DNA of 64,000 nt from Leucobacter weissii. Lineage in GTDB: Bacteria; Actinomycetota; Actinomycetes; Actinomycetales; Microbacteriaceae. The stretch lies in NCBI RefSeq assembly GCF_017565745.1, contig NZ_JAGDYM010000005.1, forward strand, positions 1 to 64,000, read 5' to 3'. Positions 1-64,000 of the stretch are shown here, piece after piece; the stretch's first letter is position 1; each line of letters starts with the position of its first letter. Both the position numbers and the translations under genes were made by a program. The notes below the pieces were generated by a model. It made no database searches. It saw only the letters and a program-made list of their open reading frames with translations, and was not told where the DNA came from.

Positions 1-17
1 GCCGACGCCGACGAGCA

Positions 18-56
18 GTGTGAGGGTGCATCTTCCACGAACATGCACTCTCACAC
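18..56. terminator. Inverted repeat, possible terminator
   Basis: Positions 18-31 and 43-56 form a 14-position stem with one G-T wobble around an 11-nt loop. It lies downstream of the minus-strand genes that end at 183 and could end transcription from either side. No T-run follows, so an operator is also possible. Nothing else is seen in 1-182. Confidence 0.4.
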
Positions 57-182
57 CCCGCCCAGCGATACCTCAACCCGCATCTTCACGCTGAAGCGCC
101 TTCAGAAATCTTGAACTTGCGGGGAATCACCGGGAACCGCGCCCTCGTCTCGCGGAGATGCTCCTCGCGCGGGCGCGCGGCC

Positions 183-725
183 TCAGCGCTCCTCCGGGGC
201 GGCATCCTCCGCCGCATGCTCCGCCGCGACGCTGACGAGCAGCTCGGCGAGCGCGGGCCGGTAGCGATCCAGCTCGGCTCCGCGCAGTGCGGTGGCGCGG
301 ACCAGCACGGGAGTCGAGGCCTCGAGCACACCGCGGAGTTCGGAGCCGACGGTGCGATGCCGCAGCTCGACCCCGCCCTCGAGGATCTCGCGGAGCATCT
401 CCCCGTGCCCGGGCGCCTCCGGCGGTTCGGCCACGGACTCCGGCCCCGCGGGGCCGAGCCGCACCTCGAGCAGCCGATCCGGCGAGCGGAGGAGGAGCCC
501 CCCGCCCTGCGGATCGGGCTGCACCGACCAGCCCGCCTCCGGCACTGCCTCGGCGAAGACCCGGCCGTCATCGTCCGCGATGCCGAACGCGCGGGACCCG
601 TCCGCGATCCCCGTCTCGCCGACCGAGCGGAACGCCGGCAGCGCGAGCACGGCGATCACGCCGATCGAGAGCGCCAGCCCCAGCACGGCGACGACGATCA
701 GCGCGATCCGCCCGGTCCTCCTCAT
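183..725 (-). CDS. Small membrane-anchored protein of unknown function
   Basis: A 180-residue protein that I do not recognise. It has a short basic N terminus (MRRTGR) and one hydrophobic segment at about residues 7-30, which would anchor it with the rest outside the cytoplasm. The remainder is an acidic, mixed domain without a motif I can name; its central part could bear a weak resemblance to secreted stress-related domains, but I do not claim it. The ATG overlaps the stop codon of the upstream deacetylase gene (ATGA), which implies translational coupling and a shared role at the cell envelope. A 256-residue reading from further upstream in the same frame is less likely, because it would overlap the deacetylase by over 200 bp. 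Confidence 0.7.
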   Translation of the reverse strand: MRRTGRIALIVVAVLGLALSIGVIAVLALPAFRSVGETGIADGSRAFGIADDDGRVFAEAVPEAGWSVQPDPQGGGLLLRSPDRLLEVRLGPAGPESVAEPPEAPGHGEMLREILEGGVELRHRTVGSELRGVLEASTPVLVRATALRGAELDRYRPALAELLVSVAAEHAAEDAAPEER

Positions 726-2362
726 CCGCTCACCACCAGTCCCCTGGGCACCTCGCCGCCGAAGAGCTGCGAGACCGTCACCGGTTCGAAACCGCGGTTG
801 CGGAGTCCTTCGATGACCTCCCCGGCGACCGCCACGGTATCGGCGTGAGTGTCGTGGAAGAGCACGATGCCGCCCGGCTCGGGGCCCCGCACCGCACGCT
901 TGACGAGCGTCTTGCGCCCGGGCCGCTGCCAGTCGTTGGTGTCCACCGACCACAGCACTGCGGGCTTGCCCGCCGCCGCGATCACCGCGTCGTCCACCGC
1001 GCCGTAGGGCGGCCTGAACGTCGGGACCCGTTTCCCGGAGAGCCGCCGGAGCACCGCCGCGGCACGGCCGACCTCCGCCCGGACCCCCGCTGCGGAAAGG
1101 GTCGTGAGATCCGGATGGGTCATGGTATGGCTGCCGAGCTCATGGCCCTCGTCCGCCGCGCGGCGAACGACGGCGGGATCGCTCTCCGCAGCCCCGCCGA
1201 GCATGTAGAAGGTCGCGGAGCTGCGGTGATCGGCGAGGGTGTCGAGGAGTTCCGAGGTGAGCGCGGAGGGCCCGTCGTCGTAGGTGAGCGCGACGCAGGG
1301 GATCAGCTCGCAGTCGATGGGAACGCTGTTCGCCGCCGCCCGCACGCCGGCGAACGGTTCCCCCGCGCTCTCGAAGATCGCCCGCTGCCGGCTGCTCGAC
1401 CATCCGCCCGCGGTCTCGGCGTCAACGAGCAGCCCGATGGGCCGGTCCGTCGCAGCGACGCCGAGACCGCGCAGTTCCGGAGCATCGATCCCCGGCGGAA
1501 GGGACACCTCGACGCCGCCGTCCACGGTGCGGGCGGCGGCGAGCGCCTGCTCGGCGAGCGATCGCTGCGCCCGATCCGGCTCGGCGATGGGCGCGGTGCT
1601 CAGGCCGCCCGAACTCTGCCGCAGCAGGGCCACGGCCCGCGTCCAGAGATCGGCCGCGGCACTGCCGATCCACCGCTCGCCCAGTTCCACGCTCTCGCCG
1701 CTCGCCACATCGGCGACGAGCTCGTGCCCGACGTCGCTCTCGACCCCCGCCTCCGATCCGGTGACCGTCCGGAAGCTCACCGAGAGGAACGTCGCGGTCG
1801 CCCCGACCACCTCGCAGGTCACCGCCGTGCCTCGTCCGCCCTCGGGGCCCGTCTCCGGGCGGCTCAGCACCTCCGCGGCCGGCCAGCGCGTCGAACCCGG
1901 CACGCAGCCGCGCTCCGCCAGTCCCGCCTTCGCCGCGTGCGCCTGCGGGGCGTACGCCCGCCCGGCGGCGGCGATCGCCGAGCGCAGCAGTTCGTCCACC
2001 CTGGCGTTGAAGTCCGGCACGCCGGGCACGTAGACGAAGCGGGCGGCGAACGGGAGGCGGTCGTTGCGCAGCCGCCCGCCCACCAGCTCCGTCGCCGCGG
2101 CGTCGAGCGCCCGTCGCGTCGCCTCCGGATCGGAGGTCGCCGCCTCGGGCGCTCGCGGCGCCTCGGCATCGCCCGGCGACGGATCGTCGGCAGCCCCCTG
2201 ATCGGCTCCCTCGAGCAGTTGGACGCCGGGCACGGTGAAGGTCTGCGGCTGCCAGTCGGGGATCGGCTCGGGAGCGCACGCGACGGTGGAGAGCGCCAGT
2301 CCGACGACGGTCAGGAGCGCGATGGAGCGGACGAGCCGCACGCCCGTTCGCTGCACGCCCAC
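722..2362 (-). CDS. Polysaccharide deacetylase (NodB fold), lipoprotein-like
   Basis: Predicted extracytoplasmic carbohydrate esterase of family CE4, removing N- or O-acetyl groups from peptidoglycan or another glycan. The C-terminal third carries the NodB motifs in order: TYDDGP (metal-binding Asp), SHTMTH (two His), RPPYG, DTNDW and VLFHDTH (catalytic His). The N terminus has a hydrophobic signal followed by STVAC, a plausible though not ideal lipobox. About 270 residues between signal and NodB domain resemble the extra domain of Gram-positive deacetylases such as PgdA-type proteins, but are not assigned. I chose the GTG at 2362 because GGAGGA lies 4 nt upstream; an ATG 63 nt earlier has no ribosome binding site. 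The stop overlaps the next gene's ATG. Confidence 0.85.
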   Translation of the reverse strand: MGVQRTGVRLVRSIALLTVVGLALSTVACAPEPIPDWQPQTFTVPGVQLLEGADQGAADDPSPGDAEAPRAPEAATSDPEATRRALDAAATELVGGRLRNDRLPFAARFVYVPGVPDFNARVDELLRSAIAAAGRAYAPQAHAAKAGLAERGCVPGSTRWPAAEVLSRPETGPEGGRGTAVTCEVVGATATFLSVSFRTVTGSEAGVESDVGHELVADVASGESVELGERWIGSAAADLWTRAVALLRQSSGGLSTAPIAEPDRAQRSLAEQALAAARTVDGGVEVSLPPGIDAPELRGLGVAATDRPIGLLVDAETAGGWSSSRQRAIFESAGEPFAGVRAAANSVPIDCELIPCVALTYDDGPSALTSELLDTLADHRSSATFYMLGGAAESDPAVVRRAADEGHELGSHTMTHPDLTTLSAAGVRAEVGRAAAVLRRLSGKRVPTFRPPYGAVDDAVIAAAGKPAVLWSVDTNDWQRPGRKTLVKRAVRGPEPGGIVLFHDTHADTVAVAGEVIEGLRNRGFEPVTVSQLFGGEVPRGLVVSG

Positions 2363-2527
2363 GTCATCCTCCAACCACGGGTGCGGCGCCTCGGCGCCGC
2401 AGCGCGGCCCGGTGCGCGTCGACATCGCGCACCGGCCCTAGCAGGAGGGTACCGGCTTCCGGGAAGCGGCGGGCGCTCGCGGGGTCTCGGTTCCATCACG
2501 GATCGGCTCGCGGTGCGCCATCGGAGC

Positions 2528-3544
2528 CTACGCGGCGGTCGTGGGCGTCTTCCCGGCCCGCACGCCGTCCAGGTCGAGGAAGGTCTCGGTGTTGAAGCGG
2601 TAGGCGGTGCGCACTTCGTCGATCACGCGCTGACGCTCGTCTGCGTCGAGGCGCTCGCCCAGGGCGTCGAGCGCCTCGCGATACCGCTCCTTGAACCGGG
2701 GAATCGGCCCGAGCGCGGCGAAGTCGTAGAAGGCCACACCGGCCCGGCCGAGACCGTGCTGCCTGGCCACCAGGCGGGCGATGGCCTGGCCGCCGGAGAG
2801 ATCGCCGAGATAGCGGGTGTAGTGGTGGGCCAGGATGCCCGGCTTCCACCCCTCCGCGGCGATCTCGCGGATGCGGGCCGCGTAGGCCTCGGTCGCCGGG
2901 ACGGGCCGCGCGAGATCGCGCCAGCCGGGGCCGAGCAGCGACTCCAGGTCCTCCTCCAGGGCGGGCAGCCGAACCAGCTCGGCCGGGTGGAAGACCGCGT
3001 AGGCGGGATCGGCGGCGAGCTGCTGCGCCGCCTCCTCGAGAGCCCGGTACAGGAAGTAGTGCTGCGCCACGAGCTCGGCGAAGTCCTCGCGATCGGCCTC
3101 GCCCTTCATGATGTCGTCCATGAAGGTCGCCTGCTCGCTCTCCCCGTGGTCTCCCCACGTCGCGGAGCGCAGCGCGAGCGAGAACGACCCCGGCTCCTCG
3201 TCCGCGGTGCGCTCCTCCCCTCCGTGCGCGCTCCGGTCCTCCCGGTGCTCTTCGCGAGGCGGAACGCCCAGCTTCTCGCAGGCGCTCCGGTAGAGGGACA
3301 CCACCTCGCGCCGGATCTCGGGGCGCTCCGAGATCCGGCCGCCGGGCCAGGCGACGCGGAGCTCGTGCTCGCCGGCGGCATCGCCGACGCGCCAGTATCC
3401 GGCCCCTCCGTCGAGGCCGACCATCTCGCTCGCGGCGGCCTCGGGGAACCCGAACGCTCGCGCGATCAGGAGGTTGTCGTCGGGGTGGTCGCCGTTCATG
3501 TGCGCGGCGACGGCGTCGACGACTGCGGTATCGAACTCGCTCAT
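2528..3544 (-). CDS. Heme oxygenase with N-terminal DUF2470 domain
   Basis: Predicted 338-residue cytoplasmic enzyme that opens heme to biliverdin, releasing iron and CO. Residues about 1-95 form a DUF2470 (HugZ-like) domain with the motif AHMNGDHPDDN. After an acidic linker, residues about 115-335 match the HmuO/HO-1 family: WGDHGESEQATFMDD contains the likely proximal heme His, and YLGDLSGGQ is the distal helix signature. Stand-alone actinobacterial HmuO proteins are near 215 residues, so this is a fusion. The start at 3544 is favoured because TATCAT sits 7 nt upstream, suggesting a leaderless mRNA; an in-frame ATG at 3553 overlaps that -10 box. No heme transport genes lie next to it. Confidence 0.85.
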   Translation of the reverse strand: MSEFDTAVVDAVAAHMNGDHPDDNLLIARAFGFPEAAASEMVGLDGGAGYWRVGDAAGEHELRVAWPGGRISERPEIRREVVSLYRSACEKLGVPPREEHREDRSAHGGEERTADEEPGSFSLALRSATWGDHGESEQATFMDDIMKGEADREDFAELVAQHYFLYRALEEAAQQLAADPAYAVFHPAELVRLPALEEDLESLLGPGWRDLARPVPATEAYAARIREIAAEGWKPGILAHHYTRYLGDLSGGQAIARLVARQHGLGRAGVAFYDFAALGPIPRFKERYREALDALGERLDADERQRVIDEVRTAYRFNTETFLDLDGVRAGKTPTTAA

Positions 3545-3551
3545 TCGGCCC

Positions 3552-3557
3552 ATGATA
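3552..3557 (-). promoter_or_regulatory. -10 element of heme oxygenase (leaderless)
   Basis: TATCAT on the minus strand, 7 nt before the ATG at 3544. With a transcription start about 7 nt downstream of the hexamer, the mRNA would begin at the start codon. Confidence 0.5.
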
Positions 3558-3706
3558 GTGACGGGCGCCTCGGTCGCACCACATCATCACATGAATACGG
3601 GCGCCGTCGCTCGCCGCGACCGCATCGCAGCACCGGATTGAGCGAGTTCCCGAGGGGCGTGCTCTAGACTCATTACGTTCTGACTACCTTGAGGATCGGC
3701 GGTTGT

Positions 3707-4981
3707 GTGGGTTTTCGTCTCGGGAAGCGCGTGCGCCTCGGAGCGCTCGCGGCGCTCTCCGCGGTCGCGCTCGGGCTGACCTCCTGCACGCCCGACAGCA
3801 CGACGCCGGGCGATGACGCCGTCAACACCGTCAGCTCCGAGTTGGCGGACTCGATCGATGAGGCCATCGCCGAGGCGATGGAGTTGAGCGGTTCGACTGC
3901 CGCCGTGGTGGGAGTCTGGCAGGGGGACGAAGCCGCCTACGTGCAGGGCTTCGGCGACGGCGTGACCGCGAACTCGGCGATCCGAAGCGCTCAGGCGACC
4001 CAGCCGGCGATGTGCGCGCTGCTGCTCGATCTCGTCGACTCGGGTCAGCTCACGCTCGACCGGGAGGTCTCCGAGGATCTGTCGCGTCAGGTGGGCATCG
4101 AGGGCATCACCTACGGGCAGCTGTGCACCGCCACGTCCGGCCTCAGCGACTTCAAGACCGGCATCAGCGACATCTTCGCGAACAATCCGACCCGTCCCTG
4201 GGCGGATCGGGAGCTGCTCTCGCAGGCGCTCGCGCGGTCCCCGCTCTCCTGGCCCGGACTCGACGTGCACCTCGCGGACACCAACACCCTGTTGCTGGGC
4301 CGGGCGCTGCGCGCCGTGACGAACACCTCGCTGCCCGAACTCCTGGAGAGCCGGGTGTTCTCGCGGGCGGGCATGGACGCGACGTTCTATCCCCGGGATC
4401 CCCTCGGCGAGACGACGCTGCCGGACGGCGGCCTGACCGGCCAGACGCAGCCGTTCTCGGGGCGGAAGCCGGTGTGCGACGTGGATCCGGTCGCCGTGCC
4501 GGAGGTATCGCCGTCGATGCTCGCGGGCGCCGGCGCCACGGTGAGCACCGTGACCGACATCAAGGATTTCTACGCGCACTATCTCGGCGGCACGTTCGGC
4601 GGCGAGTCGGCCGGCCTGATCACCGAGACCGTGTCGACGACCAACCCCGTGCGCAACAAGAAGGGCGAGACGGTCACCGAGGGCGCCAAGGCCGAGGAGG
4701 CGCTGGCCGAGGCCGAGGATCCCGGCGGGCAGAAGTGGGGTTTCGGTCTGGAGCGCGTGGAGTCGCTCTACGGCATGAGCGGGGCGATGACCGGCACGCT
4801 CACGGCCGCGTACCGCGACCCCGGGACCGGCGTAGCCGTGGTGGTCGCACTGAACAACTCGAGCGCCGGCAGCCGGTTCGTGCGCCATCTCGCGTTCCAG
4901 CTCGCCGCTCTCGGCGGGGCGGAGGTTTCCTGGACCGCCGAGCAGCGCGGCAAGAACCTGGCCCGCGCAGCGGTCTGCTGA
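3707..4981 (+). CDS. Beta-lactamase-fold lipoprotein lacking catalytic residues
   Basis: The overall pattern is that of a serine hydrolase of the beta-lactamase/D-Ala-D-Ala carboxypeptidase superfamily (class C type), exported as a lipoprotein (lipobox LTSC). The segment ending LVDSGQL aligns with the conserved helix after the SxxK motif, but the SxxK position reads QATQ. The YxN position reads LAD within LADTNTLLLG, and the HxG position reads MSG within YGMSG. All three catalytic motifs are therefore replaced, so it is probably a ligand-binding or regulatory pseudoenzyme rather than a DD-peptidase. The start is uncertain: GTG 3707 gives a normal signal peptide with a GAGG upstream, while TTG 3689 is also open. 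A TAGACT -10-like box lies at 3665-3670. The Lrp gene follows after 19 nt. Confidence 0.8.
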   Translation: MGFRLGKRVRLGALAALSAVALGLTSCTPDSTTPGDDAVNTVSSELADSIDEAIAEAMELSGSTAAVVGVWQGDEAAYVQGFGDGVTANSAIRSAQATQPAMCALLLDLVDSGQLTLDREVSEDLSRQVGIEGITYGQLCTATSGLSDFKTGISDIFANNPTRPWADRELLSQALARSPLSWPGLDVHLADTNTLLLGRALRAVTNTSLPELLESRVFSRAGMDATFYPRDPLGETTLPDGGLTGQTQPFSGRKPVCDVDPVAVPEVSPSMLAGAGATVSTVTDIKDFYAHYLGGTFGGESAGLITETVSTTNPVRNKKGETVTEGAKAEEALAEAEDPGGQKWGFGLERVESLYGMSGAMTGTLTAAYRDPGTGVAVVVALNNSSAGSRFVRHLAFQLAALGGAEVSWTAEQRGKNLARAAVC

Positions 4982-5000
4982 GGCGGCGCCCGGTCCCGCC

Positions 5001-5534
5001 ATGGATGCCCCGCTGCACGGAGACGGGCAACTGCTCGACGACGTCGACCGCGAGATCATCGATCAGCTGCGCATCGACGGCCGGCGCTCCTTCGCGGAGA
5101 TCGGGCGGCGCATCGGCTTCTCCGAGCCCACCGTACGACAGCGCTACAACCGGCTCGTCTCGCTGGGCGTGATCTGGGTCGCCGGCATGTACGACGAGAC
5201 CAAGATCGGCGGGGTCGCGGCGCATGTGGGGATCCGGGTCACCGGCATGCCCGTCGCGAAGGTCGCCGAGCAGCTCGTCGAGCACCCGAGCATCAAGTAC
5301 GTCGCCTGCACCCTCGGCTACTACGACATCATCCTCGACGTCGCGGTGCCCGACGCCCGGGCCCTGGGCCGGATCGTGCTCTACGACCTCCGGCGGATCC
5401 GGGGCGTGAGCGAGATCGAGACGCTCACGGTGCTCGAGGTGCGCAAGGACACCTACCTGTGGCAGGGGTTCCGCGAGCCGCCGCCCGCCCAGGGCCTGGC
5501 GCCGGCCGCGGGGACGGGCCCGGCCGCTCCATAG
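5001..5534 (+). CDS. Lrp/AsnC-family transcriptional regulator
   Basis: A 177-residue DNA-binding regulator. An AsnC-type helix-turn-helix occupies about residues 13-70 (LDDVDREIIDQLRIDGRRSF, then EIGRRIGFSEPTVRQR), followed by a Lrp ligand-binding (RAM) domain at about 75-155 and a Pro/Ala-rich tail. Such proteins form dimers or octamers and sense amino acids or related small molecules. It begins 19 nt after the beta-lactamase-fold gene on the same strand and is probably cotranscribed. Its stop is 12 nt from the stop of the convergent copper ATPase gene, across a run of ten C residues. The effector cannot be read from the sequence. Confidence 0.85.
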   Translation: MDAPLHGDGQLLDDVDREIIDQLRIDGRRSFAEIGRRIGFSEPTVRQRYNRLVSLGVIWVAGMYDETKIGGVAAHVGIRVTGMPVAKVAEQLVEHPSIKYVACTLGYYDIILDVAVPDARALGRIVLYDLRRIRGVSEIETLTVLEVRKDTYLWQGFREPPPAQGLAPAAGTGPAAP

Positions 5535-5546
5535 CCCCCCCCCCGA

Positions 5547-7712
5547 TCAGGGGGCGCCGCGATCCGGCGAGAGGTCGAGTCGCCGGAGGAGCTGGGCGTT
5601 GAGCGCCACCACGACGGTCGAGGCCGACATCAGGATCGCCCCGACGCTCATCGGCAGCACGAAGCCGAACGGCGCCAGCACGCCCGCCGCGAGCGGCACC
5701 GAGACGAGATTGTATCCCGCCGCCCACCACAGGTTCTGCCGCATCTTCCGGTAGCTCGCCCGTGACAGCTCGATCACCGACAGCACCGCGCGGGGATCGG
5801 AGGAGGCGAGGATGACGCCGGCGGAGGCGATCGCGACATCGGTGCCGGCTCCGATGGCGATGCCGACGTCGGCCTGGGCGAGCGCCGGGGCGTCGTTGAC
5901 GCCGTCCCCGACCATCGCCACGGTGCGCCCCTCCCGCTGCAGCTCGGCGACTTTGGCGGCCTTGTCGTCGGGGCGCACCCCGGCGAAGACCCGGTCGACG
6001 CCGAGCTCGTCCGCCACGGCCACGGCGACCGCGCGGGCGTCGCCCGTGATCATGACCACCTGCGCGCCCGCCGCGTGCAGGGCGTCCACCGCGGCTCCGG
6101 ACTCGGGTCGGATCTCATCGGCCAGGCGGAGAGCCCCGACGACCGCGCCGTCGGCGAGCACGTGCAGGATGATCGCGCCCTCGGCGCGCCAGGCACCGGC
6201 GACCGGCAGCTCCGTCCGGCCGTGCCGTTCCAGCAGGTAGGGGCCGCCGACCTCGATCACCGAGCCGTCGACCACCGCCCGGACCCCGACCGCGGGCGAG
6301 GACGAGAACTCCGCCCCACTCGGCAGGGGGAGTCCCCGCGCCTCCGCGGCCGCCACGATCGCCCGCGCCAGCGGGTGCTCGCTGTCCGCCTCGGCCGCCG
6401 CCGCGAGGGCCAGGATCGCGTCGGCCTCGTGCCCCGACGCGGGCTCGACGGCGGTGACCGTGGGCTCGCCCTTCGTGAGCGTCCCCGTCTTGTCGAAGAG
6501 CACCGCGTCGACATTGCGCATCGCCTCCAGCGCCAGGCGATCCTTCACGAGCACTCCGGCGCGGGCGGCGCGCTCGGTCGCGATCGCCACGACGAGCGGG
6601 ATCGCGAGGCCGAGGGCGTGGGGGCAGGCGATCACGAGCACGGTGATCGTGCGCACCACGGCCTCGTCCGGCAGACCGATCAGGGTCCAGACGATCGCCG
6701 TGATCACCGCCGATCCGAGTGCGAACCAGAACAGCCATCCCGCCGCCGTGTCGGCGATCCGCTGCGCCCGGGAGGACGAGGCCTGGGCCTCGGCCACGAG
6801 CCTGCGGATGCCCGCGAGCGCCGTGTCGTCGCCGACGGCCGTGACCTCGACCCGCAGGCCGGAGTCCGTCGCGACCGTTCCGGCGACGACCTGCGCTCCG
6901 GCGCCGCGACGGATCGGACGGGACTCGCCCGTGATCATGGACTCGTCCATGGAGGCCGATCCCGCGACGATCCGCCCGTCGGCGGGGACCGACGCCCCGG
7001 GCCGGACCACGACGACGTCGCCGAGCTCGAGAGCCGCCGGATCGACCTCCACGACCCGCTCCCCCTCGACCTTCTCGGCCCGGTCCGGCAGCAGTGCCGC
7101 CAGCGAGTCCAGCGCCGAGGTGGTGCGGGCCAGGGAGCGCATCTCGATCCAGTGGCCGAGCAGCATGATCACGACCAGCAGGGCCAGTTCCCACCAGAAG
7201 TCGAGCTCGTGGTCGAGCAGGTGCAGGCTCGCGCCCCAGGAGGCGACGAACGCGACCGTGATCGCCAGGCCGATGAGCAGCATCATGCCCGGCTTGCGGA
7301 CGCGGATCTCGGCGACCGCCCCCGTCAGGAACGGCCGGCCGCCCCAGGCGTAGATGACGGTTCCGAGCACGGGCGAGACCCAGACCACCCATCCCGCGTC
7401 GGGCAGCGGGATCCCGACGAGGCCGGCGAACATCCCGTTGAACCCCACCGTCGGAATCGCGAGCACGAGCGCGATCCAGAACCTGCGCCGGAACTGCGCG
7501 ACGTGGTCGCCATGGCCGCCGTGCCCGCCGTGCGCGGCGTGGTCCGCGTGATCGGCGTGGTCCGCGTGATCGGCGTGCTCCGCGTGGACGGCCGACGCCT
7601 CCGGGGCGTCCCGCTCATGCCCCTCGTGACTCTCATGGCCCTCGTGGCGGCTCGGAGGCTCGGCCTCGGTCCCGCGGCCGAGCGGATCGTGGTGCTGATG
7701 CGGCGTGTCCAT
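5547..7712 (-). CDS. copB: CopB-type copper/silver-translocating P-type ATPase
   Basis: A 721-residue P1B-type ATPase in the membrane, predicted to export Cu or Ag. The membrane metal site is CPH (IACPHALGLAIP), the signature of the P1B-3/CopB group, with YN (GYNLVSVP) and MSxST (MSASTVVV) in the last helices. The phosphorylation loop DKTGTLTKG, the HP motif (SEHPLARAI) and the hinge GDGVNDAPAL are intact. Instead of an N-terminal heavy-metal-associated domain it has a His-rich tail of about 70 residues with HAD and HGG repeats, common in CopB proteins. A CsoR-like operator lies just before the start codon. No csoR, copZ or multicopper oxidase gene is nearby. Confidence 0.92.
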   Translation of the reverse strand: MDTPHQHHDPLGRGTEAEPPSRHEGHESHEGHERDAPEASAVHAEHADHADHADHADHAAHGGHGGHGDHVAQFRRRFWIALVLAIPTVGFNGMFAGLVGIPLPDAGWVVWVSPVLGTVIYAWGGRPFLTGAVAEIRVRKPGMMLLIGLAITVAFVASWGASLHLLDHELDFWWELALLVVIMLLGHWIEMRSLARTTSALDSLAALLPDRAEKVEGERVVEVDPAALELGDVVVVRPGASVPADGRIVAGSASMDESMITGESRPIRRGAGAQVVAGTVATDSGLRVEVTAVGDDTALAGIRRLVAEAQASSSRAQRIADTAAGWLFWFALGSAVITAIVWTLIGLPDEAVVRTITVLVIACPHALGLAIPLVVAIATERAARAGVLVKDRLALEAMRNVDAVLFDKTGTLTKGEPTVTAVEPASGHEADAILALAAAAEADSEHPLARAIVAAAEARGLPLPSGAEFSSSPAVGVRAVVDGSVIEVGGPYLLERHGRTELPVAGAWRAEGAIILHVLADGAVVGALRLADEIRPESGAAVDALHAAGAQVVMITGDARAVAVAVADELGVDRVFAGVRPDDKAAKVAELQREGRTVAMVGDGVNDAPALAQADVGIAIGAGTDVAIASAGVILASSDPRAVLSVIELSRASYRKMRQNLWWAAGYNLVSVPLAAGVLAPFGFVLPMSVGAILMSASTVVVALNAQLLRRLDLSPDRGAP
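7513..7640 (-). repeat. Short tandem repeats encoding the His-rich CopB tail
   Basis: Near-identical 9-12 bp units (sense GACCACGCC and variants, and GGCGGGCAC variants) encode the repeated His-Ala-Asp and His-Gly-Gly tripeptides of the CopB N terminus. Such tracts can change copy number by slippage and so vary metal-binding capacity between strains. Confidence 0.6.
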
Positions 7713-7723
7713 ACCAGCACCCT

Positions 7724-7740
7724 ATACCCCCCAAGGGTAT
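7724..7740. promoter_or_regulatory. CsoR-like operator of copB
   Basis: A perfect inverted repeat, ATACCC-N5-GGGTAT, ends 12 nt upstream of the copB ATG. It matches the pattern of CsoR operators known from Streptomyces and mycobacteria. It overlaps a TATA-containing stretch that could be the -10 region, so bound repressor would block initiation and copper would relieve it. Assignment to CsoR is by motif only. Confidence 0.7.
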
Positions 7741-7751
7741 CGGGGAAAGGG

Positions 7752-8228
7752 TCAGCCGTTCGGATCGCCGATGCTCTGCCCCGCCACGCCGCTCAACCCG
7801 TTCCAGGTGTAGTCCTTCGCGAGCGAAGTCACGATGATCGGCTGGATGGCGGCGACGCCCGGATGCCGCCGGATCTCGTCGAGCAGGGCGATCAGCTGGG
7901 ACTGGTCGCGGCAGGTCGCCTCGAGGTAGAGGTCGTGCGCTCCCGAGACCAGCGCCACGTGGTTGATCTGGCTGATGCCGCCGAGGCTGTCCGCGACCGA
8001 CACCGGGGTGAGATTGCGCACCCGCAGCAGCAGGCGCACCACCTGATGCCCGAGCGCGAGGGCGTTGCACAGCGCGACGACGGTCACCACGTCGTTCTCC
8101 TGGAGCGTGGCGAGCCGGGCGCGCACCGTCGACTGCGACACCCCGAGCTCCTCCGCGAGCGAGGTGAACGACCTCCGACCGTCACGCGCGAGCAGCTCGA
8201 TCAGCTGCCGGTCGAGTTCGTCTACCAC
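7752..8228 (-). CDS. Lrp/AsnC-family transcriptional regulator
   Basis: A 158-residue regulator with an AsnC-type HTH at about residues 2-60 (VDELDRQLIELLARDGRRSF, LAEELGVSQSTVRARL) and a RAM domain at about 65-145. It lies 52 nt downstream of the BKACE gene on the same strand, at the end of the pot-amidase-RraA-BKACE gene run, so it is a natural candidate for the local regulator of that run, though it may have its own promoter. The start is GTG. It shares only family-level similarity with the Lrp protein at 5001-5534. Confidence 0.85.
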   Translation of the reverse strand: MVDELDRQLIELLARDGRRSFTSLAEELGVSQSTVRARLATLQENDVVTVVALCNALALGHQVVRLLLRVRNLTPVSVADSLGGISQINHVALVSGAHDLYLEATCRDQSQLIALLDEIRRHPGVAAIQPIIVTSLAKDYTWNGLSGVAGQSIGDPNG

Positions 8229-8280
8229 GCGCCACCCCGCTTTCCTCCCCTCAAGGATACGCGCGGGGAATCGGAGCCCC

Positions 8281-9021
8281 TCACCCCATCGGGCGCGACT
8301 CGGCCTCGATGCGGCGCACGGCGGCCACCAGCTCCCCGTTGTCCGCGGCGGGCGAGCCGTCCGGCAGCAGCACCCCGTCCTCGAACCCGATGCGCGTCTC
8401 GCAGCCGTCCTCGATCGCGGCCCGCACGACGGGCCAGACCGTGTCGTCGAAGCCGTGGTAGAGGATGGGCGCGGTCACCCCCTCCGCGCGCAGCACGGCG
8501 GCGATCTCACGGCACTGCGCGACCGCCTCGGCCGCGTCCTCGGTCTCGGGCTCGATCAGCACCCGGACGTTCCGGTGCAGCGTCGGCGAGGCGAGCAGGG
8601 CCGGCACGTCGTCCATGGACCACACCGCCGATTCGAGCACCATGCCGAGGTCGAGCACCAGGAGCGCGGCCTCCGCCGCCCCCTCCTCGCAGAAGGCGAC
8701 GGAGGCGAAGTCGGGCCGCGCGCCCTCCGGCCAGGCGCCGAGCTGCTCCATGCGCTGGGCGTGCGACTCCACGGTCCACAGCCCGGTGGTCGTGCCGATC
8801 ACGATCGAAGGGTCCAGCTCGCGGGTCGCGCGGACCCAGGCACCGACCGCCTCGGGCCGGATCGTCTGCCCCCCGTCGGCGGTGCGCACGTGGGCGTGCA
8901 CCACGTCGGCGCCGGCGCGGACCGCGTCCCGGCTCGCGAGTGCGATCTGCTCGACGGTCTGCGGCACGCGCAGCCCGCCCTCCGACGGACGACCCCCGTT
9001 GATGGCGGCTTTCAATAGCAC
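8281..9021 (-). CDS. BKACE-family beta-keto acid cleavage enzyme (DUF849)
   Basis: Predicted Zn-dependent enzyme of the family of 3-keto-5-aminohexanoate cleavage enzyme (Kce), which condenses a beta-keto acid with acetyl-CoA to give acetoacetate and a new acyl-CoA. Family marks are the N-terminal LLKAAINGG strand, VVHAHVRT with the HxHxR metal motif, and a late GFDDTVWP/RIGFED region. At 246 residues it is somewhat shorter than typical members (270-310). The start is GTG 9021, preceded by GAGAGGA at 6 nt; an ATG 27 nt upstream lacks a ribosome binding site. It follows the RraA-type gene by 86 nt in a putative catabolic operon. The true substrate is unknown. Confidence 0.8.
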   Translation of the reverse strand: MLLKAAINGGRPSEGGLRVPQTVEQIALASRDAVRAGADVVHAHVRTADGGQTIRPEAVGAWVRATRELDPSIVIGTTTGLWTVESHAQRMEQLGAWPEGARPDFASVAFCEEGAAEAALLVLDLGMVLESAVWSMDDVPALLASPTLHRNVRVLIEPETEDAAEAVAQCREIAAVLRAEGVTAPILYHGFDDTVWPVVRAAIEDGCETRIGFEDGVLLPDGSPAADNGELVAAVRRIEAESRPMG

Positions 9022-9107
9022 GGTGTTCCTCTCGATCTCTTCACACATGGATGCGCCGGCGCGCCCCGGCGGGGACGCGCCGGCCGGAGCGACGCCCGGA
9101 CGGGGCC

Positions 9108-9785
9108 TCAGCCCCGTTCGCCCAGCAGCCGCTCGACGGTCTCGGTGGCTCCCGTCAGACCGCCGAGCGGCGCGCCGCCGCGCAACTCGGCGATGAGCTC
9201 CGGCTCTTCGGCGTCATCGGCGAGGGCGGTCGCCACCACCGTCTCGAGCACGCCGGCCGGCACGACCAGCACGCCGTTCGCGTCGGCGAGGACGACGTCC
9301 CCGGGATGCACCGGGACGCCGCCGAGGGCGACCGGGACGTTCAGCCCGCCGGCGTCGATGCCGTGCAGCTTGGTGGTGAGCATGCTGGTGCCGCGCGCGT
9401 GCACCGGGAGCCCGAGCGCCTCGATCTCGTCCAGATCGGTGATCACGCCGTCCACGACGGCGCCGGCGGCGCCGCGCGCCACCAGCTGGGCCGCGACCAC
9501 CTCGCCGAGGGGCGCGTGGCGCGCGTCCCCGCCCGTATCGATGACGAGCACCTGCCCGGGCTCGACGAGACCGGCGGCGTGATGGAGCATGGTGGAGTCC
9601 GTGGCGCTCGTGCGCACGGTCACCGCCGGGCCGATGATCCTCGAGCGGCCCGTCAACCGCCGGACGCCCGGATCCGCGAACCCCTCCTCGAGGTAGTGGC
9701 CGAGGGTCGGGAAGCTGAGGCGCTCCAGCCCGGCCCGCAGCTCGGCGGAGATGGGGGCCGGGGCCTCGCCGATACGAACGAACAT
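9108..9785 (-). CDS. RraA-family protein (aldolase/decarboxylase-like)
   Basis: A 225-residue member of the RraA/HMG-aldolase superfamily. The ligand and metal loop GGDARHAPLGE and the strand VVDGVITDLDEIEALGLPVH are present. In active HMG/CHA aldolases the second motif reads GxxRD with an Arg that holds the substrate carboxylate; here the position is Thr (VITD), so ordinary pyruvate-aldolase chemistry is doubtful. The ATG overlaps the amidase stop by one base (TGATG), showing tight coupling. Some family members are oxaloacetate decarboxylases or RNase E inhibitors; the context favours small-molecule metabolism. Confidence 0.8.
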   Translation of the reverse strand: MFVRIGEAPAPISAELRAGLERLSFPTLGHYLEEGFADPGVRRLTGRSRIIGPAVTVRTSATDSTMLHHAAGLVEPGQVLVIDTGGDARHAPLGEVVAAQLVARGAAGAVVDGVITDLDEIEALGLPVHARGTSMLTTKLHGIDAGGLNVPVALGGVPVHPGDVVLADANGVLVVPAGVLETVVATALADDAEEPELIAELRGGAPLGGLTGATETVERLLGERG

Positions 9786-10591
9786 CAGATTCCCTTCACG
9801 GAGTAGTCGAGGCGCAGGCGACGGTTGTCGAGCGCGGGCAGGATCTCGCGGGCGCGTTCGAGCCCCGCGCGGTCGATGTCGGCGTAGACGAGGCCCTCGT
9901 CGCGGGTGTTCGCGCCCGCCACGACGATGCCGAGCGGATCGATGATGCGGCTGAGGCCGACGGAGTCCGCTCCGACCGTCCCGGAGGCGAGGACCCAGGA
10001 GACGTTCTCGATCGCCCGCGCCTGGGTCAGCACCGACCAGTGCTCCTCCTTGCCCTTGCCCGACACCCAGGCCGCCGAGAGCGAGATGACGTCGACGCCG
10101 CGATCGACCATGCTGCGGAACAGCTCGGGGAACCGCACGTCGTAGCAGTTCGCGATGCCCACCCGGAACCCCTCGACGCCGATGATCGGCGCCGGCTCGG
10201 TGCCGTGGGCGACGTAGTCCGACTCGCGGTACGAGAAGGCGTCGTAGAGATGCACCTTGCGGTACCGGGCGAGCTCGGCCCCGTCCGGCCCCGCCGCGAT
10301 GATGGTGTTGAGCGCGCGATCGCCCGGGTTCGGCTCGTAGCCGCCCGCCACGAGCGTGACCCCGTGCCTCCGGGCGAGATCCCGGATCAGGGCCTCGAAG
10401 GCCGGCCAGATCTCCGGGAGCAGCTCGGGGAAGCGGGGCTTGAGATCGTCCTCGGCGAGCAGCATCGCCTCCTCGGGGAACACCACGAGCCGGGCGCCGG
10501 ACGCGGCGGCGTCGGCGGTGAGGCGTCTGATCGTCTCGAAGTTCTGGGAGAAGTCCGCGCCAGGAGAGGTCTGCGCCACGGCGGTTTTCAC
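9785..10591 (-). CDS. Carbon-nitrogen hydrolase (nitrilase-superfamily amidase)
   Basis: A 268-residue cytoplasmic amidase of the nitrilase superfamily with the Glu-Lys-Cys triad visible: Glu in VVFPEEA (about 40), Lys in YRKVHLYD (112) and Cys in IANCYDVRFPE (149). The closest functional classes are deaminated-glutathione amidase-like proteins and carbamoyl/omega-amidases. The start is GTG 10591 with AAAGGA 6 nt upstream. It sits between potA and the RraA-type gene, which suggests that it hydrolyses an amide formed from, or imported as, the Pot substrate. The substrate itself is inference. Confidence 0.87.
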   Translation of the reverse strand: MKTAVAQTSPGADFSQNFETIRRLTADAAASGARLVVFPEEAMLLAEDDLKPRFPELLPEIWPAFEALIRDLARRHGVTLVAGGYEPNPGDRALNTIIAAGPDGAELARYRKVHLYDAFSYRESDYVAHGTEPAPIIGVEGFRVGIANCYDVRFPELFRSMVDRGVDVISLSAAWVSGKGKEEHWSVLTQARAIENVSWVLASGTVGADSVGLSRIIDPLGIVVAGANTRDEGLVYADIDRAGLERAREILPALDNRRLRLDYSVKGI

Positions 10592-10650
10592 GAACGGTCC
10601 TTTCTGGGCGGCGACTGCCGCGGATGGAGCGGGATGAGGGGGAGAGCGGG

Positions 10651-11760
10651 TCAGCGGATCACGATGCGCGCGTCCTGCGGCCGCCAGGCGAGCGAGAGCT
10701 CGTCGCCGACCGCGAAGCCCGCGAGCTCCCGCTCGGCGGCGAGGCTCGACACCGACACCCGGAACAGGTTCTCGCCGGCGCGGATCCTGGCGTGCCACTC
10801 CTCGCCGAGGAAGGTGAGCTCGGTCACGGTGCCGCGGACGCCTGCGCCGGTGCGCGACACCTCGATCCGCTCGGGCCGCAGCAGCAGCGTGCCCCGGCTC
10901 GGGGCGGCGACGCGCTCGGCCAGCACCCCGCTCACCGCGCCGACCCCGGGGAGGTCCACGGAGACCTCGTCCCCGGCCGCTCCCGCGGGAGCGTCGACGT
11001 CGAGCAGATTGCAGCTGCCGATGAATCCCGCCACGAACCGGGTCTGCGGACGATTGTAGATCTCCTCCGGGGCCGCCACCTGCTGGACCACGCCGTCGGA
11101 CATCACCGCGATCCGGTCCGACATGGTCAGCGCCTCCTCCTGATCGTGGGTGACGTAGACGAAGGTGATGCCGACCTCGCGCTGCATGCGCTTCAGCTCG
11201 ACCTGCATCTCCTTGCGCAGCTGCTGGTCGAGGGCGCCGAGCGGCTCGTCGAGCAGCACCACCTTGGGACCGGAGACCACGGCCCGCGCCAGCGCGACGC
11301 GCTGCCGCTGGCCTCCGGAGAGCTGGTCGGGCTTCCGGTCCGCGAGGTGGGCCAGCTTCACGAGTTCGAGCGCCTCGATGGCCCGCCGGTCGGCCTCGGC
11401 CCTCGGGGTCCGCCGCACGCGGAGCTCGAACACCACGTTGTCGAACACCGTGAGGTGCGGGAACAGCGCGTAGCTCTGGAACAGCATGTTGAGGTCCCGG
11501 TTGCGCGTCGGCACGCCGGTCACGTCGACGCCGCCGAGCAGCACCCGACCGGCCGACGGCGTCTCGAAGCCGGTGATCATGCGCATCAGCGTGGTCTTGC
11601 CGCACCCCGACGGGCCGAGGATCGAGAAGAACTCGTTCTCCCGGATCTCCAGGTCGAGGGGGTGCACGGCGAGATGCTCGCCGAAGCGCTTGGTCAGTCC
11701 GACGGTCTCGACGGCCGCCGCGCGATCCGTGGTGCCCGTGGGCGAGGTGTGCGTGTCCAT
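10651..11760 (-). CDS. potA: Polyamine-type ABC transporter ATP-binding protein
   Basis: A 369-residue ATPase of the PotA/MalK group that energises the PotBC channel. Walker A is GPSGCGKTT, the signature LSGGQRQRVALARA, Walker B VVLLDEPLGALD, the switch His is in YVTHDQEEA, and a C-terminal TOBE domain starts near residue 280. ATG 11760 has AGAGGA 3-4 nt upstream. It is the last transport gene of the operon potB-potC-potD-potA and is followed after 59 nt by the amidase gene. Confidence 0.93.
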   Translation of the reverse strand: MDTHTSPTGTTDRAAAVETVGLTKRFGEHLAVHPLDLEIRENEFFSILGPSGCGKTTLMRMITGFETPSAGRVLLGGVDVTGVPTRNRDLNMLFQSYALFPHLTVFDNVVFELRVRRTPRAEADRRAIEALELVKLAHLADRKPDQLSGGQRQRVALARAVVSGPKVVLLDEPLGALDQQLRKEMQVELKRMQREVGITFVYVTHDQEEALTMSDRIAVMSDGVVQQVAAPEEIYNRPQTRFVAGFIGSCNLLDVDAPAGAAGDEVSVDLPGVGAVSGVLAERVAAPSRGTLLLRPERIEVSRTGAGVRGTVTELTFLGEEWHARIRAGENLFRVSVSSLAAERELAGFAVGDELSLAWRPQDARIVIR

Positions 11761-11786
11761 GGTCCTCTTGCTGTCGGTCGATCGGG

Positions 11787-12848
11787 TCAGGAGGCCTTGA
11801 CGCGGGTCCAGCCGTCCTGGAAGAAGGTCATGGCCGAGCCCGGGTCCACGATGAAGTCCGCGTTCGCCACCTCGTCCTCGCTCGCGTAGACCGCGGCGTT
11901 GGAGAGCAGGCCCTGATCGGTGATGAACTCGTCGACGGCGCCGTTGGTGCTCGCGAGACCGCCGTCGTTCGTCGCCATCGCCGCGATCTCCGGCTGCAGC
12001 AGGAAGTTGATGAACTGGTAGGCCGCCTCCTCGTTCGGGGCGCCCTTCGCGATCGAGAGGCCGTCGACCCACATGCTGCCGCCCTCCTCGGGGATCACGT
12101 AGTGCACGTCCTCGTTCTCGCTCACGATCTCGGCGGTGCTGGTGCCGCCCCAGGCCTGGGCGATGCAGGCGTCGCCGCTCGCCACGAGCTCGCCGTAGTT
12201 GGTCGAGTTGTAGCCGGCCAGCAGCGACTTCTGCTCGATCAGCGAGTCGGTCGCCGCGGAGATCTCGGCCTCGTCCGTGCTGTTCGCCGGGAAGCCGTTC
12301 ACCTGGAGCCCCGCGATGTAGGCGGCGAGCATGTTGTCGAGCATGTAGACCTCGCCCGACCACTTCGGGTCGAACAGCGACGCCCAGCTCGTGATCTGCT
12401 CGCCGTCGGTGCAGCTCTCGTTGTAGATGAGACCGGTGGTGCCCCACACCCACGGCACGGAGTACTCGTTGCCCGGGTCGTAGCTGGGATCGATGAACTG
12501 GCCCGAGACGTTGTCGAAGCCCTCGATCCGCGAGTGGTCGAGCGGCTCGAGCAGTTCCTGGCCGACCAGCTGCTGCACCGCGTACTGGCTGGGCTCCACG
12601 ATGTCGTACCCCGAGCCTCCGGCGGCGAGCTTCGAGATCATCGTCTCGTTGCTGTCGAAGTTGTCGACGGTCACCTGGATGCCGGTCTCCTCCGTGAACG
12701 CGTCGATGACGGTCTGAGGGATCTCATCGGCCCAGGAGTAGACGTTGAGCTGGGTGGAGCCGCCCGAGCCGCCGTCGGCATCGGAGCTGCAGGCCGTGAG
12801 CGCGAGGGCGGCGACGACGCCGACCGCTGCGAGTGTGTGCTTCTTCAT
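11787..12848 (-). CDS. potD: Spermidine/putrescine-type substrate-binding lipoprotein
   Basis: A 353-residue extracytoplasmic binding protein anchored by an N-terminal lipid (lipobox LTAC, Cys 20). The body matches the PotD/PotF group: LNVYSWADEIP at the mature N terminus, the IVEPSQYAV segment and the WVWGTTGLIYN hinge region. It delivers a polyamine-like ligand to PotBC. The ribosome binding site GAAAGGA lies 6 nt before the ATG. Polyamine family members also bind opines or amides, so the ligand should not be taken as settled, given the unusual enzymes downstream. Confidence 0.9.
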   Translation of the reverse strand: MKKHTLAAVGVVAALALTACSSDADGGSGGSTQLNVYSWADEIPQTVIDAFTEETGIQVTVDNFDSNETMISKLAAGGSGYDIVEPSQYAVQQLVGQELLEPLDHSRIEGFDNVSGQFIDPSYDPGNEYSVPWVWGTTGLIYNESCTDGEQITSWASLFDPKWSGEVYMLDNMLAAYIAGLQVNGFPANSTDEAEISAATDSLIEQKSLLAGYNSTNYGELVASGDACIAQAWGGTSTAEIVSENEDVHYVIPEEGGSMWVDGLSIAKGAPNEEAAYQFINFLLQPEIAAMATNDGGLASTNGAVDEFITDQGLLSNAAVYASEDEVANADFIVDPGSAMTFFQDGWTRVKAS

Positions 12849-12887
12849 GGGTGTTCCTTTCGGGGGGTGGACCGGGAGGATTCGGGG

Positions 12888-13670
12888 TCAGGATCGCGAC
12901 TCGACGAGGATGCGGCGCATCTGGGTGATGCCGACCGCGAGCACGATCACGAGGGTGAGCAGGATGAGCAGGGCGCCGAGCGCGTTGATGCTCGGAGTGA
13001 GTCCGGTCTTGAGACTGGAGTAGATGCGCAGCGGGAGCGTCGTGGAACCGACCCCGCTCAGGAACGTCGACATCACGATGTTGCTGAAGGAGGTGGTGAA
13101 GCTCAGCAGCCAGGCCGCGACCACGGCCGGGCGCAGCAGCGGCAGGTAGACCCGCGTGAAGGTCTGCCACGGAGTGCAGCCGAGATCGGTCGCGGCCTCC
13201 GGCAGCGACGGGTCGAGCATCGCCGCCGAGGCCATGAGCACGAGCGTGGCGAGCGGCAGCGAGACGATCAGGTGCCCGAGCACGAGGGTGACGACGCCGA
13301 GCGGGATCCCGGTCGAGCTGAAGACGCTGAGCAGCGCCACCCCGAGCACGATCTCGGGGACGATCAGCGGCAGGGCGATCATCGCGAGCAGCGATCCCCG
13401 CCCCCGCCCCCGGTAGCGGCTGAGACCGAGCGCGAACATCACGCCGATCACCGTCGCCACCGTGGCCGTGATCACGGCCACGAGCGCGCTCACCCGGAGC
13501 GTCTGCATCAGCTGCCCGTCCTGGAAGAGCTCCGCGTACCACTGCAGCGTGAAGCCCTCGAAGCGGGTGCTCGTGCCGGCCGCGTTGAACGAGTAGACGA
13601 TCACCGCGACGATCGGGATGTAGAGGAAGACGAAGACGCCTCGGGCGATGCCGTTCACGACGCGATCCAC
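12888..13670 (-). CDS. potC: Polyamine-type ABC transporter permease (PotC-like)
   Basis: A 260-residue inner-membrane permease with six predicted helices. The EAA loop LPEAATDLGCTPWQTF marks the contact with the ATPase. It begins with GTG 4 nt after the potB stop and is followed by potD after 39 nt. Together with PotB it forms the channel. Confidence 0.9.
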   Translation of the reverse strand: MDRVVNGIARGVFVFLYIPIVAVIVYSFNAAGTSTRFEGFTLQWYAELFQDGQLMQTLRVSALVAVITATVATVIGVMFALGLSRYRGRGRGSLLAMIALPLIVPEIVLGVALLSVFSSTGIPLGVVTLVLGHLIVSLPLATLVLMASAAMLDPSLPEAATDLGCTPWQTFTRVYLPLLRPAVVAAWLLSFTTSFSNIVMSTFLSGVGSTTLPLRIYSSLKTGLTPSINALGALLILLTLVIVLAVGITQMRRILVESRS

Positions 13671-13673
13671 GGC

Positions 13674-14561
13674 TCAGGCCCCCTTTCGTTTGGCCGGGCG
13701 CCGCAGCGCGAGCCCGACGAGCGCCATCGAGAGGAGCATGAGCACCAGCAGCACCATCGAGACGGCGGCGCCCATCGGCTGGTTGCGGAACTCGGTGTAC
13801 ATGGTCACGATCAGATTGCCGACGAGCTGATCCTTGCCGCCGCCGAGCAGCACCGGGATCACGAACACGCCCATCGTCGGGATGAACGTCAGCAGCGCGG
13901 CGCCGAGCAGCCCGGGACGGGAGAGGGGGAGGATCACCCTGCGGTGCACGCCCCACCAGCCGCAGCCGAGATCGGTCGCGGCCTCCTTCAACGAGCCGTC
14001 GATGGACCGCATGGAGGCGTAGATCGGGAAGATGGCGGTCGGCAGGAACGAGTAGAGCAGGCCGAGGATCACCGCGACGTTGCTGGGGATCAGCGAGAAT
14101 CCGCCGATCCCGAAGAGCCCCAGCACCCCCGCGACCGGGCCGCCCGACCCGAGGATCGTGATCCAGGCGAAGGTGCGGACCAGGAAGTCGGTCCAGAACG
14201 GGATGATGATGAGCAGCAGCAGGAATCCCTGCCGGCCCTCCGGCCGCGAGACGATGTAGTACGAGGTGATGTAGGCGACCACCAGGCACACGACCGTGTT
14301 GAGGAGTCCCAGGCCCAGCGAGTAGAGCATCGTCTTCGAGTAGACGGGATCGAAGAGCTTCGCGTAGTTGTCGAGGGTGAACCCGCCGACGATGCCGCCG
14401 TAGTCGTCGGCGAGGGCGAAGCTGTTGCGCGCGACCAGGAAGAGCGGGAGCACACCGAGCAGCGCGACGCTCGCGATCCCCGGGATCAGGAGCAGGAGGG
14501 AGCCGCGCCGCTTCGGGCGCCCGCGTCGCCCGAGGTGCAGCACCTGGGTGGTGGATGTCAC
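13674..14561 (-). CDS. potB: Polyamine-type ABC transporter permease (PotB-like)
   Basis: A 295-residue inner-membrane permease, first gene of the uptake operon, with six predicted helices and the EAA loop SLKEAATDLGCGWWG. I place the start at GTG 14561, because AAGGAG lies 5 nt upstream, rather than at ATG 14600, which has no binding site. The polar, basic N terminus (GRRGRPKRRG) is cytoplasmic. The promoter must lie in 14562-14700, the same stretch that carries the divergent tRNA-Gly promoter. Confidence 0.9.
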   Translation of the reverse strand: MTSTTQVLHLGRRGRPKRRGSLLLLIPGIASVALLGVLPLFLVARNSFALADDYGGIVGGFTLDNYAKLFDPVYSKTMLYSLGLGLLNTVVCLVVAYITSYYIVSRPEGRQGFLLLLIIIPFWTDFLVRTFAWITILGSGGPVAGVLGLFGIGGFSLIPSNVAVILGLLYSFLPTAIFPIYASMRSIDGSLKEAATDLGCGWWGVHRRVILPLSRPGLLGAALLTFIPTMGVFVIPVLLGGGKDQLVGNLIVTMYTEFRNQPMGAAVSMVLLVLMLLSMALVGLALRRPAKRKGA

Positions 14562-14695
14562 GTCGCTCCTTCGCCGCTCGTCGAACTGCCGTGCATTCAT
14601 GATGCAGGGAGAAGTTGAACGCCGCAGGTGTCTCGACCGATGGAATCCGTGGAAGTGGGGGCCAATACCGACGCAGATCGCGGTGACGGCACTGC

Positions 14696-14701
14696 TATAG
14701 T
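14696..14701 (+). promoter_or_regulatory. -10 element of tRNA-Gly
   Basis: TATAGT 20 nt upstream of the tRNA 5' end. No good -35 hexamer is seen at the usual distance. Confidence 0.5.
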
Positions 14702-14721
14702 TGTGTCGGCTCTCGAAAAGC

Positions 14722-14795
14722 GGGGCCGTCGTCTAATGGCAAGACATCAGCTTCCCAAGCTGAGAACGCGGGTTCGATTCCCGTCGGCCCCTCCA
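14722..14795 (+). tRNA. tRNA-Gly (anticodon CCC), CCA encoded
   Basis: The cloverleaf is read directly: acceptor GGGGCCG/CGGCCCC, anticodon stem TCAGC/GCTGA with loop TTCCCAA giving anticodon CCC, T arm with GGTTCGATTCC, discriminator T and encoded CCA. The last 19 bases are also part of a 40-bp direct repeat whose second copy lies 131 bp downstream. Confidence 0.95.
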
Positions 14796-14816
14796 CTTCG
14801 CTCCGGCACCTCCGGG
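14777..14816. repeat. Direct repeat copy 1 (tRNA-Gly 3' end)
   Basis: A 40-bp sequence covering the last 19 nt of tRNA-Gly and 21 nt downstream; identical to 14908-14947. Confidence 0.9.
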
Positions 14817-14907
14817 AATCCTCATGAACCCCGGCCCGAAGCCGAGACGGCTTCGGCGCAGCGTGCGCGAAGCCCAGAAATGGGCTTCGCTCTGAGCGCG
14901 CTGCGCA
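14817..14907 (+). repeat. Structured palindromic insertion, copy 1 (tRNA-Gly)
   Basis: A 91-bp segment between two identical 40-bp direct repeats. After a 19-nt leader comes hairpin 1, a 9-bp stem CCGAAGCCG/CGGCTTCGG closed by AGA (14836-14856). An outer 7-bp stem CGCAGCG/CGCTGCG (14857-14863, 14899-14905) encloses hairpin 2, a 10-bp stem with a GAAA loop (14867-14890). The outer stem ends 2 nt before the downstream repeat. The same layout recurs at 57513-57614 with different stem bases. It contains no open reading frame of note. It is probably a non-autonomous mobile or structured RNA element. Confidence 0.7.
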
Positions 14908-14947
14908 ATTCCCGTCGGCCCCTCCACTTCGCTCCGGCACCTCCGGG
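14908..14947. repeat. Direct repeat copy 2 (tRNA-Gly 3' end)
   Basis: Identical to 14777-14816, carrying a detached 19-nt 3' end of tRNA-Gly that cannot form a tRNA. Confidence 0.9.
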
Positions 14948-14972
14948 CTCATGATGAGCCCGGAACCGGAGA

Positions 14973-15566
14973 TCAGTCGTCGAGCTCCTGCGCGAGGATC
15001 TCGCCGCTCTCGGCGTCGATGGTGAGCTCCACCTCGCCGCCGTCGCGCGCCAGGATCTCCCAGACCACGACGCCGCGCTCGGTATCGAGATCGAGTTCGC
15101 GGATCTCGCCGTCGGAGAGCGCGCCGAGAGCGATGTCGATCGCCTCCAGGGCGGTGACGCCCGGGCCGCCGTCGCGCGCCTCGGAAGGCAGCGACTCGGC
15201 CTGCCGGCGCACGATCTCGCCAGTGGTCGCGTTGATGTAGAGCTCGACACCGTCACCGTTCTCGTCTCGCAGCTCCACGCTCCACACGTCGCCGTTCTCG
15301 GGGTCGAGGGAGACGACGTCGCCGGGAATCGCGGCGAGGGCGGCTTCTGCGGCGCGCGCGGCGGGATCGGCGTGCGTCGTAGCCGCTTCGGCCCCGGACT
15401 CGGCGGGATCGTCGCCCGCCGGATCGGCGGGCTGGGAGACGGAGGGCGCAGGCGTGTCGAGCACGGTGTCGTCGCCCGTCTGCGGAGAGGTGCTGCAGCC
15501 TGCCGCGAAGAGGACGATCGTCGTGAGCAGCGCGGCCGCCGAGGCGGTTCGGTTCGGGGTGTTCAT
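14973..15566 (-). CDS. PepSY-domain lipoprotein
   Basis: A 197-residue exported lipoprotein: signal peptide with lipobox AAGC, then a low-complexity Asp/Pro/Ala linker of about 50 residues, then two PepSY domains (about 70-115 and 135-195), each ending in the typical strand pair with INATTGEIV or IDAESGEIL. PepSY domains occur in secreted protease propeptides and envelope sensors, where they inhibit or tune partner proteins. The gene stands alone on the minus strand with GAGGAG before the ATG. The partner is unknown. Confidence 0.85.
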   Translation of the reverse strand: MNTPNRTASAAALLTTIVLFAAGCSTSPQTGDDTVLDTPAPSVSQPADPAGDDPAESGAEAATTHADPAARAAEAALAAIPGDVVSLDPENGDVWSVELRDENGDGVELYINATTGEIVRRQAESLPSEARDGGPGVTALEAIDIALGALSDGEIRELDLDTERGVVVWEILARDGGEVELTIDAESGEILAQELDD

Positions 15567-15754
15567 GGCGTCTCCTCAGGTCGTTGCGTTCCAGTGCTCT
15601 CCAGCCTGCCAGTGAGGTCTGACGCGAGCATGAGCCGCAGATGATAGGACCCTCATGATTCCGCGGTCCGGGAGCTCACCGCGCTGCGCACCGGCCCTCG
15701 CCCGAACGGAAGAGGACCGGTGCGCGGCGGAGGGGCGGACGCGCCCCTCCGCCG

Positions 15755-16534
15755 CTACAGCACCTTGGAGAGAAACGCCTTCGTGCGCTCGCGCTGCGGA
15801 TCGGTGAGCACCTGCACCGGATCGCCCGCCTCGACCACCACGCCGCCGTCCATGAACACGAGCGTATCCGCGACCTCCTTGGCGAAGCCCATCTCGTGCG
15901 TCACCACGATCATGGTCATGCCGCTCTCGGCGAGACCCTTCATCACGTCGAGGACCTCGCCCACCAGCTCGGGATCGAGCGCGGAGGTCGGCTCGTCGAA
16001 CAGCATCAGCTTCGGCTCCATCGCCAGTGCCCGCGCGATCGCGACCCGCTGCTGCTGCCCGCCGGAGAGATGCGCCGGATAGTAGTCGTGCCGCTCCGAG
16101 AGGCCCACCCGAGCCAGCAGCTCCATCGCCTTGGTCTGCAGAACGGCTCGGCTCCCCTTCTTCAGCAGGGTCGGCGCCAGCATCACGTTCTCGAGCGCCG
16201 TCTTGTGCGGGAACAGGTTGAAGCGCTGGAAGACCATGCCGATGTCCCGCCGCTGCCTGGCCGCCTCCTTCGGGTGCATCTCGTAGATCTTGTCCCCGCG
16301 CTGACGGTACCCCACGAGCTCATCGTCGACCCAGAGCCTGCCGGCCGTCACCGTCTCGAGGTGGTTGATGCAGCGCAGGAAGGTGCTCTTCCCGGAGCCG
16401 CTCGGCCCGACCAGGCAGAGCACCTCGCCGCGCTTCACCTCGAGCGAGATGGACTTCAGCACCTGATTCGATCCGAAGGACTTCGAGACCGCCTCCGCAC
16501 GCACCATCGGCGCATCGTTCGCCGTCGTGCTCAT
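15755..16534 (-). CDS. Polar amino acid ABC transporter ATP-binding protein
   Basis: A 259-residue ATPase of the GlnQ/HisP group. Walker A is GPSGSGKST, the signature [14 protein letters not shown], Walker [15 protein letters not shown], and the switch His is in VVTHEMGFA. Between Walker A and the Q-loop it has an insertion of about 15 residues (around [14 protein letters not shown]) seen in some members. GGAGGTGG precedes the ATG, which overlaps the permease stop (ATGA), so it is the third gene of a binding protein-permease-ATPase operon for amino acid import. Confidence 0.92.
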
Positions 16535-17583
16535 GCTCCACCTCCCGGCCGGCTGTGCGGCGGTATGAACCCGCCTCCGCCGCCGCCCTCGGCCGCGCCG
16601 GCCTGGCCGGGCTCCGGCGCGACGCCGACCGCGCCGATGAGGCCGGTCTCGACGGTCGGCTTCTGCACGTCGGGACGCGCCCCGACGCCCTTCGCGAAGT
16701 AGCGCTCGAGGTAGTACTGCCCCACCATCAGGATGGAGGTGACCACCAGGTACCAGATCGAGGCCACGATGAGCATCGGCACCGGCTTGTACGTGACCGA
16801 CGCGATATCGCGGGTGCGCGTGTAGAGCTCGAGGGTGAAGGGCACCGCCGTCACCAGCGAGGTGGTCTTCAGCATCGAGATCACCTCGTTGCCCGTGGGC
16901 GGGATGATCACGCGCATCGCCTGCGGCAGCACCACTCGGCTCATCGTGTGCCACCAGCCCAGGCCGAGGGCGCTGGCGGCCTCCTCCTGGCCCGTGTCGA
17001 CCGAGAGCAGGCCGGCGCGCACGATCTCGGCCATGTAGGCGGCCTCGTTGAGGGCGAGGCCGATCACGGCGAGCGCGAAGTAGGGGAGCAGATCCTTCGT
17101 GGTGATGGAGAGCATCGCCTCCGTGAACGGGATGCCCAGGTCGATCGTCTTGTAGATCACGGGGACCATGCCCCAGAAGACGAGCTGCACGTAGACCGGG
17201 GTGCCGCGGAAGATCCACAGGTACACCCAGGCCACCGCGCCCACGACGGGATTCGGCGAGAGCCGCATCACCGCGAGCGCCACGCCCAGCAGGATCGCGA
17301 TGATCATCGAGTAGACGGTCAGCTGCAGCGTGTAGCCGATCGCCGAGATCACCCGGGTGTCGAAGAGGTACTGCCCGACGATGTCCCAGGAGTAGACCGG
17401 GCGGTTGAACGCCGCGTCGTAGACGAACAACCCCGCGGCGATGACCAGGACGACGGCGAACACGGTCCGCCAGGGATGCCGCAGGCGGATCGCCTCGATC
17501 GCCTCGGGCTCGTCGCCTCGCAGCTCATTCCGCTGAGGCTGCCGGGCGGGTCGCCCGGCAGCCTCAGCGTGCTGATCAGACAT
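16531..17583 (-). CDS. Polar amino acid ABC transporter permease
   Basis: A 350-residue permease of the HisM/GlnP family. A basic cytoplasmic N terminus of about 45 residues precedes the helices; [18 protein letters not shown] begins the conserved core, and the EAA loop reads [12 protein letters not shown]. The C-terminal ~45 residues are a Gly/Pro-rich cytoplasmic tail not needed for the fold. Only one permease is encoded, so it likely works as a homodimer. It lies 16 nt after the binding-protein gene. Confidence 0.9.
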
Positions 17584-17599
17584 CAGTGGCGCCCGCAGC

Positions 17600-18493
17600 C
17601 TACTCCGCGCCGACGTTGATCGTCGCCGACTCGACGGCGCCCGATTCGATACCGGCGGCGGTCAGGATCTCGAGGTAGGTGCCGTCGTCGATGAGCGACT
17701 GCAGCGCCGCCTGCACCGCCTCGGCCATGCCGGAGTCCTTCTGCACCGCGAAGCCGTAGGGCGCCGCGTCGAAGAGCTCGCCGACCAGCTCGAGCTGGCC
17801 GTCGGTGCTCGCGACCGCGTCGCCGGTGACGGGCGAGTCGGCCGAGAAGGCGTCCGCCTGACCGTTGACGACGGCGTTGGTCACCTCGGGCTGGCCGTCG
17901 AAGGGGAGGATCTCGATGGCGTCCTCGCCGGCCTCGACGCAGGCGTCGCTGCGCGCGGGCAGCTCATCCGTGTGCTGGACCGTGCCCTGCTGCACCGCGA
18001 CCGTGAGCCCGCAGGCGTTCTCGGGGTCGACCGTGGCGCCCGCGGCGGCGGCCCACTGGCTGCCGGCGTTGAGGTAGTTGACGAAGTCGACCGTCTTCTG
18101 GCGCTCGACGTTGTCGGTGAACGACGACGCGCCGACGTCGAGCGCTCCCTCCTCGATCCGGGGCAGGATGCTGTCGAACCCGAGGATCTCCCACTCCGGC
18201 TCCAGGCCCAGCTTCGACGAGACCGCCTCCGCGAGCGTGACTCCCCAGCCGGTCGGATCGCCGTTGGCGTCCTTGTACTCGTTGGGCGGGTACTCCGCAT
18301 CGGTGCCGAGACGCAGCGCGCCGGAGTCCTTGACCTCCGCGGGCAGCAGCGCCACCGCAGCGGAGTCCGCCTGGATGCCCTCGGGAGCGGCGGGCTCGGT
18401 CGTGCCGCCGTTGCCGCCTTCGGTGTTGGTGCAGCCGGCGAGGGCGAGTGCGGCCGCGGCGGCCAGCGCCGGGATTGCGTAGCGAATCTTCAT
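17600..18493 (-). CDS. Amino acid ABC transporter substrate-binding lipoprotein
   Basis: A 297-residue extracytoplasmic binding protein (family SBP_bac_3) with lipobox LAGC. The mature part begins with a short Gly-rich linker; LRLGTDAEYPPNEY and the GWGVTLAEAV segment are typical of polar amino acid binders, and the central strand VGASSFTDNVERQKTVDF is the usual ligand-contact motif. The binder's specificity cannot be read with confidence. It is the first gene of the importer operon; its promoter should lie in the AT-richer part of 18494-18700. Confidence 0.9.
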   Translation of the reverse strand: MKIRYAIPALAAAAALALAGCTNTEGGNGGTTEPAAPEGIQADSAAVALLPAEVKDSGALRLGTDAEYPPNEYKDANGDPTGWGVTLAEAVSSKLGLEPEWEILGFDSILPRIEEGALDVGASSFTDNVERQKTVDFVNYLNAGSQWAAAAGATVDPENACGLTVAVQQGTVQHTDELPARSDACVEAGEDAIEILPFDGQPEVTNAVVNGQADAFSADSPVTGDAVASTDGQLELVGELFDAAPYGFAVQKDSGMAEAVQAALQSLIDDGTYLEILTAAGIESGAVESATINVGAE

Positions 18494-18857
18494 CGATCCA
18501 GATCCTGTTCTCTCAGATGTTGTGGACTCGTTGCGGGCCGAAACCAGCGAGCGTTCCCGAGCTTAGCGCGCTCCATAAGAATTTGGGAAGCGCTTGTGCC
18601 TTCGCAATCAAAAAGATACTTAGAATTCACGCGAGCTAAACATTCGGCGCGCAGGGCTCCATACCAGATATGCTTCTCCTACAGTCACGCTGTCGATTCC
18701 GCCCGGTCGTCCGGCAGCGCCCGCCTGCGTCAATCCTACGCCGGAGCGCGCCCCCGCGAGTCGCCCGCTCCCGGAGAATCGCTCCGCCGGGGAACCGCTG
18801 AGCGACTCGCCGCGAAAACGAGGTGAGAACCGTTTTCACGCGGCTAGTGTCGCAACC
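18494..18857. other. Divergent intergenic region
   Basis: 364 bp without a gene, between the amino acid importer (minus) and the Zur-like operon (plus). Positions 18580-18690 are unusually AT-rich for this genome. They contain a partial LacI-type palindrome around GGAAGCGCTT (18587-18596), which I regard as weak. The right end holds the Zur-like box. No small gene is supported. Confidence 0.6.
18824..18838. promoter_or_regulatory. Zur-like operator
   Basis: TGAGAA-CCG-TTTTCA, a 15-bp inverted repeat that matches the actinobacterial Zur box pattern (TGAAAAnnnTTTTCA) with one half-site variation. It starts 34 nt upstream of the GTG of the DUF318 permease gene, whose relatives in other bacteria belong to the zinc-starvation response. 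A Fur-family protein other than Zur is possible. Confidence 0.65.
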
Positions 18858-19874
18858 GTGGATTCGACATCGGCACCCGCCCCTCCGCTGAGGAGGGCCG
18901 GAGGGCCGCGGGCGTGGGCGCTCACGGGGATCGGCGCGCTGGCGCTCTTCCTCGCCGTCAGGGTGCTCACCTCGGAGGCGCCGCTCGATCCCCCGGCGGC
19001 GCTGAGCGACTTCCTGACGCTCTCGATCAGCGTCTTCGTCGAGTCCCTCCCCTTCGTGGTGCTCGGCACGCTGCTGTCCATCGTCGTGCAGATCTGGCTG
19101 CCCGACGGGATGCTGGAGCGCTTCCTCCCGCGCATCCCGGTCCTGCGCCGCGCGGCGCTGTCGCTGCTCGGAATCCTCCTCCCGGTGTGCGAGTGCGGCA
19201 ACGTGCCGCTCGCGCGGGGCCTCATGGTGCGCGGTTTCACGGTCGCCGAGGCGCTGACCTTCCTCCTCGCCGCGCCGATCCTGAACCCGGTGACGATCCT
19301 CACCACCTACCACGCCTTCGGCTGGGACTCCGGCATCCTCGTCGCGCGGATCGTGGGGGGCTTCGTCATCGCGAATCTCATCGGCTGGTGGATCAGCACC
19401 CACCCGAGGCAGCAGGATCTGCTGACCCCGGGATTCGAGGCGAGCTGCCGCCACGACCACGGCGCCGGAGGCACTCGCATGCAGCGCAGCGCCCAGGCCT
19501 TCCTGAGCGAGACCGGAGCGCTGCTCCCCGCGCTCGCGATCGGCTCGGCCATCGCCGGAGCCATTCAGCTCGGCGCGCCCAGGGATCTGCTGATCGCGCT
19601 CGGGAGCCATCCGCTCTGGTCCGTACTGGCCCTCCTCGCGCTCGCGTTCGTGGTCGCGATCTGCTCGAACGTCGACTCCTTCTTCATCCTCTCGCTCAGC
19701 TCGACGTTCACCCCGGGCAGCATCGTCGCCTTCCTGCTGTTCGGCGCGATGATGGACATCAAGATGGTGGCCCTGCTGCGCACCACCTTCACGGGCCGCG
19801 CGATCGCCATGCTGATCGCCGCCGTCGCGCTCGGGAGCCTCTGCATCGGATGGGGGCTGAACCTTGTCGCGTGA
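18858..19874 (+). CDS. DUF318/ArsP-type permease
   Basis: A 338-residue membrane protein of the permease family DUF318 (UPF0718, YcgR/ArsP-like) with about eight hydrophobic segments. The motif PVCECGNVPLARGL with its Cys pair is a hallmark, as is the loop AAPILNPVTI. In Bacillus subtilis the homologous ycgR is Zur-controlled with ycgQ, and both relatives are together here, so a role in zinc homeostasis or metallation is likely; ArsP homologues export organoarsenicals. The start is GTG 18858, just downstream of the Zur-like box. It overlaps the next gene by 11 nt. Confidence 0.87.
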   Translation: MDSTSAPAPPLRRAGGPRAWALTGIGALALFLAVRVLTSEAPLDPPAALSDFLTLSISVFVESLPFVVLGTLLSIVVQIWLPDGMLERFLPRIPVLRRAALSLLGILLPVCECGNVPLARGLMVRGFTVAEALTFLLAAPILNPVTILTTYHAFGWDSGILVARIVGGFVIANLIGWWISTHPRQQDLLTPGFEASCRHDHGAGGTRMQRSAQAFLSETGALLPALAIGSAIAGAIQLGAPRDLLIALGSHPLWSVLALLALAFVVAICSNVDSFFILSLSSTFTPGSIVAFLLFGAMMDIKMVALLRTTFTGRAIAMLIAAVALGSLCIGWGLNLVA

Positions 19875-20616
19875 GCGTCTCGGAGGGAGCTGGCCCGGAG
19901 TGACCCTCCTGCTGCTCGGCACGATCGCGATCCTCTGGCTCGCGGGGGCGGATCGGCTCGGATGGTACATCCATCCCCGCTACTTCACCTTCACGGTGAC
20001 CATGATGCTCCTCGCCGCCGTCGCGACGGTGGCCGCCCTCGCGCTGACGCCGAGCTCCCGGGGCGACACCCACGACCACGACCACGTCACCCGGCCAGCG
20101 CGGACGCGCTGGCGCGCGACCGGATCCATCGCGCTCGTCGCGCTCACCGGCGCCTCCCTGCTGATCGCGCCGCCCGCGACGCTCAGCACCGTGACCGCGG
20201 AGAATCGCGAGCTGAACGTCGCCTCGGCCTCCGAGCGCCTGCCGGCGCCCGACGGGAGCACCCCGGACTACGAGCTCACCGTGCGCGACTGGTCGCTGCT
20301 GCTGCGCCAGAGCGAGCAGAGCGAACTCACCGGTCGCAGCGCGACCCTGCTCGGATTCGTCGCCGCGGACCGCAGCGACCCCGACAGCATCTTCACCATC
20401 ACGCGCTTCGTCGTGAACTGCTGCGCGGTGGACGCGCAGCCGGTCGGCGTGCCCGTGTACCGCCCGGGCTGGCAGCAGGAGCTCGCGGAGGGGGACTGGG
20501 TGAGCGTCTCCGGCACCTTCGCGCCGAACCCGAGCGCGCTGAGCGAATGGCCCTACACCCTGCTGCCGAGCGGGATGGAGACCACGACCACGCCCGAGGA
20601 TCCCTATGTCTACTGA
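19864..20616 (+). CDS. TIGR03943 family (YcgQ-like) membrane protein
   Basis: A 250-residue protein with two N-terminal membrane helices, a cytoplasmic or periplasmic His/Asp stretch (DTHDHDHV), a third helix near residue 85, and a C-terminal soluble domain with the family motif RFVVNCCAVDAQPVGVPV. The family accompanies DUF318 permeases and is tied to zinc limitation. It starts with TTG inside the end of the permease gene (11-nt overlap) and itself overlaps the following gene by 11 nt, so all three are translated together. Confidence 0.85.
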   Translation: MSRERLGGSWPGVTLLLLGTIAILWLAGADRLGWYIHPRYFTFTVTMMLLAAVATVAALALTPSSRGDTHDHDHVTRPARTRWRATGSIALVALTGASLLIAPPATLSTVTAENRELNVASASERLPAPDGSTPDYELTVRDWSLLLRQSEQSELTGRSATLLGFVAADRSDPDSIFTITRFVVNCCAVDAQPVGVPVYRPGWQQELAEGDWVSVSGTFAPNPSALSEWPYTLLPSGMETTTTPEDPYVY

Positions 20617-22063
20617 CGCCGCCGCGCCCCAGAGCCTCCCCGGGTCCGAGCGGAGCGACGAGCCGCGGGGCGCCCGGTCGAGATTCAGAATCGTGAGCGC
20701 GGCGCTCTTCGCGGCACTGATCGCGCTCGGCCTGCTGCTCGCCGGCGCGGGCATGCTGCAGCCGCCGCGCCTCGAGCGGGTCGAGAGCAACCCCTTCGCG
20801 CTCGTCGAGAGTCCCGGCGCCCGCGTCGTGCTGCAGCTGAACCAGCCCATCGACGCGCCCGCGGAGGGCGCGGTCTCGATCGACCCGGAGGTGCCCCTCA
20901 GCGTGGAGTCGGACGGGGCCCGGGTCACGGTGCGCTTCCTGGAGTCGCTCGACTACGCCGCCGCCTACCGTCTGCGGGTCTCGGTCACGGGGGCGTTCAC
21001 CGGGGTGCGCGCCGAGGTCGAGCACGAGCTGCGCACTCCGGACATCAGCGTGTACACGCTGCTCCGCGGGAGTGGGGGCGAGGGCGACCGGATCCTCGCC
21101 GACGAGCTGATCGGCGGAGGGGGCGGACGCGTCGTCACCGAGGCCGGGCGGATCCAGGAGTTCGCGCTGCTCTCCGACCGCGTCGTCACGATCGAGCTCG
21201 ACGACGGCGGCGGCGCCCGGCTGGCCTCCGCCCCTCTGAGCGGAAGCGGGGGCGGGGTCGCGCAACTGACGCCCCTGCCGCTGAGCTCGATCACCGAGCT
21301 GCGGGCAGAGGCCGGCGTCTCGTTCGCCGGGGCCGTCGTCTCGGGCGAGCACACCGACGGGAGCGAGCTCGACCAGGCCCTGGTGCTGTGGGATCTCAGC
21401 GGGGCCGGCGGCGCGCCGTTCGTCGCGATGGGCGAGGGGGGAGCCCCCGCGCGGGTGGTCGACTGGCGCTTCGTGCCCGGCACCACCGGCGTGGTGGCGC
21501 TCACCGACGAGCAGCGCCTGCTGATGCTGAACCCGTCGCTCGACCAGGCGCCCATGCTGCTCGGCCGCTTCGACGCGCTCGACGGGTTCCTGCCGGGCGG
21601 GAACGAGCTGGTGCTGGAGCGCGAGGGCGAGCAGGTGATCCTGGATCTCGCCACCACGGACGCCTTCGCGGTCACTCCGACCGCGATCGGGCTGCCGTCG
21701 CCGCCGGCCGGGCCGGATGCGGTGTCGCAGGTCGCGACCGACATCGTGGACCGGGTGCTCCTCGACTCGAGCACCGCCATCGATCGGGTGGTGGATCCGT
21801 CCGGCGCGCCGGCGGAGCTGCGGCGCGTCACGCCCGAGGGCGACGCCGCGCTGTTCTCGCCGGCCTCGGAGCGCAGCTCGCTCGGCGCGCTGTGCCGCTC
21901 CCCCAACGGGCGCGCCGTCAGCGTCGAGGTGATCTCCGCCGAGGGCCGACCCGACGGCTCGCCGACGGCTCAGCGATTCAGCGGCACCACGACCGTCTTC
22001 CTGAACGCCGCGACCGGCGAGACGCTGCGCTCCATGAACGGCGCCCTGAGCTCCTGGTGCTGA
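20606..22063 (+). CDS. Membrane-anchored protein of unknown function in Zur-like operon
   Basis: A 485-residue protein with a cytoplasmic N terminus of about 28 residues, one membrane helix (about 29-51) and a large extracytoplasmic part. Residues about 70-145 look like a bacterial Ig-like domain; the remainder has repeated short strands that suggest a beta-propeller, ending in a pair of Cys (CRSPNG and a terminal SSWC) that could form a disulfide. I do not recognise a named family. Its 11-nt overlap with the TIGR03943 gene places it in the metal-responsive operon, perhaps as a metallation or surface partner. Confidence 0.75.
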   Translation: MSTDAAAPQSLPGSERSDEPRGARSRFRIVSAALFAALIALGLLLAGAGMLQPPRLERVESNPFALVESPGARVVLQLNQPIDAPAEGAVSIDPEVPLSVESDGARVTVRFLESLDYAAAYRLRVSVTGAFTGVRAEVEHELRTPDISVYTLLRGSGGEGDRILADELIGGGGGRVVTEAGRIQEFALLSDRVVTIELDDGGGARLASAPLSGSGGGVAQLTPLPLSSITELRAEAGVSFAGAVVSGEHTDGSELDQALVLWDLSGAGGAPFVAMGEGGAPARVVDWRFVPGTTGVVALTDEQRLLMLNPSLDQAPMLLGRFDALDGFLPGGNELVLEREGEQVILDLATTDAFAVTPTAIGLPSPPAGPDAVSQVATDIVDRVLLDSSTAIDRVVDPSGAPAELRRVTPEGDAALFSPASERSSLGALCRSPNGRAVSVEVISAEGRPDGSPTAQRFSGTTTVFLNAATGETLRSMNGALSSWC

Positions 22064-22076
22064 GGCCTCCGGTTCT

Positions 22077-22132
22077 GATCCGCCAGCAGACGGGGCGGGA
22101 CGGGTGCGAAACCGCCCCACTGCTGCCGGATC
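22077..22132 (+). terminator. Hairpin terminator after the Zur-like operon
   Basis: GATCCG-CAGCAG-GGGGCGG pairs with CCGCCCC-CTGCTG-CGGATC, with two small internal mismatches and a 13-nt loop. It begins 14 nt after the operon's last stop codon. There is no strong T-run. Confidence 0.6.
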
Positions 22133-22137
22133 AAACG

Positions 22138-22168
22138 GCACTACGCTTGAAGCATGCGCATCGCCACC
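22138..22168. repeat. Direct repeat copy 1 (xthA start region)
   Basis: 31 bp carrying the -10 box, ATG and first five codons of xthA, matching 22261-22291 at 29 of 31 positions. Here the reading frame continues as MRIATRVR and stops, so it is a dead duplicate. Confidence 0.85.
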
Positions 22169-22260
22169 CGCGTCCGCTGAGGGAACAGCGATCTCTCGCT
22201 GCTCCCCGGACGCGCCGCGGACCTCCGGACCGCGGATTCGGCCGTTCCCGGCTCCGACCC
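22169..22260 (-). repeat. Structured palindromic insertion, copy 3 (xthA)
   Basis: A 92-bp segment between two near-identical 31-bp repeats. Read on the minus strand: a 25-nt leader, hairpin 1 (CCGCGG stems around a 9-nt loop, 22215-22235), then an 8-bp outer stem CGCGTCCG/CGGACGCG (22169-22176, 22207-22214) around an 11-bp inner stem with a GAGA loop (22181-22206). The outer stem ends exactly at the repeat border. The topology equals the insertions at 14817 and 57513, although the stem sequences differ. Confidence 0.6.
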
Positions 22261-22291
22261 GCACTACGCTGGAACCATGCGCATCGCCACC
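22261..22291. repeat. Direct repeat copy 2 (functional xthA start)
   Basis: Second copy of the 31-bp repeat; this one is joined to the intact xthA gene. Confidence 0.85.
22265..22270 (+). promoter_or_regulatory. -10 element of xthA (leaderless)
   Basis: TACGCT, 6 nt before the xthA ATG, consistent with a leaderless transcript. The duplicated copy at 22142-22147 keeps TACGCT as well. Confidence 0.5.
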
Positions 22292-23158
22292 TGGAACGTG
22301 AACTCGATCCGCACCCGCGCACCGCGCGTCGTCGACTGGCTCGTCCGCGAGGACGTCGACGTGCTCGCGATGCAGGAGATCAAGTGCCGCCCGGACCAGT
22401 TCCCGCGCGAGGCATTCGAGCGCGCCGGATACCGGCTCGAGATCCACGGCCTGAACCAGTGGAACGGCGTCGCGTTCGCGAGCCGTCACGAGATGACCGA
22501 GGTCGCGCACGGCTTCGCCGGCATGCCCGGCTTCGGGGCCGCCGTGAAGGGGCAGGAGTCCGTGCAGGGGACGGGACCGAACGGACTGCCCCTCGAGGCG
22601 CGCGCGCTCGGCGTCACCCTGGGGGATCTGCGGCTGTGGAACCTCTACGTCCCCAACGGCCGGGCGCTCGACGACCCGCACTTCCGGTACAAGCTCGACT
22701 GGCTCGCCGCGCTGCGCACGGCGGTGGACGGCTGGCTCGCCGCGCATCCCGAACTGCCGCTCGCGCTCATGGGCGACTTCAACATCGCCCCCCTGCCCTC
22801 CGACATGGGCGACCCCTCCTTCGCGGAAGGGCGCTCGACGCACGTGTCGCCCGAGGAGCGCGAGGCCTTCGCGGCGTTCTCCCCCGCGCTCACCGATCTC
22901 GTGCGCCCGCTGGCGCCCGAGGGCTACACCTTCTGGGACTACACGCAGCTCCGCTTCCCGCGGAACGAGGGGATGCGGATCGACTTCATCCTCGGCTCCG
23001 CGTCGCTCGCCGAAGCGGTGACGGCCGCCGCCATCCACCGCGACGAGCGGAAGGGCGACGGCCCGAGCGATCACGTCCCCGTCGTCTGCGACATCGATCC
23101 CTCGCTGCTGGGCGATGCCTTCGACGACGAGGACGACCTGCCGATGATCTTCGGCTGA
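22277..23158 (+). CDS. xthA: Exodeoxyribonuclease III
   Basis: A 293-residue AP endonuclease/3'-5' exonuclease of the ExoIII/EEP superfamily for base-excision repair. MRIATWNVNSIRTR opens the fold with the Asn metal ligand, QEIKC carries the catalytic Glu, LMGDFNIAP the Asp-Asn pair, IDFILGS the late Asp, and SDHVPV the catalytic His. The C-terminal ~25 residues are acidic. There is no ribosome binding site, but TACGCT lies 6 nt upstream. The gene start has been duplicated by an upstream insertion. Confidence 0.93.
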   Translation: MRIATWNVNSIRTRAPRVVDWLVREDVDVLAMQEIKCRPDQFPREAFERAGYRLEIHGLNQWNGVAFASRHEMTEVAHGFAGMPGFGAAVKGQESVQGTGPNGLPLEARALGVTLGDLRLWNLYVPNGRALDDPHFRYKLDWLAALRTAVDGWLAAHPELPLALMGDFNIAPLPSDMGDPSFAEGRSTHVSPEEREAFAAFSPALTDLVRPLAPEGYTFWDYTQLRFPRNEGMRIDFILGSASLAEAVTAAAIHRDERKGDGPSDHVPVVCDIDPSLLGDAFDDEDDLPMIFG

Positions 23159-23192
23159 GCGGCGGTCCCTCTCTCCGCCGACCCGACACCAT

Positions 23193-23279
23193 CGCGCGCT
23201 TCGGGAGGAGATCGCTTTTCGGGAGGACGATTCCCCCGGAGACCCCCGCCTGAGCGTCGATCTCCTCCCGAAGCGCGCG
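23193..23279. terminator. Large inverted repeat between convergent genes
   Basis: Two perfect 22-bp arms (23193-23214 and 23258-23279) around a 43-nt centre, between the stop codons of xthA and the ABC-2 permease gene. The position suggests a bidirectional terminator, but the long centre and lack of T-runs are unusual. Confidence 0.5.
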
Positions 23280-23294
23280 GCCCCGTACCGGGCC

Positions 23295-24428
23295 TCAGCC
23301 CTCGGCGGCGAGCGCCTCGCTGAGCTTCACGCGGCTGCCCGTGCGCAGGATCGAATTGCTGTAGATCCGCGCCCCGATCCAGAGCACCGCGGCGATCGCG
23401 AGCGCCAGGATCCCGAGCGTGAGCAGCGGCTCCCACCACTCCGCGGTGCCGAGATACAGGCGCATCGGCATGCCGACCGGCGCCGAGAACGGGATGTAGC
23501 TCATGATCGCGAGCGCCTGCGGATTGTCGTTGAAGAAGATCACCGCGATGTAGGGCAGCATCACGAGCCACATGACGGGGCTCGTCACCGAGGCGATGTC
23601 CTCCTGCCGCGAGACGAGCGCCGCGAGGGCGGCGAACATCGCGGCGAGCAGCACGAAGCCGAAGGCGAAGAGGATCCCGAACCAGATCAGCGAGCTGCCG
23701 AGCTCGCCGAGGATCAGATCCTGCCCGGTCGCGAGCATGCCGACCGAGGCGAGCGCGACGATCGCGACCACCTGCCCCAGCGCCAGGATGCTGTTGCCGA
23801 GGATCTTGCCGGCGAGCATGGTGCGCGCCGAGATGGTGGCGAGCAGGATCTCGACGATGCGGGTCTGCTTCTCCTCGACGACGCTCTGCGCGATGGTCGA
23901 GCCGAAGGTGATGGCGCTCATCATGAACACCAGGCCGAAGCCGATGGCGATGAGGTAGGCGAGGAACGGATTGTTGGTCGTCGGATCGAGCAGCTCGACG
24001 CTGGGGCTCGCGGAGAGCACCTGGAGCAGGTCGGTCGGCGGGCTGTCCTTCGCGAGCACCGTCAGCCCGACCGCCGTGTCGCCGCCCGGCACGACGGCGG
24101 CGTCCACCTCGCCGCCGAGCACGAGCTCCTCCGCCGCGGCGCGGTCCGCCGCTTCGGTCACCTCGAACCCGGCGGCGTCGAGCCCGGCACCGGCGCCGTC
24201 GACCGAGGCGACGACGGTGGGGCCGCCGATCCCGCCGTTGTTCGCCAGGAAACCGCTGAAGAGCACGCCCGCGAGCACGAGCAGCAGCAGCAGGCCGGTC
24301 GCGATGAGAAAGGGCTTGCTGCGGAGCTTCGTGGTGATCTCGCGCTCGGCGACGAGCCAGGCCCCCTGCGCGCCGTTCAGCGGACGCGCGGCGGCGCTCC
24401 GGGATGCGGGTGTCGTCTGCGTGGTCAT
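23295..24428 (-). CDS. ABC-2 type exporter permease (NatB-like)
   Basis: A 377-residue membrane protein of the ABC-2/NatB family: one helix near residue 40, a large extracytoplasmic domain (about 60-160), then five to six helices. The segment SVVEEKQTRIVEILLATIS is the conserved coupling region of the family. It pairs with the ATPase encoded just upstream (ATGA overlap at 24425-24428). Exporters of this kind move Na+, antibiotics or peptides. The divergent two-component genes probably control it. Confidence 0.87.
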   Translation of the reverse strand: MTTQTTPASRSAAARPLNGAQGAWLVAEREITTKLRSKPFLIATGLLLLLVLAGVLFSGFLANNGGIGGPTVVASVDGAGAGLDAAGFEVTEAADRAAAEELVLGGEVDAAVVPGGDTAVGLTVLAKDSPPTDLLQVLSASPSVELLDPTTNNPFLAYLIAIGFGLVFMMSAITFGSTIAQSVVEEKQTRIVEILLATISARTMLAGKILGNSILALGQVVAIVALASVGMLATGQDLILGELGSSLIWFGILFAFGFVLLAAMFAALAALVSRQEDIASVTSPVMWLVMLPYIAVIFFNDNPQALAIMSYIPFSAPVGMPMRLYLGTAEWWEPLLTLGILALAIAAVLWIGARIYSNSILRTGSRVKLSEALAAEG

Positions 24429-25342
24429 TGCACAACCTCCTTGAAGATCTGGGCGAGCGAGGGGGCGACCCGGGCGAAGCGCCGCACGAGGAACGCCGAC
24501 GGACCGGCGGCGGCCGCCGCGCCCACCGCACGGGCGAGCACGGTCTGCGCCTCCGCCTCCGAGGCGGCCTCGAAGCGGGCGAAGCCGCCGTCGAGGTGCG
24601 TCACGGTCACCCCGGGGAGCTCCCGCACCCAGCCGGCGTCGGCGGCGGCGCCCTCCAGCTCGAGCTCGAAGGTGTCGCCGGAGTGCTCGGCGCGGAGCGC
24701 CTCGCGGGAGCCGGCTGCCCGGATCCGGCCGTCGGCGATCACGACCACGTCGTCGCAGAGGCGCTCCACGATGTCGAGCTGATGCGACGAGAACAGCACG
24801 GGGGCCCCCTTCGCCGCGTAGTCGCGGAGGACGCCGAGCACGGTCTCGACCGCGATCGGGTCGAGGCCCGAGAACGGCTCGTCGAGCACGAGCGCCGTGG
24901 GTTCGTGCACGAGGGCCGCGGCGATCTGGGCGCGCTGCTGGTTGCCGAGGGAGAGGCTCTCGAGGGGGTCGTTCCCGCGCTCGGCGAGGCCGAGGCGCTC
25001 GATCAGAGACTCGCTCTGCCGCCGCGCGTCCGCCGTCGAGAGTCCGTGCAGCCGACCCAGGTAGATCAGCTGCTCGACGACCTTCATCTTCGGGTAGAGG
25101 CCCCGCTCCTCGGGCATGTAGCCGAAGCGGGCGCGGTCGCCGCGCGTGATCGGCGCCCCGTCCAGCCGGACGGCGCCGGAGTCCGCGGCGAGCACGCCCA
25201 GGATGATGCGCATGGTCGTGGTCTTGCCGGCCCCGTTCCCTCCGACGAAACCGGTCATCCGGCCGCCGGCGACGCCGAAGCTCACCTCGTCCAGCACCCG
25301 GCGATCGCCGAAGCTGCGTGTGATCGCGTCGAGTTCGAGCAT
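24425..25342 (-). CDS. ABC exporter ATP-binding protein (NatA-like)
   Basis: A 305-residue ATPase with Walker A GGNGAGKTT, signature LSLGNQQRAQIAAAL (Gly replaced within the usual LSGG), Walker B TALVLDEPFSGLDP and the switch His in SSHQLDIVE. A C-terminal domain of about 85 residues follows, as in NatA and drug-export ATPases. It is the first gene of the exporter pair and divergent from the histidine kinase gene across a 168-bp promoter region. Confidence 0.9.
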   Translation of the reverse strand: MLELDAITRSFGDRRVLDEVSFGVAGGRMTGFVGGNGAGKTTTMRIILGVLAADSGAVRLDGAPITRGDRARFGYMPEERGLYPKMKVVEQLIYLGRLHGLSTADARRQSESLIERLGLAERGNDPLESLSLGNQQRAQIAAALVHEPTALVLDEPFSGLDPIAVETVLGVLRDYAAKGAPVLFSSHQLDIVERLCDDVVVIADGRIRAAGSREALRAEHSGDTFELELEGAAADAGWVRELPGVTVTHLDGGFARFEAASEAEAQTVLARAVGAAAAAGPSAFLVRRFARVAPSLAQIFKEVVQ

Positions 25343-25497
25343 GCTGCCCCTTTCGTGTTCTCCTGCGCCGGTCGGTCGCGTCCGGTCGACATCGGATCGT
25401 TCAGGTGCAACGCTACGCGGGGCCGCGCTCGCTCGCCTCCCCCGCGTGGCTGATTCGGATCCGCACCGCGGCGGAGGCGGAACTCCGACCGGATGAT

Positions 25498-25503
25498 TAC
25501 GCT
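25498..25503 (+). promoter_or_regulatory. -10 element of the histidine kinase gene (leaderless)
   Basis: TACGCT followed by GGAACGC and the ATG at 25511. The sequence TACGCTGGAAC is shared with the xthA start. Confidence 0.5.
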
Positions 25504-25510
25504 GGAACGC

Positions 25511-26857
25511 ATGGGTGAGGCAGGGGCGTCGGGCTGGGTGCGGCCGCGGGTGGATCGCGACGGCCTGCGCCGGGACGCCCTGCTCGCGCTCGCGCTCGCG
25601 CTCGGCACGACCACGACCTCGCTGCTCTACCAGCGCACCGGGATCTACACCGAGGTGGCGCCGGTCTGGGTCTGGGTGCTGGGGCTCGCCCTGTGCACGC
25701 TGCCCCTCGCGCTGCGCCGCCGCTACCCCGTGCCCGTCGCCGTCGCCGTCTCGATAGGCTTCTTCGTCTGCGGCCAGTTCGCCGTCCCCGAGGTGCTGAT
25801 GATCAACATCTGCCTCTTCATCGCCCTCTACACCGTCGGCGCCTGGGAGTCGAACCGCGCTCTCGCCGTGTGGACCCAGATCGTGATCGCCATCGTCATG
25901 GTGGCCTGGCTCGTGATCTCGCTGCTCATCGCCTCCTCGGACCCCGAGCTGATGCCGGCGTTCTCACGGGTCGGCCTCTTCTCGGCGTTCGCGACCTTCG
26001 CGGTCATTCAGATCATCACGAACCTGCTCTACTTCGCGGGCGCGTTCTTCTTCGGCGCGAACGCGTGGCGCGCCGCCCGCACGCTCGCGCTGCTCGAGGC
26101 CCAGGGCCGGGAGCTCGAGAGCGAGCGGCAGACCAGCGCCGAGCAGGCGGTGGCGCTCGAGCGCCTCGCGATCGCGCGTGAGCTCCACGACGTGGTGGCG
26201 CACCACGTCTCCGTGATGAGCATCCAGGCCGGGGCGGCGCGCGTGTCGGCGGAGCGGGATCCGGCGGCCGCGACCGCGGCGCTGGAGCTCGTGGAGCGCA
26301 GCGCCGAGACGACGATCCGGGAGCTGCGGTCGCTGGTCGGCACGCTGCGCACCCCCGAGGCCGGCGACGCCGCCTCGACGGTGGGCGTGGCCCGGCTGCC
26401 CGCCCTGGTGGAGGAGTCGCAGCGCGCCGGCACGCCGACCACGCTGATCGTCGCGGGAGCCCCCCGGCCGCTGCCGCTGCTCGTCGACGTGGCGCTCTAC
26501 CGCGTCGCCCAGGAGGGGCTCACCAACGTGCGCAAGCACGCCGGCCGTGGGGCCACCGCCGAGGTGCGGCTGCGCTTCGGCGAGGATCGCGTCGAGCTGG
26601 AGGTCGCCGACAGCGGGATCCGGCGGACCGCGGCGAGCGCACCGGCGTTCCCCTCCGCCGCCGCGCCGTCGAGCACGAGCCGGGGCGGCGGCCTGGGTAT
26701 CCGCGGCATGCGCGAGCGGATCGGAGCCGTCGGCGGCACCCTCGACGTCGGCCGGCGCGAGCGCGGCGGGTTCATGCTCCGGGCGACCGTGATGAACGCC
26801 CCCGCGGGCGCGACCGATCGCGCGGCCGGAGCGCCGCGGGAAGGAGTACCGGCATGA
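25511..26857 (+). CDS. Sensor histidine kinase (NarL/LiaS-type, HisKA_3)
   Basis: A 448-residue membrane sensor kinase. About five hydrophobic segments (residues 20-190) form the membrane sensor; a short coiled linker follows. The phosphoacceptor His is in LAIARELHDVVAHHVSVMS, typical of HisKA_3, and the ATPase domain shows the N box (GLTNVRKHAG) and G boxes (GGGLGIRGMRERI). The stop overlaps the response regulator ATG (ATGA). An ATG 18 nt upstream is also in frame but would lie before the likely transcription start. It is divergent from an ABC-2 exporter, a pairing common for cell-envelope or antibiotic stress systems. Confidence 0.9.
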   Translation: MGEAGASGWVRPRVDRDGLRRDALLALALALGTTTTSLLYQRTGIYTEVAPVWVWVLGLALCTLPLALRRRYPVPVAVAVSIGFFVCGQFAVPEVLMINICLFIALYTVGAWESNRALAVWTQIVIAIVMVAWLVISLLIASSDPELMPAFSRVGLFSAFATFAVIQIITNLLYFAGAFFFGANAWRAARTLALLEAQGRELESERQTSAEQAVALERLAIARELHDVVAHHVSVMSIQAGAARVSAERDPAAATAALELVERSAETTIRELRSLVGTLRTPEAGDAASTVGVARLPALVEESQRAGTPTTLIVAGAPRPLPLLVDVALYRVAQEGLTNVRKHAGRGATAEVRLRFGEDRVELEVADSGIRRTAASAPAFPSAAAPSSTSRGGGLGIRGMRERIGAVGGTLDVGRRERGGFMLRATVMNAPAGATDRAAGAPREGVPA

Positions 26858-27570
26858 TCCGCGTGCTGCTCGTCGACGACCAGGCGCTCGTGCGCTCGGG
26901 CTTCCGCGTCATCCTCGACTCCGAGGCCGACATCGAGGTCGTCGGCGAGGCCGCCGACGGCGCGGAGGCCGTGCGTCTGGCGGCGTCGCTCTCCCCTCAG
27001 GTGATCTGCATGGACGTCGAGATGCCGGCCCTGGACGGGATCGAAGCGTCCCGGCGGATCCTCGCGTCCGCCGGCGACGGCTCGACCGATCGCGCCGGCG
27101 CGCCGGCGATCCTGATCCTCACCACCTTCGGGCACGAGAGCTACCTCTTCGATGCGCTCGCCGCCGGGGTGAGCGGGTTCCTCCTGAAGACCTCCCGCGC
27201 CGAGCACCTCATCGATGCGGTGCGCACGCTCGCCTCGGGCGGGGCGCTGCTCGGACCGGATGTGACCCGCGCCGTCATGGAGCGTGCGGCGGAGCAGTCG
27301 CCTCGGGCGCCGCAGGAGGGAGCAGCCGTCGCGCCGGATCCGCCGCAGCTCGGACTCACCGAGCGCGAACGCGAGGTCCTCGGGCTGGTCGCGACCGGGC
27401 GCTCCAACGCCGAGATCGCCGACGAGCTCTTCCTCGGATCGGCGACCGTCAAGACGCACGTGTCGAACCTGCTGCAGAAGCTCGGCGCTCGCGATCGCGT
27501 GCAGCTCGTGGTGTGGGCGCACACCCGAGGCTTCGCGGGCGGGTATCAGCCGGACGGCAGATCCACGTAG
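26854..27570 (+). CDS. Response regulator (NarL/FixJ family)
   Basis: A 238-residue regulator with a receiver domain (residues 1-120; acidic pocket DD at 8-9, phosphoacceptor Asp 54 in CMDVEMP, Lys in LLKTSRAEHL) and a C-terminal LuxR HTH (about 165-230, LTEREREVLGLVATGRSNAE). A Pro/Ala linker joins them. It is translationally coupled to the kinase. The last 25 nt overlap the convergent YigZ gene. Confidence 0.93.
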   Translation: MIRVLLVDDQALVRSGFRVILDSEADIEVVGEAADGAEAVRLAASLSPQVICMDVEMPALDGIEASRRILASAGDGSTDRAGAPAILILTTFGHESYLFDALAAGVSGFLLKTSRAEHLIDAVRTLASGGALLGPDVTRAVMERAAEQSPRAPQEGAAVAPDPPQLGLTEREREVLGLVATGRSNAEIADELFLGSATVKTHVSNLLQKLGARDRVQLVVWAHTRGFAGGYQPDGRST

Positions 27571-28175
27571 GCCGTGCTCCCGACCGCGACGGTGGCCGTG
27601 CCCGCGCTGAGCTCCGCGACGAGGGCGGTGAGCGGGGCGAGCTGATCCTCCGCGACGAGGTAGGACCGCGACACCGCCTCACCGTACTCGGCCTCCCCCG
27701 GCGTCCAGCCGCGACGTCGCGCCTCCGCCTCGATGACGGCGGCGACGTCGTAGCCCGAGTCGACGAGCACCGACCGACGCGGCGCACGGGTGACGATTCG
27801 CGCCGCCTCGATCGCCCGCGCGACGGCGGCCCGATAGGCTCGCGTGAGGCCGCCGGCGCCGAGCAGCACGCCGCCGAAGTAGCGGGTGACGACGGCGACG
27901 ACGTCGCTCAGACCCGCGCTCGTGAGCGCGTCCAGCATGGGCGCGCCCGCGGTGCCGCCGGGCTCGCCGTCGTCGTTCGAGCGACGCACCCGTCCTCCCG
28001 GCCCCAGCACGAACGCGCTGCAGTGATGGCGCGCTCGCGGGTGGGCGCTCCGAGCCTCGGCGATCACCTCACGGGCCGCGACCTCGGTCTCCACGCGCGC
28101 GAGCGTGGTGAGGAACCGTGAGCGCGAGATCTCGATCTCCGCCTGCGCCCGGTCGGCGATGGTCCGATACTCCAC
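27546..28175 (-). CDS. IMPACT/YigZ family protein
   Basis: A 209-residue protein of the YigZ/IMPACT family, cytoplasmic and thought to act in translation or stress control. The N-terminal UPF0029 domain shows EISRSRFLTTLARV, DGEPGGTAGAPML and VTRYFGGVLLGAGGLTRAY; a smaller C-terminal DUF1949 domain follows from about residue 135. The start is taken as GTG 28175 (VEYRTIAD); longer readings run into a palindromic repeat. It overlaps the response regulator gene tail to tail. Confidence 0.88.
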   Translation of the reverse strand: MEYRTIADRAQAEIEISRSRFLTTLARVETEVAAREVIAEARSAHPRARHHCSAFVLGPGGRVRRSNDDGEPGGTAGAPMLDALTSAGLSDVVAVVTRYFGGVLLGAGGLTRAYRAAVARAIEAARIVTRAPRRSVLVDSGYDVAAVIEAEARRRGWTPGEAEYGEAVSRSYLVAEDQLAPLTALVAELSAGTATVAVGSTAYVDLPSG

Positions 28176-28224
28176 CCGTCTATTCTGCCTCTCGGCGCAG
28201 CCGTCGAGGCTGACCCTTCCGCGC

Positions 28225-28275
28225 GTGGACCCGAAGTGCCCCATCAGCAGAGCGGAAACGGCACTTCGGGTCCAC
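28225..28275. repeat. Perfect 16-bp inverted repeat
   Basis: Arms 28225-28240 and 28260-28275 pair perfectly around a 19-nt loop, starting 50 nt upstream of the YigZ start codon. It could be a terminator for an older arrangement, a REP-like repeat or an operator. Confidence 0.5.
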
Positions 28276-28320
28276 ACGGGGGGTGGCAGGGCGGGGAGGG
28301 GGATCGCCCGGGAGCAGCAG

Positions 28321-28413
28321 GGGGAGGCGAGGGGTCGGGAGAAGGAGGAGGCGAAGAAGGAAGGAAGATGAGGAAGAGGGAAGGGGAAGAGAAGAGGGCG
28401 GGAAGGGGAGGGG
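28321..28413 (+). repeat. Polypurine tract
   Basis: 87 of 93 bases on the plus strand are purines, with an unbroken run of 29 (28370-28398). It ends at the -10 box of the S4-domain gene. It is low-complexity and not coding. Confidence 0.8.
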
Positions 28414-28419
28414 TAGGCT
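28414..28419 (+). promoter_or_regulatory. -10 element of the S4-domain gene (leaderless)
   Basis: TAGGCT, 6 nt before the ATG at 28426. Confidence 0.5.
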
Positions 28420-28425
28420 CGGGGC

Positions 28426-28809
28426 ATGTCCGAGAGCCCTCCCTCCGTGCGGATCGACGCCTGGGTCTGGGCCGCTCGTCTCGCCAAGACCCGCAGCCAG
28501 GCGACGGCGGCCTGCAAGGCCGGTCACGTGCAGGTGAACGACGGCTCGGCCAAGCCGGCGCAAGCGGTGCGGATCGGGGACGTCGTGCGCGTGCGCCTGC
28601 ACGACTCGGAGCGGCTCTACCGGGTCGCGGGCCTCGCCACCAGGCGCGGCAGCGCCGCCGAGGCGGCTCGCCTGTTCGAGGATCTGACGCCGCCGGCCCC
28701 GCCCAGGGTCGAGCGCCCCGCGGCGGTGCTGCGCGAGCGCGGCGCCGGTCGGCCCACCAAGCGCGACCGGAGAGAGATCGACCGCCTGCGCGGCCGAGCG
28801 CTCCCCTGA
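28426..28809 (+). CDS. S4-domain RNA-binding protein (Hsp15-like)
   Basis: A 127-residue cytoplasmic RNA-binding protein. Residues 8-55 form an S4 domain (VRIDAWVWAARLAKTRSQAT, then AGHVQVND), as in Hsp15/HslR, which binds stalled 50S subunits. The C terminus is basic and ends in GRPTKRDRREIDRLRG, typical of actinobacterial members. The transcript appears leaderless. The gene follows a polypurine tract. Confidence 0.88.
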   Translation: MSESPPSVRIDAWVWAARLAKTRSQATAACKAGHVQVNDGSAKPAQAVRIGDVVRVRLHDSERLYRVAGLATRRGSAAEAARLFEDLTPPAPPRVERPAAVLRERGAGRPTKRDRREIDRLRGRALP

Positions 28810-28895
28810 GCACACCCCGAACTCTCAGCCCGATCGCGGACGGCCGCTGCTACGGTTCCTGTGGCGGTATCCGGCACGAAGCGAAGGGCATGAAC

Positions 28896-29045
28896 ATGGC
28901 AACCTCCGAGGAAGCGCGCGACGCGCTCTACGAACTGATCACATCCGAGGCCGAGCGGGTCGCGCGGATCGAGGACGACGAGCTCCGCAACGAGTCGATC
29001 GAGTCCCTCGCCAACGCCTACCGTCAGGTCGTCGGCGACGCGTAG
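28896..29045 (+). CDS. Small acidic protein, 49 residues
   Basis: A short acidic, helical protein starting MATSEEARDALYEL. I do not recognise a named family; similar small proteins are common in Microbacteriaceae. The ATG at 28896 is chosen because AAGGG lies 8 nt upstream; the ATG at 28890 is too close to it. Codon use (GC-rich third positions) supports coding. Confidence 0.6.
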   Translation: MATSEEARDALYELITSEAERVARIEDDELRNESIESLANAYRQVVGDA

Positions 29046-29076
29046 ACGCGGCTTCGGGAGCGGGGCGGCCACGTGC

Positions 29077-29082
29077 TAGAGT
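29077..29082 (+). promoter_or_regulatory. -10 element of tRNA-Thr
   Basis: TAGAGT, 30 nt upstream of the tRNA 5' end. Confidence 0.45.
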
Positions 29083-29112
29083 TGTTCCTCGTGCGCCGGC
29101 AGCCCCGGCCTC

Positions 29113-29184
29113 GCCACCTTAGCTCAGGGGTAGAGCAGTTCCCTCGTAAAGAACAGGTCGTCGGTTCAAATCCGACAGGTGGCT
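29113..29184 (+). tRNA. tRNA-Thr (anticodon CGT), CCA not encoded
   Basis: Acceptor stem GCCACCT/AGGTGGC, D arm with AGCTCAGGGGTAGAGC, anticodon loop CTCGTAA giving CGT, T arm GTCGG/CCGAC with TTCAAAT, discriminator T. The bases after it are CGA, so CCA is added after transcription. Confidence 0.93.
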
Positions 29185-29543
29185 CGAAGAAAAACACCTA
29201 GCGTTGTTGGAGAGCCGTGCGCGGGTCACCTCCCGCGCCCCGGCAGCATCGCGCGTAGCGTTCTTCGGCTCGTGGTAAACGGGCTCATCGGGCGTGAGGC
29301 TGTGGTCGGGATCGCATCGGCGCGGAGTCTCTCAGAGTTCTGCCACGAGAATGGTGCCCCGGCACGAGGGGCGCTCTCCGCGACGGGGGTGGGGCATTGT
29401 TTTCGTCGCGGTGGGTGCCTTTCGTGGACCGGTCATGCGTGGGAACAGCAGAGGCCCACGCGCTCGCTCAGACGATGCCCGGCGCGACCTGGCAGCTGGT
29501 CGCGGTGGCTCAGTGGTCGAGGCGGCGGGGAGCTCTGCGCGGG
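29185..29543. other. Intergenic region after tRNA-Thr
   Basis: 359 bp with no supported gene. It contains a loose inverted repeat CGCGACG...CGTCGCG near 29380-29415 and a GT-rich middle. Short open frames here lack ribosome binding sites and GC-rich third positions. Its right edge abuts the stop codon of the secreted hydrolase. Confidence 0.5.
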
Positions 29544-31106
29544 CTACTCCGCGCAGACCGCGTCCTGGCTCTCGGGCACCGCACCGCTGAGCAGGTAGTC
29601 GTCGACGATGGCGTCGACGCAGCCGCTCTCGCCGTAGGCCGTGTGCCCTTCGCCCTCGAAGGTGACGAGCACGCTGCTCTCGAGCTGCGCGTCGAGCTGC
29701 TGGGCCCACCGGAACGGCGTCGCGGGATCCCCGGTGGTGCCGATCACCAGTATCGGATCGGCGCCCGCGGCCTCGACCTCCTGGATCACGTCGGCGGCGG
29801 GCGCCGGCCAGTGGGCGCAGCCGATGTCGCCGAAGGTCTGGTACTTGCCGGTGACGGGCGCGAGTTCGATCGTCTTCGCGGCATCGGCTCGCATGACGTC
29901 GTAGTCGAGCTGATCCGGCCGATCGTAGTCGACGCAGTTGATGGAGATGAATGCCTCGAAGAGGTTGGTCCGGTAGACGCCGTGATCCCGGTCGTAGTAG
30001 GCGTCGGCCAGCCGGAAGGCCTGCTCCGCCCCGCCCTCGGCGACCTCCTCGAACAGCACGTCGAGCTGGGGCCACATGCTCGGGGAGTACAGCGCCGAGG
30101 CGATCGAGGTGAACATGGTGCTGTCGTAGAGCATCCGCCCGTCGGCGGCGGGGATCGGATCGGCCTCCACGCGGGCGAGGAGCTCCCCGATCCGCGTCAT
30201 GGCGCGATCCACGTCGGCGTCCCCCGCTCCCTCGCCCGAGAGCGGGCAGCTCTCACGGGTGAGGCAGTCGGCGGTGTAGTTGCGCAGCGCGCCCTCGATG
30301 CCCACGACCTGCTCGCGCGAGACCTCCTCAAGCGTCGATGAGGGATCGACGGCGCCGTCGAGCACCAGTCGTCCGACCCGCTCGGGGTAGGCGTCGGCGT
30401 AGAGCGCACCGATCTGCGTGCCGTAGGAGAAGCCGAGGTAGTTCAGCTTGTCGTCTCCCACGATCTGCCGGATCATGTCGAGGTCGCGCACCGTCGACGC
30501 CGTGTCGATGTGTCCGAGGAGATCGCCGCTGCCCTCCGCGCACGCCTCCGCGAACTCCGCCGAGGTTTCGAGGCCCTGCTCGATCCACGCGTCGCTGCCG
30601 AACTCGAGGAGGGCGCCGTCCTCCTCCGGGTCGCCCGTTCCGAAGAAGAACTCGTCGAGCCCCTCATCGTCGAGGCAGGTCACGGCGGAGGACTGCCCGA
30701 CCCCTCGCGGGTCCCAGCCGATCAGGTCGTAGCGCTCCCGAACCGAGTCGTTCACGATTCCGACGAAGTTCTGGCGGACGAAATTGGCTCCTGAAGCGCC
30801 GGGGCCGCCGGGGTTCAGGAGCAGGGAGCCGAGCCGAGCCTCTCCTTCCGCGGGGTGCTTCGTGAGACGCAGCGTGATTCTCTCGCCATCGGGGTCATCC
30901 CAGTCGAGGGGCGCGAACACGTCGGCGCACAGCACCTCCACACCGCACACCTCCCACTTCGGCCGCTGTTCGGAGAAGTCGGAGAAGTCGTTGTCGGGAA
31001 GCGGAAAGGAGCGCGTGAAGTCCATCGCCGGACCGCAGCCGCAGAGCATCGCGATCGCCGCGATCACCGCGATCGCGGCGGAGCCGCGCCGCACGATCCG
31101 CTTCAT
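29544..31106 (-). CDS. Secreted alpha/beta hydrolase, tripeptidyl aminopeptidase-like
   Basis: A 520-residue exported lipoprotein (lipobox CGC after MLCG) of the proline iminopeptidase/tripeptidyl aminopeptidase group known from Streptomyces. The oxyanion region LLLNPGGPGASG, nucleophile elbow GFSYGTQIG (Ser), acid GTTGDPATP (Asp) and GEGHTAYG (His) make a full triad. It probably trims peptides outside the cell. Its ATG overlaps the holB stop (ATGA), an odd operon partner but frequent in this bacterial group. Confidence 0.9.
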   Translation of the reverse strand: MKRIVRRGSAAIAVIAAIAMLCGCGPAMDFTRSFPLPDNDFSDFSEQRPKWEVCGVEVLCADVFAPLDWDDPDGERITLRLTKHPAEGEARLGSLLLNPGGPGASGANFVRQNFVGIVNDSVRERYDLIGWDPRGVGQSSAVTCLDDEGLDEFFFGTGDPEEDGALLEFGSDAWIEQGLETSAEFAEACAEGSGDLLGHIDTASTVRDLDMIRQIVGDDKLNYLGFSYGTQIGALYADAYPERVGRLVLDGAVDPSSTLEEVSREQVVGIEGALRNYTADCLTRESCPLSGEGAGDADVDRAMTRIGELLARVEADPIPAADGRMLYDSTMFTSIASALYSPSMWPQLDVLFEEVAEGGAEQAFRLADAYYDRDHGVYRTNLFEAFISINCVDYDRPDQLDYDVMRADAAKTIELAPVTGKYQTFGDIGCAHWPAPAADVIQEVEAAGADPILVIGTTGDPATPFRWAQQLDAQLESSVLVTFEGEGHTAYGESGCVDAIVDDYLLSGAVPESQDAVCAE

Positions 31107-32260
31107 CGAGTTGCGCTCTCGTTGCCGGCGACAACGATGCCGGCGAACATCGCCTCCAGCACGAGCCCCGGTGCGACGGCCCGGGCCAATCGCTCGCGCG
31201 CGGTCTCCACGGAGGACACCGCCGCGAGCGCGCGGACGGCCCCCCAGCGCTCGGCGGAGCGCAGGAGCCGCTCGTACTGCTCCGCGTTGATGACCTCGAG
31301 CCCGGCGTCCAGCACCACGAGCAGCATGTCGCGGTAGAGCGAGAGCAGGTCGGTGAGGATGCGGTCGATCCCGTCGCGCAGGCTCCGGGTGGCGCGGCGC
31401 TTCTGATCCTCGTCGAGCGCGCGCAGCTGCGCGCGCAGCTGCGGCGGGATCGTGGCGCCGGGCGCGAGTCCGAGGCTGCGCATGGCGTCTTCCCGTTCGT
31501 CGGCGTCGAGCTGCTCGGTGAAGGCGTCGGCGTCGGCCTGCGCCACCTTGAGCAGCTCGGCGGCGGCGCGCATCGCGTCGCCGAGGGTCTCGACGTCGAG
31601 CGCCAGCTCGACCGTGCGCGAGCGGCGGGCCAGCGCGTCGGGGTCGGTGGCGAGCCGTCTCGCCATGCCGATGTGGCTCTGCGCGAGCCTGGCCGCCTGA
31701 GCGGCGGAGTCGCGGGGCACGCCGTCGCGCTCGTGCAGCAACCGGGCCACCTCCTCGACCGGCGGGGTGACCAGGCGCAGCGAGCGCGCCCGGGACCGGA
31801 TGGTGGGCAGCAGGTCCGCCTCGCTCGGCGAGCACAGCAGCCAGACCGTGCGCTCCGGCGGCTCTTCCAGTGCTTTGAGCAGCACGTTCGAGGTGCGCTC
31901 CGGCATGCGATCGGCGTCCTCGATCACGATGACGCGGTGCCGGCCCTCGGCGGGCGCGTAGTGCGCGGAGGCGAGGATCTCGCGCACGTCGTCGATGCCG
32001 ATGATGACCTTCTGGGTCGTGAGGACGGTCGCGTCGGGGTGGGTGCGCGCGCGAACCTGGGCATGGACCGCCTCGCGCTCGTCCGGCGACCGCGCGATCA
32101 GCGCCGCGGCGAAGCGGAGCGCCAGGTTGGAGCGCCCGGATCCCGGGGGTCCGGTGATCAGCCACGCATGCGCCGGCTCCCGCTCGGTCTCCGTCGAGGA
32201 CGCGCGCTCGAGCGTCTCCACCGCGGCCGGTTGTCCGACGATCTCGCTCCAGAAGCTCAC
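31103..32260 (-). CDS. holB: DNA polymerase III delta' subunit
   Basis: A 385-residue clamp-loader subunit of the replicase. Residues 1-190 form the AAA+ part, with ITGPPGSGRSN at the P-loop (Lys replaced by Arg, acceptable because delta' does not hydrolyse ATP), VIEDADRMPERTSN and ALEEPPERTVWLLC. The C-terminal helical domains follow. Start GTG 32260 is preceded by TACGCT at 6 nt and no ribosome binding site, so a leaderless transcript is likely. Thymidylate kinase and topA, often upstream of holB, are absent here. Confidence 0.92.
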   Translation of the reverse strand: MSFWSEIVGQPAAVETLERASSTETEREPAHAWLITGPPGSGRSNLALRFAAALIARSPDEREAVHAQVRARTHPDATVLTTQKVIIGIDDVREILASAHYAPAEGRHRVIVIEDADRMPERTSNVLLKALEEPPERTVWLLCSPSEADLLPTIRSRARSLRLVTPPVEEVARLLHERDGVPRDSAAQAARLAQSHIGMARRLATDPDALARRSRTVELALDVETLGDAMRAAAELLKVAQADADAFTEQLDADEREDAMRSLGLAPGATIPPQLRAQLRALDEDQKRRATRSLRDGIDRILTDLLSLYRDMLLVVLDAGLEVINAEQYERLLRSAERWGAVRALAAVSSVETARERLARAVAPGLVLEAMFAGIVVAGNESATR

Positions 32261-32266
32261 AGGACC

Positions 32267-32272
32267 AGCGTA
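32267..32272 (-). promoter_or_regulatory. -10 element of holB (leaderless)
   Basis: TACGCT on the minus strand, followed by GGTCCT and the GTG start codon. Confidence 0.5.
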
Positions 32273-32320
32273 GCGATCGCCGCTGACAACGGGCGGGCAT
32301 CTCCGGTGTTCCGTGCGGGG

Positions 32321-32359
32321 GCGGGACGTGGTCGTCGCTGAACAGCGACCACGTCCCGC
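32321..32359. terminator. Hairpin terminator of the giant surface protein gene
   Basis: Perfect 14-bp stem (32321-32334 with 32346-32359) and an 11-nt loop, 28 nt past the stop codon of the 3215-residue gene. Confidence 0.7.
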
Positions 32360-32386
32360 GTTCCCGCGCAGGGGCGTCGGCGAGCC

Positions 32387-35300
32387 CTACTCGGCGTTGC
32401 GTGCGCGCTGCCTCCGGCCGGTCGCGTACACCCCGGCGCCAGCGAGGAGCAGCAGCAGGGCCAGCAGCAGGATCCACGGCGCGACGTCGCCACCGGTCAC
32501 GACGAGCGGATCGGCGGCCCGGACCTCGATCGTCGCGTCGGAGTGGGTCACGGAATCGGGCGTCAACTCCGTCTTCGAGGAGACCGATACGGTGTTCGTC
32601 ACCGACGGATAGGCCGCGGCGGCCACGTTCACGACGAGGGTGAGTCTCGCCCGTTCGCCGACCGCGAGCCCGTCCTCGAGCGTCCAGGTCACGGTTCTGC
32701 CGCTCACCCGCACGCCGTCGTCCGGCGAGGAGTGGAAGCTCAGCCCGTCCGGGAGGCGGTCGGTGACGGTGATGGGGCCGGGATCCTCGGTCGGGCCGAG
32801 GTTCTTCACCGTGATGCGGTAGGTGCCGGTCTCGCCGACCCGGAACGATCCGACGGCCGTCTTCGTCGTGACGAGCGTCGCGAGCGGCGGCACCACGACC
32901 TCGTCCTCGGCGCGGTTGTTGTCGGTGCGGGTCTCGGTCTCGTCGCCCGTGACCTTCGCGACGTTGACGACGCGATCGTAGGCCCGCTCGGTCACCCGCG
33001 TGGCGATGGTGAGCGGCGGCGTGCTCTCGCCGGGGGAGAGCGGACCCGCGTAGCTCGCGATCAGCTCTCCTCCGGAGGAGGGGTCGCTGGCCGGTTCGAC
33101 CACCGAGACCAGGGTCCAGCCGTCGCCCAGGTCGTCGCCCGGCTCGCTGAGGATCTTCAGGCCCCGCGGCACCGTATCGGTGACGGTGATCCCGGTGGCC
33201 TCGGAGGGCCCGTGGTTGGTGACCACGATCTCGAACGGCAGCTCGTCGCCGATGCGCACCTGCCCGGCGTCGTGCTGTTTGGCGATGGAGAGGTCGACCT
33301 CGCGTTCGATCTCCAGGGGCGCCTCGTCGTCGTCGTTGCCGGGGTTCGGATCATCCGTGCCCGAGCTGACGACGGCGGTGTTCACGATCGGGTCGACGCG
33401 CGGAGGATCCGTCTCCTCGAGTGCGGCGTCGAGCCCCACCTCGAACACGATGGTCGGCGCCGAGGCGCCGGCCGCGAGACCCGTGCCGGTCGGGACCCGG
33501 GTGAAGGTGATCCGCTGCGGATCGGCCGGATCGGCCTCGGCCGTCCAGTTCGCCGAGCTGCCCGCGACCAGCTGCACGAAGCTGACACCGCTCGGCAGCG
33601 TATCCACGACCGTGAGCGGTGCGACCGCGTCGCTCGGGCCGAGGTTCTCGACCTCCAGCGCGTAGCGCGCGCTCCGGCCCGCGACGGCCGAGGCGATCTC
33701 GTCGCCGCGCTCGTCCACGGCGGTCTTCTGCAGCGCGAGATCGGCTTCGGCGTGCACGGTGATCTCGGCGTCATCGTCGTCGTGGTGCGTGCCGCGGCTG
33801 TCGTTCCAGTCGAGCACCGCCTCGTTGAGGAGCCGCGTGCCCTCCGGCACGTTCGCGCCGATCAGCGCCACCACGGTGATCGTGCTGCCGAACGGATCGG
33901 CGGCGGTGTCCACGGGGTGCAGGCCGTCGTTCGCCTCATAGGCGCAGGCGCCGCTCTGCGCGCCCGCGACGGCCGCGTCGCAGTCCCATCCGGCGCCCGA
34001 CATCGAGACGAGCGTCAACCCGGAGGGAAGGGCGTCGGTCACCGTCGCCGGCGCGGCCGAGGGACCCGCATTGCGGATCGTCAGCTCGTACGCGACCTCG
34101 GTGCCCGCGACCCAGGGGCCCGCCGCGACGGTCTTCTCGATCGTCATGTCGGCGCGGGTCACGACGTCGGTCGGATCCTCCCAGACGTCGTCGCGCGGGT
34201 CGGGATCGTTCGGCGCGTCGACCTCCGCCCGGTTCACGAGCGCCTGCTGCTCCCGGACCGTGTCGGCGACGGCCGTGGTGAGGACGATCTCGATGGTGGC
34301 GTCGACGGCGAGGGTGTCGCCCGCGCCGGTGAGCAGGGTCCAGCTCAGCAGCTGTCCGGAGACGCTCGGCTCGAGGGACTGCCAGGCGCCGCCGGCGATC
34401 CTGACCTCGGCGCTTCCGGACTCGTAGCTGAAGCCCGCGGGCAGCAGATCGGTGATCTCGATGGGACCGTCCGAGACGCTGGGGCCCTCGTTGGTCGCGA
34501 CGATCCGGTAGTCGAGTGGCTCACCCGCCACCGCCTGACCGGTGTGCGACTTGACGATCGACAGGTTCGCGACGCGCGCCGAGTCGCTTCGATCGTCGTC
34601 GCGCGGCTCGTTGGTGGCGTTCTCCGCCGAGGCCTCGGCCCAGTTCTCGATCGGCGTGCCCGCGGGCACCGTCGCATCGGTGCCGTAGGTCACCACGAAC
34701 GACGTGGCGTGCCCGGCGCCGACCTGCTGCGGGCCGTCGAGCGCGAAGGTATCCCAGGCCGGAGAGGTCGTCCCCGCGGCGTTGGTGCCGCCGGCCGCGC
34801 GGGTCCAGACGCCCGAGACGTTCTCATGGGAGTCGTAGCTCAGACCGTCCGGCGTCTCGTCGACCACCGCGACGTCGCGGGCGTCGGCCGGACCGTTGTT
34901 CACCACTTCGATCAGATAGCTGACCGGGTCGCCCCACTCCGGGGTCTCCGTCGCGGGCACCCAGTCGGCGCCCTCCTTCACCACCCGGGTCTTGGAGATC
35001 CCGAGGGTGGTCGCATCGTCCGGGGTGACCGGGGCGTTCGAGGTGTTGTTGGGGACGACGGGATCCCGGGTTCCTCCCGGGGAGATGACGGCGGTGTTGA
35101 GGATCCGGCCGTCGCCGCTCGGGCCCGAGGTCGGCGTCCAGGACGCGTCGACGACGCCGCTCAGCGTGATGACCGGAGCCGCGCCGACCGGCAGCGCCGT
35201 CCCCTGGTAGGTCCAGGTGATCGTGTCCCCCGCCTCGGCGGGCCATCCCCCGGGAACCGCCGCGGTCCAGGTCGGGTTCGAAGGATCTGCGACGCCGTGG

Positions 35301-38300
35301 ATCCCCTCGGGGATCGTGTCCGTGACCGTGATGGGGTTCGCGGCGGTGCTCACCGAGACCGACGGGCCGATATTGCTCGGCGCCAGCTGCCAGGTGATCG
35401 CGGAGCCGGCGTTCGGCTCGGCCGTGCTGACCGTCTTGTCGATCGCGAGATCCGCGCTCGGCGCCAGCGGCTTCGAGACGTCGTCGGTGTTGTCCGGCTT
35501 CTTGGCGTCGGGCTCGTGGGTGCGGCCCTCGACCGTCGCGACGTTGTTCAGCTCCGCTCCGCTCGCGGTGGCGTCCGCGGCGACCGAGACATCCGCGCGC
35601 AGGACGATCCGATCGCTGCCATCGGCGGCGAGGCTGGTCGCGCCGTCCCCGATGACGAACGGATCGGCGGCAGTCCCACTGCCGGTCAGCGCGAGCGAGA
35701 TGCCGCTCGCGTCGCCCGGTCCGCTGAAGTAGCGGGCGGACCAGGTGCCCGCCGTCACGCCCGCGGGGAGCGTCTGCGTGTCGACGACCTCGAACGGCCC
35801 GAAGCCCGCGTCGGGTCCCTGGTTGGTCACCGTGATGCGCCACTGGGGCTGCGCGTACCGCCCGGCGACGACGGCCTGACCCGGGACCCAGCTCCCGGCC
35901 GTGAGTCCGTGCAGGTTGGTGCTCGCCTCCCCGGTGTCGACGACGCCGCCCGCGGCGTCCTTGACGAGCTTCAGATCCGCCGAGCGGAGGAACGCGTCGG
36001 CCGTGTCCGGAGCCGCGGTGAACTCGCGATCGGCGTTCTCCGTCGCCCCCGAGGTGTCGGTGGTCGCCGCGCGCAGCGCGTTGGTGTGCGGCACGGCGGT
36101 CCCGTCGTCCCGGGTGACACCGGCGTCCGTCAGCGCATCCGTGCCGGGCGTCGCCGTGAAGGTGATCACGACGCTGCGCTGCGCCTCGGTCGCGCCCGAC
36201 GCGGTGCCCGGCAGGAATGGCGCGGCAGGAGCGGCGGAGCCCAGATTCCAGGTGAGCGTCGTGCGATCGTCCTCGCTGCCCTGCACCGGGGCGGCGAGCG
36301 GAACCGACGGCGCTCCGCCGACGCTGATGCGCGCGGAGTCGTCGTCGTAGCTCCAGTTCTCCGGCAGGAGGTCGGTGACGTCCAGGGTCTGCGCCGGGCC
36401 CCTGCCCCCGTTGACGAGGGTCAGCGTCCAGCCGAACGATTCGCCCGCGTAGGCGGTGGTGCCGTCCGTCGTGGTCTTGTCGAGGGTCACGCTCGGGAAC
36501 ACCGGGCGCACCCGGGCGGTGTCGGTCACCGCGGCCTGCCCGTTCTGCCCCGGGGTGTAGACGCGTCCGCCGCTGTCGAAGGACTCGAAGCGGGTCACGT
36601 CCGCCGTGTTGGTCAGCCACGTGCCGAGCCCGTCGGTCGTCGCGTGCAGCTCGCCCGAGTCGGCGAAGGAGGCCTCGTAGCCGAGCAGGATCGACTTCGG
36701 GGTTCCCGTCCCCGACTGCGGGTGCAGCGGTCCGGGCAGGCTCCAGGTGATGGTTCCGCCCGCGCCGAGGCCGACGCCGGGATCGGCTGAGGCCGGGGTC
36801 GGGCTGATGCTCGAGACGTCGACCACGACTCCCTCGGGCACCTCGTCGGTCACCGTGATGTTGTGGGCGGGGGTGCTGCCCGCCGCGATCTGGCTCACGG
36901 TCAGCGTGTAGCCGAAGCTCGCACCGGGATCGCGGGTGATCTCGTCCTGCCCGTCGACCTTCTTGACGATCTGCAGCGCCGGGTTCGGCACCGTGACGGT
37001 GGCGGTGTCGTCGATGCGCTGCCGTTCCGCTTCGGGCGCGCCGTCGGCCGAGCCCCAGGTGAAGCGCGCGGTGTTCGGGAGCGAGTTCACGTCGAACGCG
37101 ACGGCGGTCGTGAGATCGACCTCGTAGCCGAGGCGCAGCGTCCGCGACTCCGGCGAGGACGCGATGTCGCCGTCGTAGGTCCAGGTGTGGACGTTCGTCG
37201 CGGGATCGTGCCCGTGCGTCCAGGCGCCTCCCAGGGCCGGTGCCCCGCTCACGATGGTCGGGCCGACGATGGAGGCGGACGTCAGCGAGACGCCCGCGGG
37301 CAGGTCGTCGACGATCCGCGGATCGTAGTAGTTGATCTGCGGGTGCAGCGTGACGTCGACCTGGTACTCGACGGTGCCGCCGATCGGCGCGCTCGTCGTC
37401 GCGCCGAACGCGCCGGTCCCGCCGGCCGGTCGCACGCCCTTGTCGATCGCGGCGGTCGCGGCGGTCACCCGTTCGGTCGAGGCGTGGGTGCGGTCGCCGC
37501 GGCGGGTGGCGGCGTCGGGCAGCGTGCTCGGCAGCGTGTAGCCGGTCACCCGGGCGGTGTTGTCGTAGTTGCGCCCGCCGCCCGTGGCGGGGTCGATCTG
37601 CGCCGTGTACGTGAGGATCGCCGTGGTCGGGATCTCGGCCAGCTGCGTGAACTGCTGGTGGCTCCAGGTGATGGTGCCGCCGAGGCCGTTCTGCAGGGCG
37701 GCCGCGTCGGGCGAGAAGGTCGCGCCGGCTGCGGCGAGCGGTGCCGTGTTCACACGAAGCCCGACGGGCACCGTGTCGACCACGACGTTGTCGTAGCTCT
37801 TGACGCGATTCGCGTTGGAGACGGTCAGCGTGTAGGTGATGTCCTGCCCGGCCCGGATGTCGGTGTCGGGGCTGGCGGCCTTCGCGATGCTCAGGTTCGG
37901 CTCGCGGTACTGGACGTCCGCGTAGTCGCTGAGCGTGGTCGGGGCGCCCGAGGGGTTCGCCGGGTCGCCGTGGGCGAACCGCGCGGTGTTCCGCAGCGTC
38001 TTGTTGTTCGGGACGTTCGGGCGCGCCTGCGAGGCGGTGGTGTTGCTCGCGTCCACGTCGCTCGTCCACACGACGATGCGCACGGTGAAGGTCTCGGGGT
38101 CATCGCCGACCGTGTACGAGACGGGGAAGATCAGCTTGCCCGTGTCGGTGCGGAAGCCGAAGTCGCTCGGATGCGCGGCCGGATCGGCACCGGTCGCATC
38201 GGTGATCGTGACGCCCGCCGGTGCGGCATCGACCGTCGCGGAGACGAACTTGTAGGGGAAGGCGTTGCCGGGCTGGATCGTGCCGTTGCCCGGCCGACCC

Positions 38301-41300
38301 ACGAAGTCGCCGTCGTCGGAGAGCACGGCCTCCCGCACGGTCGTGTGGGCGGGAATCGTGACGGTGTAGTCGAAGGTCGCGTATTCGCCCTGGACGATGG
38401 CGCTGCTCGGGTTGTTGGCATCCGGCGGAGTGGTGCCCGTGGGCGCGATCTCGGTCGAGACGAGCTGCTTGTCGATCTCGGCGCCGGGCAGGTACACGTC
38501 GGAGACGTCGACGGTGCGGCGATCGTCGATCGCGTACTCCCCCGCGTCGGGGTCCGCCGCGCCGGTCGAGAGCGTGTCCTCGCCCGTGGGCACCAGCGCC
38601 GAGGTCCCGCCGCCGTTGTTGACCGCGGAGTAGCGCACGATCGAGGCCGTGTTCTCGTAGTTCTGCGTCAGCTGGGCGGCCGGGCCGCCCTCGGGATCGG
38701 TGCCGTCGGGCACGACGACCGTGTAACCGAGCGTGAGGCCGCGATCGGCGGCGGGGATCGGCGGATCGGCGGAGTCGTCGGCGGGCGAGGATCCGGGCAC
38801 GGTGCCGGTGAACTCCCAGACGACGATGGAGCGCTGCTCGCTGTTCACGCTCCCCCGCAGATTGTTGCCCACCTCGGCGGGGAACTCGCCGAAGTCGTAC
38901 ACCTTGGCCGTCCACCCGGTTCCCACCGGGGCTTCGCCCGCGTCCCAGAATCCGGGGTAGCTGGGCGATGCGGGATTCGTCTCCGGCACCCACGTCTGCT
39001 CGATGAGCGCGGCGGTCGCCGAGGAGAAGGTGCCGTCCGCCTGCACTCCCTTGATATCGGCCTTCTTGATGCCGGGGGGCAGCGCATCCCAGATCACGTA
39101 GTCCGAGGTGTCCGCGGACGGGGCGGTCAGATCGAGCCGGAAGGCGACCTCATCGCCCTGCACCACCTGTCGGTGGTCGACATCGCTGTTGAACGGGTTG
39201 CCGGACGGCGACGCGGGCGGGCCGGGATCCCCGTCGATGTCGCGGATGCCCTTGACCAGGCGCACCTGCCGATCGGTCTCGATCTCGGCGGCGTCCCGGA
39301 GGAAGAAGATGTCCCCCGCGACGTTCTGCTGCTGATACTTGGCGAGGTTCTCGGAGAGGTCGAACCGGCCGAAGGCCGAGACGTCGGTGACGGTCACCTT
39401 GACGTAGATCTCGAGGGTGGTGTCGAGCGGCAGGAACCGGTCGTCCGTGTTCGCGAAGCAGTCGGCGCCGAGGTTGAAGGTGAGGATGTTGCCATCGGGG
39501 TCGAAGCCGGTGGCGGCGTCGAACGGGACGAAGGTGTCGAGCCATTCGATGACGTTCGCGGGCTGGCAGCTCCCGAGCCCCCGGGTGCTGGACGGGACGA
39601 CCCAGATGTTCTCGGGACGGCCCGAGCCCGCGACCGCGTACGGGTCGAAGGAGACGCCGGGCGGGAGGAAGTCGGTGAACCTCGGGTTGCGCACATCGGC
39701 GCCCGCGGGCGGCGTGATCCTGATCCGGTACCAGGCCTCGTCCCCCGGGGAGAAGGGCTCGTTCTCCTCCGGGGTCTTGACCCATTCGGATTCGGGGACG
39801 TCGACGATGTCGCTGCGGTCCGGCACGCCGGCGCTGCGCGTGAGCACGTGCTTCGAGAGTTCGCTCAGCGAAGCCTGCAGCACCGCATCCGAGTCGTCCC
39901 AGACCCGCCAGACGCCCGAGGCGTCGGCTCCGCCGGCCGACACCACGCCGTCGAGTCCGGGGATCGACTGCGTGGTGGCGGTGAGCTCGACGTGGTTGGG
40001 CACGGAGTCGCCCGAGGTGGTGGCCCCGGGACGGCTGTCGTCGGCGGCGTAGAGCGCATTCTGCCGCGCGGTGTAGGCCACCGTGGTCTCGGCGCCCGCC
40101 GGCAGCGGGTCGATCGCGAGCTCCAGCTGGAAGCGACCGGACGCGGGGTCGAACACGATCCCGGTGAGCGTCGCGCCGGTGAGCGAGGCGCCGCTCGCGG
40201 CCGAGGGATAGGCGCAGGCGCTGCCGAGCGCGCCGAGCTGGGCGTTCCAGTCGGCCGGGACGAGATCGCCGCTCAGTGCGCCCTCCGGATCGCCGATCCG
40301 CAGGCGCGGGATGCCCGTCCCCGCCTCGCTGGCCCCCGGGGTGACCTCGACGCCGGCGGGGAACACCGGGCAGGTGCCGTCTCCGAAGTCGTCGATGAGG
40401 CCGTTCGGGCGGATGTCGGCTCCCGTGCCCAGCTCCGCTCCGACGTACTCGCTCGTCGCGATCCTGAGCGTATAGGTGGCGAGCGAGCCCTGGGTGAACT
40501 CGGGGTCGTCGACGTCCTTCAGCACGCGCACGTCCACGGCGTCGACGGTGTGGGCGTCGGTGCCGCTGCTCGTGCGATCGCTGCCGTCGGCGATCGGCCC
40601 CCGGTACTCGCCGGACACCCCGGCCACATTGCGCAGGGCCTGCGCGCTCCCGTCGTCGTCGAGGCCGGGAGCGGTCTGGGGCGAGCCGTGCCGGGTGGAC
40701 GCGCCCCGGTTGTTGTCGAGATTCGCGATCTGATCGCGTCCGCCGTCCGCGGTCGGCTGCCCGCCGCCGCCGTCGAAGTCGAGCGTGTTCTCGAAGAGCG
40801 GGATGGCCGCGCGATAGCGGATCTCGACGAAGCCGGGCTCTCCCGCAGTGCCCGAGTAGTCCTGCGCGACCGGATCGACGATGTCGAAGGCGCCTCCCGC
40901 GGCGAGCAGCTCGCCCAGGCTCCAGGTCACCTTCGTGTAGACCCTGCCGGCCGAAAGACCGTAGTCGGCGACCTCCTGGGCCGTCGGGATGACCGTGCTC
41001 ACCGTCTCGCCCACGGTCGCCGCGTTGCGTCCGGCGCGGGGTCCGCCCTCCGTGCTGTCCGCTGGCGCGGGCGTGCCGGACAGCGACGGCGCCCCGGGAT
41101 ACTCCGCCTGCTCGCCGCGCGTTCCGTTCGCGTTCGAGGTGCGGTCCTGACCCCCGAGCCCGAGGTACTCGAGACCGGCGGGCAGGAAGTCCGTCACGAC
41201 GACGTCCTCGAGATCGCCCTCGCCGGTGTGGAAGACCCGCAGCGTGTAGGTGGTCGTGTTCTCGTGCACGCCGCGGAGCAGCTCGCTCTCGGGGCTCGGC

Positions 41301-42034
41301 TCGCTCTTCTCGATCCGGAGGGCGCCGACGGGGATCGGCAGCGCGCTCGTCCCGGGCTCCGAGGTGTGGGCGTTGCCGGCGGAGACGCTTCTGGTCCCGG
41401 GGAGGACCGGGATGTAGCGCTCGTCCGCGCTCGTGTAGGCGGTGACCGCGAGCTCGAGCGCGTCGGAGCCCACGGGGAAGGCGTCGGCATCCGGGCGGAG
41501 CGTCAGGGTGTGGGTCGTGCGCGCGTTCTGCGGCAGGTCGGAGATGTTCTGGAAGACCAGGTACTGCTTGCCTGCGGGCACCTGGCAGGCGTGGGGGCCC
41601 TGGCTGTGCGGCGGAACGGCCGGTTCGAGGCCGAGCACGGCGCACTCCCCGGGGAAGTTGGCGTACACGCCGGGAATGACCCGGTCGCTCGGGCTGGTGG
41701 GGTAGACGGTCGGCGCACCGAGCGTGCCCGTGTCGACCACGGTGACGCCCTCGGGGAGCAGGATCCCCGCGCTGAGGTTGTACTGGTCCCCCGCGGCGGG
41801 ATCGCCGACGAACGCGAGCTGCACCCGGACGTCCTCGCCGGCGATGACGGTGCCCGGCACCGAGGCCGTCACCGCGGGGCTCGGCGAAGCGGCGAAGGCG
41901 CTCTGCACCCCGACCCCGGCGGTGACGAGCAGGCCGGCGGCCAGCGCCGCCGCCGAGAACTCGGCGATCCACCTCCGCAGCCGCCGCGCTCCGCGCTCCG
42001 ACCGTCGTCCGCCCGCTCGTCGAGGTGCGTCCAT
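32387..42034 (-). CDS. Giant DUF11-repeat surface protein (3215 residues)
   Basis: A cell-surface protein with a long signal peptide (basic start MDAPRRAGGRR, hydrophobic core, cleavage near AFAAS) and about 17 DUF11-like beta-sandwich modules of 100-180 residues. Each module starts with a strand such as DLSIAKQHD and reaches VTDTVPRGL or VVDTLPSGV motifs; the later ones are the most regular. It ends in LVVTGGD, a hydrophobic helix and RRQRAR, a sorting signal of sortase type with a non-LPXTG motif. It probably forms a long fibre-like adhesin or wall layer. ATG 42034 has GGGAG upstream; the open frame extends 67 codons further without support. No sortase gene is in the window. Confidence 0.88.
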   Translation of the reverse strand: MDAPRRAGGRRSERGARRLRRWIAEFSAAALAAGLLVTAGVGVQSAFAASPSPAVTASVPGTVIAGEDVRVQLAFVGDPAAGDQYNLSAGILLPEGVTVVDTGTLGAPTVYPTSPSDRVIPGVYANFPGECAVLGLEPAVPPHSQGPHACQVPAGKQYLVFQNISDLPQNARTTHTLTLRPDADAFPVGSDALELAVTAYTSADERYIPVLPGTRSVSAGNAHTSEPGTSALPIPVGALRIEKSEPSPESELLRGVHENTTTYTLRVFHTGEGDLEDVVVTDFLPAGLEYLGLGGQDRTSNANGTRGEQAEYPGAPSLSGTPAPADSTEGGPRAGRNAATVGETVSTVIPTAQEVADYGLSAGRVYTKVTWSLGELLAAGGAFDIVDPVAQDYSGTAGEPGFVEIRYRAAIPLFENTLDFDGGGGQPTADGGRDQIANLDNNRGASTRHGSPQTAPGLDDDGSAQALRNVAGVSGEYRGPIADGSDRTSSGTDAHTVDAVDVRVLKDVDDPEFTQGSLATYTLRIATSEYVGAELGTGADIRPNGLIDDFGDGTCPVFPAGVEVTPGASEAGTGIPRLRIGDPEGALSGDLVPADWNAQLGALGSACAYPSAASGASLTGATLTGIVFDPASGRFQLELAIDPLPAGAETTVAYTARQNALYAADDSRPGATTSGDSVPNHVELTATTQSIPGLDGVVSAGGADASGVWRVWDDSDAVLQASLSELSKHVLTRSAGVPDRSDIVDVPESEWVKTPEENEPFSPGDEAWYRIRITPPAGADVRNPRFTDFLPPGVSFDPYAVAGSGRPENIWVVPSSTRGLGSCQPANVIEWLDTFVPFDAATGFDPDGNILTFNLGADCFANTDDRFLPLDTTLEIYVKVTVTDVSAFGRFDLSENLAKYQQQNVAGDIFFLRDAAEIETDRQVRLVKGIRDIDGDPGPPASPSGNPFNSDVDHRQVVQGDEVAFRLDLTAPSADTSDYVIWDALPPGIKKADIKGVQADGTFSSATAALIEQTWVPETNPASPSYPGFWDAGEAPVGTGWTAKVYDFGEFPAEVGNNLRGSVNSEQRSIVVWEFTGTVPGSSPADDSADPPIPAADRGLTLGYTVVVPDGTDPEGGPAAQLTQNYENTASIVRYSAVNNGGGTSALVPTGEDTLSTGAADPDAGEYAIDDRRTVDVSDVYLPGAEIDKQLVSTEIAPTGTTPPDANNPSSAIVQGEYATFDYTVTIPAHTTVREAVLSDDGDFVGRPGNGTIQPGNAFPYKFVSATVDAAPAGVTITDATGADPAAHPSDFGFRTDTGKLIFPVSYTVGDDPETFTVRIVVWTSDVDASNTTASQARPNVPNNKTLRNTARFAHGDPANPSGAPTTLSDYADVQYREPNLSIAKAASPDTDIRAGQDITYTLTVSNANRVKSYDNVVVDTVPVGLRVNTAPLAAAGATFSPDAAALQNGLGGTITWSHQQFTQLAEIPTTAILTYTAQIDPATGGGRNYDNTARVTGYTLPSTLPDAATRRGDRTHASTERVTAATAAIDKGVRPAGGTGAFGATTSAPIGGTVEYQVDVTLHPQINYYDPRIVDDLPAGVSLTSASIVGPTIVSGAPALGGAWTHGHDPATNVHTWTYDGDIASSPESRTLRLGYEVDLTTAVAFDVNSLPNTARFTWGSADGAPEAERQRIDDTATVTVPNPALQIVKKVDGQDEITRDPGASFGYTLTVSQIAAGSTPAHNITVTDEVPEGVVVDVSSISPTPASADPGVGLGAGGTITWSLPGPLHPQSGTGTPKSILLGYEASFADSGELHATTDGLGTWLTNTADVTRFESFDSGGRVYTPGQNGQAAVTDTARVRPVFPSVTLDKTTTDGTTAYAGESFGWTLTLVNGGRGPAQTLDVTDLLPENWSYDDDSARISVGGAPSVPLAAPVQGSEDDRTTLTWNLGSAAPAAPFLPGTASGATEAQRSVVITFTATPGTDALTDAGVTRDDGTAVPHTNALRAATTDTSGATENADREFTAAPDTADAFLRSADLKLVKDAAGGVVDTGEASTNLHGLTAGSWVPGQAVVAGRYAQPQWRITVTNQGPDAGFGPFEVVDTQTLPAGVTAGTWSARYFSGPGDASGISLALTGSGTAADPFVIGDGATSLAADGSDRIVLRADVSVAADATASGAELNNVATVEGRTHEPDAKKPDNTDDVSKPLAPSADLAIDKTVSTAEPNAGSAITWQLAPSNIGPSVSVSTAANPITVTDTIPEGIHGVADPSNPTWTAAVPGGWPAEAGDTITWTYQGTALPVGAAPVITLSGVVDASWTPTSGPSGDGRILNTAVISPGGTRDPVVPNNTSNAPVTPDDATTLGISKTRVVKEGADWVPATETPEWGDPVSYLIEVVNNGPADARDVAVVDETPDGLSYDSHENVSGVWTRAAGGTNAAGTTSPAWDTFALDGPQQVGAGHATSFVVTYGTDATVPAGTPIENWAEASAENATNEPRDDDRSDSARVANLSIVKSHTGQAVAGEPLDYRIVATNEGPSVSDGPIEITDLLPAGFSYESGSAEVRIAGGAWQSLEPSVSGQLLSWTLLTGAGDTLAVDATIEIVLTTAVADTVREQQALVNRAEVDAPNDPDPRDDVWEDPTDVVTRADMTIEKTVAAGPWVAGTEVAYELTIRNAGPSAAPATVTDALPSGLTLVSMSGAGWDCDAAVAGAQSGACAYEANDGLHPVDTAADPFGSTITVVALIGANVPEGTRLLNEAVLDWNDSRGTHHDDDDAEITVHAEADLALQKTAVDERGDEIASAVAGRSARYALEVENLGPSDAVAPLTVVDTLPSGVSFVQLVAGSSANWTAEADPADPQRITFTRVPTGTGLAAGASAPTIVFEVGLDAALEETDPPRVDPIVNTAVVSSGTDDPNPGNDDDEAPLEIEREVDLSIAKQHDAGQVRIGDELPFEIVVTNHGPSEATGITVTDTVPRGLKILSEPGDDLGDGWTLVSVVEPASDPSSGGELIASYAGPLSPGESTPPLTIATRVTERAYDRVVNVAKVTGDETETRTDNNRAEDEVVVPPLATLVTTKTAVGSFRVGETGTYRITVKNLGPTEDPGPITVTDRLPDGLSFHSSPDDGVRVSGRTVTWTLEDGLAVGERARLTLVVNVAAAAYPSVTNTVSVSSKTELTPDSVTHSDATIEVRAADPLVVTGGDVAPWILLLALLLLLAGAGVYATGRRQRARNAE

Positions 42035-42334
42035 GATTCCCAACTCCCACTCTTGCGCAGCAGCGATCCGTTCGGCCGCCCCGTCGGGGCCGCGACCGCA
42101 GCGAAGCAGGCCGGGCAGCGCGCCGCCCGGCGAAGATTCCCTGAATTCGTCTGAAGCGGCGCGTGCGATGCCCCGGACAGGGGCGAGCGGCACGACGACC
42201 GAAACCGTCGCCACGTGCCGATACCCCGGAACCAAGCTTAACGCAGCGCCGAGGCGTCGGTGACAGCCCCGTCCGGAGAGTGATTCCCGGGGTGGGACCG
42301 GCCCCGCTCGCGGAGACGCGCCGCGCGAGCGGGC
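42035..42334. other. Intergenic region upstream of the giant surface protein
   Basis: 300 bp holding the promoter of the giant gene and the terminator of the LuxR-type gene. I see no clear -35/-10 pair and no small gene. Confidence 0.5.
42303..42333 (-). terminator. Hairpin terminator of the LuxR-type gene
   Basis: 10-bp stem CCCGCTCGCG/CGCGAGCGGG with an 11-nt loop, directly after the LuxR-type stop codon. Confidence 0.55.
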
Positions 42335-43912
42335 TCAGAGGATTCCGCGGCGCTCCGCCTCGAGGACGGCCGCCGCGCGGGATCCGACGCCGAGCTTGCG
42401 ATAGATCGAGCGGAGATGCGCCTTCAGGGTGTTCACCGAGATGAAGCGCGACTTCGCGATCCCCTCCCGCGAGCTCCCGCCGGCGAGCTCTCGCAGCAGG
42501 TCGAGTTCGCGGGCCGTCAGCGCCTCGCCGCTCATCGGGAACACCTCGAGGCCGATGAAGGCCGCCGCCTCGCCGCGGGGCCACCGCTCGAGGCTCGTCT
42601 CGGCGAAGTCGCGGATCGGGCGCGGGAAGAAGTGCAGTTCGTCGGATCGCAGCCCGCCGGGCAGGCCGAGGACGAAGTCGAGGACCTCCCGGCACTCCTC
42701 CCGCTCGCCGAGCGCGAGGAGGCTTCCGGCCGTCACCGCGAGCCGCCAGATGTCGAGGGTGCGCAGACTCGCGGTCTGGTCGTGCAACCCCGCCAGCGGA
42801 CGCATGGCCTCGCGGGGCCGGCCGACCGCCAGCTCGAGCACGGCCACGAACAGCCTGCTGATCGCGAGGGACGGGTCCGCGCGCTCCAGCCGCTCCCTGG
42901 CTCGCACGAAATCTCCGCTGCGGATCGCGTCCAGCCCGATGCAGAAGTGCAGCAGGCTGCCGGCGTAGCCCTGCCCGTCCGCGCGGGGGAGGGAGAGCCC
43001 CTCGAACAGCTCGATCCTCCGCCGGCCCTCCTCCTGCTTCCCCGCGGCATGCAGGGTCCGGTGCATCGCGGCGACGTAGAACGGCCACAGCTCACCGATG
43101 ACGTGCAGCGGAACGGCCTCGAGCGCTCGCAGCGAGGCCTCGGGATCCTCCCCGTGCACGAGCGAGACGGCGATCGTGCGATGGGCGTCGATCGCCTCCT
43201 CCGCCCAGCTCGACGTACGGGGGAGATCGTCCGCCTCGTCGATCAGCGATCGCGCGCGCTCGGGGTCGCCGTACAGCGCCTCGAGGACGGCGAGCTTGAC
43301 GCAGGCGTCCCGGGAGAGGAACCCGAGGTGGGAGATGACCGCGTGCATCCTGGCCTGGGTGAATCTCTCGGCTGCGGCGCGGAAGTCCCCCGCGAGCATC
43401 GCGGTGATGCCGTCCTGCACCGAGCTGAAGAGCGCCATGCCGCGGTAGACGTCGAAGAGCGGCTGCACTCGGCCGAAGCGCCGCTCGAGTTCGGTCGAGA
43501 AGCGCAGCGCCTCCACCGGCCGCCCCTGCAGCCGCAGGGCGAACATCCGCCCCATGAGCGCCACCGCGACCGCGCGACCGTCGCCGTCGGAGTCGCTCGC
43601 CAGGAGCTCGTCGTCGGCCGCCTCGGCTCGGCCGAACCCCGAGGCGCCCCCCGGGGACAGCATGGCGGCCGCCTCGCGGAGGAAACCGCCCCCGGCCACG
43701 CCCGCGCGGAGCAGCTCCGCGACCAGCGCGCCGAAGCGCTCGGGACGGAAACCGTACCAGGAGGCGAGCGGATCCTGCTCGAGCAGCTCGGCCGCGCGCT
43801 GGAGATCCCCTTCGGCGAAGGCCTCGTCGATGGCGTCGACGATCCGGCCGAGCGGATCGCGCTCGTCGCCTCGCGTCCTGTCCTCGTGGTCCCCCGAGTC
43901 TTCTCGGCCCAC
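42335..43912 (-). CDS. LuxR-type regulator with helical-repeat sensor domain
   Basis: A 525-residue regulator. The C-terminal 65 residues are a LuxR/GerE HTH (LTARELDLLRELAGGSSREG, then SVNTLKAHLRSIYRKLGV). The preceding ~430 residues are Ala/Leu-rich helical pairs resembling the TPR-like domain of MalT/LAL regulators, but the ATPase domain of those proteins is missing. GTG 43912 is chosen because GGAGG lies 4 nt upstream; the frame stays open another 94 codons of Arg/Gly-rich, unconvincing sequence. It stands between two surface-protein genes and is divergent from the second, so it may control one or both. Confidence 0.85.
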   Translation of the reverse strand: MGREDSGDHEDRTRGDERDPLGRIVDAIDEAFAEGDLQRAAELLEQDPLASWYGFRPERFGALVAELLRAGVAGGGFLREAAAMLSPGGASGFGRAEAADDELLASDSDGDGRAVAVALMGRMFALRLQGRPVEALRFSTELERRFGRVQPLFDVYRGMALFSSVQDGITAMLAGDFRAAAERFTQARMHAVISHLGFLSRDACVKLAVLEALYGDPERARSLIDEADDLPRTSSWAEEAIDAHRTIAVSLVHGEDPEASLRALEAVPLHVIGELWPFYVAAMHRTLHAAGKQEEGRRRIELFEGLSLPRADGQGYAGSLLHFCIGLDAIRSGDFVRARERLERADPSLAISRLFVAVLELAVGRPREAMRPLAGLHDQTASLRTLDIWRLAVTAGSLLALGEREECREVLDFVLGLPGGLRSDELHFFPRPIRDFAETSLERWPRGEAAAFIGLEVFPMSGEALTARELDLLRELAGGSSREGIAKSRFISVNTLKAHLRSIYRKLGVGSRAAAVLEAERRGIL

Positions 43913-44337
43913 AGCGCCTCCCCGATGTCTCCGTCGCGCCCGAGGCGTTCCCGCCGCCCCGATGGTGCCGCCCCGTCGCCCCGACGGCACACTCTCCCCG
44001 AGAGTACCCGAAACCGCCCGCCCATCCCCGTTCCGTGACGACGCGGCGCCCCTGAGCCCAATCCCGCCCCCGACCGAGCCCTCCATCGACGTCGAGGAGC
44101 GCGGCGCTCGAGAGGCGCGCCCCCGCCTCGAGCGGCCGCTGCACCCCGGACTCGCGCCGCGTCCTGCGAGGGCAGAAATGATCCTTGATATCACCCTGAA
44201 TGCTCTTGCGCCTGTGCTTTACTAAGTGAGGCGTATTCCGTCAATTACTTGTTCACGCTCGTTCTCACCACCGACCCGGGGGGACCGTCTTCGCACGCGG
44301 AGGCGTTGCAACGGTGGGAGGAACCGGGGAGGAAGCT
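43913..44337. other. Divergent promoter region between regulator and surface protein
   Basis: 425 bp without a gene. Positions 44175-44265 are AT-rich relative to the rest and include TTGATATCA and TTTACTAAGT, candidate promoter parts for the plus-strand surface protein with a 5' leader near 100 nt. The remainder is GC-rich and unstructured to my eye. Confidence 0.5.
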
Positions 44338-47300
44338 GTGCCCATGCCACGTCCGTATTCTTTGGCGCGCCCACGTGGTGGGAAGTCGCTGCTCGCGAGA
44401 TTGCTCTCGTCCGTCGCGCTGATCGGCCTGGCGCTCACCACGGTGGTGATCGCGCCCTCCGCCGCCGTCGCAGCGCCCGAGGACATCGACGTCGCCATCA
44501 CCGAGATCGAGAACGGCTCGGGCCCGGGCGGACAGATCGTCGTCGGCGACAAGGTGGCCGTCCACGGCACCTGGGATGCGAGCACGGCCGATCCGCACGC
44601 GGGGGACACCTTCACGATCGGACTGCCGCCGGAGTTCGCCTTCGAGCTCCCGGGGGCTCCGTTCGAGCTCAGGGGCCCGAACGGCGACGGGGACACCGTC
44701 ACCTGGGGCGTCTGCGAGGCGACCTCTGCGCAGCTCTGGACCTGCACCCTCACCGCCGAGGTCGAGGCGTGGGACGGCGTGAACGGCACCTTCGAGTTCG
44801 AGGTCGAGGCCGTGCAGTCGACCACCGAGGACCAGGTGAACTTCAACCTCAACGGCGAGGACGTCCCGGTCGACCTGCCCGGCGAGGGAGGCATCGACCC
44901 CGGCGAACAGCCCTCCGACTCGGTGGACAAGGACGGCGCGATGAACGCCGACAACTGGTCGATGACCTGGACCGTCGATCTCCCGGGCTCCCGGATGCAG
45001 GGGCAGGGCACCGTCGCCTTCACCGACACGCTCGGACAGGGGCACGTGCTCTGCGACCCGAGCGGCTTCAAGGTCGAGGTCGTCAAGGGCAGCTCCGTCA
45101 CGGATGTGACCGGCATCGGCCAGCTCGTCGGGGATCCCGGCGACACGCAGTTCGACGTGGTGCTCACGGCCCCTGAGGGCGGCTTCGATCCGAGCGCCAC
45201 CTACCGCGTCAGCTACCAGACCTGCACGCCCGACCAGGAGATCGACGCCCCGAACACCACGTACGAGAACTCGGCCGTGGTCGAGGGCTGGGACCAGGGC
45301 GGCACCGGCGTCGGCGAGGTCACCAACCGCCCCTGGCAGCAGGGCGTCTCGAAGTCCGGTTCGGTGCTCGGCGGGGCCGATCGCAACGGCAAGGTCCGCT
45401 GGACGGTGACCGTGGCGGGCGACAACCTCGAGACGAAGAACGGCTTCACGCTCACCGAATCGTTCAGCGGCGAGCACGAGCTGTGCACCGACACCATCTC
45501 GGGGATCCAGATCTGGGAGCAGTACGGCCCCAACCCCGGTTCGGCCCCCGGACTCCGCACGAACATCACGAGTCAGCTGACCCCGAACGTCGTCAGCCAG
45601 TCGAGCAGCGGCTTCGAGGTCGGCTTCACCATCAACTCGGCCCTCCAGTTCAAGCCTTCCGACTGGCGCTACATCATCACCTATGACACCTGCGTGACGA
45701 CGGACGGCCTCCCCGAGGGCGGCACGCCGTTCACCAACGAGGCGGGCATCGACGGCACGATCGCGGGCCACACCGCCGAGACCCCCGGCCGCACCGACCG
45801 GAAGACCGGCGCCATCAACACCTCCGCGGTGACGATCGACGGCGTGGACCACCTCCCCCGGACCACCATCGACTGGACGATCACGGTCCCGGGCGAGAAT
45901 CTCACCGCCGTCGGCGGCGACCTCACCGTGACCGACACCCTCTCCGGGGCGCATCAGGTGTGCGCCGTCGGAGACACGGGAGACGCCAAGCAGCGCCTGC
46001 GGCTCCAGGTGCAGGCACGGGACCAGATCCAGGGCGGCGGCCTGAGCACCGTCGATCTGACTGGCAGCGCCACCGCGACGATCGACCCCGCCGACACCGG
46101 CTTCACGGTCACGATCCCGCAGCCCGCGCTGCCCCAGCCGGGCGGCGGGACGGCGACCGGCTTCAGCCACGAGTACCAGTACGTGATCACCTACACGACC
46201 TGCAACCTGAGCGGCGGCCTGGACGACCGGGGCACCACCTACGGGAACAGCGCGGATGTCGCGGGCAAGACCTACGGTCAGACCGTCACTCAGGACTACC
46301 GCGGCAGCGGCACGGGAACCGGCGTCGCCCGCGGCTCCGTGGCGATCTCGAAGAGCCTCGCCGACACCCCCGGAGCCGATCTCGTGCCCGCCGGCACGGA
46401 GTTCACCGTGCACGTGAAGGAGTTCGCGCCGGGCGCGACGGATCCGACGATCGAGTACGACCTGCAGGTTCCGCTCGACGGCAGCCCCGTCAGCGGGCTC
46501 AACAACCGCGGCAACGGCTGGACGATCGAGATAACGGAGCCGACGTTCCCGGACATCCCGGGCGTGGTGTTCGGCGACCCGGTCTTCTCGGAATCCGCCG
46601 GCGTGACCGTGAGCGACGGCGGCAAGAAGGCGACCGCCGCCCTGACGCCCGCGGCGAACATCTCGGTCTCGCTCACCAACACGGCCCAGCTCGGTTCGCT
46701 GGAGATCGTCAAGGTGGTCGAGGGCCCGGCGGCCGCCGAGGTGCTGGCCGATCACGGCGACCGTGAGTACGCGGTCACCGCGGAGATCGAGGTGCCCGCC
46801 GGCGTCCCGGCCGAAGCGGATCGCGACTTCGACCTGAAGGCGGGCGAGCCCTACGAGCTCGCCGATCTGCCGATCGGCTCGACGGTCACATTCTCCGAGG
46901 TGCGACCGGCTACCGACGACCTCTTCACCTGGGGCGATCCGGTGATCAGCCCCGAGTCGATCGTGGTGACCGCCGGTCACGTCGCGGATCCCGCGACCAT
47001 CACGGTGACCAACACCGTGGAGCGAACGGTCGGAACCTTCTCCCTCGTGAAGACGGTCACCGGAGCCGAGAGCGCCAACCCGGCGGTTCCGAGCACCGTC
47101 GAGGTGACCGCGACCTGGACCGAGGAGGGCGGCACCCCGCAGTCCAAGCCGCTGACGCTGCAGACCGACGGCACCCCGCTTCCGTTCGGCGAGGACCTGC
47201 TGATCGGCACCGAGGTGACCCTCACCGAGACGCCGCTCGCGGACGGCTCGGGCATCGCCTGGTCCGCTCCGATCTGGTCCGGCACCGGCGTATCGATCAG

Positions 47301-48618
47301 CGGAGACTCGGCCGTCGTGACCGTGGGCCGCACCGTCGATGCGCAGGTGACGCTGGAGAACCACGCGGCGACGTCGACGGCGGGCATCAGCCTGCTCAAG
47401 GCGCTCGCGGGCGAGGCCGCCGGAGAGGTCGATCCGACCACCGAGTTCCCGGTCACGGCGAGCTGGACCGATGGAGACGGCGCGCCGCAGTCGAAGGATC
47501 TGACGATCAACGCCGTGGAACCGACCCCGCTGGGCGAGGATCTCCCCGCGGGCACGGTCGTCACGATCACCGAGGGCGAGCGCCCCGGTTTCGACACCGT
47601 CATCTGGGGCTCGATCGTGATCAGCGGCACCGACGTCACCGATAACGGCGACGGCAGCGCCGAGATCGTCGTCTCCGATCAGCAGGGCGACGTGACGCTC
47701 GTGACGGTGACCAACGAGGCCACCTGGGCTCCGGGCACCTTCTCCCTCGCGAAGACGGTGACCGGCATCGCCTCGGACCACCCGGACTTCCCGGAGACCG
47801 TCACGGTCGTCGCGAGCTGGGTCGACGAGACCGGCCCGCAGTCCGCAGAGATCGCGCTGCCCACCGATGGAAGCGTGGTTCCGTTCGGTCGGGACCTCCC
47901 GCACCTGACGGAGGTCACCCTGAGCGAGGTGGAGCCCGAGGCCGGGCCCGCGTTCATCTGGGACGCTCCGGAGTGGAGCGGCAGCGATGCGCTCGAGGTG
48001 CGGCCCGACGGCTCGGCGGTGCTGACCATCGGCGCCGCGACGGTCGCGGAGCTCGGCCTGAGCAACAACGCGACGGCCCTGACCGGGAGCCTCTCCCTCA
48101 TCAAGGAGCTGAGCGGAGACGCAGCCGAGGACGTGCCCGGAACCACCGCCTTCCCGGTGACGCTGAGCTGGACCGACCTGCTGGGCGAGACCCAGGAGCG
48201 CACGGTCGAGGTGACCGCCGATGAGCCGGTGGTGCTCGAGGATCTTCCTCTGGGCACCGAGGTCACGGTGTCCGAGGCCGACGGGGATCTCCCCTCGGGG
48301 GTCGTCTGGACGGGAGTGGAGTGGAGCTCCGACAGCTCCGGAGCGGCCGTGTCCGCCGATGGCGACGGCGCCGTGCTCACGGTGACGGGCGATCAGGGCA
48401 CGAGCGCCGAGCTCACCGCGACCAACTCCTTCGAGCTCGACGCCACCGGAGGCGAAGGCGATGAGGGCGACGAGATCGCGGTGACCGGCGCCGGCTTCGG
48501 CCCGCTGCAGGCCGCCCTCATCGGCATCGTCGCAGCGGCACTCGTCGCCGCGGGCGCGGTGCTGCTGATCCGCAGCCGACGCCGCTCCGATGCGGCGGCA
48601 GCGCACCACGAGGAGTGA
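44338..48618 (+). CDS. Large surface protein with DUF5979-like repeats
   Basis: A ~1426-residue exported protein. After a signal peptide (core around SSVALIGLALTTVVIAP, cleavage near AVAAP) come Ig-like adhesin domains (about 25-770) with repeated motifs such as TDTLGQGHVLC and TESFSGEHELC, each with a conserved Cys pair (later TYTTCNLSGG). Five DUF5979-like repeats of ~110 residues follow (about 780-1390), each starting with SLVKTVTG or similar. The end reads EIAVTGAG, a helix and IRSRRRS, a sortase-type signal. Start GTG 44338 has GGAGG 5 nt upstream; ATG 44344 is the alternative. It is probably a wall-linked adhesin or pilin-like shaft. Confidence 0.87.
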   Translation: MPMPRPYSLARPRGGKSLLARLLSSVALIGLALTTVVIAPSAAVAAPEDIDVAITEIENGSGPGGQIVVGDKVAVHGTWDASTADPHAGDTFTIGLPPEFAFELPGAPFELRGPNGDGDTVTWGVCEATSAQLWTCTLTAEVEAWDGVNGTFEFEVEAVQSTTEDQVNFNLNGEDVPVDLPGEGGIDPGEQPSDSVDKDGAMNADNWSMTWTVDLPGSRMQGQGTVAFTDTLGQGHVLCDPSGFKVEVVKGSSVTDVTGIGQLVGDPGDTQFDVVLTAPEGGFDPSATYRVSYQTCTPDQEIDAPNTTYENSAVVEGWDQGGTGVGEVTNRPWQQGVSKSGSVLGGADRNGKVRWTVTVAGDNLETKNGFTLTESFSGEHELCTDTISGIQIWEQYGPNPGSAPGLRTNITSQLTPNVVSQSSSGFEVGFTINSALQFKPSDWRYIITYDTCVTTDGLPEGGTPFTNEAGIDGTIAGHTAETPGRTDRKTGAINTSAVTIDGVDHLPRTTIDWTITVPGENLTAVGGDLTVTDTLSGAHQVCAVGDTGDAKQRLRLQVQARDQIQGGGLSTVDLTGSATATIDPADTGFTVTIPQPALPQPGGGTATGFSHEYQYVITYTTCNLSGGLDDRGTTYGNSADVAGKTYGQTVTQDYRGSGTGTGVARGSVAISKSLADTPGADLVPAGTEFTVHVKEFAPGATDPTIEYDLQVPLDGSPVSGLNNRGNGWTIEITEPTFPDIPGVVFGDPVFSESAGVTVSDGGKKATAALTPAANISVSLTNTAQLGSLEIVKVVEGPAAAEVLADHGDREYAVTAEIEVPAGVPAEADRDFDLKAGEPYELADLPIGSTVTFSEVRPATDDLFTWGDPVISPESIVVTAGHVADPATITVTNTVERTVGTFSLVKTVTGAESANPAVPSTVEVTATWTEEGGTPQSKPLTLQTDGTPLPFGEDLLIGTEVTLTETPLADGSGIAWSAPIWSGTGVSISGDSAVVTVGRTVDAQVTLENHAATSTAGISLLKALAGEAAGEVDPTTEFPVTASWTDGDGAPQSKDLTINAVEPTPLGEDLPAGTVVTITEGERPGFDTVIWGSIVISGTDVTDNGDGSAEIVVSDQQGDVTLVTVTNEATWAPGTFSLAKTVTGIASDHPDFPETVTVVASWVDETGPQSAEIALPTDGSVVPFGRDLPHLTEVTLSEVEPEAGPAFIWDAPEWSGSDALEVRPDGSAVLTIGAATVAELGLSNNATALTGSLSLIKELSGDAAEDVPGTTAFPVTLSWTDLLGETQERTVEVTADEPVVLEDLPLGTEVTVSEADGDLPSGVVWTGVEWSSDSSGAAVSADGDGAVLTVTGDQGTSAELTATNSFELDATGGEGDEGDEIAVTGAGFGPLQAALIGIVAAALVAAGAVLLIRSRRRSDAAAAHHEE

Positions 48619-48624
48619 CGCCCG

Positions 48625-48669
48625 GGGTGCGGGGTGCGGGCCTCATCGAGGGGCCCGCACCCCGCACCC
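48625..48669. terminator. Bidirectional hairpin terminator
   Basis: Perfect 18-bp stem (48625-48642 with 48652-48669), 9-nt loop, followed by GTTT. It lies between the convergent surface-protein and chorismate mutase genes. Confidence 0.8.
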
Positions 48670-48672
48670 GTT

Positions 48673-48987
48673 TCAGCCGTCGGAGCCGTCCGTGGAGCCG
48701 TCCGCGATGTTCCGGTGATGCCGGATCACCTCGGCGACCACGAAGTTGAACCACTTCTCGGCGAACTCCGGATCGAGGTGCGCGTCCTCCGCGAGCGCCC
48801 GCAGGCGCGCGATCTGACGCGTCTCCCGCTCCGGGTCCGAGGCGGGCATGCCGTATTCGGCTTTCAGACGCCCCACCTCCTGCGTGCATCGGAACCGCTC
48901 GGCGAGCATGTGGATGAGTGCGGTGTCGATGTTGTCGATGCTCGCGCGCAGGGCCTCGAGCCGATCCTGCGCGGTTTGCTCAGCCAC
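48673..48987 (-). CDS. Chorismate mutase (AroQ class)
   Basis: A 104-residue all-helical AroQ-type enzyme converting chorismate to prephenate for Phe/Tyr synthesis. Recognisable are [19 protein letters not shown] (helix 1), the catalytic-site Lys in [18 protein letters not shown], and the last helix with [10 protein letters not shown] prefer GTG 48987, which overlaps the purA stop by 8 nt; ATG 49020 would give 115 residues. It is likely cotranscribed behind purA. Confidence 0.88.
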
Positions 48988-50311
48988 GCTCGTCCCGATC
49001 CGCGGCGGGTCTCCCGCCATCGACGGGGTCGAGCAGGTCGTGACGCACGACCACCTGTTCGCGCTCGGGACCGACCCCGATCGCCGAGATCCGCGCTCCG
49101 CTCATCCGCTCGAGCGCCAGGATGTAGTCCTGAGCATTCGTCGGCAGCTCCTCGAAGCGCCGGGCCTCGGAGATGTCCTCGGTCCACCCGGGGAACTCCT
49201 CGTAGATCGGTTTCGCGTGATGGAAGTCGCTCTGGTTCACCGGCATCTCGTCGTGACGCACGCCCCCCACCTCGTAGGCGACGCAGACCGGGATGCGGTC
49301 CAGGCCGGAGAGCACGTCCAGCTTGGTCAGGACGAAGTCGGTGACCCCGTTGATCCGGGCGGCGTAGCGCGCGATCGGCGCATCGTACCAGCCGCAGCGG
49401 CGCGGCCGCCCGGTGGTGGTCCCGAACTCGAAGCCCTTCGCGCGCAGGTACTCCCCCGACTCGTCGAAGAGTTCGGTCGGGAACGGGCCGGCCCCCACTC
49501 TGGTGGCATAGGCCTTCACCACCGCGATGACGCGATCGATGGCGTGCGGAGGAAGCCCCGATCCCGTGCTGGCACCCCCCGCGGTCGCGTTCGACGACGT
49601 GACGAATGGGTAGGTGCCGTGATCGATGTCGAGCATCGTCGCCTGTCCGGCCTCGAAGAGGATCGTGCGCCCGTCCTGCAGCGCCTCGTGCAGCAGCAGG
49701 CCGGTGTCGCAGACCATCGGCTCGAGCAGCCCGCGGTACGAGAGGAGCTCGTCGACGACCTCGTCCACCCCGATCGCCCGGCGATTGTAGATCTTGACGA
49801 GCACCTGGTTCTTGAAGTCGAGCGCCGCTTCGACCTTCTGCCGGAGGATGCCCTCGTCGAACAGATCCTGGATCCGGATGCCCACGCGATTGATCTTGTC
49901 GGCGTAGGCCGGTCCGATGCCGCGCCCGGTCGTGCCGATCTGACGCTTGCCGAGGAAGCGCTCCGTGACCTTGTCGAGCGTGCGGTGGTAGGCGGTGATC
50001 ACGTGCGCGTTGGCGCTGACCTTCAGCCGGGACACGTCGACCCCGCGCGCGCCGAGCGCCTCCAGCTCCCCCTTCAGCACCTCGAGGTCCACGACCACGC
50101 CGTTGGAGATGACCGGGGTCACTCCCGGGGTGAGGATCCCGGACGGGAGCAGGTGGAGGGCGTACTTCTCGTCTCCGACGACCACGGTGTGCCCCGCGTT
50201 GTTGCCGCCGTTGAACTTGACCACGTAGTCGACGCGGCTGCCGAGCAGATCCGTCGCCCGGCCCTTGCCTTCATCGCCCCACTGGGCGCCGGTGATGAGT
50301 ACCGCGGGCAT
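48980..50311 (-). CDS. purA: Adenylosuccinate synthetase
   Basis: A 443-residue purine enzyme: IMP + Asp + GTP to adenylosuccinate. The P-loop [10 protein letters not shown], the IMP loop [19 protein letters not shown], and the Asp-binding VGAGPFPTE region are intact. The C terminus is about 15 residues longer than usual, ending in an Arg/Asp-rich tail that overlaps the chorismate mutase gene. AAGGAAGGGG precedes the ATG. Confidence 0.96.
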
Positions 50312-50360
50312 CTCAGCCCCTTCCTTCGACTCGGCACGTACCGACCCAGTCTACGACCTC

Positions 50361-50816
50361 TCAGCGGGATCCCGAGGATCCTGCGGCGCTGGGACCGGCG
50401 GAGCCGCCGTCCGCTTCGATGGCCTCGGCCGCGCCGGGGTCGGCGTCGCTCAGGAGCGCTCCCAGCCGCTCGACCTCCGTCGACTCTCCGATCCCCGCCG
50501 CGGCGCGGCGCAGGGCGAAGACGGCGCGCAGCACGCCCCGATTGGGCTCGTGCGACCATGGCACGGGCCCGGCGCCCCGCCAGCCGGCCCGCCGCAAGGC
50601 GTCGAGACCACGGTGATAGCCGACGCGGGCGAACGCGTAGGCCTCGATCTCGCGACCCTGCGCCGCCGCTCGCTCGGCGAGCGCCGCCCAGGCCGCGGAC
50701 GAGTCGGGATGCGCCCGAACCACGGGCTCGGGATCGTCGGCCGCCGCGAGCGCCGCGGCGACCTCCGGTTCGGCGGGCAGAAGGGTCGGCTCCGGCCGGA
50801 GCAGGTTCTCGACCAT
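50361..50816 (-). CDS. DUF3151 family protein
   Basis: A 151-residue protein of a family confined to actinobacteria and of unknown function. The motif WAALAERA...EAYAFARVGYHRGLDALRR and the WSHEPNRGVLRAVFALRRAA segment are characteristic. The Ala/Asp/Gly-rich C-terminal 30 residues look disordered. Its ATG overlaps the YajQ stop by one base, and purA follows 49 nt downstream. Confidence 0.85.
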   Translation of the reverse strand: MVENLLRPEPTLLPAEPEVAAALAAADDPEPVVRAHPDSSAAWAALAERAAAQGREIEAYAFARVGYHRGLDALRRAGWRGAGPVPWSHEPNRGVLRAVFALRRAAAGIGESTEVERLGALLSDADPGAAEAIEADGGSAGPSAAGSSGSR

Positions 50817-51304
50817 CAGCGGAAGTTGATGAACTGCAGCGGCGTGTCGACGTCGGCGTCCCCCAGCAGGGCGATCGTCGCCTGCAGGTCGTCCCGGCTC
50901 TTGGAGCTGACGCGGAGCTCGTCGCCCTGGATCTGGCTCTTGACGCTCTTGGGGGCCTCATCGCGGATCAGCTTGTTCAGCTTCTTCGCCGTGGCCTGGT
51001 CGATGCCCTCCTTGAGCTTCGACTCGATCCGGTACTCCTTGCCGCTGGCGTAGGGCTCTCCGCTGTCGAGCGCTTTCAGCGAGATGCCGCGCTTGACGAA
51101 CTTCGACTGCAGCACGTCGAGCACGGCGTTCGCGCGCTCCTCCGTATTCGCCTTGATGAGGATCACCTGATCGCCCAGGCTCACCTCCGCGCCCACGCCC
51201 TTGAAGTCGTAGCGCTGCTCGACCTCCTTGCGGGCCTGGTTGACCGCGTTCTCGACCTCCATGGGGTCGATCTTGCTCACGACGTCGAACGATGAATCAG
51301 CCAT
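50816..51304 (-). CDS. YajQ family nucleotide-binding protein
   Basis: A 162-residue protein of the YajQ/UPF0234 family, whose members bind tRNA, nucleotides and, in Xanthomonas, cyclic di-GMP. The start ADSSFDVVSKIDPMEVENAV and the SGGD-equivalent late segment ELRVSSKSRDDLQATI are conserved. The start has TACCCT 7 nt upstream, suggesting a leaderless mRNA. It heads a run yajQ-DUF3151-purA-chorismate mutase. Confidence 0.92.
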   Translation of the reverse strand: MADSSFDVVSKIDPMEVENAVNQARKEVEQRYDFKGVGAEVSLGDQVILIKANTEERANAVLDVLQSKFVKRGISLKALDSGEPYASGKEYRIESKLKEGIDQATAKKLNKLIRDEAPKSVKSQIQGDELRVSSKSRDDLQATIALLGDADVDTPLQFINFR

Positions 51305-51311
51305 GACACCC

Positions 51312-51317
51312 AGGGTA
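51312..51317 (-). promoter_or_regulatory. -10 element of the yajQ-type gene (leaderless)
   Basis: TACCCT on the minus strand followed by GGGTGTC and the ATG. Confidence 0.5.
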
Positions 51318-51356
51318 GACGAAAGCCGCCGGCTTTCGCAGCCGGCGGCTTTCGTC
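51318..51356 (-). terminator. Hairpin terminator of dps
   Basis: Perfect 17-bp stem (51318-51334 with 51340-51356) and a 5-nt loop, 43 nt past the dps stop codon. It directly abuts the -10 box of the next gene. Confidence 0.75.
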
Positions 51357-51398
51357 TCGGAGGGTGGCGCGGCCGGCGCGAGGTGCCGGCCGGCGCGA

Positions 51399-51887
51399 TC
51401 ACTCCGCGTAGTGGGAGGAGAGGAACCAGCGATCCTTGTCGAGCTGCTGGGCCACCGCGATGACCAGGTCCTGGCTGACGGGGTCGACCTCGTCGAGTCC
51501 CTTCACCGCGTCGTAGACGGTTCCCAGCGTCGCGTCGATCTGGGCGACGACCTCGCGCACGGTGACCGGCGACTGCTGGAAGCCGTGGCTGAGCTCGGGC
51601 GTGCTGGTGCGAGCGGCGACGGTTCCGATGCGTCCGTCGACGGGCAGGCCGAGAGCGACGATCCGCTCGGCGATCGTGTCGGAGGCCTCCTGAGCGTGGG
51701 CGACGACCTCATCGAGGAACTCGTGGACTCCGATGAAGTTGGCACCCCGCACGTGCCAGTGCGCCTGCTTGCCGTTGACCGCCAGGGCGATGAGGTCGTG
51801 GACGACGGGGCTCAGATACTGCGCGACACCGCTGGGTCGGCCGAGATCGCCCTGTGCGGCGGGAAGTTGGGCCTCTTTCGTGGTCAT
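51399..51887 (-). CDS. dps: Dps-family DNA-binding ferritin-like protein
   Basis: A 162-residue Dps protein: a 12-mer that oxidises and stores iron and protects DNA. Ferroxidase ligands are visible in KQAHWHVRGANF (His) and HEFLDEVVAHAQEASDTIAER (Asp, Glu). The N-terminal tail is short with a single Lys, so DNA binding may be weak. ATG 51887 has GGGAGA 9 nt upstream. Two IdeR-like boxes lie 85-152 bp upstream, implying iron control. Confidence 0.93.
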   Translation of the reverse strand: MTTKEAQLPAAQGDLGRPSGVAQYLSPVVHDLIALAVNGKQAHWHVRGANFIGVHEFLDEVVAHAQEASDTIAERIVALGLPVDGRIGTVAARTSTPELSHGFQQSPVTVREVVAQIDATLGTVYDAVKGLDEVDPVSQDLVIAVAQQLDKDRWFLSSHYAE

Positions 51888-51971
51888 GATTCGTGTCTCC
51901 CATCTTCGTTCGGGGCGGTGGTTCCCGCCTCCGTTACCCACAACGATACGCCTTCTGCGCCGACGCGCAAG

Positions 51972-51990
51972 CAAGTTAAGGCTTATCTCA
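51972..51990. promoter_or_regulatory. Possible IdeR/DtxR box (weak)
   Basis: 12 of 19 positions match the remembered consensus TTAGGTTAGSCTAACCTAA, with core AGGCTTATCT. It is weak alone and more credible as the partner of the box at 52021. Confidence 0.35.
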
Positions 51991-52020
51991 CTCCCAGAGA
52001 AACCCCAGTTCAGAGGGTAT

Positions 52021-52039
52021 TTAGCTGAGGCTTACCGAA
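52021..52039. promoter_or_regulatory. IdeR/DtxR-like iron box
   Basis: TTAGCTGAGGCTTACCGAA matches 15 of 19 positions of the IdeR/DtxR consensus. It is located 134 bp upstream of the dps start in a locally AT-rich promoter region, where IdeR could repress or, as with mycobacterial ferritin genes, activate. Confidence 0.6.
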
Positions 52040-52096
52040 GTCTGGCGCGCGTCCGAGGCGGAGCGGTCCGACCGTGAGCGGCCAGGGATGCCCGGC

Positions 52097-52384
52097 TCAG
52101 TGCCAGTTCCCGGCATCGGGCTTGCGCAGGTCCTTGCGCGCTTCGACGTCCTCTTCGCTCGGGCTGCCCCCCAGTCCGACGAGCGCGACGGTCAGCAGCA
52201 CCACGATGAAACCGATCCCGGCGAAGATGCCGGCCAGGGCGAGGTCCCGGGTCGTGAGCAGCACCACGAGACCCGCGAAGACCGCGAGCACCCCGGCGAA
52301 CCCGACGAGTTCGAGGGGTCGGAGCCGATCGCGCCTGGTCGGGGTGACCGACGGCTGCGGATCGGACGGAGTGGGCTCGGTCAT
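52097..52384 (-). CDS. Small two-helix membrane protein
   Basis: A 95-residue protein with a Pro/Thr-rich cytoplasmic start, two membrane helices (about 26-46 and 50-73) and a charged tail. I do not recognise a functional family; similar short proteins are frequent in Microbacteriaceae. Its ATG overlaps the stop of the upstream membrane protein gene (ATGA). Confidence 0.7.
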   Translation of the reverse strand: MTEPTPSDPQPSVTPTRRDRLRPLELVGFAGVLAVFAGLVVLLTTRDLALAGIFAGIGFIVVLLTVALVGLGGSPSEEDVEARKDLRKPDAGNWH

Positions 52385-53016
52385 GCTGCCCTTTCGTTCG
52401 CGGCGTCGCCCGGGGTCGTATCGCCGCCGCGGTCCGCGTCGCCGCCGTGAGCTCGAAGGTCGAAAGCCGCGATGCCGAGAAACACCCCGCGGATCACGGC
52501 ATAGGTGCCGAAGAAGCCGATGATCGCGACCGCGTCGTCGCGCACGATCAGCACTGCGACGGCGAGGGCGGCGCTCAGCAGGGCGGAGGGTATCGCGGCC
52601 CCTCCGGGCTGCGCGCCGCGCGTCAGCCGCATGATCGTGATGAGCGCGGTCAGCAGCGCCCAGACCGCGACGACGAGCGCGAGTCCCGCGGTGTCGACGA
52701 CCGCGATCAGGGCCCCCGCCCCCGCGAAGGCGACCACCGCGCGGGCGGCCACCCACCAGCTCTCCGCCGTTCCGCGCAGGCTGAGATACTCGATCAACGT
52801 GCTCAGCCCGATCAGCGCGAAGGCGATGGTCATCACTCCGCGGTCGAAGGCCAGCTGCTCGTGGAGGGTGGCGCTGAAGGCGATGCCGAATCCGATGGCC
52901 AGCAGGGCGCCGGCGCGCAGGAGTTGAGCGGAACGCAGCCGACGCTGCTCCCTGGTCGTCACGCGGGGGTGCTCAGGGTTCCCCGATGACACGAGTCTGC
53001 CCTCTGCCTCCGACAT
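52381..53016 (-). CDS. Multi-helix membrane protein (HdeD/DUF308-like)
   Basis: A 211-residue protein with a polar N terminus of about 28 residues and six hydrophobic helices, resembling the HdeD/DUF308 group in helix number and spacing but without a decisive motif. The C terminus is acidic. It is followed, with coupling, by the 95-residue membrane protein. Confidence 0.7.
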   Translation of the reverse strand: MSEAEGRLVSSGNPEHPRVTTREQRRLRSAQLLRAGALLAIGFGIAFSATLHEQLAFDRGVMTIAFALIGLSTLIEYLSLRGTAESWWVAARAVVAFAGAGALIAVVDTAGLALVVAVWALLTALITIMRLTRGAQPGGAAIPSALLSAALAVAVLIVRDDAVAIIGFFGTYAVIRGVFLGIAAFDLRAHGGDADRGGDTTPGDAANERAA

Positions 53017-53088
53017 TCCGCGTAGCTCCTTACCTCACGCCCAAGTCTATCGGTCGCGCCGAGGCTCGGCGTCCGCGCGTCGGCCGGG

Positions 53089-54465
53089 TCACGAGGGCAT
53101 GTCCTGGAAGCGCGAGTAGTGGCCCTGGAAAGCCACGGTCACCGTTCCCGTCGGGCCGTTGCGCTGCTTCGCGAGGATCAGGTCGGCCTCGCCGGCGCGC
53201 GGATGGTCCTTCTCGTACGTCGACTCGCGGTGCAGGAGGATCACCATGTCGGCGTCCTGCTCCAGCGAGCCGGACTCGCGGAGATCACTGATCGCGGGCA
53301 TCTTGTCGGCGCGCTGCTCCGACGCGCGATTGAGCTGAGAGAGCGCCACGACGGGCACCTCGAGCTCCTTCGAGAGCAGCTTCAGCGCGCGCGAGAACTC
53401 GCTCACCTCCTGCTGCCGGCTCTCGGACTTCTTGCCCGAGGAGAGCAGTTGGAGGTAGTCGATCACGACCATCTTCAGGTCGTTGCGCTGCTTCAGCCTG
53501 CGGCACTTCGCCCTGATCTCGACCAGCGTCAGGTTGGGGCTGTCATCGATGAACAGCGGCGCCTCGTTGACGCGCGCCTGCGTCGCCGCGAGCTTCTGGA
53601 AGTCGCGGCTGTCGAGCTGGCCCTTGCGCAGCGTCTGCATCGGTATGCTGGCCTCCGCTGCGAGGAGGCGCATCGCGATCTCGGCTCGGCCCATCTCGAG
53701 CGAGAAGAACACGGTGGTCGCCCCCGCGCCGACCGCCGCCGACCTCGCGACGTCGAGAGCGAGGGTCGACTTGCCCATGGCGGGCCTCGCCGCGATGATG
53801 ATCATCTGCCCCGGAGCGAAGCCGTTGGTCTTCTCGTCCAGCTCGGTGAAACCGGTCGGCACGCCGAGCATGCCGCCGTCGTGCAGCTGCGCCTGCTCGA
53901 TCTCGTGCACCGCCGCTTCGACGGCGAGCGAGAGGGGAACGTAGTCGTCGACCTGATCGGCCCCGGTGACCGCGTAGATCTCCGCCTGGGCGTTGTTGAC
54001 CAGATCGATGGCCTCGCCCTCACCGGCGTAGCCCATCTGTGTGATGCGGGTGCCGGCCTCCACCAGGCGGCGGAGGAGTGCCTTCTCGGCGACGATCTCG
54101 GCGTAGAAGCTGGCGTTGGCGGCCGTGGGGACGATGCTCGTCACCGTGTGCAGATACTCGGCGCCCCCGGCGCGCTGCAGGTCTCCCGTCTTGCCCAGCT
54201 GATCCGTCACCGTGATCGCGTCCGTCGGCTCGCCCTGCGCGTACAGCGACAGGATCGCCTCGTAGACCACCTCGTGCTTCGGCACGTAGAAGTCCGGCCC
54301 GCGCAGCAGGCCGGTGACATCCGCGACCGCGTCCTTCGAGAGCAGCATCCCGCCGAGCACGCTCTGCTCCGCGAGCAGATCGTAGGGCGGCGTCCGCTCG
54401 AACCCGCGCGAGGGACCGTCGAAGCCGTCCTCGACGCCGGATAGGCCCAGGTGCGCGATAGACAC
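53089..54465 (-). CDS. dnaB: Replicative DNA helicase
   Basis: A 458-residue hexameric helicase. The N-terminal domain (about 25-130, PPYDLLAEQSVLGGMLLSKD) contacts primase; a linker helix leads to the RecA-like domain with Walker A AARPAMGKST, Walker B MVVIDYLQLLSS, and SREVS-type region ending RASEQRADKMPAISDLRESG. No intein is present, unlike some actinobacterial dnaB genes. GTG 54465 has AAGGAG 5 nt upstream. The upstream region is rich in DnaA boxes. Confidence 0.96.
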   Translation of the reverse strand: MSIAHLGLSGVEDGFDGPSRGFERTPPYDLLAEQSVLGGMLLSKDAVADVTGLLRGPDFYVPKHEVVYEAILSLYAQGEPTDAITVTDQLGKTGDLQRAGGAEYLHTVTSIVPTAANASFYAEIVAEKALLRRLVEAGTRITQMGYAGEGEAIDLVNNAQAEIYAVTGADQVDDYVPLSLAVEAAVHEIEQAQLHDGGMLGVPTGFTELDEKTNGFAPGQMIIIAARPAMGKSTLALDVARSAAVGAGATTVFFSLEMGRAEIAMRLLAAEASIPMQTLRKGQLDSRDFQKLAATQARVNEAPLFIDDSPNLTLVEIRAKCRRLKQRNDLKMVVIDYLQLLSSGKKSESRQQEVSEFSRALKLLSKELEVPVVALSQLNRASEQRADKMPAISDLRESGSLEQDADMVILLHRESTYEKDHPRAGEADLILAKQRNGPTGTVTVAFQGHYSRFQDMPS

Positions 54466-54608
54466 GATGACTCCTTAACTCGCTCCCGGGCCGGCGGGGA
54501 CCCGCCGACTCGGGAGTCCGACTCTGTTTACCGATTAGACACCCGACCACTGACTTCGACCCAAGCTAGGGGAGATGCGCGCCGCAGGCGAATCACGCTC
54601 GGTTCACC

Positions 54609-54683
54609 TGTGGATAACCAGGTGGATAACTCGGCCGATTTCCTCGCGTCTTATCCCCAGGCTTGGGGATAGCTTGTGGATTA
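54609..54683. promoter_or_regulatory. Cluster of DnaA boxes
   Basis: TGTGGATAA (54609-54617) is a perfect reverse DnaA box. GGTGGATAA (54621-54629), TTATCCCCA (54651-54659) and TGTGGATTA (54675-54683) each have one mismatch, TGGGGATAG (54664-54672) has two. A further one-mismatch box, TGTGGAGAA, is at 54793-54801. An AT-rich stretch follows directly. Confidence 0.7.
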
Positions 54684-54897
54684 TCCGTCGATATAATCAA
54701 GGAAATCTCCCTGATCAGGTATTTCATCCATTCACAGTTGTGAAGTTGTTCAACTTTCAGTTGCGGGTTGAGGCTTGCCCGCCGCACCTCACTGTGGAGA
54801 ACTAGTAGGCGGTTTCGGATTTGTCAAGCTCGATGAATCTTTCGTGCAACATCCGGACGCACACCGCTTGTTCACCCAATGGACACATTGGGTAAAC

Positions 54898-54936
54898 GAC
54901 TGGGGGACGGCGACCAGCGGCCGCCGTCCCCCAGTC
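54898..54936 (-). terminator. Terminator of the rpsF-ssb-rpsR-rplI operon
   Basis: Perfect 15-bp stem (54898-54912 with 54922-54936) and a 9-nt loop, 10 nt past the rplI stop codon, followed on the minus strand by GTTTACC. Confidence 0.8.
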
Positions 54937-54945
54937 GTCAGGGTG

Positions 54946-55395
54946 CTATCGCTTCGCGATGACCTGCAGGGTGACCTCCGCGTCGACGCCGTCGTGCAGA
55001 TGGATCGTCGCGCGATACTCACCGGTCGACTTGATCGTCGGCACCGTGATCTTGCGCTTGTCGATCTCGGCGAGACCGGCCTCGGCGACCGCCGTCGCCA
55101 CGGCCGCGGGCTTCACCGACCCGAAGAGACGACCCTCGACGCCCGACTTGGCGAACAGGCGGATCTTGCTCTCCTGCAGCTTCGCCTTCAGAGACTGCGC
55201 CTCCTCGACGGATGCCAGCGCGCGCGCCTCGCGAGCCCGACGGATCTGCGCGACCTGCGCCTCGCCGCCACGGGTCCAGTGCACCGCATAGCCCTGCGGC
55301 ACGAGGTAGTTGCGGGCGTACCCGTTCTTCACCTCGACCACGTCGCCGGCCGAGCCGAGCCCCTGGACCTCGTTCGTCAGAATGACCTTTGCCAT
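54946..55395 (-). CDS. rplI: 50S ribosomal protein L9
   Basis: 149 residues with the two-domain L9 layout: N-terminal [20 protein letters not shown] and NYLVPQGYA, a long central helix, and a C-terminal domain with [11 protein letters not shown]. It is the last gene of the operon, with GAGGAGG before the ATG. Confidence 0.97.
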
Positions 55396-55406
55396 GATGC
55401 GCCTCC

Positions 55407-55667
55407 TCAGCGGCCGGAACCGGCGTAGGGGAGGAGCGCCATCTCGCGGGCGTTCTTCACGGCCTTCGCGATCAGTCGCTGCTCCTGCACGGACACGCCG
55501 GTGATGCGGCGGGCGCGGATCTTGCCGCGCTCAGAGATGAACTTGCGCAGCGTGGCGACATCTTTGTAGTCGATGACGCCGACGGTCTGCTTCTTCGCGG
55601 GTGCGGCGACCTTCAGATTCTTGCCGCGGCCCGGCTTGCGGCCTGCGCCGCTGGACTTGCCTGCCAT
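55407..55667 (-). CDS. rpsR: 30S ribosomal protein S18
   Basis: 86 residues. The core [19 protein letters not shown] and the basic [20 protein letters not shown] segment are diagnostic. It lacks the Cys residues of zinc-binding S18 paralogues. It lies 11 nt before rplI in the operon. Confidence 0.97.
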
Positions 55668-55744
55668 GTGATTCTCTTTTCGTCTGCTGCCCCTGACGGG
55701 GCGAACGTGTGTTCGCCGCCCGGTCGCGCCGGGCGGGCATCTGC

Positions 55745-56263
55745 CTAGAAGGGTTGCTCGTCGTCGAAGCCCGAGCCGAAACCGCCCCCGGAGGCCTGAC
55801 CGGATCCTCCGGCGTTGCCCCAGGGGTTCTCGTTCTGGGGCGCCGCGGGCTGGCCCCAGCCGGGCTGCCCGGCCGGCTGGCCGCCGCCCTGGCTGCGCGC
55901 CTGGCCCCTGGTCACCTGAGCCGTGGCGAAGCGCAGCGACGGACCGATCTCCTCGACCTCGAGATCGAGCGAGGTGCGCTGCTGCCCCTGGTTGTCGGTG
56001 TAGCTGCGCTGCGTCAGGCGACCCTGCACCAGCACGCGCGCGCCCTTCGTCAGCGAGGCCGCGATGTTGTCCGCGAACTCGCCGTAGGCGCGGCATCCCA
56101 GCCAGAGCGGCTCGCCGTCGGACCAGTCGCCCGTCTGCCGGTCGCGCACGCGCGGCGTCGAGGCGATGCGGAAGGTCACCCACGACTTGCCCGCCTGGCT
56201 GACGCGGGGCTCCGGGTCGGCAACGAGGTTGCCGACGACGGTGATCAGCGGTTCGCCGGCCAT
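55745..56263 (-). CDS. ssb: Single-stranded DNA-binding protein
   Basis: 172 residues: an OB fold (about 1-110, with [18 protein letters not shown] and [12 protein letters not shown]), a Gly/Gln/Pro-rich linker, and the acidic-hydrophobic tail FDDEQPF, a slight variant of the DDDIPF tip that recruits repair proteins. It lies between rpsF and rpsR, the usual arrangement. Confidence 0.96.
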
Positions 56264-56266
56264 GGC

Positions 56267-56626
56267 TCAGGCTCCCAGCTTGGCGGCGCGGGCGGCCTTG
56301 GCCTGGTCGCGCCTGGCCTGATCCGCGCGCTGCGCGATGAGCTCGTCGGCCCGCAGCACCTTGGTGCGGAGGACGGCCTCGCTCAGCCCCAGCTGGCGGT
56401 CGAGCTCTGCGGTCGCCTCGGGCGTCGCGGTGAAGTTGACGACGACGTAGATGCCCTCGCTGTTCTTCTGGATCTCGTAGGCGAGACGGCGCTTGCCCCA
56501 GATATCGATGTTCTGGACTTCGCCGTCCGCCTTGCGGATGACGCCGAGGAACTTCTCGATACTGGGTGCCACGGTGCGCTCGTCGATACCGGGATCGAGG
56601 ATCACCATGAGTTCGTACGGATGCAT
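56267..56626 (-). CDS. rpsF: 30S ribosomal protein S6
   Basis: 119 residues, starting [19 protein letters not shown], with [21 protein letters not shown] in the middle. The C terminus has a basic Ala-rich extension typical of actinobacteria. A strong AGGAGGT precedes the ATG. It is the first gene of the operon. Confidence 0.97.
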
Positions 56627-56654
56627 TACAGACCCACCTCCTTCGGACTTCGCG

Positions 56655-56673
56655 GCCGCAGGATCTCTGCGGC
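56655..56673 (-). promoter_or_regulatory. Leader hairpin upstream of rpsF
   Basis: A 7-bp stem GCCGCAG/CTGCGGC with a 5-nt loop in the likely 5' leader, 29 nt before the ATG. In many bacteria an S6:S18-binding RNA structure lies in this place and controls the operon; the match here is by position and a stem only. Confidence 0.35.
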
Positions 56674-56734
56674 AGGAGGGTATTCATGCATGTTCCCGCT
56701 CGCGAGTGGATCGAGAGCAGACAACCTGTGAATC

Positions 56735-57511
56735 CTAACCCATGCGGCGGAAGACTTCAAGATGCCCGACGGGCTCGCGCTGGCCGCCGACATGGACGAT
56801 CACCGGCCCCTCGTCCTCGTCCTCGACCGTCAGCTGCGTCCCGTGCGCACGCAGCGCCACGAGCTTGCGGTCGAGCCACGGCGCCGCGTCGTGGAGCTCG
56901 AGCTCCTCCCGCGGGGGAGGATCACCGGCCCGATCGGCGACGATCTCCCAGTACGGGAGCTCGAGCCCGTGCGCCACCGCACGAGCCGCCCGGTGGGCGA
57001 AGACGTGGTCGGGGTGGCCGTAGCCGCCCCGTTCGTCGTAGCTCACGACCGCCTCGGCATCCCATGCGACGGCGGCAGCGATCAGGTCGTTCAGCGCCTC
57101 CGCCGCCGGGGCTCGCGTCAGCGCCCCGACGGAGCCGTCCGAGGCGGCCGCGGCGAAGCCGTCCGGCCCCCACGCCATGCCCGAATCCTCGTACACGCGC
57201 GCGGGGAGTCCGGCGGCCCGTGCGGGCGCGCTCCCGAGGAAGGCGTGGCTGCTCACGCCGAGCGCCGCGAGCGCGGCGGCGAGCTCGCCCTCCCGGTGGG
57301 CCGCGAGACCGGCCGGGCCCGCGGACCCGGCGAACGACCCCGGCACCGCCTCGCCGCGCTCCCCTCGGCTCAGCGTCACCAGCAGCGGCTCACGCCCCGC
57401 CGCGGCGAGCGCCGCCAGCGTGCCGCCGGTCGCTATCGTCTCATCGTCGGGGTGCGCGTGGACGAACAGCACCCTCGACGCACCGTCGAACCATCCGGCG
57501 GGGCCGCTCAT
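56735..57511 (-). CDS. mshB: PIG-L family deacetylase (MshB-like)
   Basis: A 258-residue zinc deacetylase. The metal motif AHPDDE and the second His in GGYGHPDHV are present, as is GALTRAP. The sequence fits MshB (GlcNAc-inositol deacetylase of mycothiol synthesis), though it is shorter than the ~300-residue mycobacterial enzyme, so another LmbE/PIG-L function is possible. The first 23 codons are duplicated upstream by an insertion (57442-57685). The start ATG 57511 uses GGGAGGGG, a site supplied by the inserted segment. Confidence 0.8.
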
Positions 57512-57512
57512 C
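57442..57512. repeat. Direct repeat copy A (functional mshB start)
   Basis: 71 bp with the mshB start codon and first 23 codons; identical to 57615-57685. Confidence 0.95.
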
Positions 57513-57684
57513 CGCGCGCACCCCTCCCGATGAGGCTCTCTGCATTCCCGAGTTCGAGACGAACTCGGCGCGGGCGGGAAATGCCCAGAAATGGGCATTT
57601 CCTGATCGCCCCCGCATCGTCGGGGTGCGCGTGGACGAACAGCACCCTCGACGCACCGTCGAACCATCCGGCGGGGCCGCTCAT
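57508..57684 (-). CDS. Chimeric 58-residue reading frame (duplicated mshB start)
   Basis: Starts at the duplicated mshB ATG, which overlaps the cca stop (ATGA). It encodes the first 23 residues of the deacetylase up to AHPDD, then insertion-derived residues, and stops exactly over the real mshB ATG (again ATGA). It cannot make an active enzyme. It may serve only to keep translation coupled from cca to mshB. Confidence 0.35.
   Translation of the reverse strand: MSGPAGWFDGASRVLFVHAHPDDAGAIRKCPFLGISRPRRVRLELGNAESLIGRGARG
57513..57614 (+). repeat. Structured palindromic insertion, copy 2 (mshB)
   Basis: A 102-bp segment between perfect 71-bp repeats. After a 35-nt leader comes hairpin 1, CCGAGTTCG/CGAACTCGG with an AGA loop (57548-57568). 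An outer stem (57569-57576 with 57607-57614, one mismatch) encloses hairpin 2, an 11-bp stem with a GAAA loop (57577-57602). Its end coincides with the repeat border. Compared with 14817-14907, the loops and stem ends are conserved while inner stem pairs differ on both sides. Confidence 0.7.
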
Positions 57685-57685
57685 C
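57615..57685. repeat. Direct repeat copy B (original mshB start)
   Basis: Identical to 57442-57512. Here the ATG overlaps the cca stop codon, which is probably the ancestral cca-mshB junction. Confidence 0.95.
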
Positions 57686-59132
57686 TCTCCCCGCCTCCGG
57701 CCCGATACCACTCCCGCAGGCGCGCCTCGGCGGCCTCCTCGCCGATCGGCCCCTCGTCGAGGCGCAGTTCGAGCAGGAAGCGGTAGGCCTTGCCGACCGG
57801 CGGCCCGGGCGGCAGGTCCAGGATCGCCATGATCCGCTCGCCGTCGAGCTCCGGCCGCACCGCGGCGAGCTCCTCCGCCTCGGCGAGCTCGGCGATGCGC
57901 CGTTCGATGTCGTCGTAGGCGTGCTCGAGTCGTTCCGCTTTGCGCCGGTTGCGCGTGGTCACGTCGGCGCGCGTGAGGATGTGCAGCCGCCCGAGCTCCT
58001 CCCCGGCGTCGCGCACGTAGCGCCGCACCGCCGAGTCGGTCCACTGCTGATCGCTGTATCCGAAGAATCGCAGGTGCAGCTCGATCAGTCGCGAGACGCG
58101 CTTGATGGTGTCGTTGTCGAAGCGCAGAGCGCGCAACCGCCTGCGCGCCATCTTCGCGCCGACCACGTCGTGATGGTGGAACGTCACCCCGCCGCGCTCG
58201 AAGCGGCGGGTCGGGGGCTTGCCGATGTCGTGGAGAAGCGCGGCGAGCCTCAGGACCACGTCGGGACCCTTCCCGTCCTCTCCGCGTTCGAGCTCCAGCT
58301 CGATGGCCTGGCGCAGCACCGTGAGGCTGTGCTCGTAGACGTCCTTGTGCCGTCCGTGATCGTCCTGCGTGGCGATGAGATCCGTCAGCTCCGGCAGGAA
58401 GAGCTCGGCGAGGCCCTCGTCGACGAGCAGTCGGATACCGGGGACGGGATCCGCGGTGGAGAGGAGTTTGACGAGTTCGTCGCGGATCCGCTCGACCGAG
58501 ACGATCTCGAGGCGATGCGCGAGCTCGCGCATCGCCTCCCGCACCTCGGGTTGCACCTCGAAGCCGAGCTGCGAGGCGAAGCGCGCGGCGCGCAGCATGC
58601 GGAGCGGATCGTCGGTGAACGAGGCCTCGGGCGCGCCGGGCGTGGCGATCCGGCCCGCGAGCAGATCCTCCATCCCGCCGGCGCCGCCGGCGGCGGCCAC
58701 GTCCACCAGCCTCAACTCGGGGAGCATGAGGGCCAGCGCGTTGATCGTGAAGTCCCGCCGCACGAGGTCGTCCTCGATCGAATCGCCGTACGCGACCTGC
58801 GGCTTGCGCGAGTCGTCGCGGTAGGTGTCGGCGCGGTAGGTCGTGATCTCGACGCTCTCGCCGTGCACCTTCGCGGCGATCGTGCCGAAATCGCGCCCGA
58901 CGTCCCAGACCTGCCTGGTCATCCCGGCGAGGATCGCGCGCGTCTCGTCGGGGCGGGCCGAGGTGGTGAAGTCGAGGTCGGTCACGGGCCGTCCGAGCAG
59001 CGCGTCGCGCACCGGACCGCCGACCAGTGCGAACTCGTGACCGGCGTCGCGGAAGGCTGCGGCGAGCTCCCGCACCGGGCTGCTCTCGGCGATGCCGCGC
59101 AGCGCGGACAAGGATTCGGCAAGAGGACGCAT
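57681..59132 (-). CDS. cca: CCA tRNA nucleotidyltransferase
   Basis: A 483-residue class II nucleotidyltransferase that adds or repairs the tRNA CCA end. The head domain shows ALVGGPVRDALLGR and DLDFTT (catalytic Asp pair), then RRDFTINAL and DPLRMLRAARFASQL. A C-terminal HD-type region (LLHDIGKPPTRRF) is typical of actinobacterial members. TACCCT lies 6 nt before the ATG, so a leaderless start is likely. The stop overlaps the duplicated mshB start. It is needed here because tRNA-Thr has no encoded CCA. Confidence 0.93.
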   Translation of the reverse strand: MRPLAESLSALRGIAESSPVRELAAAFRDAGHEFALVGGPVRDALLGRPVTDLDFTTSARPDETRAILAGMTRQVWDVGRDFGTIAAKVHGESVEITTYRADTYRDDSRKPQVAYGDSIEDDLVRRDFTINALALMLPELRLVDVAAAGGAGGMEDLLAGRIATPGAPEASFTDDPLRMLRAARFASQLGFEVQPEVREAMRELAHRLEIVSVERIRDELVKLLSTADPVPGIRLLVDEGLAELFLPELTDLIATQDDHGRHKDVYEHSLTVLRQAIELELERGEDGKGPDVVLRLAALLHDIGKPPTRRFERGGVTFHHHDVVGAKMARRRLRALRFDNDTIKRVSRLIELHLRFFGYSDQQWTDSAVRRYVRDAGEELGRLHILTRADVTTRNRRKAERLEHAYDDIERRIAELAEAEELAAVRPELDGERIMAILDLPPGPPVGKAYRFLLELRLDEGPIGEEAAEARLREWYRAGGGER

Positions 59133-59138
59133 CCCTCC

Positions 59139-59144
59139 AGGGTA
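59139..59144 (-). promoter_or_regulatory. -10 element of cca (leaderless)
   Basis: TACCCT on the minus strand, followed by GGAGGG and the ATG. Confidence 0.5.
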
Positions 59145-59250
59145 GCGCGGGGCGACCTCCGTCCAGGCGCCTGGAATGCCCGAAGCCTAGGATGAGTTGT
59201 ACCCCTTGGAGACACCGCTTCACTGGTAAAGTCCGCGCGCGAGGAGCGTC

Positions 59251-60210
59251 ATGCATCAGATCATCATCATCGGTTCCGGTCCCGCCGGCCTGACCGCAGG
59301 CATCTACGCCGCCCGAGCCGGGCTCGAGCCGGTGCTGTTCGCCAGCTCCGTGGAGCCGGGGGGCGAGCTGATGAACACCACCGATGTGGAGAACTTCCCG
59401 GGCTTCCCGGAGGGCATCCAGGGCCCAGAGCTGATGGAGAAGATCCAGGCCCAGGCGGAGCGCTTCGGCACGGAGGTCCGCTACGAGGACGTCACCGGGC
59501 TCGAGCTCGACGGAGAGGTGAAGCGGGTCACCACGAGCGACGGGACCGTGTACGAGGCCCGCACCGTCGTCTTCGCCACGGGCTCGGCCTACCGCAAGCT
59601 CGGCCTCGCCGACGAGGATCGGCTGAGCGGGCACGGCGTATCGTGGTGCGCCACCTGCGACGGATTCTTCTTCCGTGAGAAGACGATCGCCGTCGTCGGC
59701 GGCGGCGACTCGGCGATGGAGGAGGCGACCTTCCTGACCCGTTTCGCCGACAAGGTCTACGTCATCCACCGGCGGGACGAGCTGAAGGCGTCGAAGATCA
59801 TGCAGCAGCGGGCCTTCGACAACGAGAAGATCGAGTTCATCTGGAACGCCGAGGTGGCCGGTATCCGGGGCGACGACAGCGTCACGGGCGTGACCCTGCG
59901 GGACACCTCCGACGGCAGCGAACGCGAACTCGCGATCGAGGGCCTGTTCGTCGCCATCGGCAACGATCCTCGCACGCATCTGATCCACGGTCAGCTCGAG
60001 CTGACGGCCGACGGCACGATCGCTGTCGACGGGCGCAGCTCCCGCACCAGCGCGGCCGGGGTGTTCGCGGCCGGCGACGTGGTCGATCCGAGCTACCGGC
60101 AGGCGGTGACCGCCGCGGCCTCCGGCACCGTCGCCGCGCTCGACGCCGAACACCATCTCGCCGCACTGGCGTCCGAGCCCGTGGGCGTCGGCGCACCGGT
60201 CGGCGGCTGA
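59251..60210 (+). CDS. trxB: Thioredoxin reductase
   Basis: A 319-residue FAD- and NADPH-dependent enzyme. The FAD motif GSGPAGLTAGIYAA, redox pair CATC (Cys 133, Cys 136) in WCATCDGFFF, NADPH motif VVGGGDSAMEE, and the late FAD motif GVFAAGDVVDPSYRQA are all present. GAGGAG precedes the ATG. It is followed after 24 nt by trxA, forming a disulfide-reduction operon. Confidence 0.96.
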   Translation: MHQIIIIGSGPAGLTAGIYAARAGLEPVLFASSVEPGGELMNTTDVENFPGFPEGIQGPELMEKIQAQAERFGTEVRYEDVTGLELDGEVKRVTTSDGTVYEARTVVFATGSAYRKLGLADEDRLSGHGVSWCATCDGFFFREKTIAVVGGGDSAMEEATFLTRFADKVYVIHRRDELKASKIMQQRAFDNEKIEFIWNAEVAGIRGDDSVTGVTLRDTSDGSERELAIEGLFVAIGNDPRTHLIHGQLELTADGTIAVDGRSSRTSAAGVFAAGDVVDPSYRQAVTAAASGTVAALDAEHHLAALASEPVGVGAPVGG

Positions 60211-60234
60211 TTCCCACACGAAGGAGCACCCAAC

Positions 60235-60558
60235 ATGTCAGAACCCATCACCGTCGACGAGCAGACCTTCGACAAGGTCGTCCTGCAGAGCGAGATCCCC
60301 GTCCTGGTCGACTTCTGGGCCGCCTGGTGCGGCCCGTGCCGCATGGTCGCGCCGGTGCTCGACCAGATCGCCGCGGAGCGGGACGGAGAGATCCGCATCG
60401 CCAAGGTGAACGTCGACGAGAACCCGAACCTCGCGGCCCGCTACCGGATCACCTCCATCCCGGCGATGAAGGTCTTCTCGGGCGGGGAGGAGGTGCGGGA
60501 GATCATCGGCGCCGTGCCCAAGCCGGTCATCGAGGAGCACCTCGCCGGTATCATCTGA
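60235..60558 (+). CDS. trxA: Thioredoxin
   Basis: A 107-residue thioredoxin with the active site WCGPC (Cys 32, Cys 35), the buried Asp 26, and cis-Pro in TSIPAMKVF. It has GAAGGAG before the ATG and is the electron acceptor of the adjacent TrxB. Confidence 0.97.
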   Translation: MSEPITVDEQTFDKVVLQSEIPVLVDFWAAWCGPCRMVAPVLDQIAAERDGEIRIAKVNVDENPNLAARYRITSIPAMKVFSGGEEVREIIGAVPKPVIEEHLAGII

Positions 60559-60564
60559 CCCCCG

Positions 60565-60597
60565 CGGAGACCACCCGCGTCGGGAGCCGGGTCTCCG
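60565..60597. terminator. Hairpin terminator after trxA
   Basis: 8-bp stem CGGAGACC/GGTCTCCG with a 17-nt loop between the convergent trxA and SRPBCC genes. Confidence 0.5.
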
Positions 60598-60603
60598 ACG
60601 GGG

Positions 60604-61077
60604 CTACGGCGCCGTCGGGGTCGCCCCGCCCGACGCCTCCGCGAGGGCGGCAAGGCGGTCGACGGAGGCCTGCAGCGACTCGGGGGTGTTCGCGCGAGCG
60701 CGCTCGAACCGGGTCGGGTCGGTGAGCTCCGACCAGTCGTAGCTGTGCCGTACCAGGCTTCCGCCCTCCGCAGCCGGTTCGATCTCCCAGCGCCAGAGGT
60801 GGCCGGGTGCTTCGTGCCCCGGAGGGGCCGGAAGCCAGGCGATGCGACGGGACTCCTCGAACTCCACGACCCGGTTCTCCCGGCGATCACCGGTGTGGAT
60901 CCGCATCTCGAAGACGTCGCCCACGGCGCGCACGCGCTGACCGGGGGCCGCTTCGCGCAGGTTGTCGTTGCCATCCCACTCGGGTTGCCGTGCCGGATCG
61001 GCGATCAGCTCGAAGACGGTCGCGGGGTCCGCCCGCACCAGGCGCTCAACGGTGACGATTCGTGATTCCGGGCTCAT
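60604..61077 (-). CDS. SRPBCC (START-like) family protein
   Basis: A 157-residue protein of the polyketide cyclase/SRPBCC fold: VERLVRADPATVFELIADPARQPEW at the start and LWRWEIEP...LVRHSYDWSEL in the middle, forming a hydrophobic cavity for a small ligand. No catalytic function can be assigned. ATG 61077 is chosen over a poorly supported ATG 27 nt upstream. It is downstream of parB on the same strand, 56 nt apart. Confidence 0.85.
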   Translation of the reverse strand: MSPESRIVTVERLVRADPATVFELIADPARQPEWDGNDNLREAAPGQRVRAVGDVFEMRIHTGDRRENRVVEFEESRRIAWLPAPPGHEAPGHLWRWEIEPAAEGGSLVRHSYDWSELTDPTRFERARANTPESLQASVDRLAALAEASGGATPTAP

Positions 61078-61133
61078 GGGATCCAGTGAATCACACCGGA
61101 GCACCGCGCCGGATACCGATGCCTGTCGGATGC

Positions 61134-62117
61134 TCAGGAGAACCCCGGATCGCCGAGCTCGCCGAGGATCCGCTTGAGGTCGGCGATGGTGGCGAAGTCG
61201 ATGACCACCTGGCCCTTCTTGGCGCCGAGCTTCACGCTGACACGGGTGTCGAAGCGATCGCCGAGGCGCTCGGCGATCTCGTCGAGCTGACCCTGGATCC
61301 CGCCGGCCCGCGGGCGCTTGCGCGGCTTCGCCTGCGGCAGTTCGCCGGCCGCGGCCTCGGCGGCGCGCACCGAGAGACCCTCGTTGACGATCTTGTCGGC
61401 CAGGCGCCGCATGCCGTCCGCGTCGCCGTCGAGGGCGAGGATCGCGCGCGCGTGCCCGGCCGAGAGCACCCCGGCGGCGACCCTCGCCTGCACTGGCTCC
61501 GGCAGCTTGAGCAGCCGGATCGTGTTGGAGATCTGCGGGCGCGAACGGCCGATCCGCTCCGCGAGCTGCTCCTGGGTGATGCCGAAGTCGCCGAGCAGCT
61601 GCTGATACGCCGAGGCCTCCTCGAGCGGGTTCAACTGCGCGCGGTGCAGGTTCTCGAGCAGCGCGTCCCGCAGCATGTGCTCGTCGGCCGTCGACCGGAT
61701 GATCGCCGGGATGTCGCTCAACCCTGCGCGGCCCGCGGCCCGCAGGCGCCGCTCGCCCATGATGAGCTCGTAGCGGGGCTCGCCCGGTCCGGGCGTCGGC
61801 TCGATCGCACGGACGACGATCGGCTGGAAGACGCCGAACTCGCGCACCGAGTGCGTGAGCTCTTCGAGCGCCTCCTCGTCGAACTCGGTTCTCGGCTGCG
61901 CGCGATTCGGCACGATCTCAGAGAGGGGGAGCCTCGTCAGCGCCGCACCCGGGACCTCGGCGAGCGCTTCATCCGGCGGCGTCTCCCCCTGCCGCGACCC
62001 CGGCGCCGCGGCGCTCTCCTCCGACGAGAAGAACACATCCACCGGCCGGTCGCCCGCGGTCTGCGGGATCAGGGCGCCGATGCCGCGACCCAGCCCCCCG
62101 CGCTTCTTACCGGCCAT
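61134..62117 (-). CDS. parB: Chromosome-partitioning protein ParB
   Basis: A 327-residue CTP-dependent DNA clamp. The N terminus KRGGLGRGIGALI contacts ParA; the CTP-binding motifs appear as MGERRLRAA and ENLHRAQLNPLEEA; the HTH reads GITQEQLAERIGRSRPQISN; a C-terminal dimer domain follows a basic linker. It overlaps the parA end by 11 nt. Its binding site parS is present at 63940. Confidence 0.95.
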   Translation of the reverse strand: MAGKKRGGLGRGIGALIPQTAGDRPVDVFFSSEESAAAPGSRQGETPPDEALAEVPGAALTRLPLSEIVPNRAQPRTEFDEEALEELTHSVREFGVFQPIVVRAIEPTPGPGEPRYELIMGERRLRAAGRAGLSDIPAIIRSTADEHMLRDALLENLHRAQLNPLEEASAYQQLLGDFGITQEQLAERIGRSRPQISNTIRLLKLPEPVQARVAAGVLSAGHARAILALDGDADGMRRLADKIVNEGLSVRAAEAAAGELPQAKPRKRPRAGGIQGQLDEIAERLGDRFDTRVSVKLGAKKGQVVIDFATIADLKRILGELGDPGFS

Positions 62118-63012
62118 CGTCGTGCTCCTTCGGGGTGGGCGCGCCGCGGCCGGCGATCTCGGCCGCGGCTTCGAGATAGGCGAGCGCGCCGATCGAGCGC
62201 GAGTCGTACGCGTGAACGGTCTGTCCGTAGCTCGGCGCCTCCGAGACGCGCACCGAGCGCGGGATGACGGCGTCGAGCACCTCGTCGGCGAAGTGCTCGC
62301 GCACCTCCTGCGCCACCTCCTGCGCCAGATTCGTGCGGGCATCGTACATGGTCAGCAGGATCGTCGAGACCCGCAACCGCGGATTGAGGTGCTTCTGGAT
62401 GAGCTCGATGTTGCCGAGCAGCTGGCTCAACCCCTCGAGGGCGTAGTACTCGCACTGGATGGGGATGAGCACCTCGTCCGCCGCGACGAACGCGTTGACG
62501 GTGAGCAGGCCGAGCGAGGGGGGGCAGTCGATGAAGACGTAGTGGAAGAACCGGTCGCTGCTCGAGAGGAAGCTCTGCAGCGCGGTGCGGAGCCGCTGCT
62601 CCCGCGCGACGAGCGAGACCAGCTCGATCTCCGCGCCGGCCAGGTTGATCGTGCTCGGCACGCAGAACAGGCGCTGGTGATCGGTGCTGCGCTGGAGCGC
62701 GTCGGAGATGCCGCTCTCGCCGAGCAGCACGTCGTAGACGCTCGTGACCTCGGGCCGGTGGGGCACTCCGAGCGCGGTCGATGCGTTGCCCTGGGGATCG
62801 AGGTCGATCACGAGCACGTTCGCGCCGCGCCGCGCGAGCGCCGATGCGAGGTTGACCGTCGTCGTGGTCTTGCCGACGCCGCCCTTCTGGTTCGACACCG
62901 TGATCACGCGCGTGAGCTCGGGCAACGGCGACGGGGCCTCGTCCAGCAGACGCCGGCGCCGCACCCGGTCGGCGAGCTGGTCGCCTACCGGCGCATCATC
63001 GGCTTTGCTCAT
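62107..63012 (-). CDS. parA: Chromosome-partitioning ATPase ParA
   Basis: A 301-residue Walker-type ATPase that binds DNA and moves ParB-parS complexes. The deviant Walker A KGGVGKTTTT and IDLDPQGNAST are intact, as is FIDCPPSLG. ATG 63012 is chosen because GAGGAACG lies just upstream; the open frame extends 36 codons further with unconvincing sequence. Confidence 0.95.
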   Translation of the reverse strand: MSKADDAPVGDQLADRVRRRRLLDEAPSPLPELTRVITVSNQKGGVGKTTTTVNLASALARRGANVLVIDLDPQGNASTALGVPHRPEVTSVYDVLLGESGISDALQRSTDHQRLFCVPSTINLAGAEIELVSLVAREQRLRTALQSFLSSSDRFFHYVFIDCPPSLGLLTVNAFVAADEVLIPIQCEYYALEGLSQLLGNIELIQKHLNPRLRVSTILLTMYDARTNLAQEVAQEVREHFADEVLDAVIPRSVRVSEAPSYGQTVHAYDSRSIGALAYLEAAAEIAGRGAPTPKEHDDGR

Positions 63013-63311
63013 CGTTCCTCGTGGGGAGTCGGGGTTTCGGGGTTTCGGGAATGGACGAGCCAAGTCTACCCAGGCGCCGGTGGGATCGCGCTCCCGCCCG
63101 GGGTCTTTCGAAGTCGTCATCCTGCGTGTGCGAAGCGAATCGCAGGATCCACCCCGAAGGGATTCTGTAACTCGTCAACCGATCCCGTGACCGGGATCGC
63201 ACGATTCGCTCGGAAGAGAACACGGCGTGTTCTCTCTCGAATCGTGGTGGCGCCACTGCGCCAGTACGGCGCGCAAAGCGATGCTCTGCTCCGAGCGCCT
63301 TGGTCCGCGGA
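63013..63311. other. Palindrome-rich spacer between parA and rsmG
   Basis: 299 bp with no gene. It carries three consecutive inverted repeats: ATCCTGCG/CGCAGGAT (63119-63148), GATCCCG/CGGGATC (63181-63198) and a nested structure with outer arms CGATTCG/CGAATCG and an inner 19-bp palindrome (63202-63244). The purpose is unknown; it splits rsmG from parA, which are usually close. Confidence 0.6.
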
Positions 63312-63938
63312 TCATCGGCGCACGCGGGCCCGGAACACCCTCGTGGTCTCGGCGAGCACCCCGGCCCCCAGCTCCTCGACCCGCGCCTCATCGACGCCGA
63401 AACGACGCAGCTGCTTCTGCGCGGCCTCGATCTCCGCGTCGACCGCCGCTCCTTTGAGCAGCAGCAGCTCCCCGCCGTCCCGGAGCAGCGGTGCGGAGAT
63501 GGGCACCAGCTTGCGCAGGGCGGTCACCGCACGCGCGGTGACCTGGTCGGCCTCGAACGCTCCGTGGAACTCCTCCGCACGACCGCGCTGAACCGTGACG
63601 TTCGCCAGTCCCAGCCGGTCGGCCTGCTCGCCGAGCCAGGCGCAGCGGCGCTCCATGGGCTCGATCAGCCGGAAGCGGGCATCGGGGCGGACGATGGCGA
63701 GCACCAGGCCGGGCATGCCTCCGCCGGTGCCGATGTCGGCGACCGTGGCGTCCGGTTCGATCAACGGCGCGAGCACGGCGCTGTTGAGCAGATGCCTGGT
63801 CCAGAGTCGTTCCGGCTCCTTCGGTCCGATCAGGCCCAGGGGCTCTCCGCGCGCGCCCAGCTCGGCGGCGAAGGCGCGCAGGACATCGATACGCGGGCCG
63901 GCGATCGCCGCCGCCGCCGCGGGCTCTGCCTCGATCAT
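63312..63938 (-). CDS. rsmG: 16S rRNA (guanine-N7) methyltransferase RsmG
   Basis: A 208-residue SAM-dependent methyltransferase (GidB) that modifies G527 of 16S rRNA. The SAM loop VADIGTGGGMPGLVLAI, LIEPMERRCAWL and VTARAVTALRKLV are conserved. The start codon lies directly beside the parS site, so its translation start and ParB binding overlap. The neighbouring genes upstream lie outside the window. Confidence 0.95.
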   Translation of the reverse strand: MIEAEPAAAAAIAGPRIDVLRAFAAELGARGEPLGLIGPKEPERLWTRHLLNSAVLAPLIEPDATVADIGTGGGMPGLVLAIVRPDARFRLIEPMERRCAWLGEQADRLGLANVTVQRGRAEEFHGAFEADQVTARAVTALRKLVPISAPLLRDGGELLLLKGAAVDAEIEAAQKQLRRFGVDEARVEELGAGVLAETTRVFRARVRR

Positions 63939-63939
63939 G

Positions 63940-63953
63940 GTTTCACGTGAAAC
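63940..63953. promoter_or_regulatory. parS centromere site
   Basis: GTTTCACGTGAAAC, a perfect 14-bp palindrome, matching 15 of 16 positions of the bacterial parS consensus TGTTTCACGTGAAACA (63939-63954). It lies 1-2 nt upstream of the rsmG start codon, in the usual origin-proximal place. Confidence 0.92.
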
Positions 63954-64000
63954 ACGAGCGCGGTCTCCGACAACCCGCGCTACCGCTCGCTGACGACGAG

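Follow-up and report, generated by a model that had tools for sequence, protein, structure and literature searches.

A dispersed two-hairpin element, often flanked by long direct repeats, in Leucobacter weissii and other Microbacteriaceae

Features of the locus

The window considered here is the whole 64-kb stretch of Leucobacter weissii DNA that was analysed. At 57513-57614 it carries an insert between two copies of a duplicated sequence in which a PIG-L family gene and a polyA polymerase-like gene meet, their stop and start codons overlapping as ATGA. Two further inserts, at 14817-14907 next to a tRNA-Gly gene and at 22169-22260 on the minus strand beside an exonuclease III-like gene, share its build, and all three belong to one dispersed family. 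The original prediction had proposed a common pair of hairpins and flanking direct repeats at these three places, and both were found at each of them.

Insert at 57513-57614
57442-57512: first copy of the target duplication, 71/71 identical to 57615-57685; start of the PIG-L family gene (minus strand, reading leftwards; Pfam match)
57513-57547, plus strand: segment that separates hairpin 1 from the exact repeat, either filler or a duplication that has decayed
57548-57568, plus strand: hairpin 1, CCGAGTTCG-AGA-CGAACTCGG (sequence, fold and covariance model match)
57569-57614, plus strand: hairpin 2, with outer stem, inner stem, GAAA loop at 57588-57591 and 3' bulge (sequence, fold and covariance model)
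57615-57685: second copy of the target duplication, 71/71; the polyA polymerase-like gene (57681-59132) has its stop codon here (Pfam)
Insert at the tRNA-Gly site
14777-14816: first copy of the target duplication, 3' end of tRNA-Gly (tRNA 14722-14795), 40/40 identical to 14908-14947
14836-14856, plus strand: hairpin 1 (sequence and covariance model)
14857-14906, plus strand: hairpin 2, GAAA at 14877-14880 (sequence, fold and covariance model)
14908-14947: second copy of the target duplication, exact 40-nt repeat
Insert on the minus strand
22261-22291: first copy of the target duplication (31 nt, 2 mismatches), in which the exonuclease III-like gene starts at 22277 (Exo_endo_phos Pfam match)
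22215-22235, minus strand: hairpin 1, CCGCGGTCC-GGA-GGTCCGCGG (sequence and covariance model; outside the minimum-energy fold)
22169-22214, minus strand: hairpin 2, GAGA at 22192-22195 (sequence, fold and covariance model)
22138-22168: second copy of the target duplication, 31 nt with 2 mismatches

The element consists of hairpin 1, built as CCG-nnnn-CCG-[A/G]GA-CGG-n'n'n'n'-CGG, and of hairpin 2, which adjoins it directly and is formed by an inner loop (mostly CCAGAAATGG) followed by a 3' bulge, together with an outer stem that, in the 57513 copy, was read by eye and is absent from the minimum-energy fold. Its size is about 65-79 nt, and 76 nt in near-identical copies of other genera. The covariance model matches the 57513 copy at 57544-57615 (79.6 bits), the tRNA-Gly copy at 14832-14904 (73.4 bits) and the minus-strand copy at 22168-22239 (68.9 bits), each copy being itself among the model members. 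In RNA folding, the z-scores were -6.0 (14817), -3.4 (57513) and -3.4 (22169), with 0/200, 1/200 and 0/200 shuffles, respectively, folding as well. Hairpin 2 is present in the minimum-energy structures of all three window copies and hairpin 1 in those at 14817 and 57513; in the minus-strand copy (22169-22260), competing pairings occur and the 5' arm of hairpin 1 pairs elsewhere. GNRA loops, which had been put forward as a common trait, are frequent across the family, but they are neither universal nor defining, since some copies carry a triloop in hairpin 2 instead (L222, L240, L250 and L254, by eye).

Distribution of the family

BLASTN with the window inserts retrieved further copies in the same genome and in relatives, several of them flanked by long direct repeats of unrelated sequence. 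A covariance model was then built from 11 copies, which match it by construction. At E 0.01 or better, it gave at least 139 matches in at least 25 of the 54 Leucobacter genomes, at least 21 of the copies lying in the Leucobacter weissii genome itself; at E 1e-4 or better, at least 73 of 398 Microbacteriaceae genomes and at least 25 of 85 genera had matches. All of these counts are lower bounds, as both searches used strict filters and limited candidate scoring.

Many sites recur across species, including the tRNA-Gly 3' end, the rlmH start, the response-regulator end and the guaA end (gene names by eye), which means that they are old insertions or preferred sites. Part of the distribution in Leucobacter may reflect old inheritance, many copies lying at species-shared sites. 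Carriage by plasmids or phages was not indicated by blastn with one window copy per database and a uniform copy against both, and the strict pattern of the uniform copies described below had no match among viral sequences; the sole viral pattern match (L148) lacks such hairpins (by eye). Spread beyond the Microbacteriaceae was also considered and rejected: among 29 matches in named genomes, obtained with a strict pattern that would miss variants, the 10 from other groups are without the hairpins (by eye).

At the tRNA-Gly 3' ends of other Leucobacter species, related two-hairpin inserts without a GNRA loop were seen, with part of the tRNA 3' half duplicated (L151, L156, L170 and L172, by eye). 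A different, longer structured insert follows tRNA-Gly at L157, L164, L166 and L173, where the tRNA 3' end is copied inverted on one side and direct on the other (by eye). Moreover, a second dispersed palindromic repeat, of the GGTTGAGTAG...CTACTCAACC type, lies beside or under several element copies (L286, L287 and L289-L293, in G345), and a sequence similar to it occurs in L351 (G193).

Flanking direct repeats

Within the 64-kb window, exact direct repeats of at least 17 nt at offsets of 60-499 were found at the 14817 and 57513 sites only. In the larger set, a flanking direct repeat scoring at least 14 accompanies 66 of the 115 scored Leucobacter copies, compared with 2 of 230 combinations of swapped left and right flanks, and both of these positives are members of one tandem array (L265). 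The scoring covers 115 of the 116 listed copies, one flank being too short; of the 139 matches, some tandem neighbours and weak ones fall outside the list. Thus, the covariance search and the search for flanking duplications, both proposed beforehand as checks, turned out positive, and many of the copies are insertions that duplicated a long stretch of the target; the other 49 copies have no flanking repeat scoring 14.

The duplication measures 16-71 nt in 52 scored Leucobacter copies. The distance from repeat to repeat, which equals the net gain of DNA, is 109-126 nt in 32 of these 52 (range 92-173), and the distance from hairpin 1 to the right-hand repeat is 65-79 nt in 24 of 30 copies. In the clear cases, L091 apart, the right-hand repeat starts between 14 nt before and 4 nt after the model end (150 nt scanned), and a second look, restricted to the first 12 nt, agrees. 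The duplicate, then, starts close to the 3' end of the element, approximately, this end being fixed only within some bases, while on the 5' side 0-35 nt of non-element sequence intervene. At some sites, repeat and element alternate in arrays (L075, L088, L218 and L257), as expected if the repeats recombine. In L098, L101 and L254, the repeat runs into hairpin 1, and these look like remnants of a second tandem unit (by eye).

The segment adjoining the element on the 5' side was compared with the right flank. In-register identity is 26-27%, and a shift of -1 gives 37%, or 34% without L091, which thus accounts for only part of the signal; gapped alignment of 29 copies, again without L091, shows a weak signal overall (p 0.005). 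For the segment at 57513-57547, the likeness is not significant alone, 8 of 28 other flanks scoring equally. The adjoining segment may therefore be a decayed duplication in some copies and something unexplained in others. A constant length of duplication plus adjoining segment was also considered. In Leucobacter, the variance of this sum is reduced only if sums above 70 are excluded (p 0.002 for the remaining 27 of 30 copies), and not with all 30 copies (p 0.23). In 10 uniform copies of other genera, the same sum gives p 0.01, four of them having repeats that score just 10-11, the control 99th percentile, and two of these four adjoining another repeat family. The 35- and 47-nt values for duplication plus adjoining segment are a lead.

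Uniform copies in other genera

In other genera, the body that follows hairpin 1 is nearly constant, CGCTGGCGTCGCGGCGAAGGCCAGAAATGGCCTTCGCTnnnAGCTCCAGCGCG, and all 50 of its fixed positions are matched by 25 of 43 non-redundant copies, which had been selected for body sequence. Among these 25 copies with identical bodies, 18 hairpin-1 arms and 13 nnn triplets can be distinguished, and in 19 of the copies all ten hairpin-1 arm pairs are Watson-Crick. Copying of the hairpin-1 arms from the target was considered as a source of this variety, and permutation tests against 100-nt flanks were negative. A sober reading is that the fixed bases are contacted by a factor and that the middle of hairpin 1 need only pair.

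Most of the near-identical copies have no clear duplication. A flanking repeat scoring at least 19 occurs in 7 of 47 uniform copies, one of them within another repeat family, and 5 further copies score 10-12, against a control 99th percentile of 10 and a control maximum of 16. The scarcity of strong repeats means either that duplication does not accompany every insertion or that it was later lost.

In the uniform copies, the arms GGCGCTGG/CCAGCGC sit at the ends of the constant body. They would be the short terminal inverted repeats if the element were a MITE-like relic of a DDE transposon. This origin seems improbable, however, as hairpin 1 lies outside the arms and yet travels along, the duplications of 16-71 nt exceed the 1-14 bp that PMC11708052 gives for most IS elements, and no full-length parent was seen in searches short of a genome-wide one.

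Empty sites and gene ends

A probe joining the two flanks of the 57513 site has matches in 52 of 54 Leucobacter genomes. Among 29 loci of relatives, which are the best-scoring matches besides the site's own and thus favour contiguity, the site is empty in 19, with both genes contiguous and at most 8 inserted bases; a looser criterion gives 22. In another genus, a copy with a 38/38 duplication is flanked by genes for a glutamine synthetase and a peptidase C26 (G421, Pfam). There, the unbroken probe is matched in 4 of 9 genomes of that genus (BLAST), three of the four also having been read as sequence; among the others, G193 has another repeat at the site, G292 has the element without duplication and two genomes gave no match. 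At the two sites examined, the element has been inserted where relatives carry nothing.

The relation to gene ends was assessed by a codon-position heuristic in 54 duplicated Leucobacter copies, of which 22 have a sense gene clearly recognisable on their left. In all 22, its stop codon falls within the duplication or no more than 7 nt beyond it, whereas the same test shifted upstream by 60, 100 and 140 nt gives 1/24, 0/23 and 1/26, respectively. Thus, the duplication rescues the gene, and placement at gene ends can be explained by survival of harmless insertions, without targeting. The notion that the intact gene is always left of the element was dropped, since the 57513 duplication serves genes on both sides and cases with the gene on the right exist (L238, by eye). 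At least one copy is seemingly intragenic: L296 (G077) lies in frame in a polymerase-like gene and adds about 27 residues (by eye). L297 is identical to L296, the two occupying the far ends of one G077 contig.

Alternatively, the copies could be old functional structured elements under selection, resembling mRNA 3' ends or terminators, with repeats that arose by local tandem duplication and not by transposition. Sites common to several species (by eye), the location at gene ends and the X-E-X-E-X arrays would all suit such elements. So would an observation made by eye, namely that at some gene ends the 3' arm of the outer stem is formed by the host gene's own last codons, the 5' arm of the element being complementary to them; this applies to L041, L093 and L242 (guaA-like end), to L077, L108 and L111 (fkpA-like end) and to L269/L301 (rpsK- and rpmJ-like ends). 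Nevertheless, relatives show empty sites, identical bodies occur at unrelated sites in several genera, and the signature of an intrinsic terminator, taken as a four-T run within 12 nt after the element, is present in only 1 of 116 Leucobacter copies and 0 of 47 uniform copies, so that this account appears unlikely.

Covariation and the nature of the folded strand

Compensatory base changes, which the original prediction had reported, hold in the larger set, in which 96.8% of 1301 cells are paired and 17 of 19 pairs have changed on both sides. Double-change cells number 299, compared with 82.6 in shuffles (0/500 reach 299) and at most 60 with slid partners. The alignment behind these counts was made by fitting to the model, which disfavours irregular pairs, and it extends to weak matches with E as high as 0.5. 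G-U pairs account for 15 of 1260 standard pairs (about 1%) and, in hairpin 1 of the uniform copies, for 1 of 470 cells, whereas in tRNA stems from 33 tRNA genes of the fetched loci they reach 36/693 (5%). In RNA, G-U is generally taken to be the intermediate step of compensatory change (PMC8794818), and the rarity of G-U therefore speaks for pairing at the DNA level, or template correction, more than for folded RNA. The pattern points to DNA hairpins or to template-switch correction of palindromes, the latter being the mechanism described in the same paper (PMC8794818), and amounts to support, not proof, given the model-fitted alignment. Thus, the proposed selection on a folded RNA or single-stranded DNA is weakened as to RNA, whereas single-stranded DNA fits better. 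If this is right, compensatory changes, though usually taken to prove a functional RNA, can be a property of DNA hairpins too.

Covariation could also be a by-product of replication, if template switching in imperfect palindromes copied one arm onto the other, and pairing would then be uninformative on function. The great excess of double changes over one-sided ones agrees with this possibility. However, the conserved sequence of loops and body does not, and dispersal would be left unexplained. The template-switching mechanism is published (PMC8794818), and a further study (PMC7202029) is also reported to deal with it. As the whole account this seems doubtful, and template switching is compatible with, and could operate alongside, the mobile element favoured below.

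Search for the mover

Co-occurrence with a transposase or a reverse transcriptase, suggested beforehand as a test of mobility, was not found for the families searched. Reverse transcriptase RVT_1 (PF00078) has no match in the Leucobacter weissii genome, and it was detected in 5 of the 26 genomes that bear the element, against 5 of the 14 that lack it; on this showing of no association, a reverse transcriptase was rejected as mover. Of 41 genomes, a single one, which lacks the element, has Y1_Tnp (PF01797), in a family search that a very divergent Y1 member could escape; a transposase of the IS200/RAYT type was likewise set aside. Overall, no mobilising protein or autonomous parent was found with the RT and Y1 families in about 40 genomes.

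These results bear on whether the element is a bacterial SINE-like RNA, the transcript of which would be turned into DNA and integrated by target-primed reverse transcription, a process from which a near-fixed 3' end, a loose 5' end and variable duplications would follow. The 3' end close to the duplicate, the 0-35 nt of non-element sequence on the 5' side, the strong folding and the frequent GNRA loops are in keeping with such an RNA. Against it, RVT_1 has no match in the Leucobacter weissii genome or in 21 of the 26 genomes bearing the element, G-U pairs are rare, and Rfam returned just two tRNAs above cut-off in the window; its single match over 8 loci fell far short of the cut-off. There is little likelihood, in our judgement, of an RNA intermediate of this kind.

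Interpretation

The most probable explanation, to which we give a probability of roughly 60%, is a mobile DNA element that is non-autonomous and whose hairpins are recognised by a putative trans-acting factor. The structured, dispersed and mobile family with long target duplications that was originally proposed is in agreement with its presence in at least 25 of 54 genomes of the genus, its flanking repeats and the empty sites. Structure and insertion are well supported; as to mechanism, we infer a folded single strand, a putative enzyme and staggered nicks. A trans-acting enzyme would recognise the element as a folded single strand, that is, as two adjoining DNA hairpins, and the 3' end of the element would be joined to one target nick; the gap between the staggered nicks would be filled in, and most surviving insertions would be those at which a gene end or start is restored by the duplication.

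More speculatively, and with considerable doubt, this could represent a new kind of single-stranded DNA transposition, in which an enzyme that is neither a reverse transcriptase nor of the Y1 family reads the two-hairpin strand and integrates it between nicks whose spacing is fixed at about 35 or 47 nt, and in which the central part of hairpin 1 could take any sequence that still pairs. The two values come from few young copies and differ by one helical turn. If the mobile-element explanation is true, many members of the bacterial family carry a tiny mobile element with target duplications several times longer than those of ordinary insertion sequences, and the mover is findable, the element being so small and its copies so many.

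Comparison with known systems

MITEs, ERIC and MIRU are small dispersed repeats, some of them at gene junctions. The two-hairpin element differs from them in its much longer duplication and in having terminal inverted repeats of a few bases at most, with hairpin 1 outside them; terminal inverted repeats combined with a short duplication of fixed length, as in MITEs, are not what its 52 duplicated copies display. Target-primed retroelements of the non-LTR type have a near-fixed 3' end, a loose 5' end and a variable duplication. The element resembles them in its 3' end, near-fixed within some bases, and in the variable length of its duplication, but it has no association with a reverse transcriptase.

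REPINs and REP sequences, moved by RAYT (Y1) transposases, are described in the consulted part of PMC3116915 as short, extragenic, palindromic and non-autonomous doublets that also form tandem clusters. The element is likewise a short palindromic doublet, extragenic (L296 seemingly an exception, by eye), non-autonomous and present in tandem clusters; unlike REPINs, it is not accompanied by Y1_Tnp in the 41 genomes searched. A word search of the available text of PMC3116915 did not return the term 'target site duplication'. Similar word searches of two palindrome surveys returned neither 'Microbacter' nor 'Leucobacter' (available text of PMC12306157) and neither 'Leifsonia' nor 'Actinobacter' (available text of PMC2267715).

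Long target duplications and small palindromic repeats are each known, whereas their combination was not met in searches of the open-licence literature, in which no published description of the two-hairpin family was found either. Restriction-modification genes of Helicobacter pylori (Nobusato et al. 2000) were inserted with a long target duplication, as described in the relevant passage of PMC1643837. The duplication is likewise long here, but there it mainly concerns restriction-modification genes, and here a hairpin repeat of less than 80 nt that is present in many copies.
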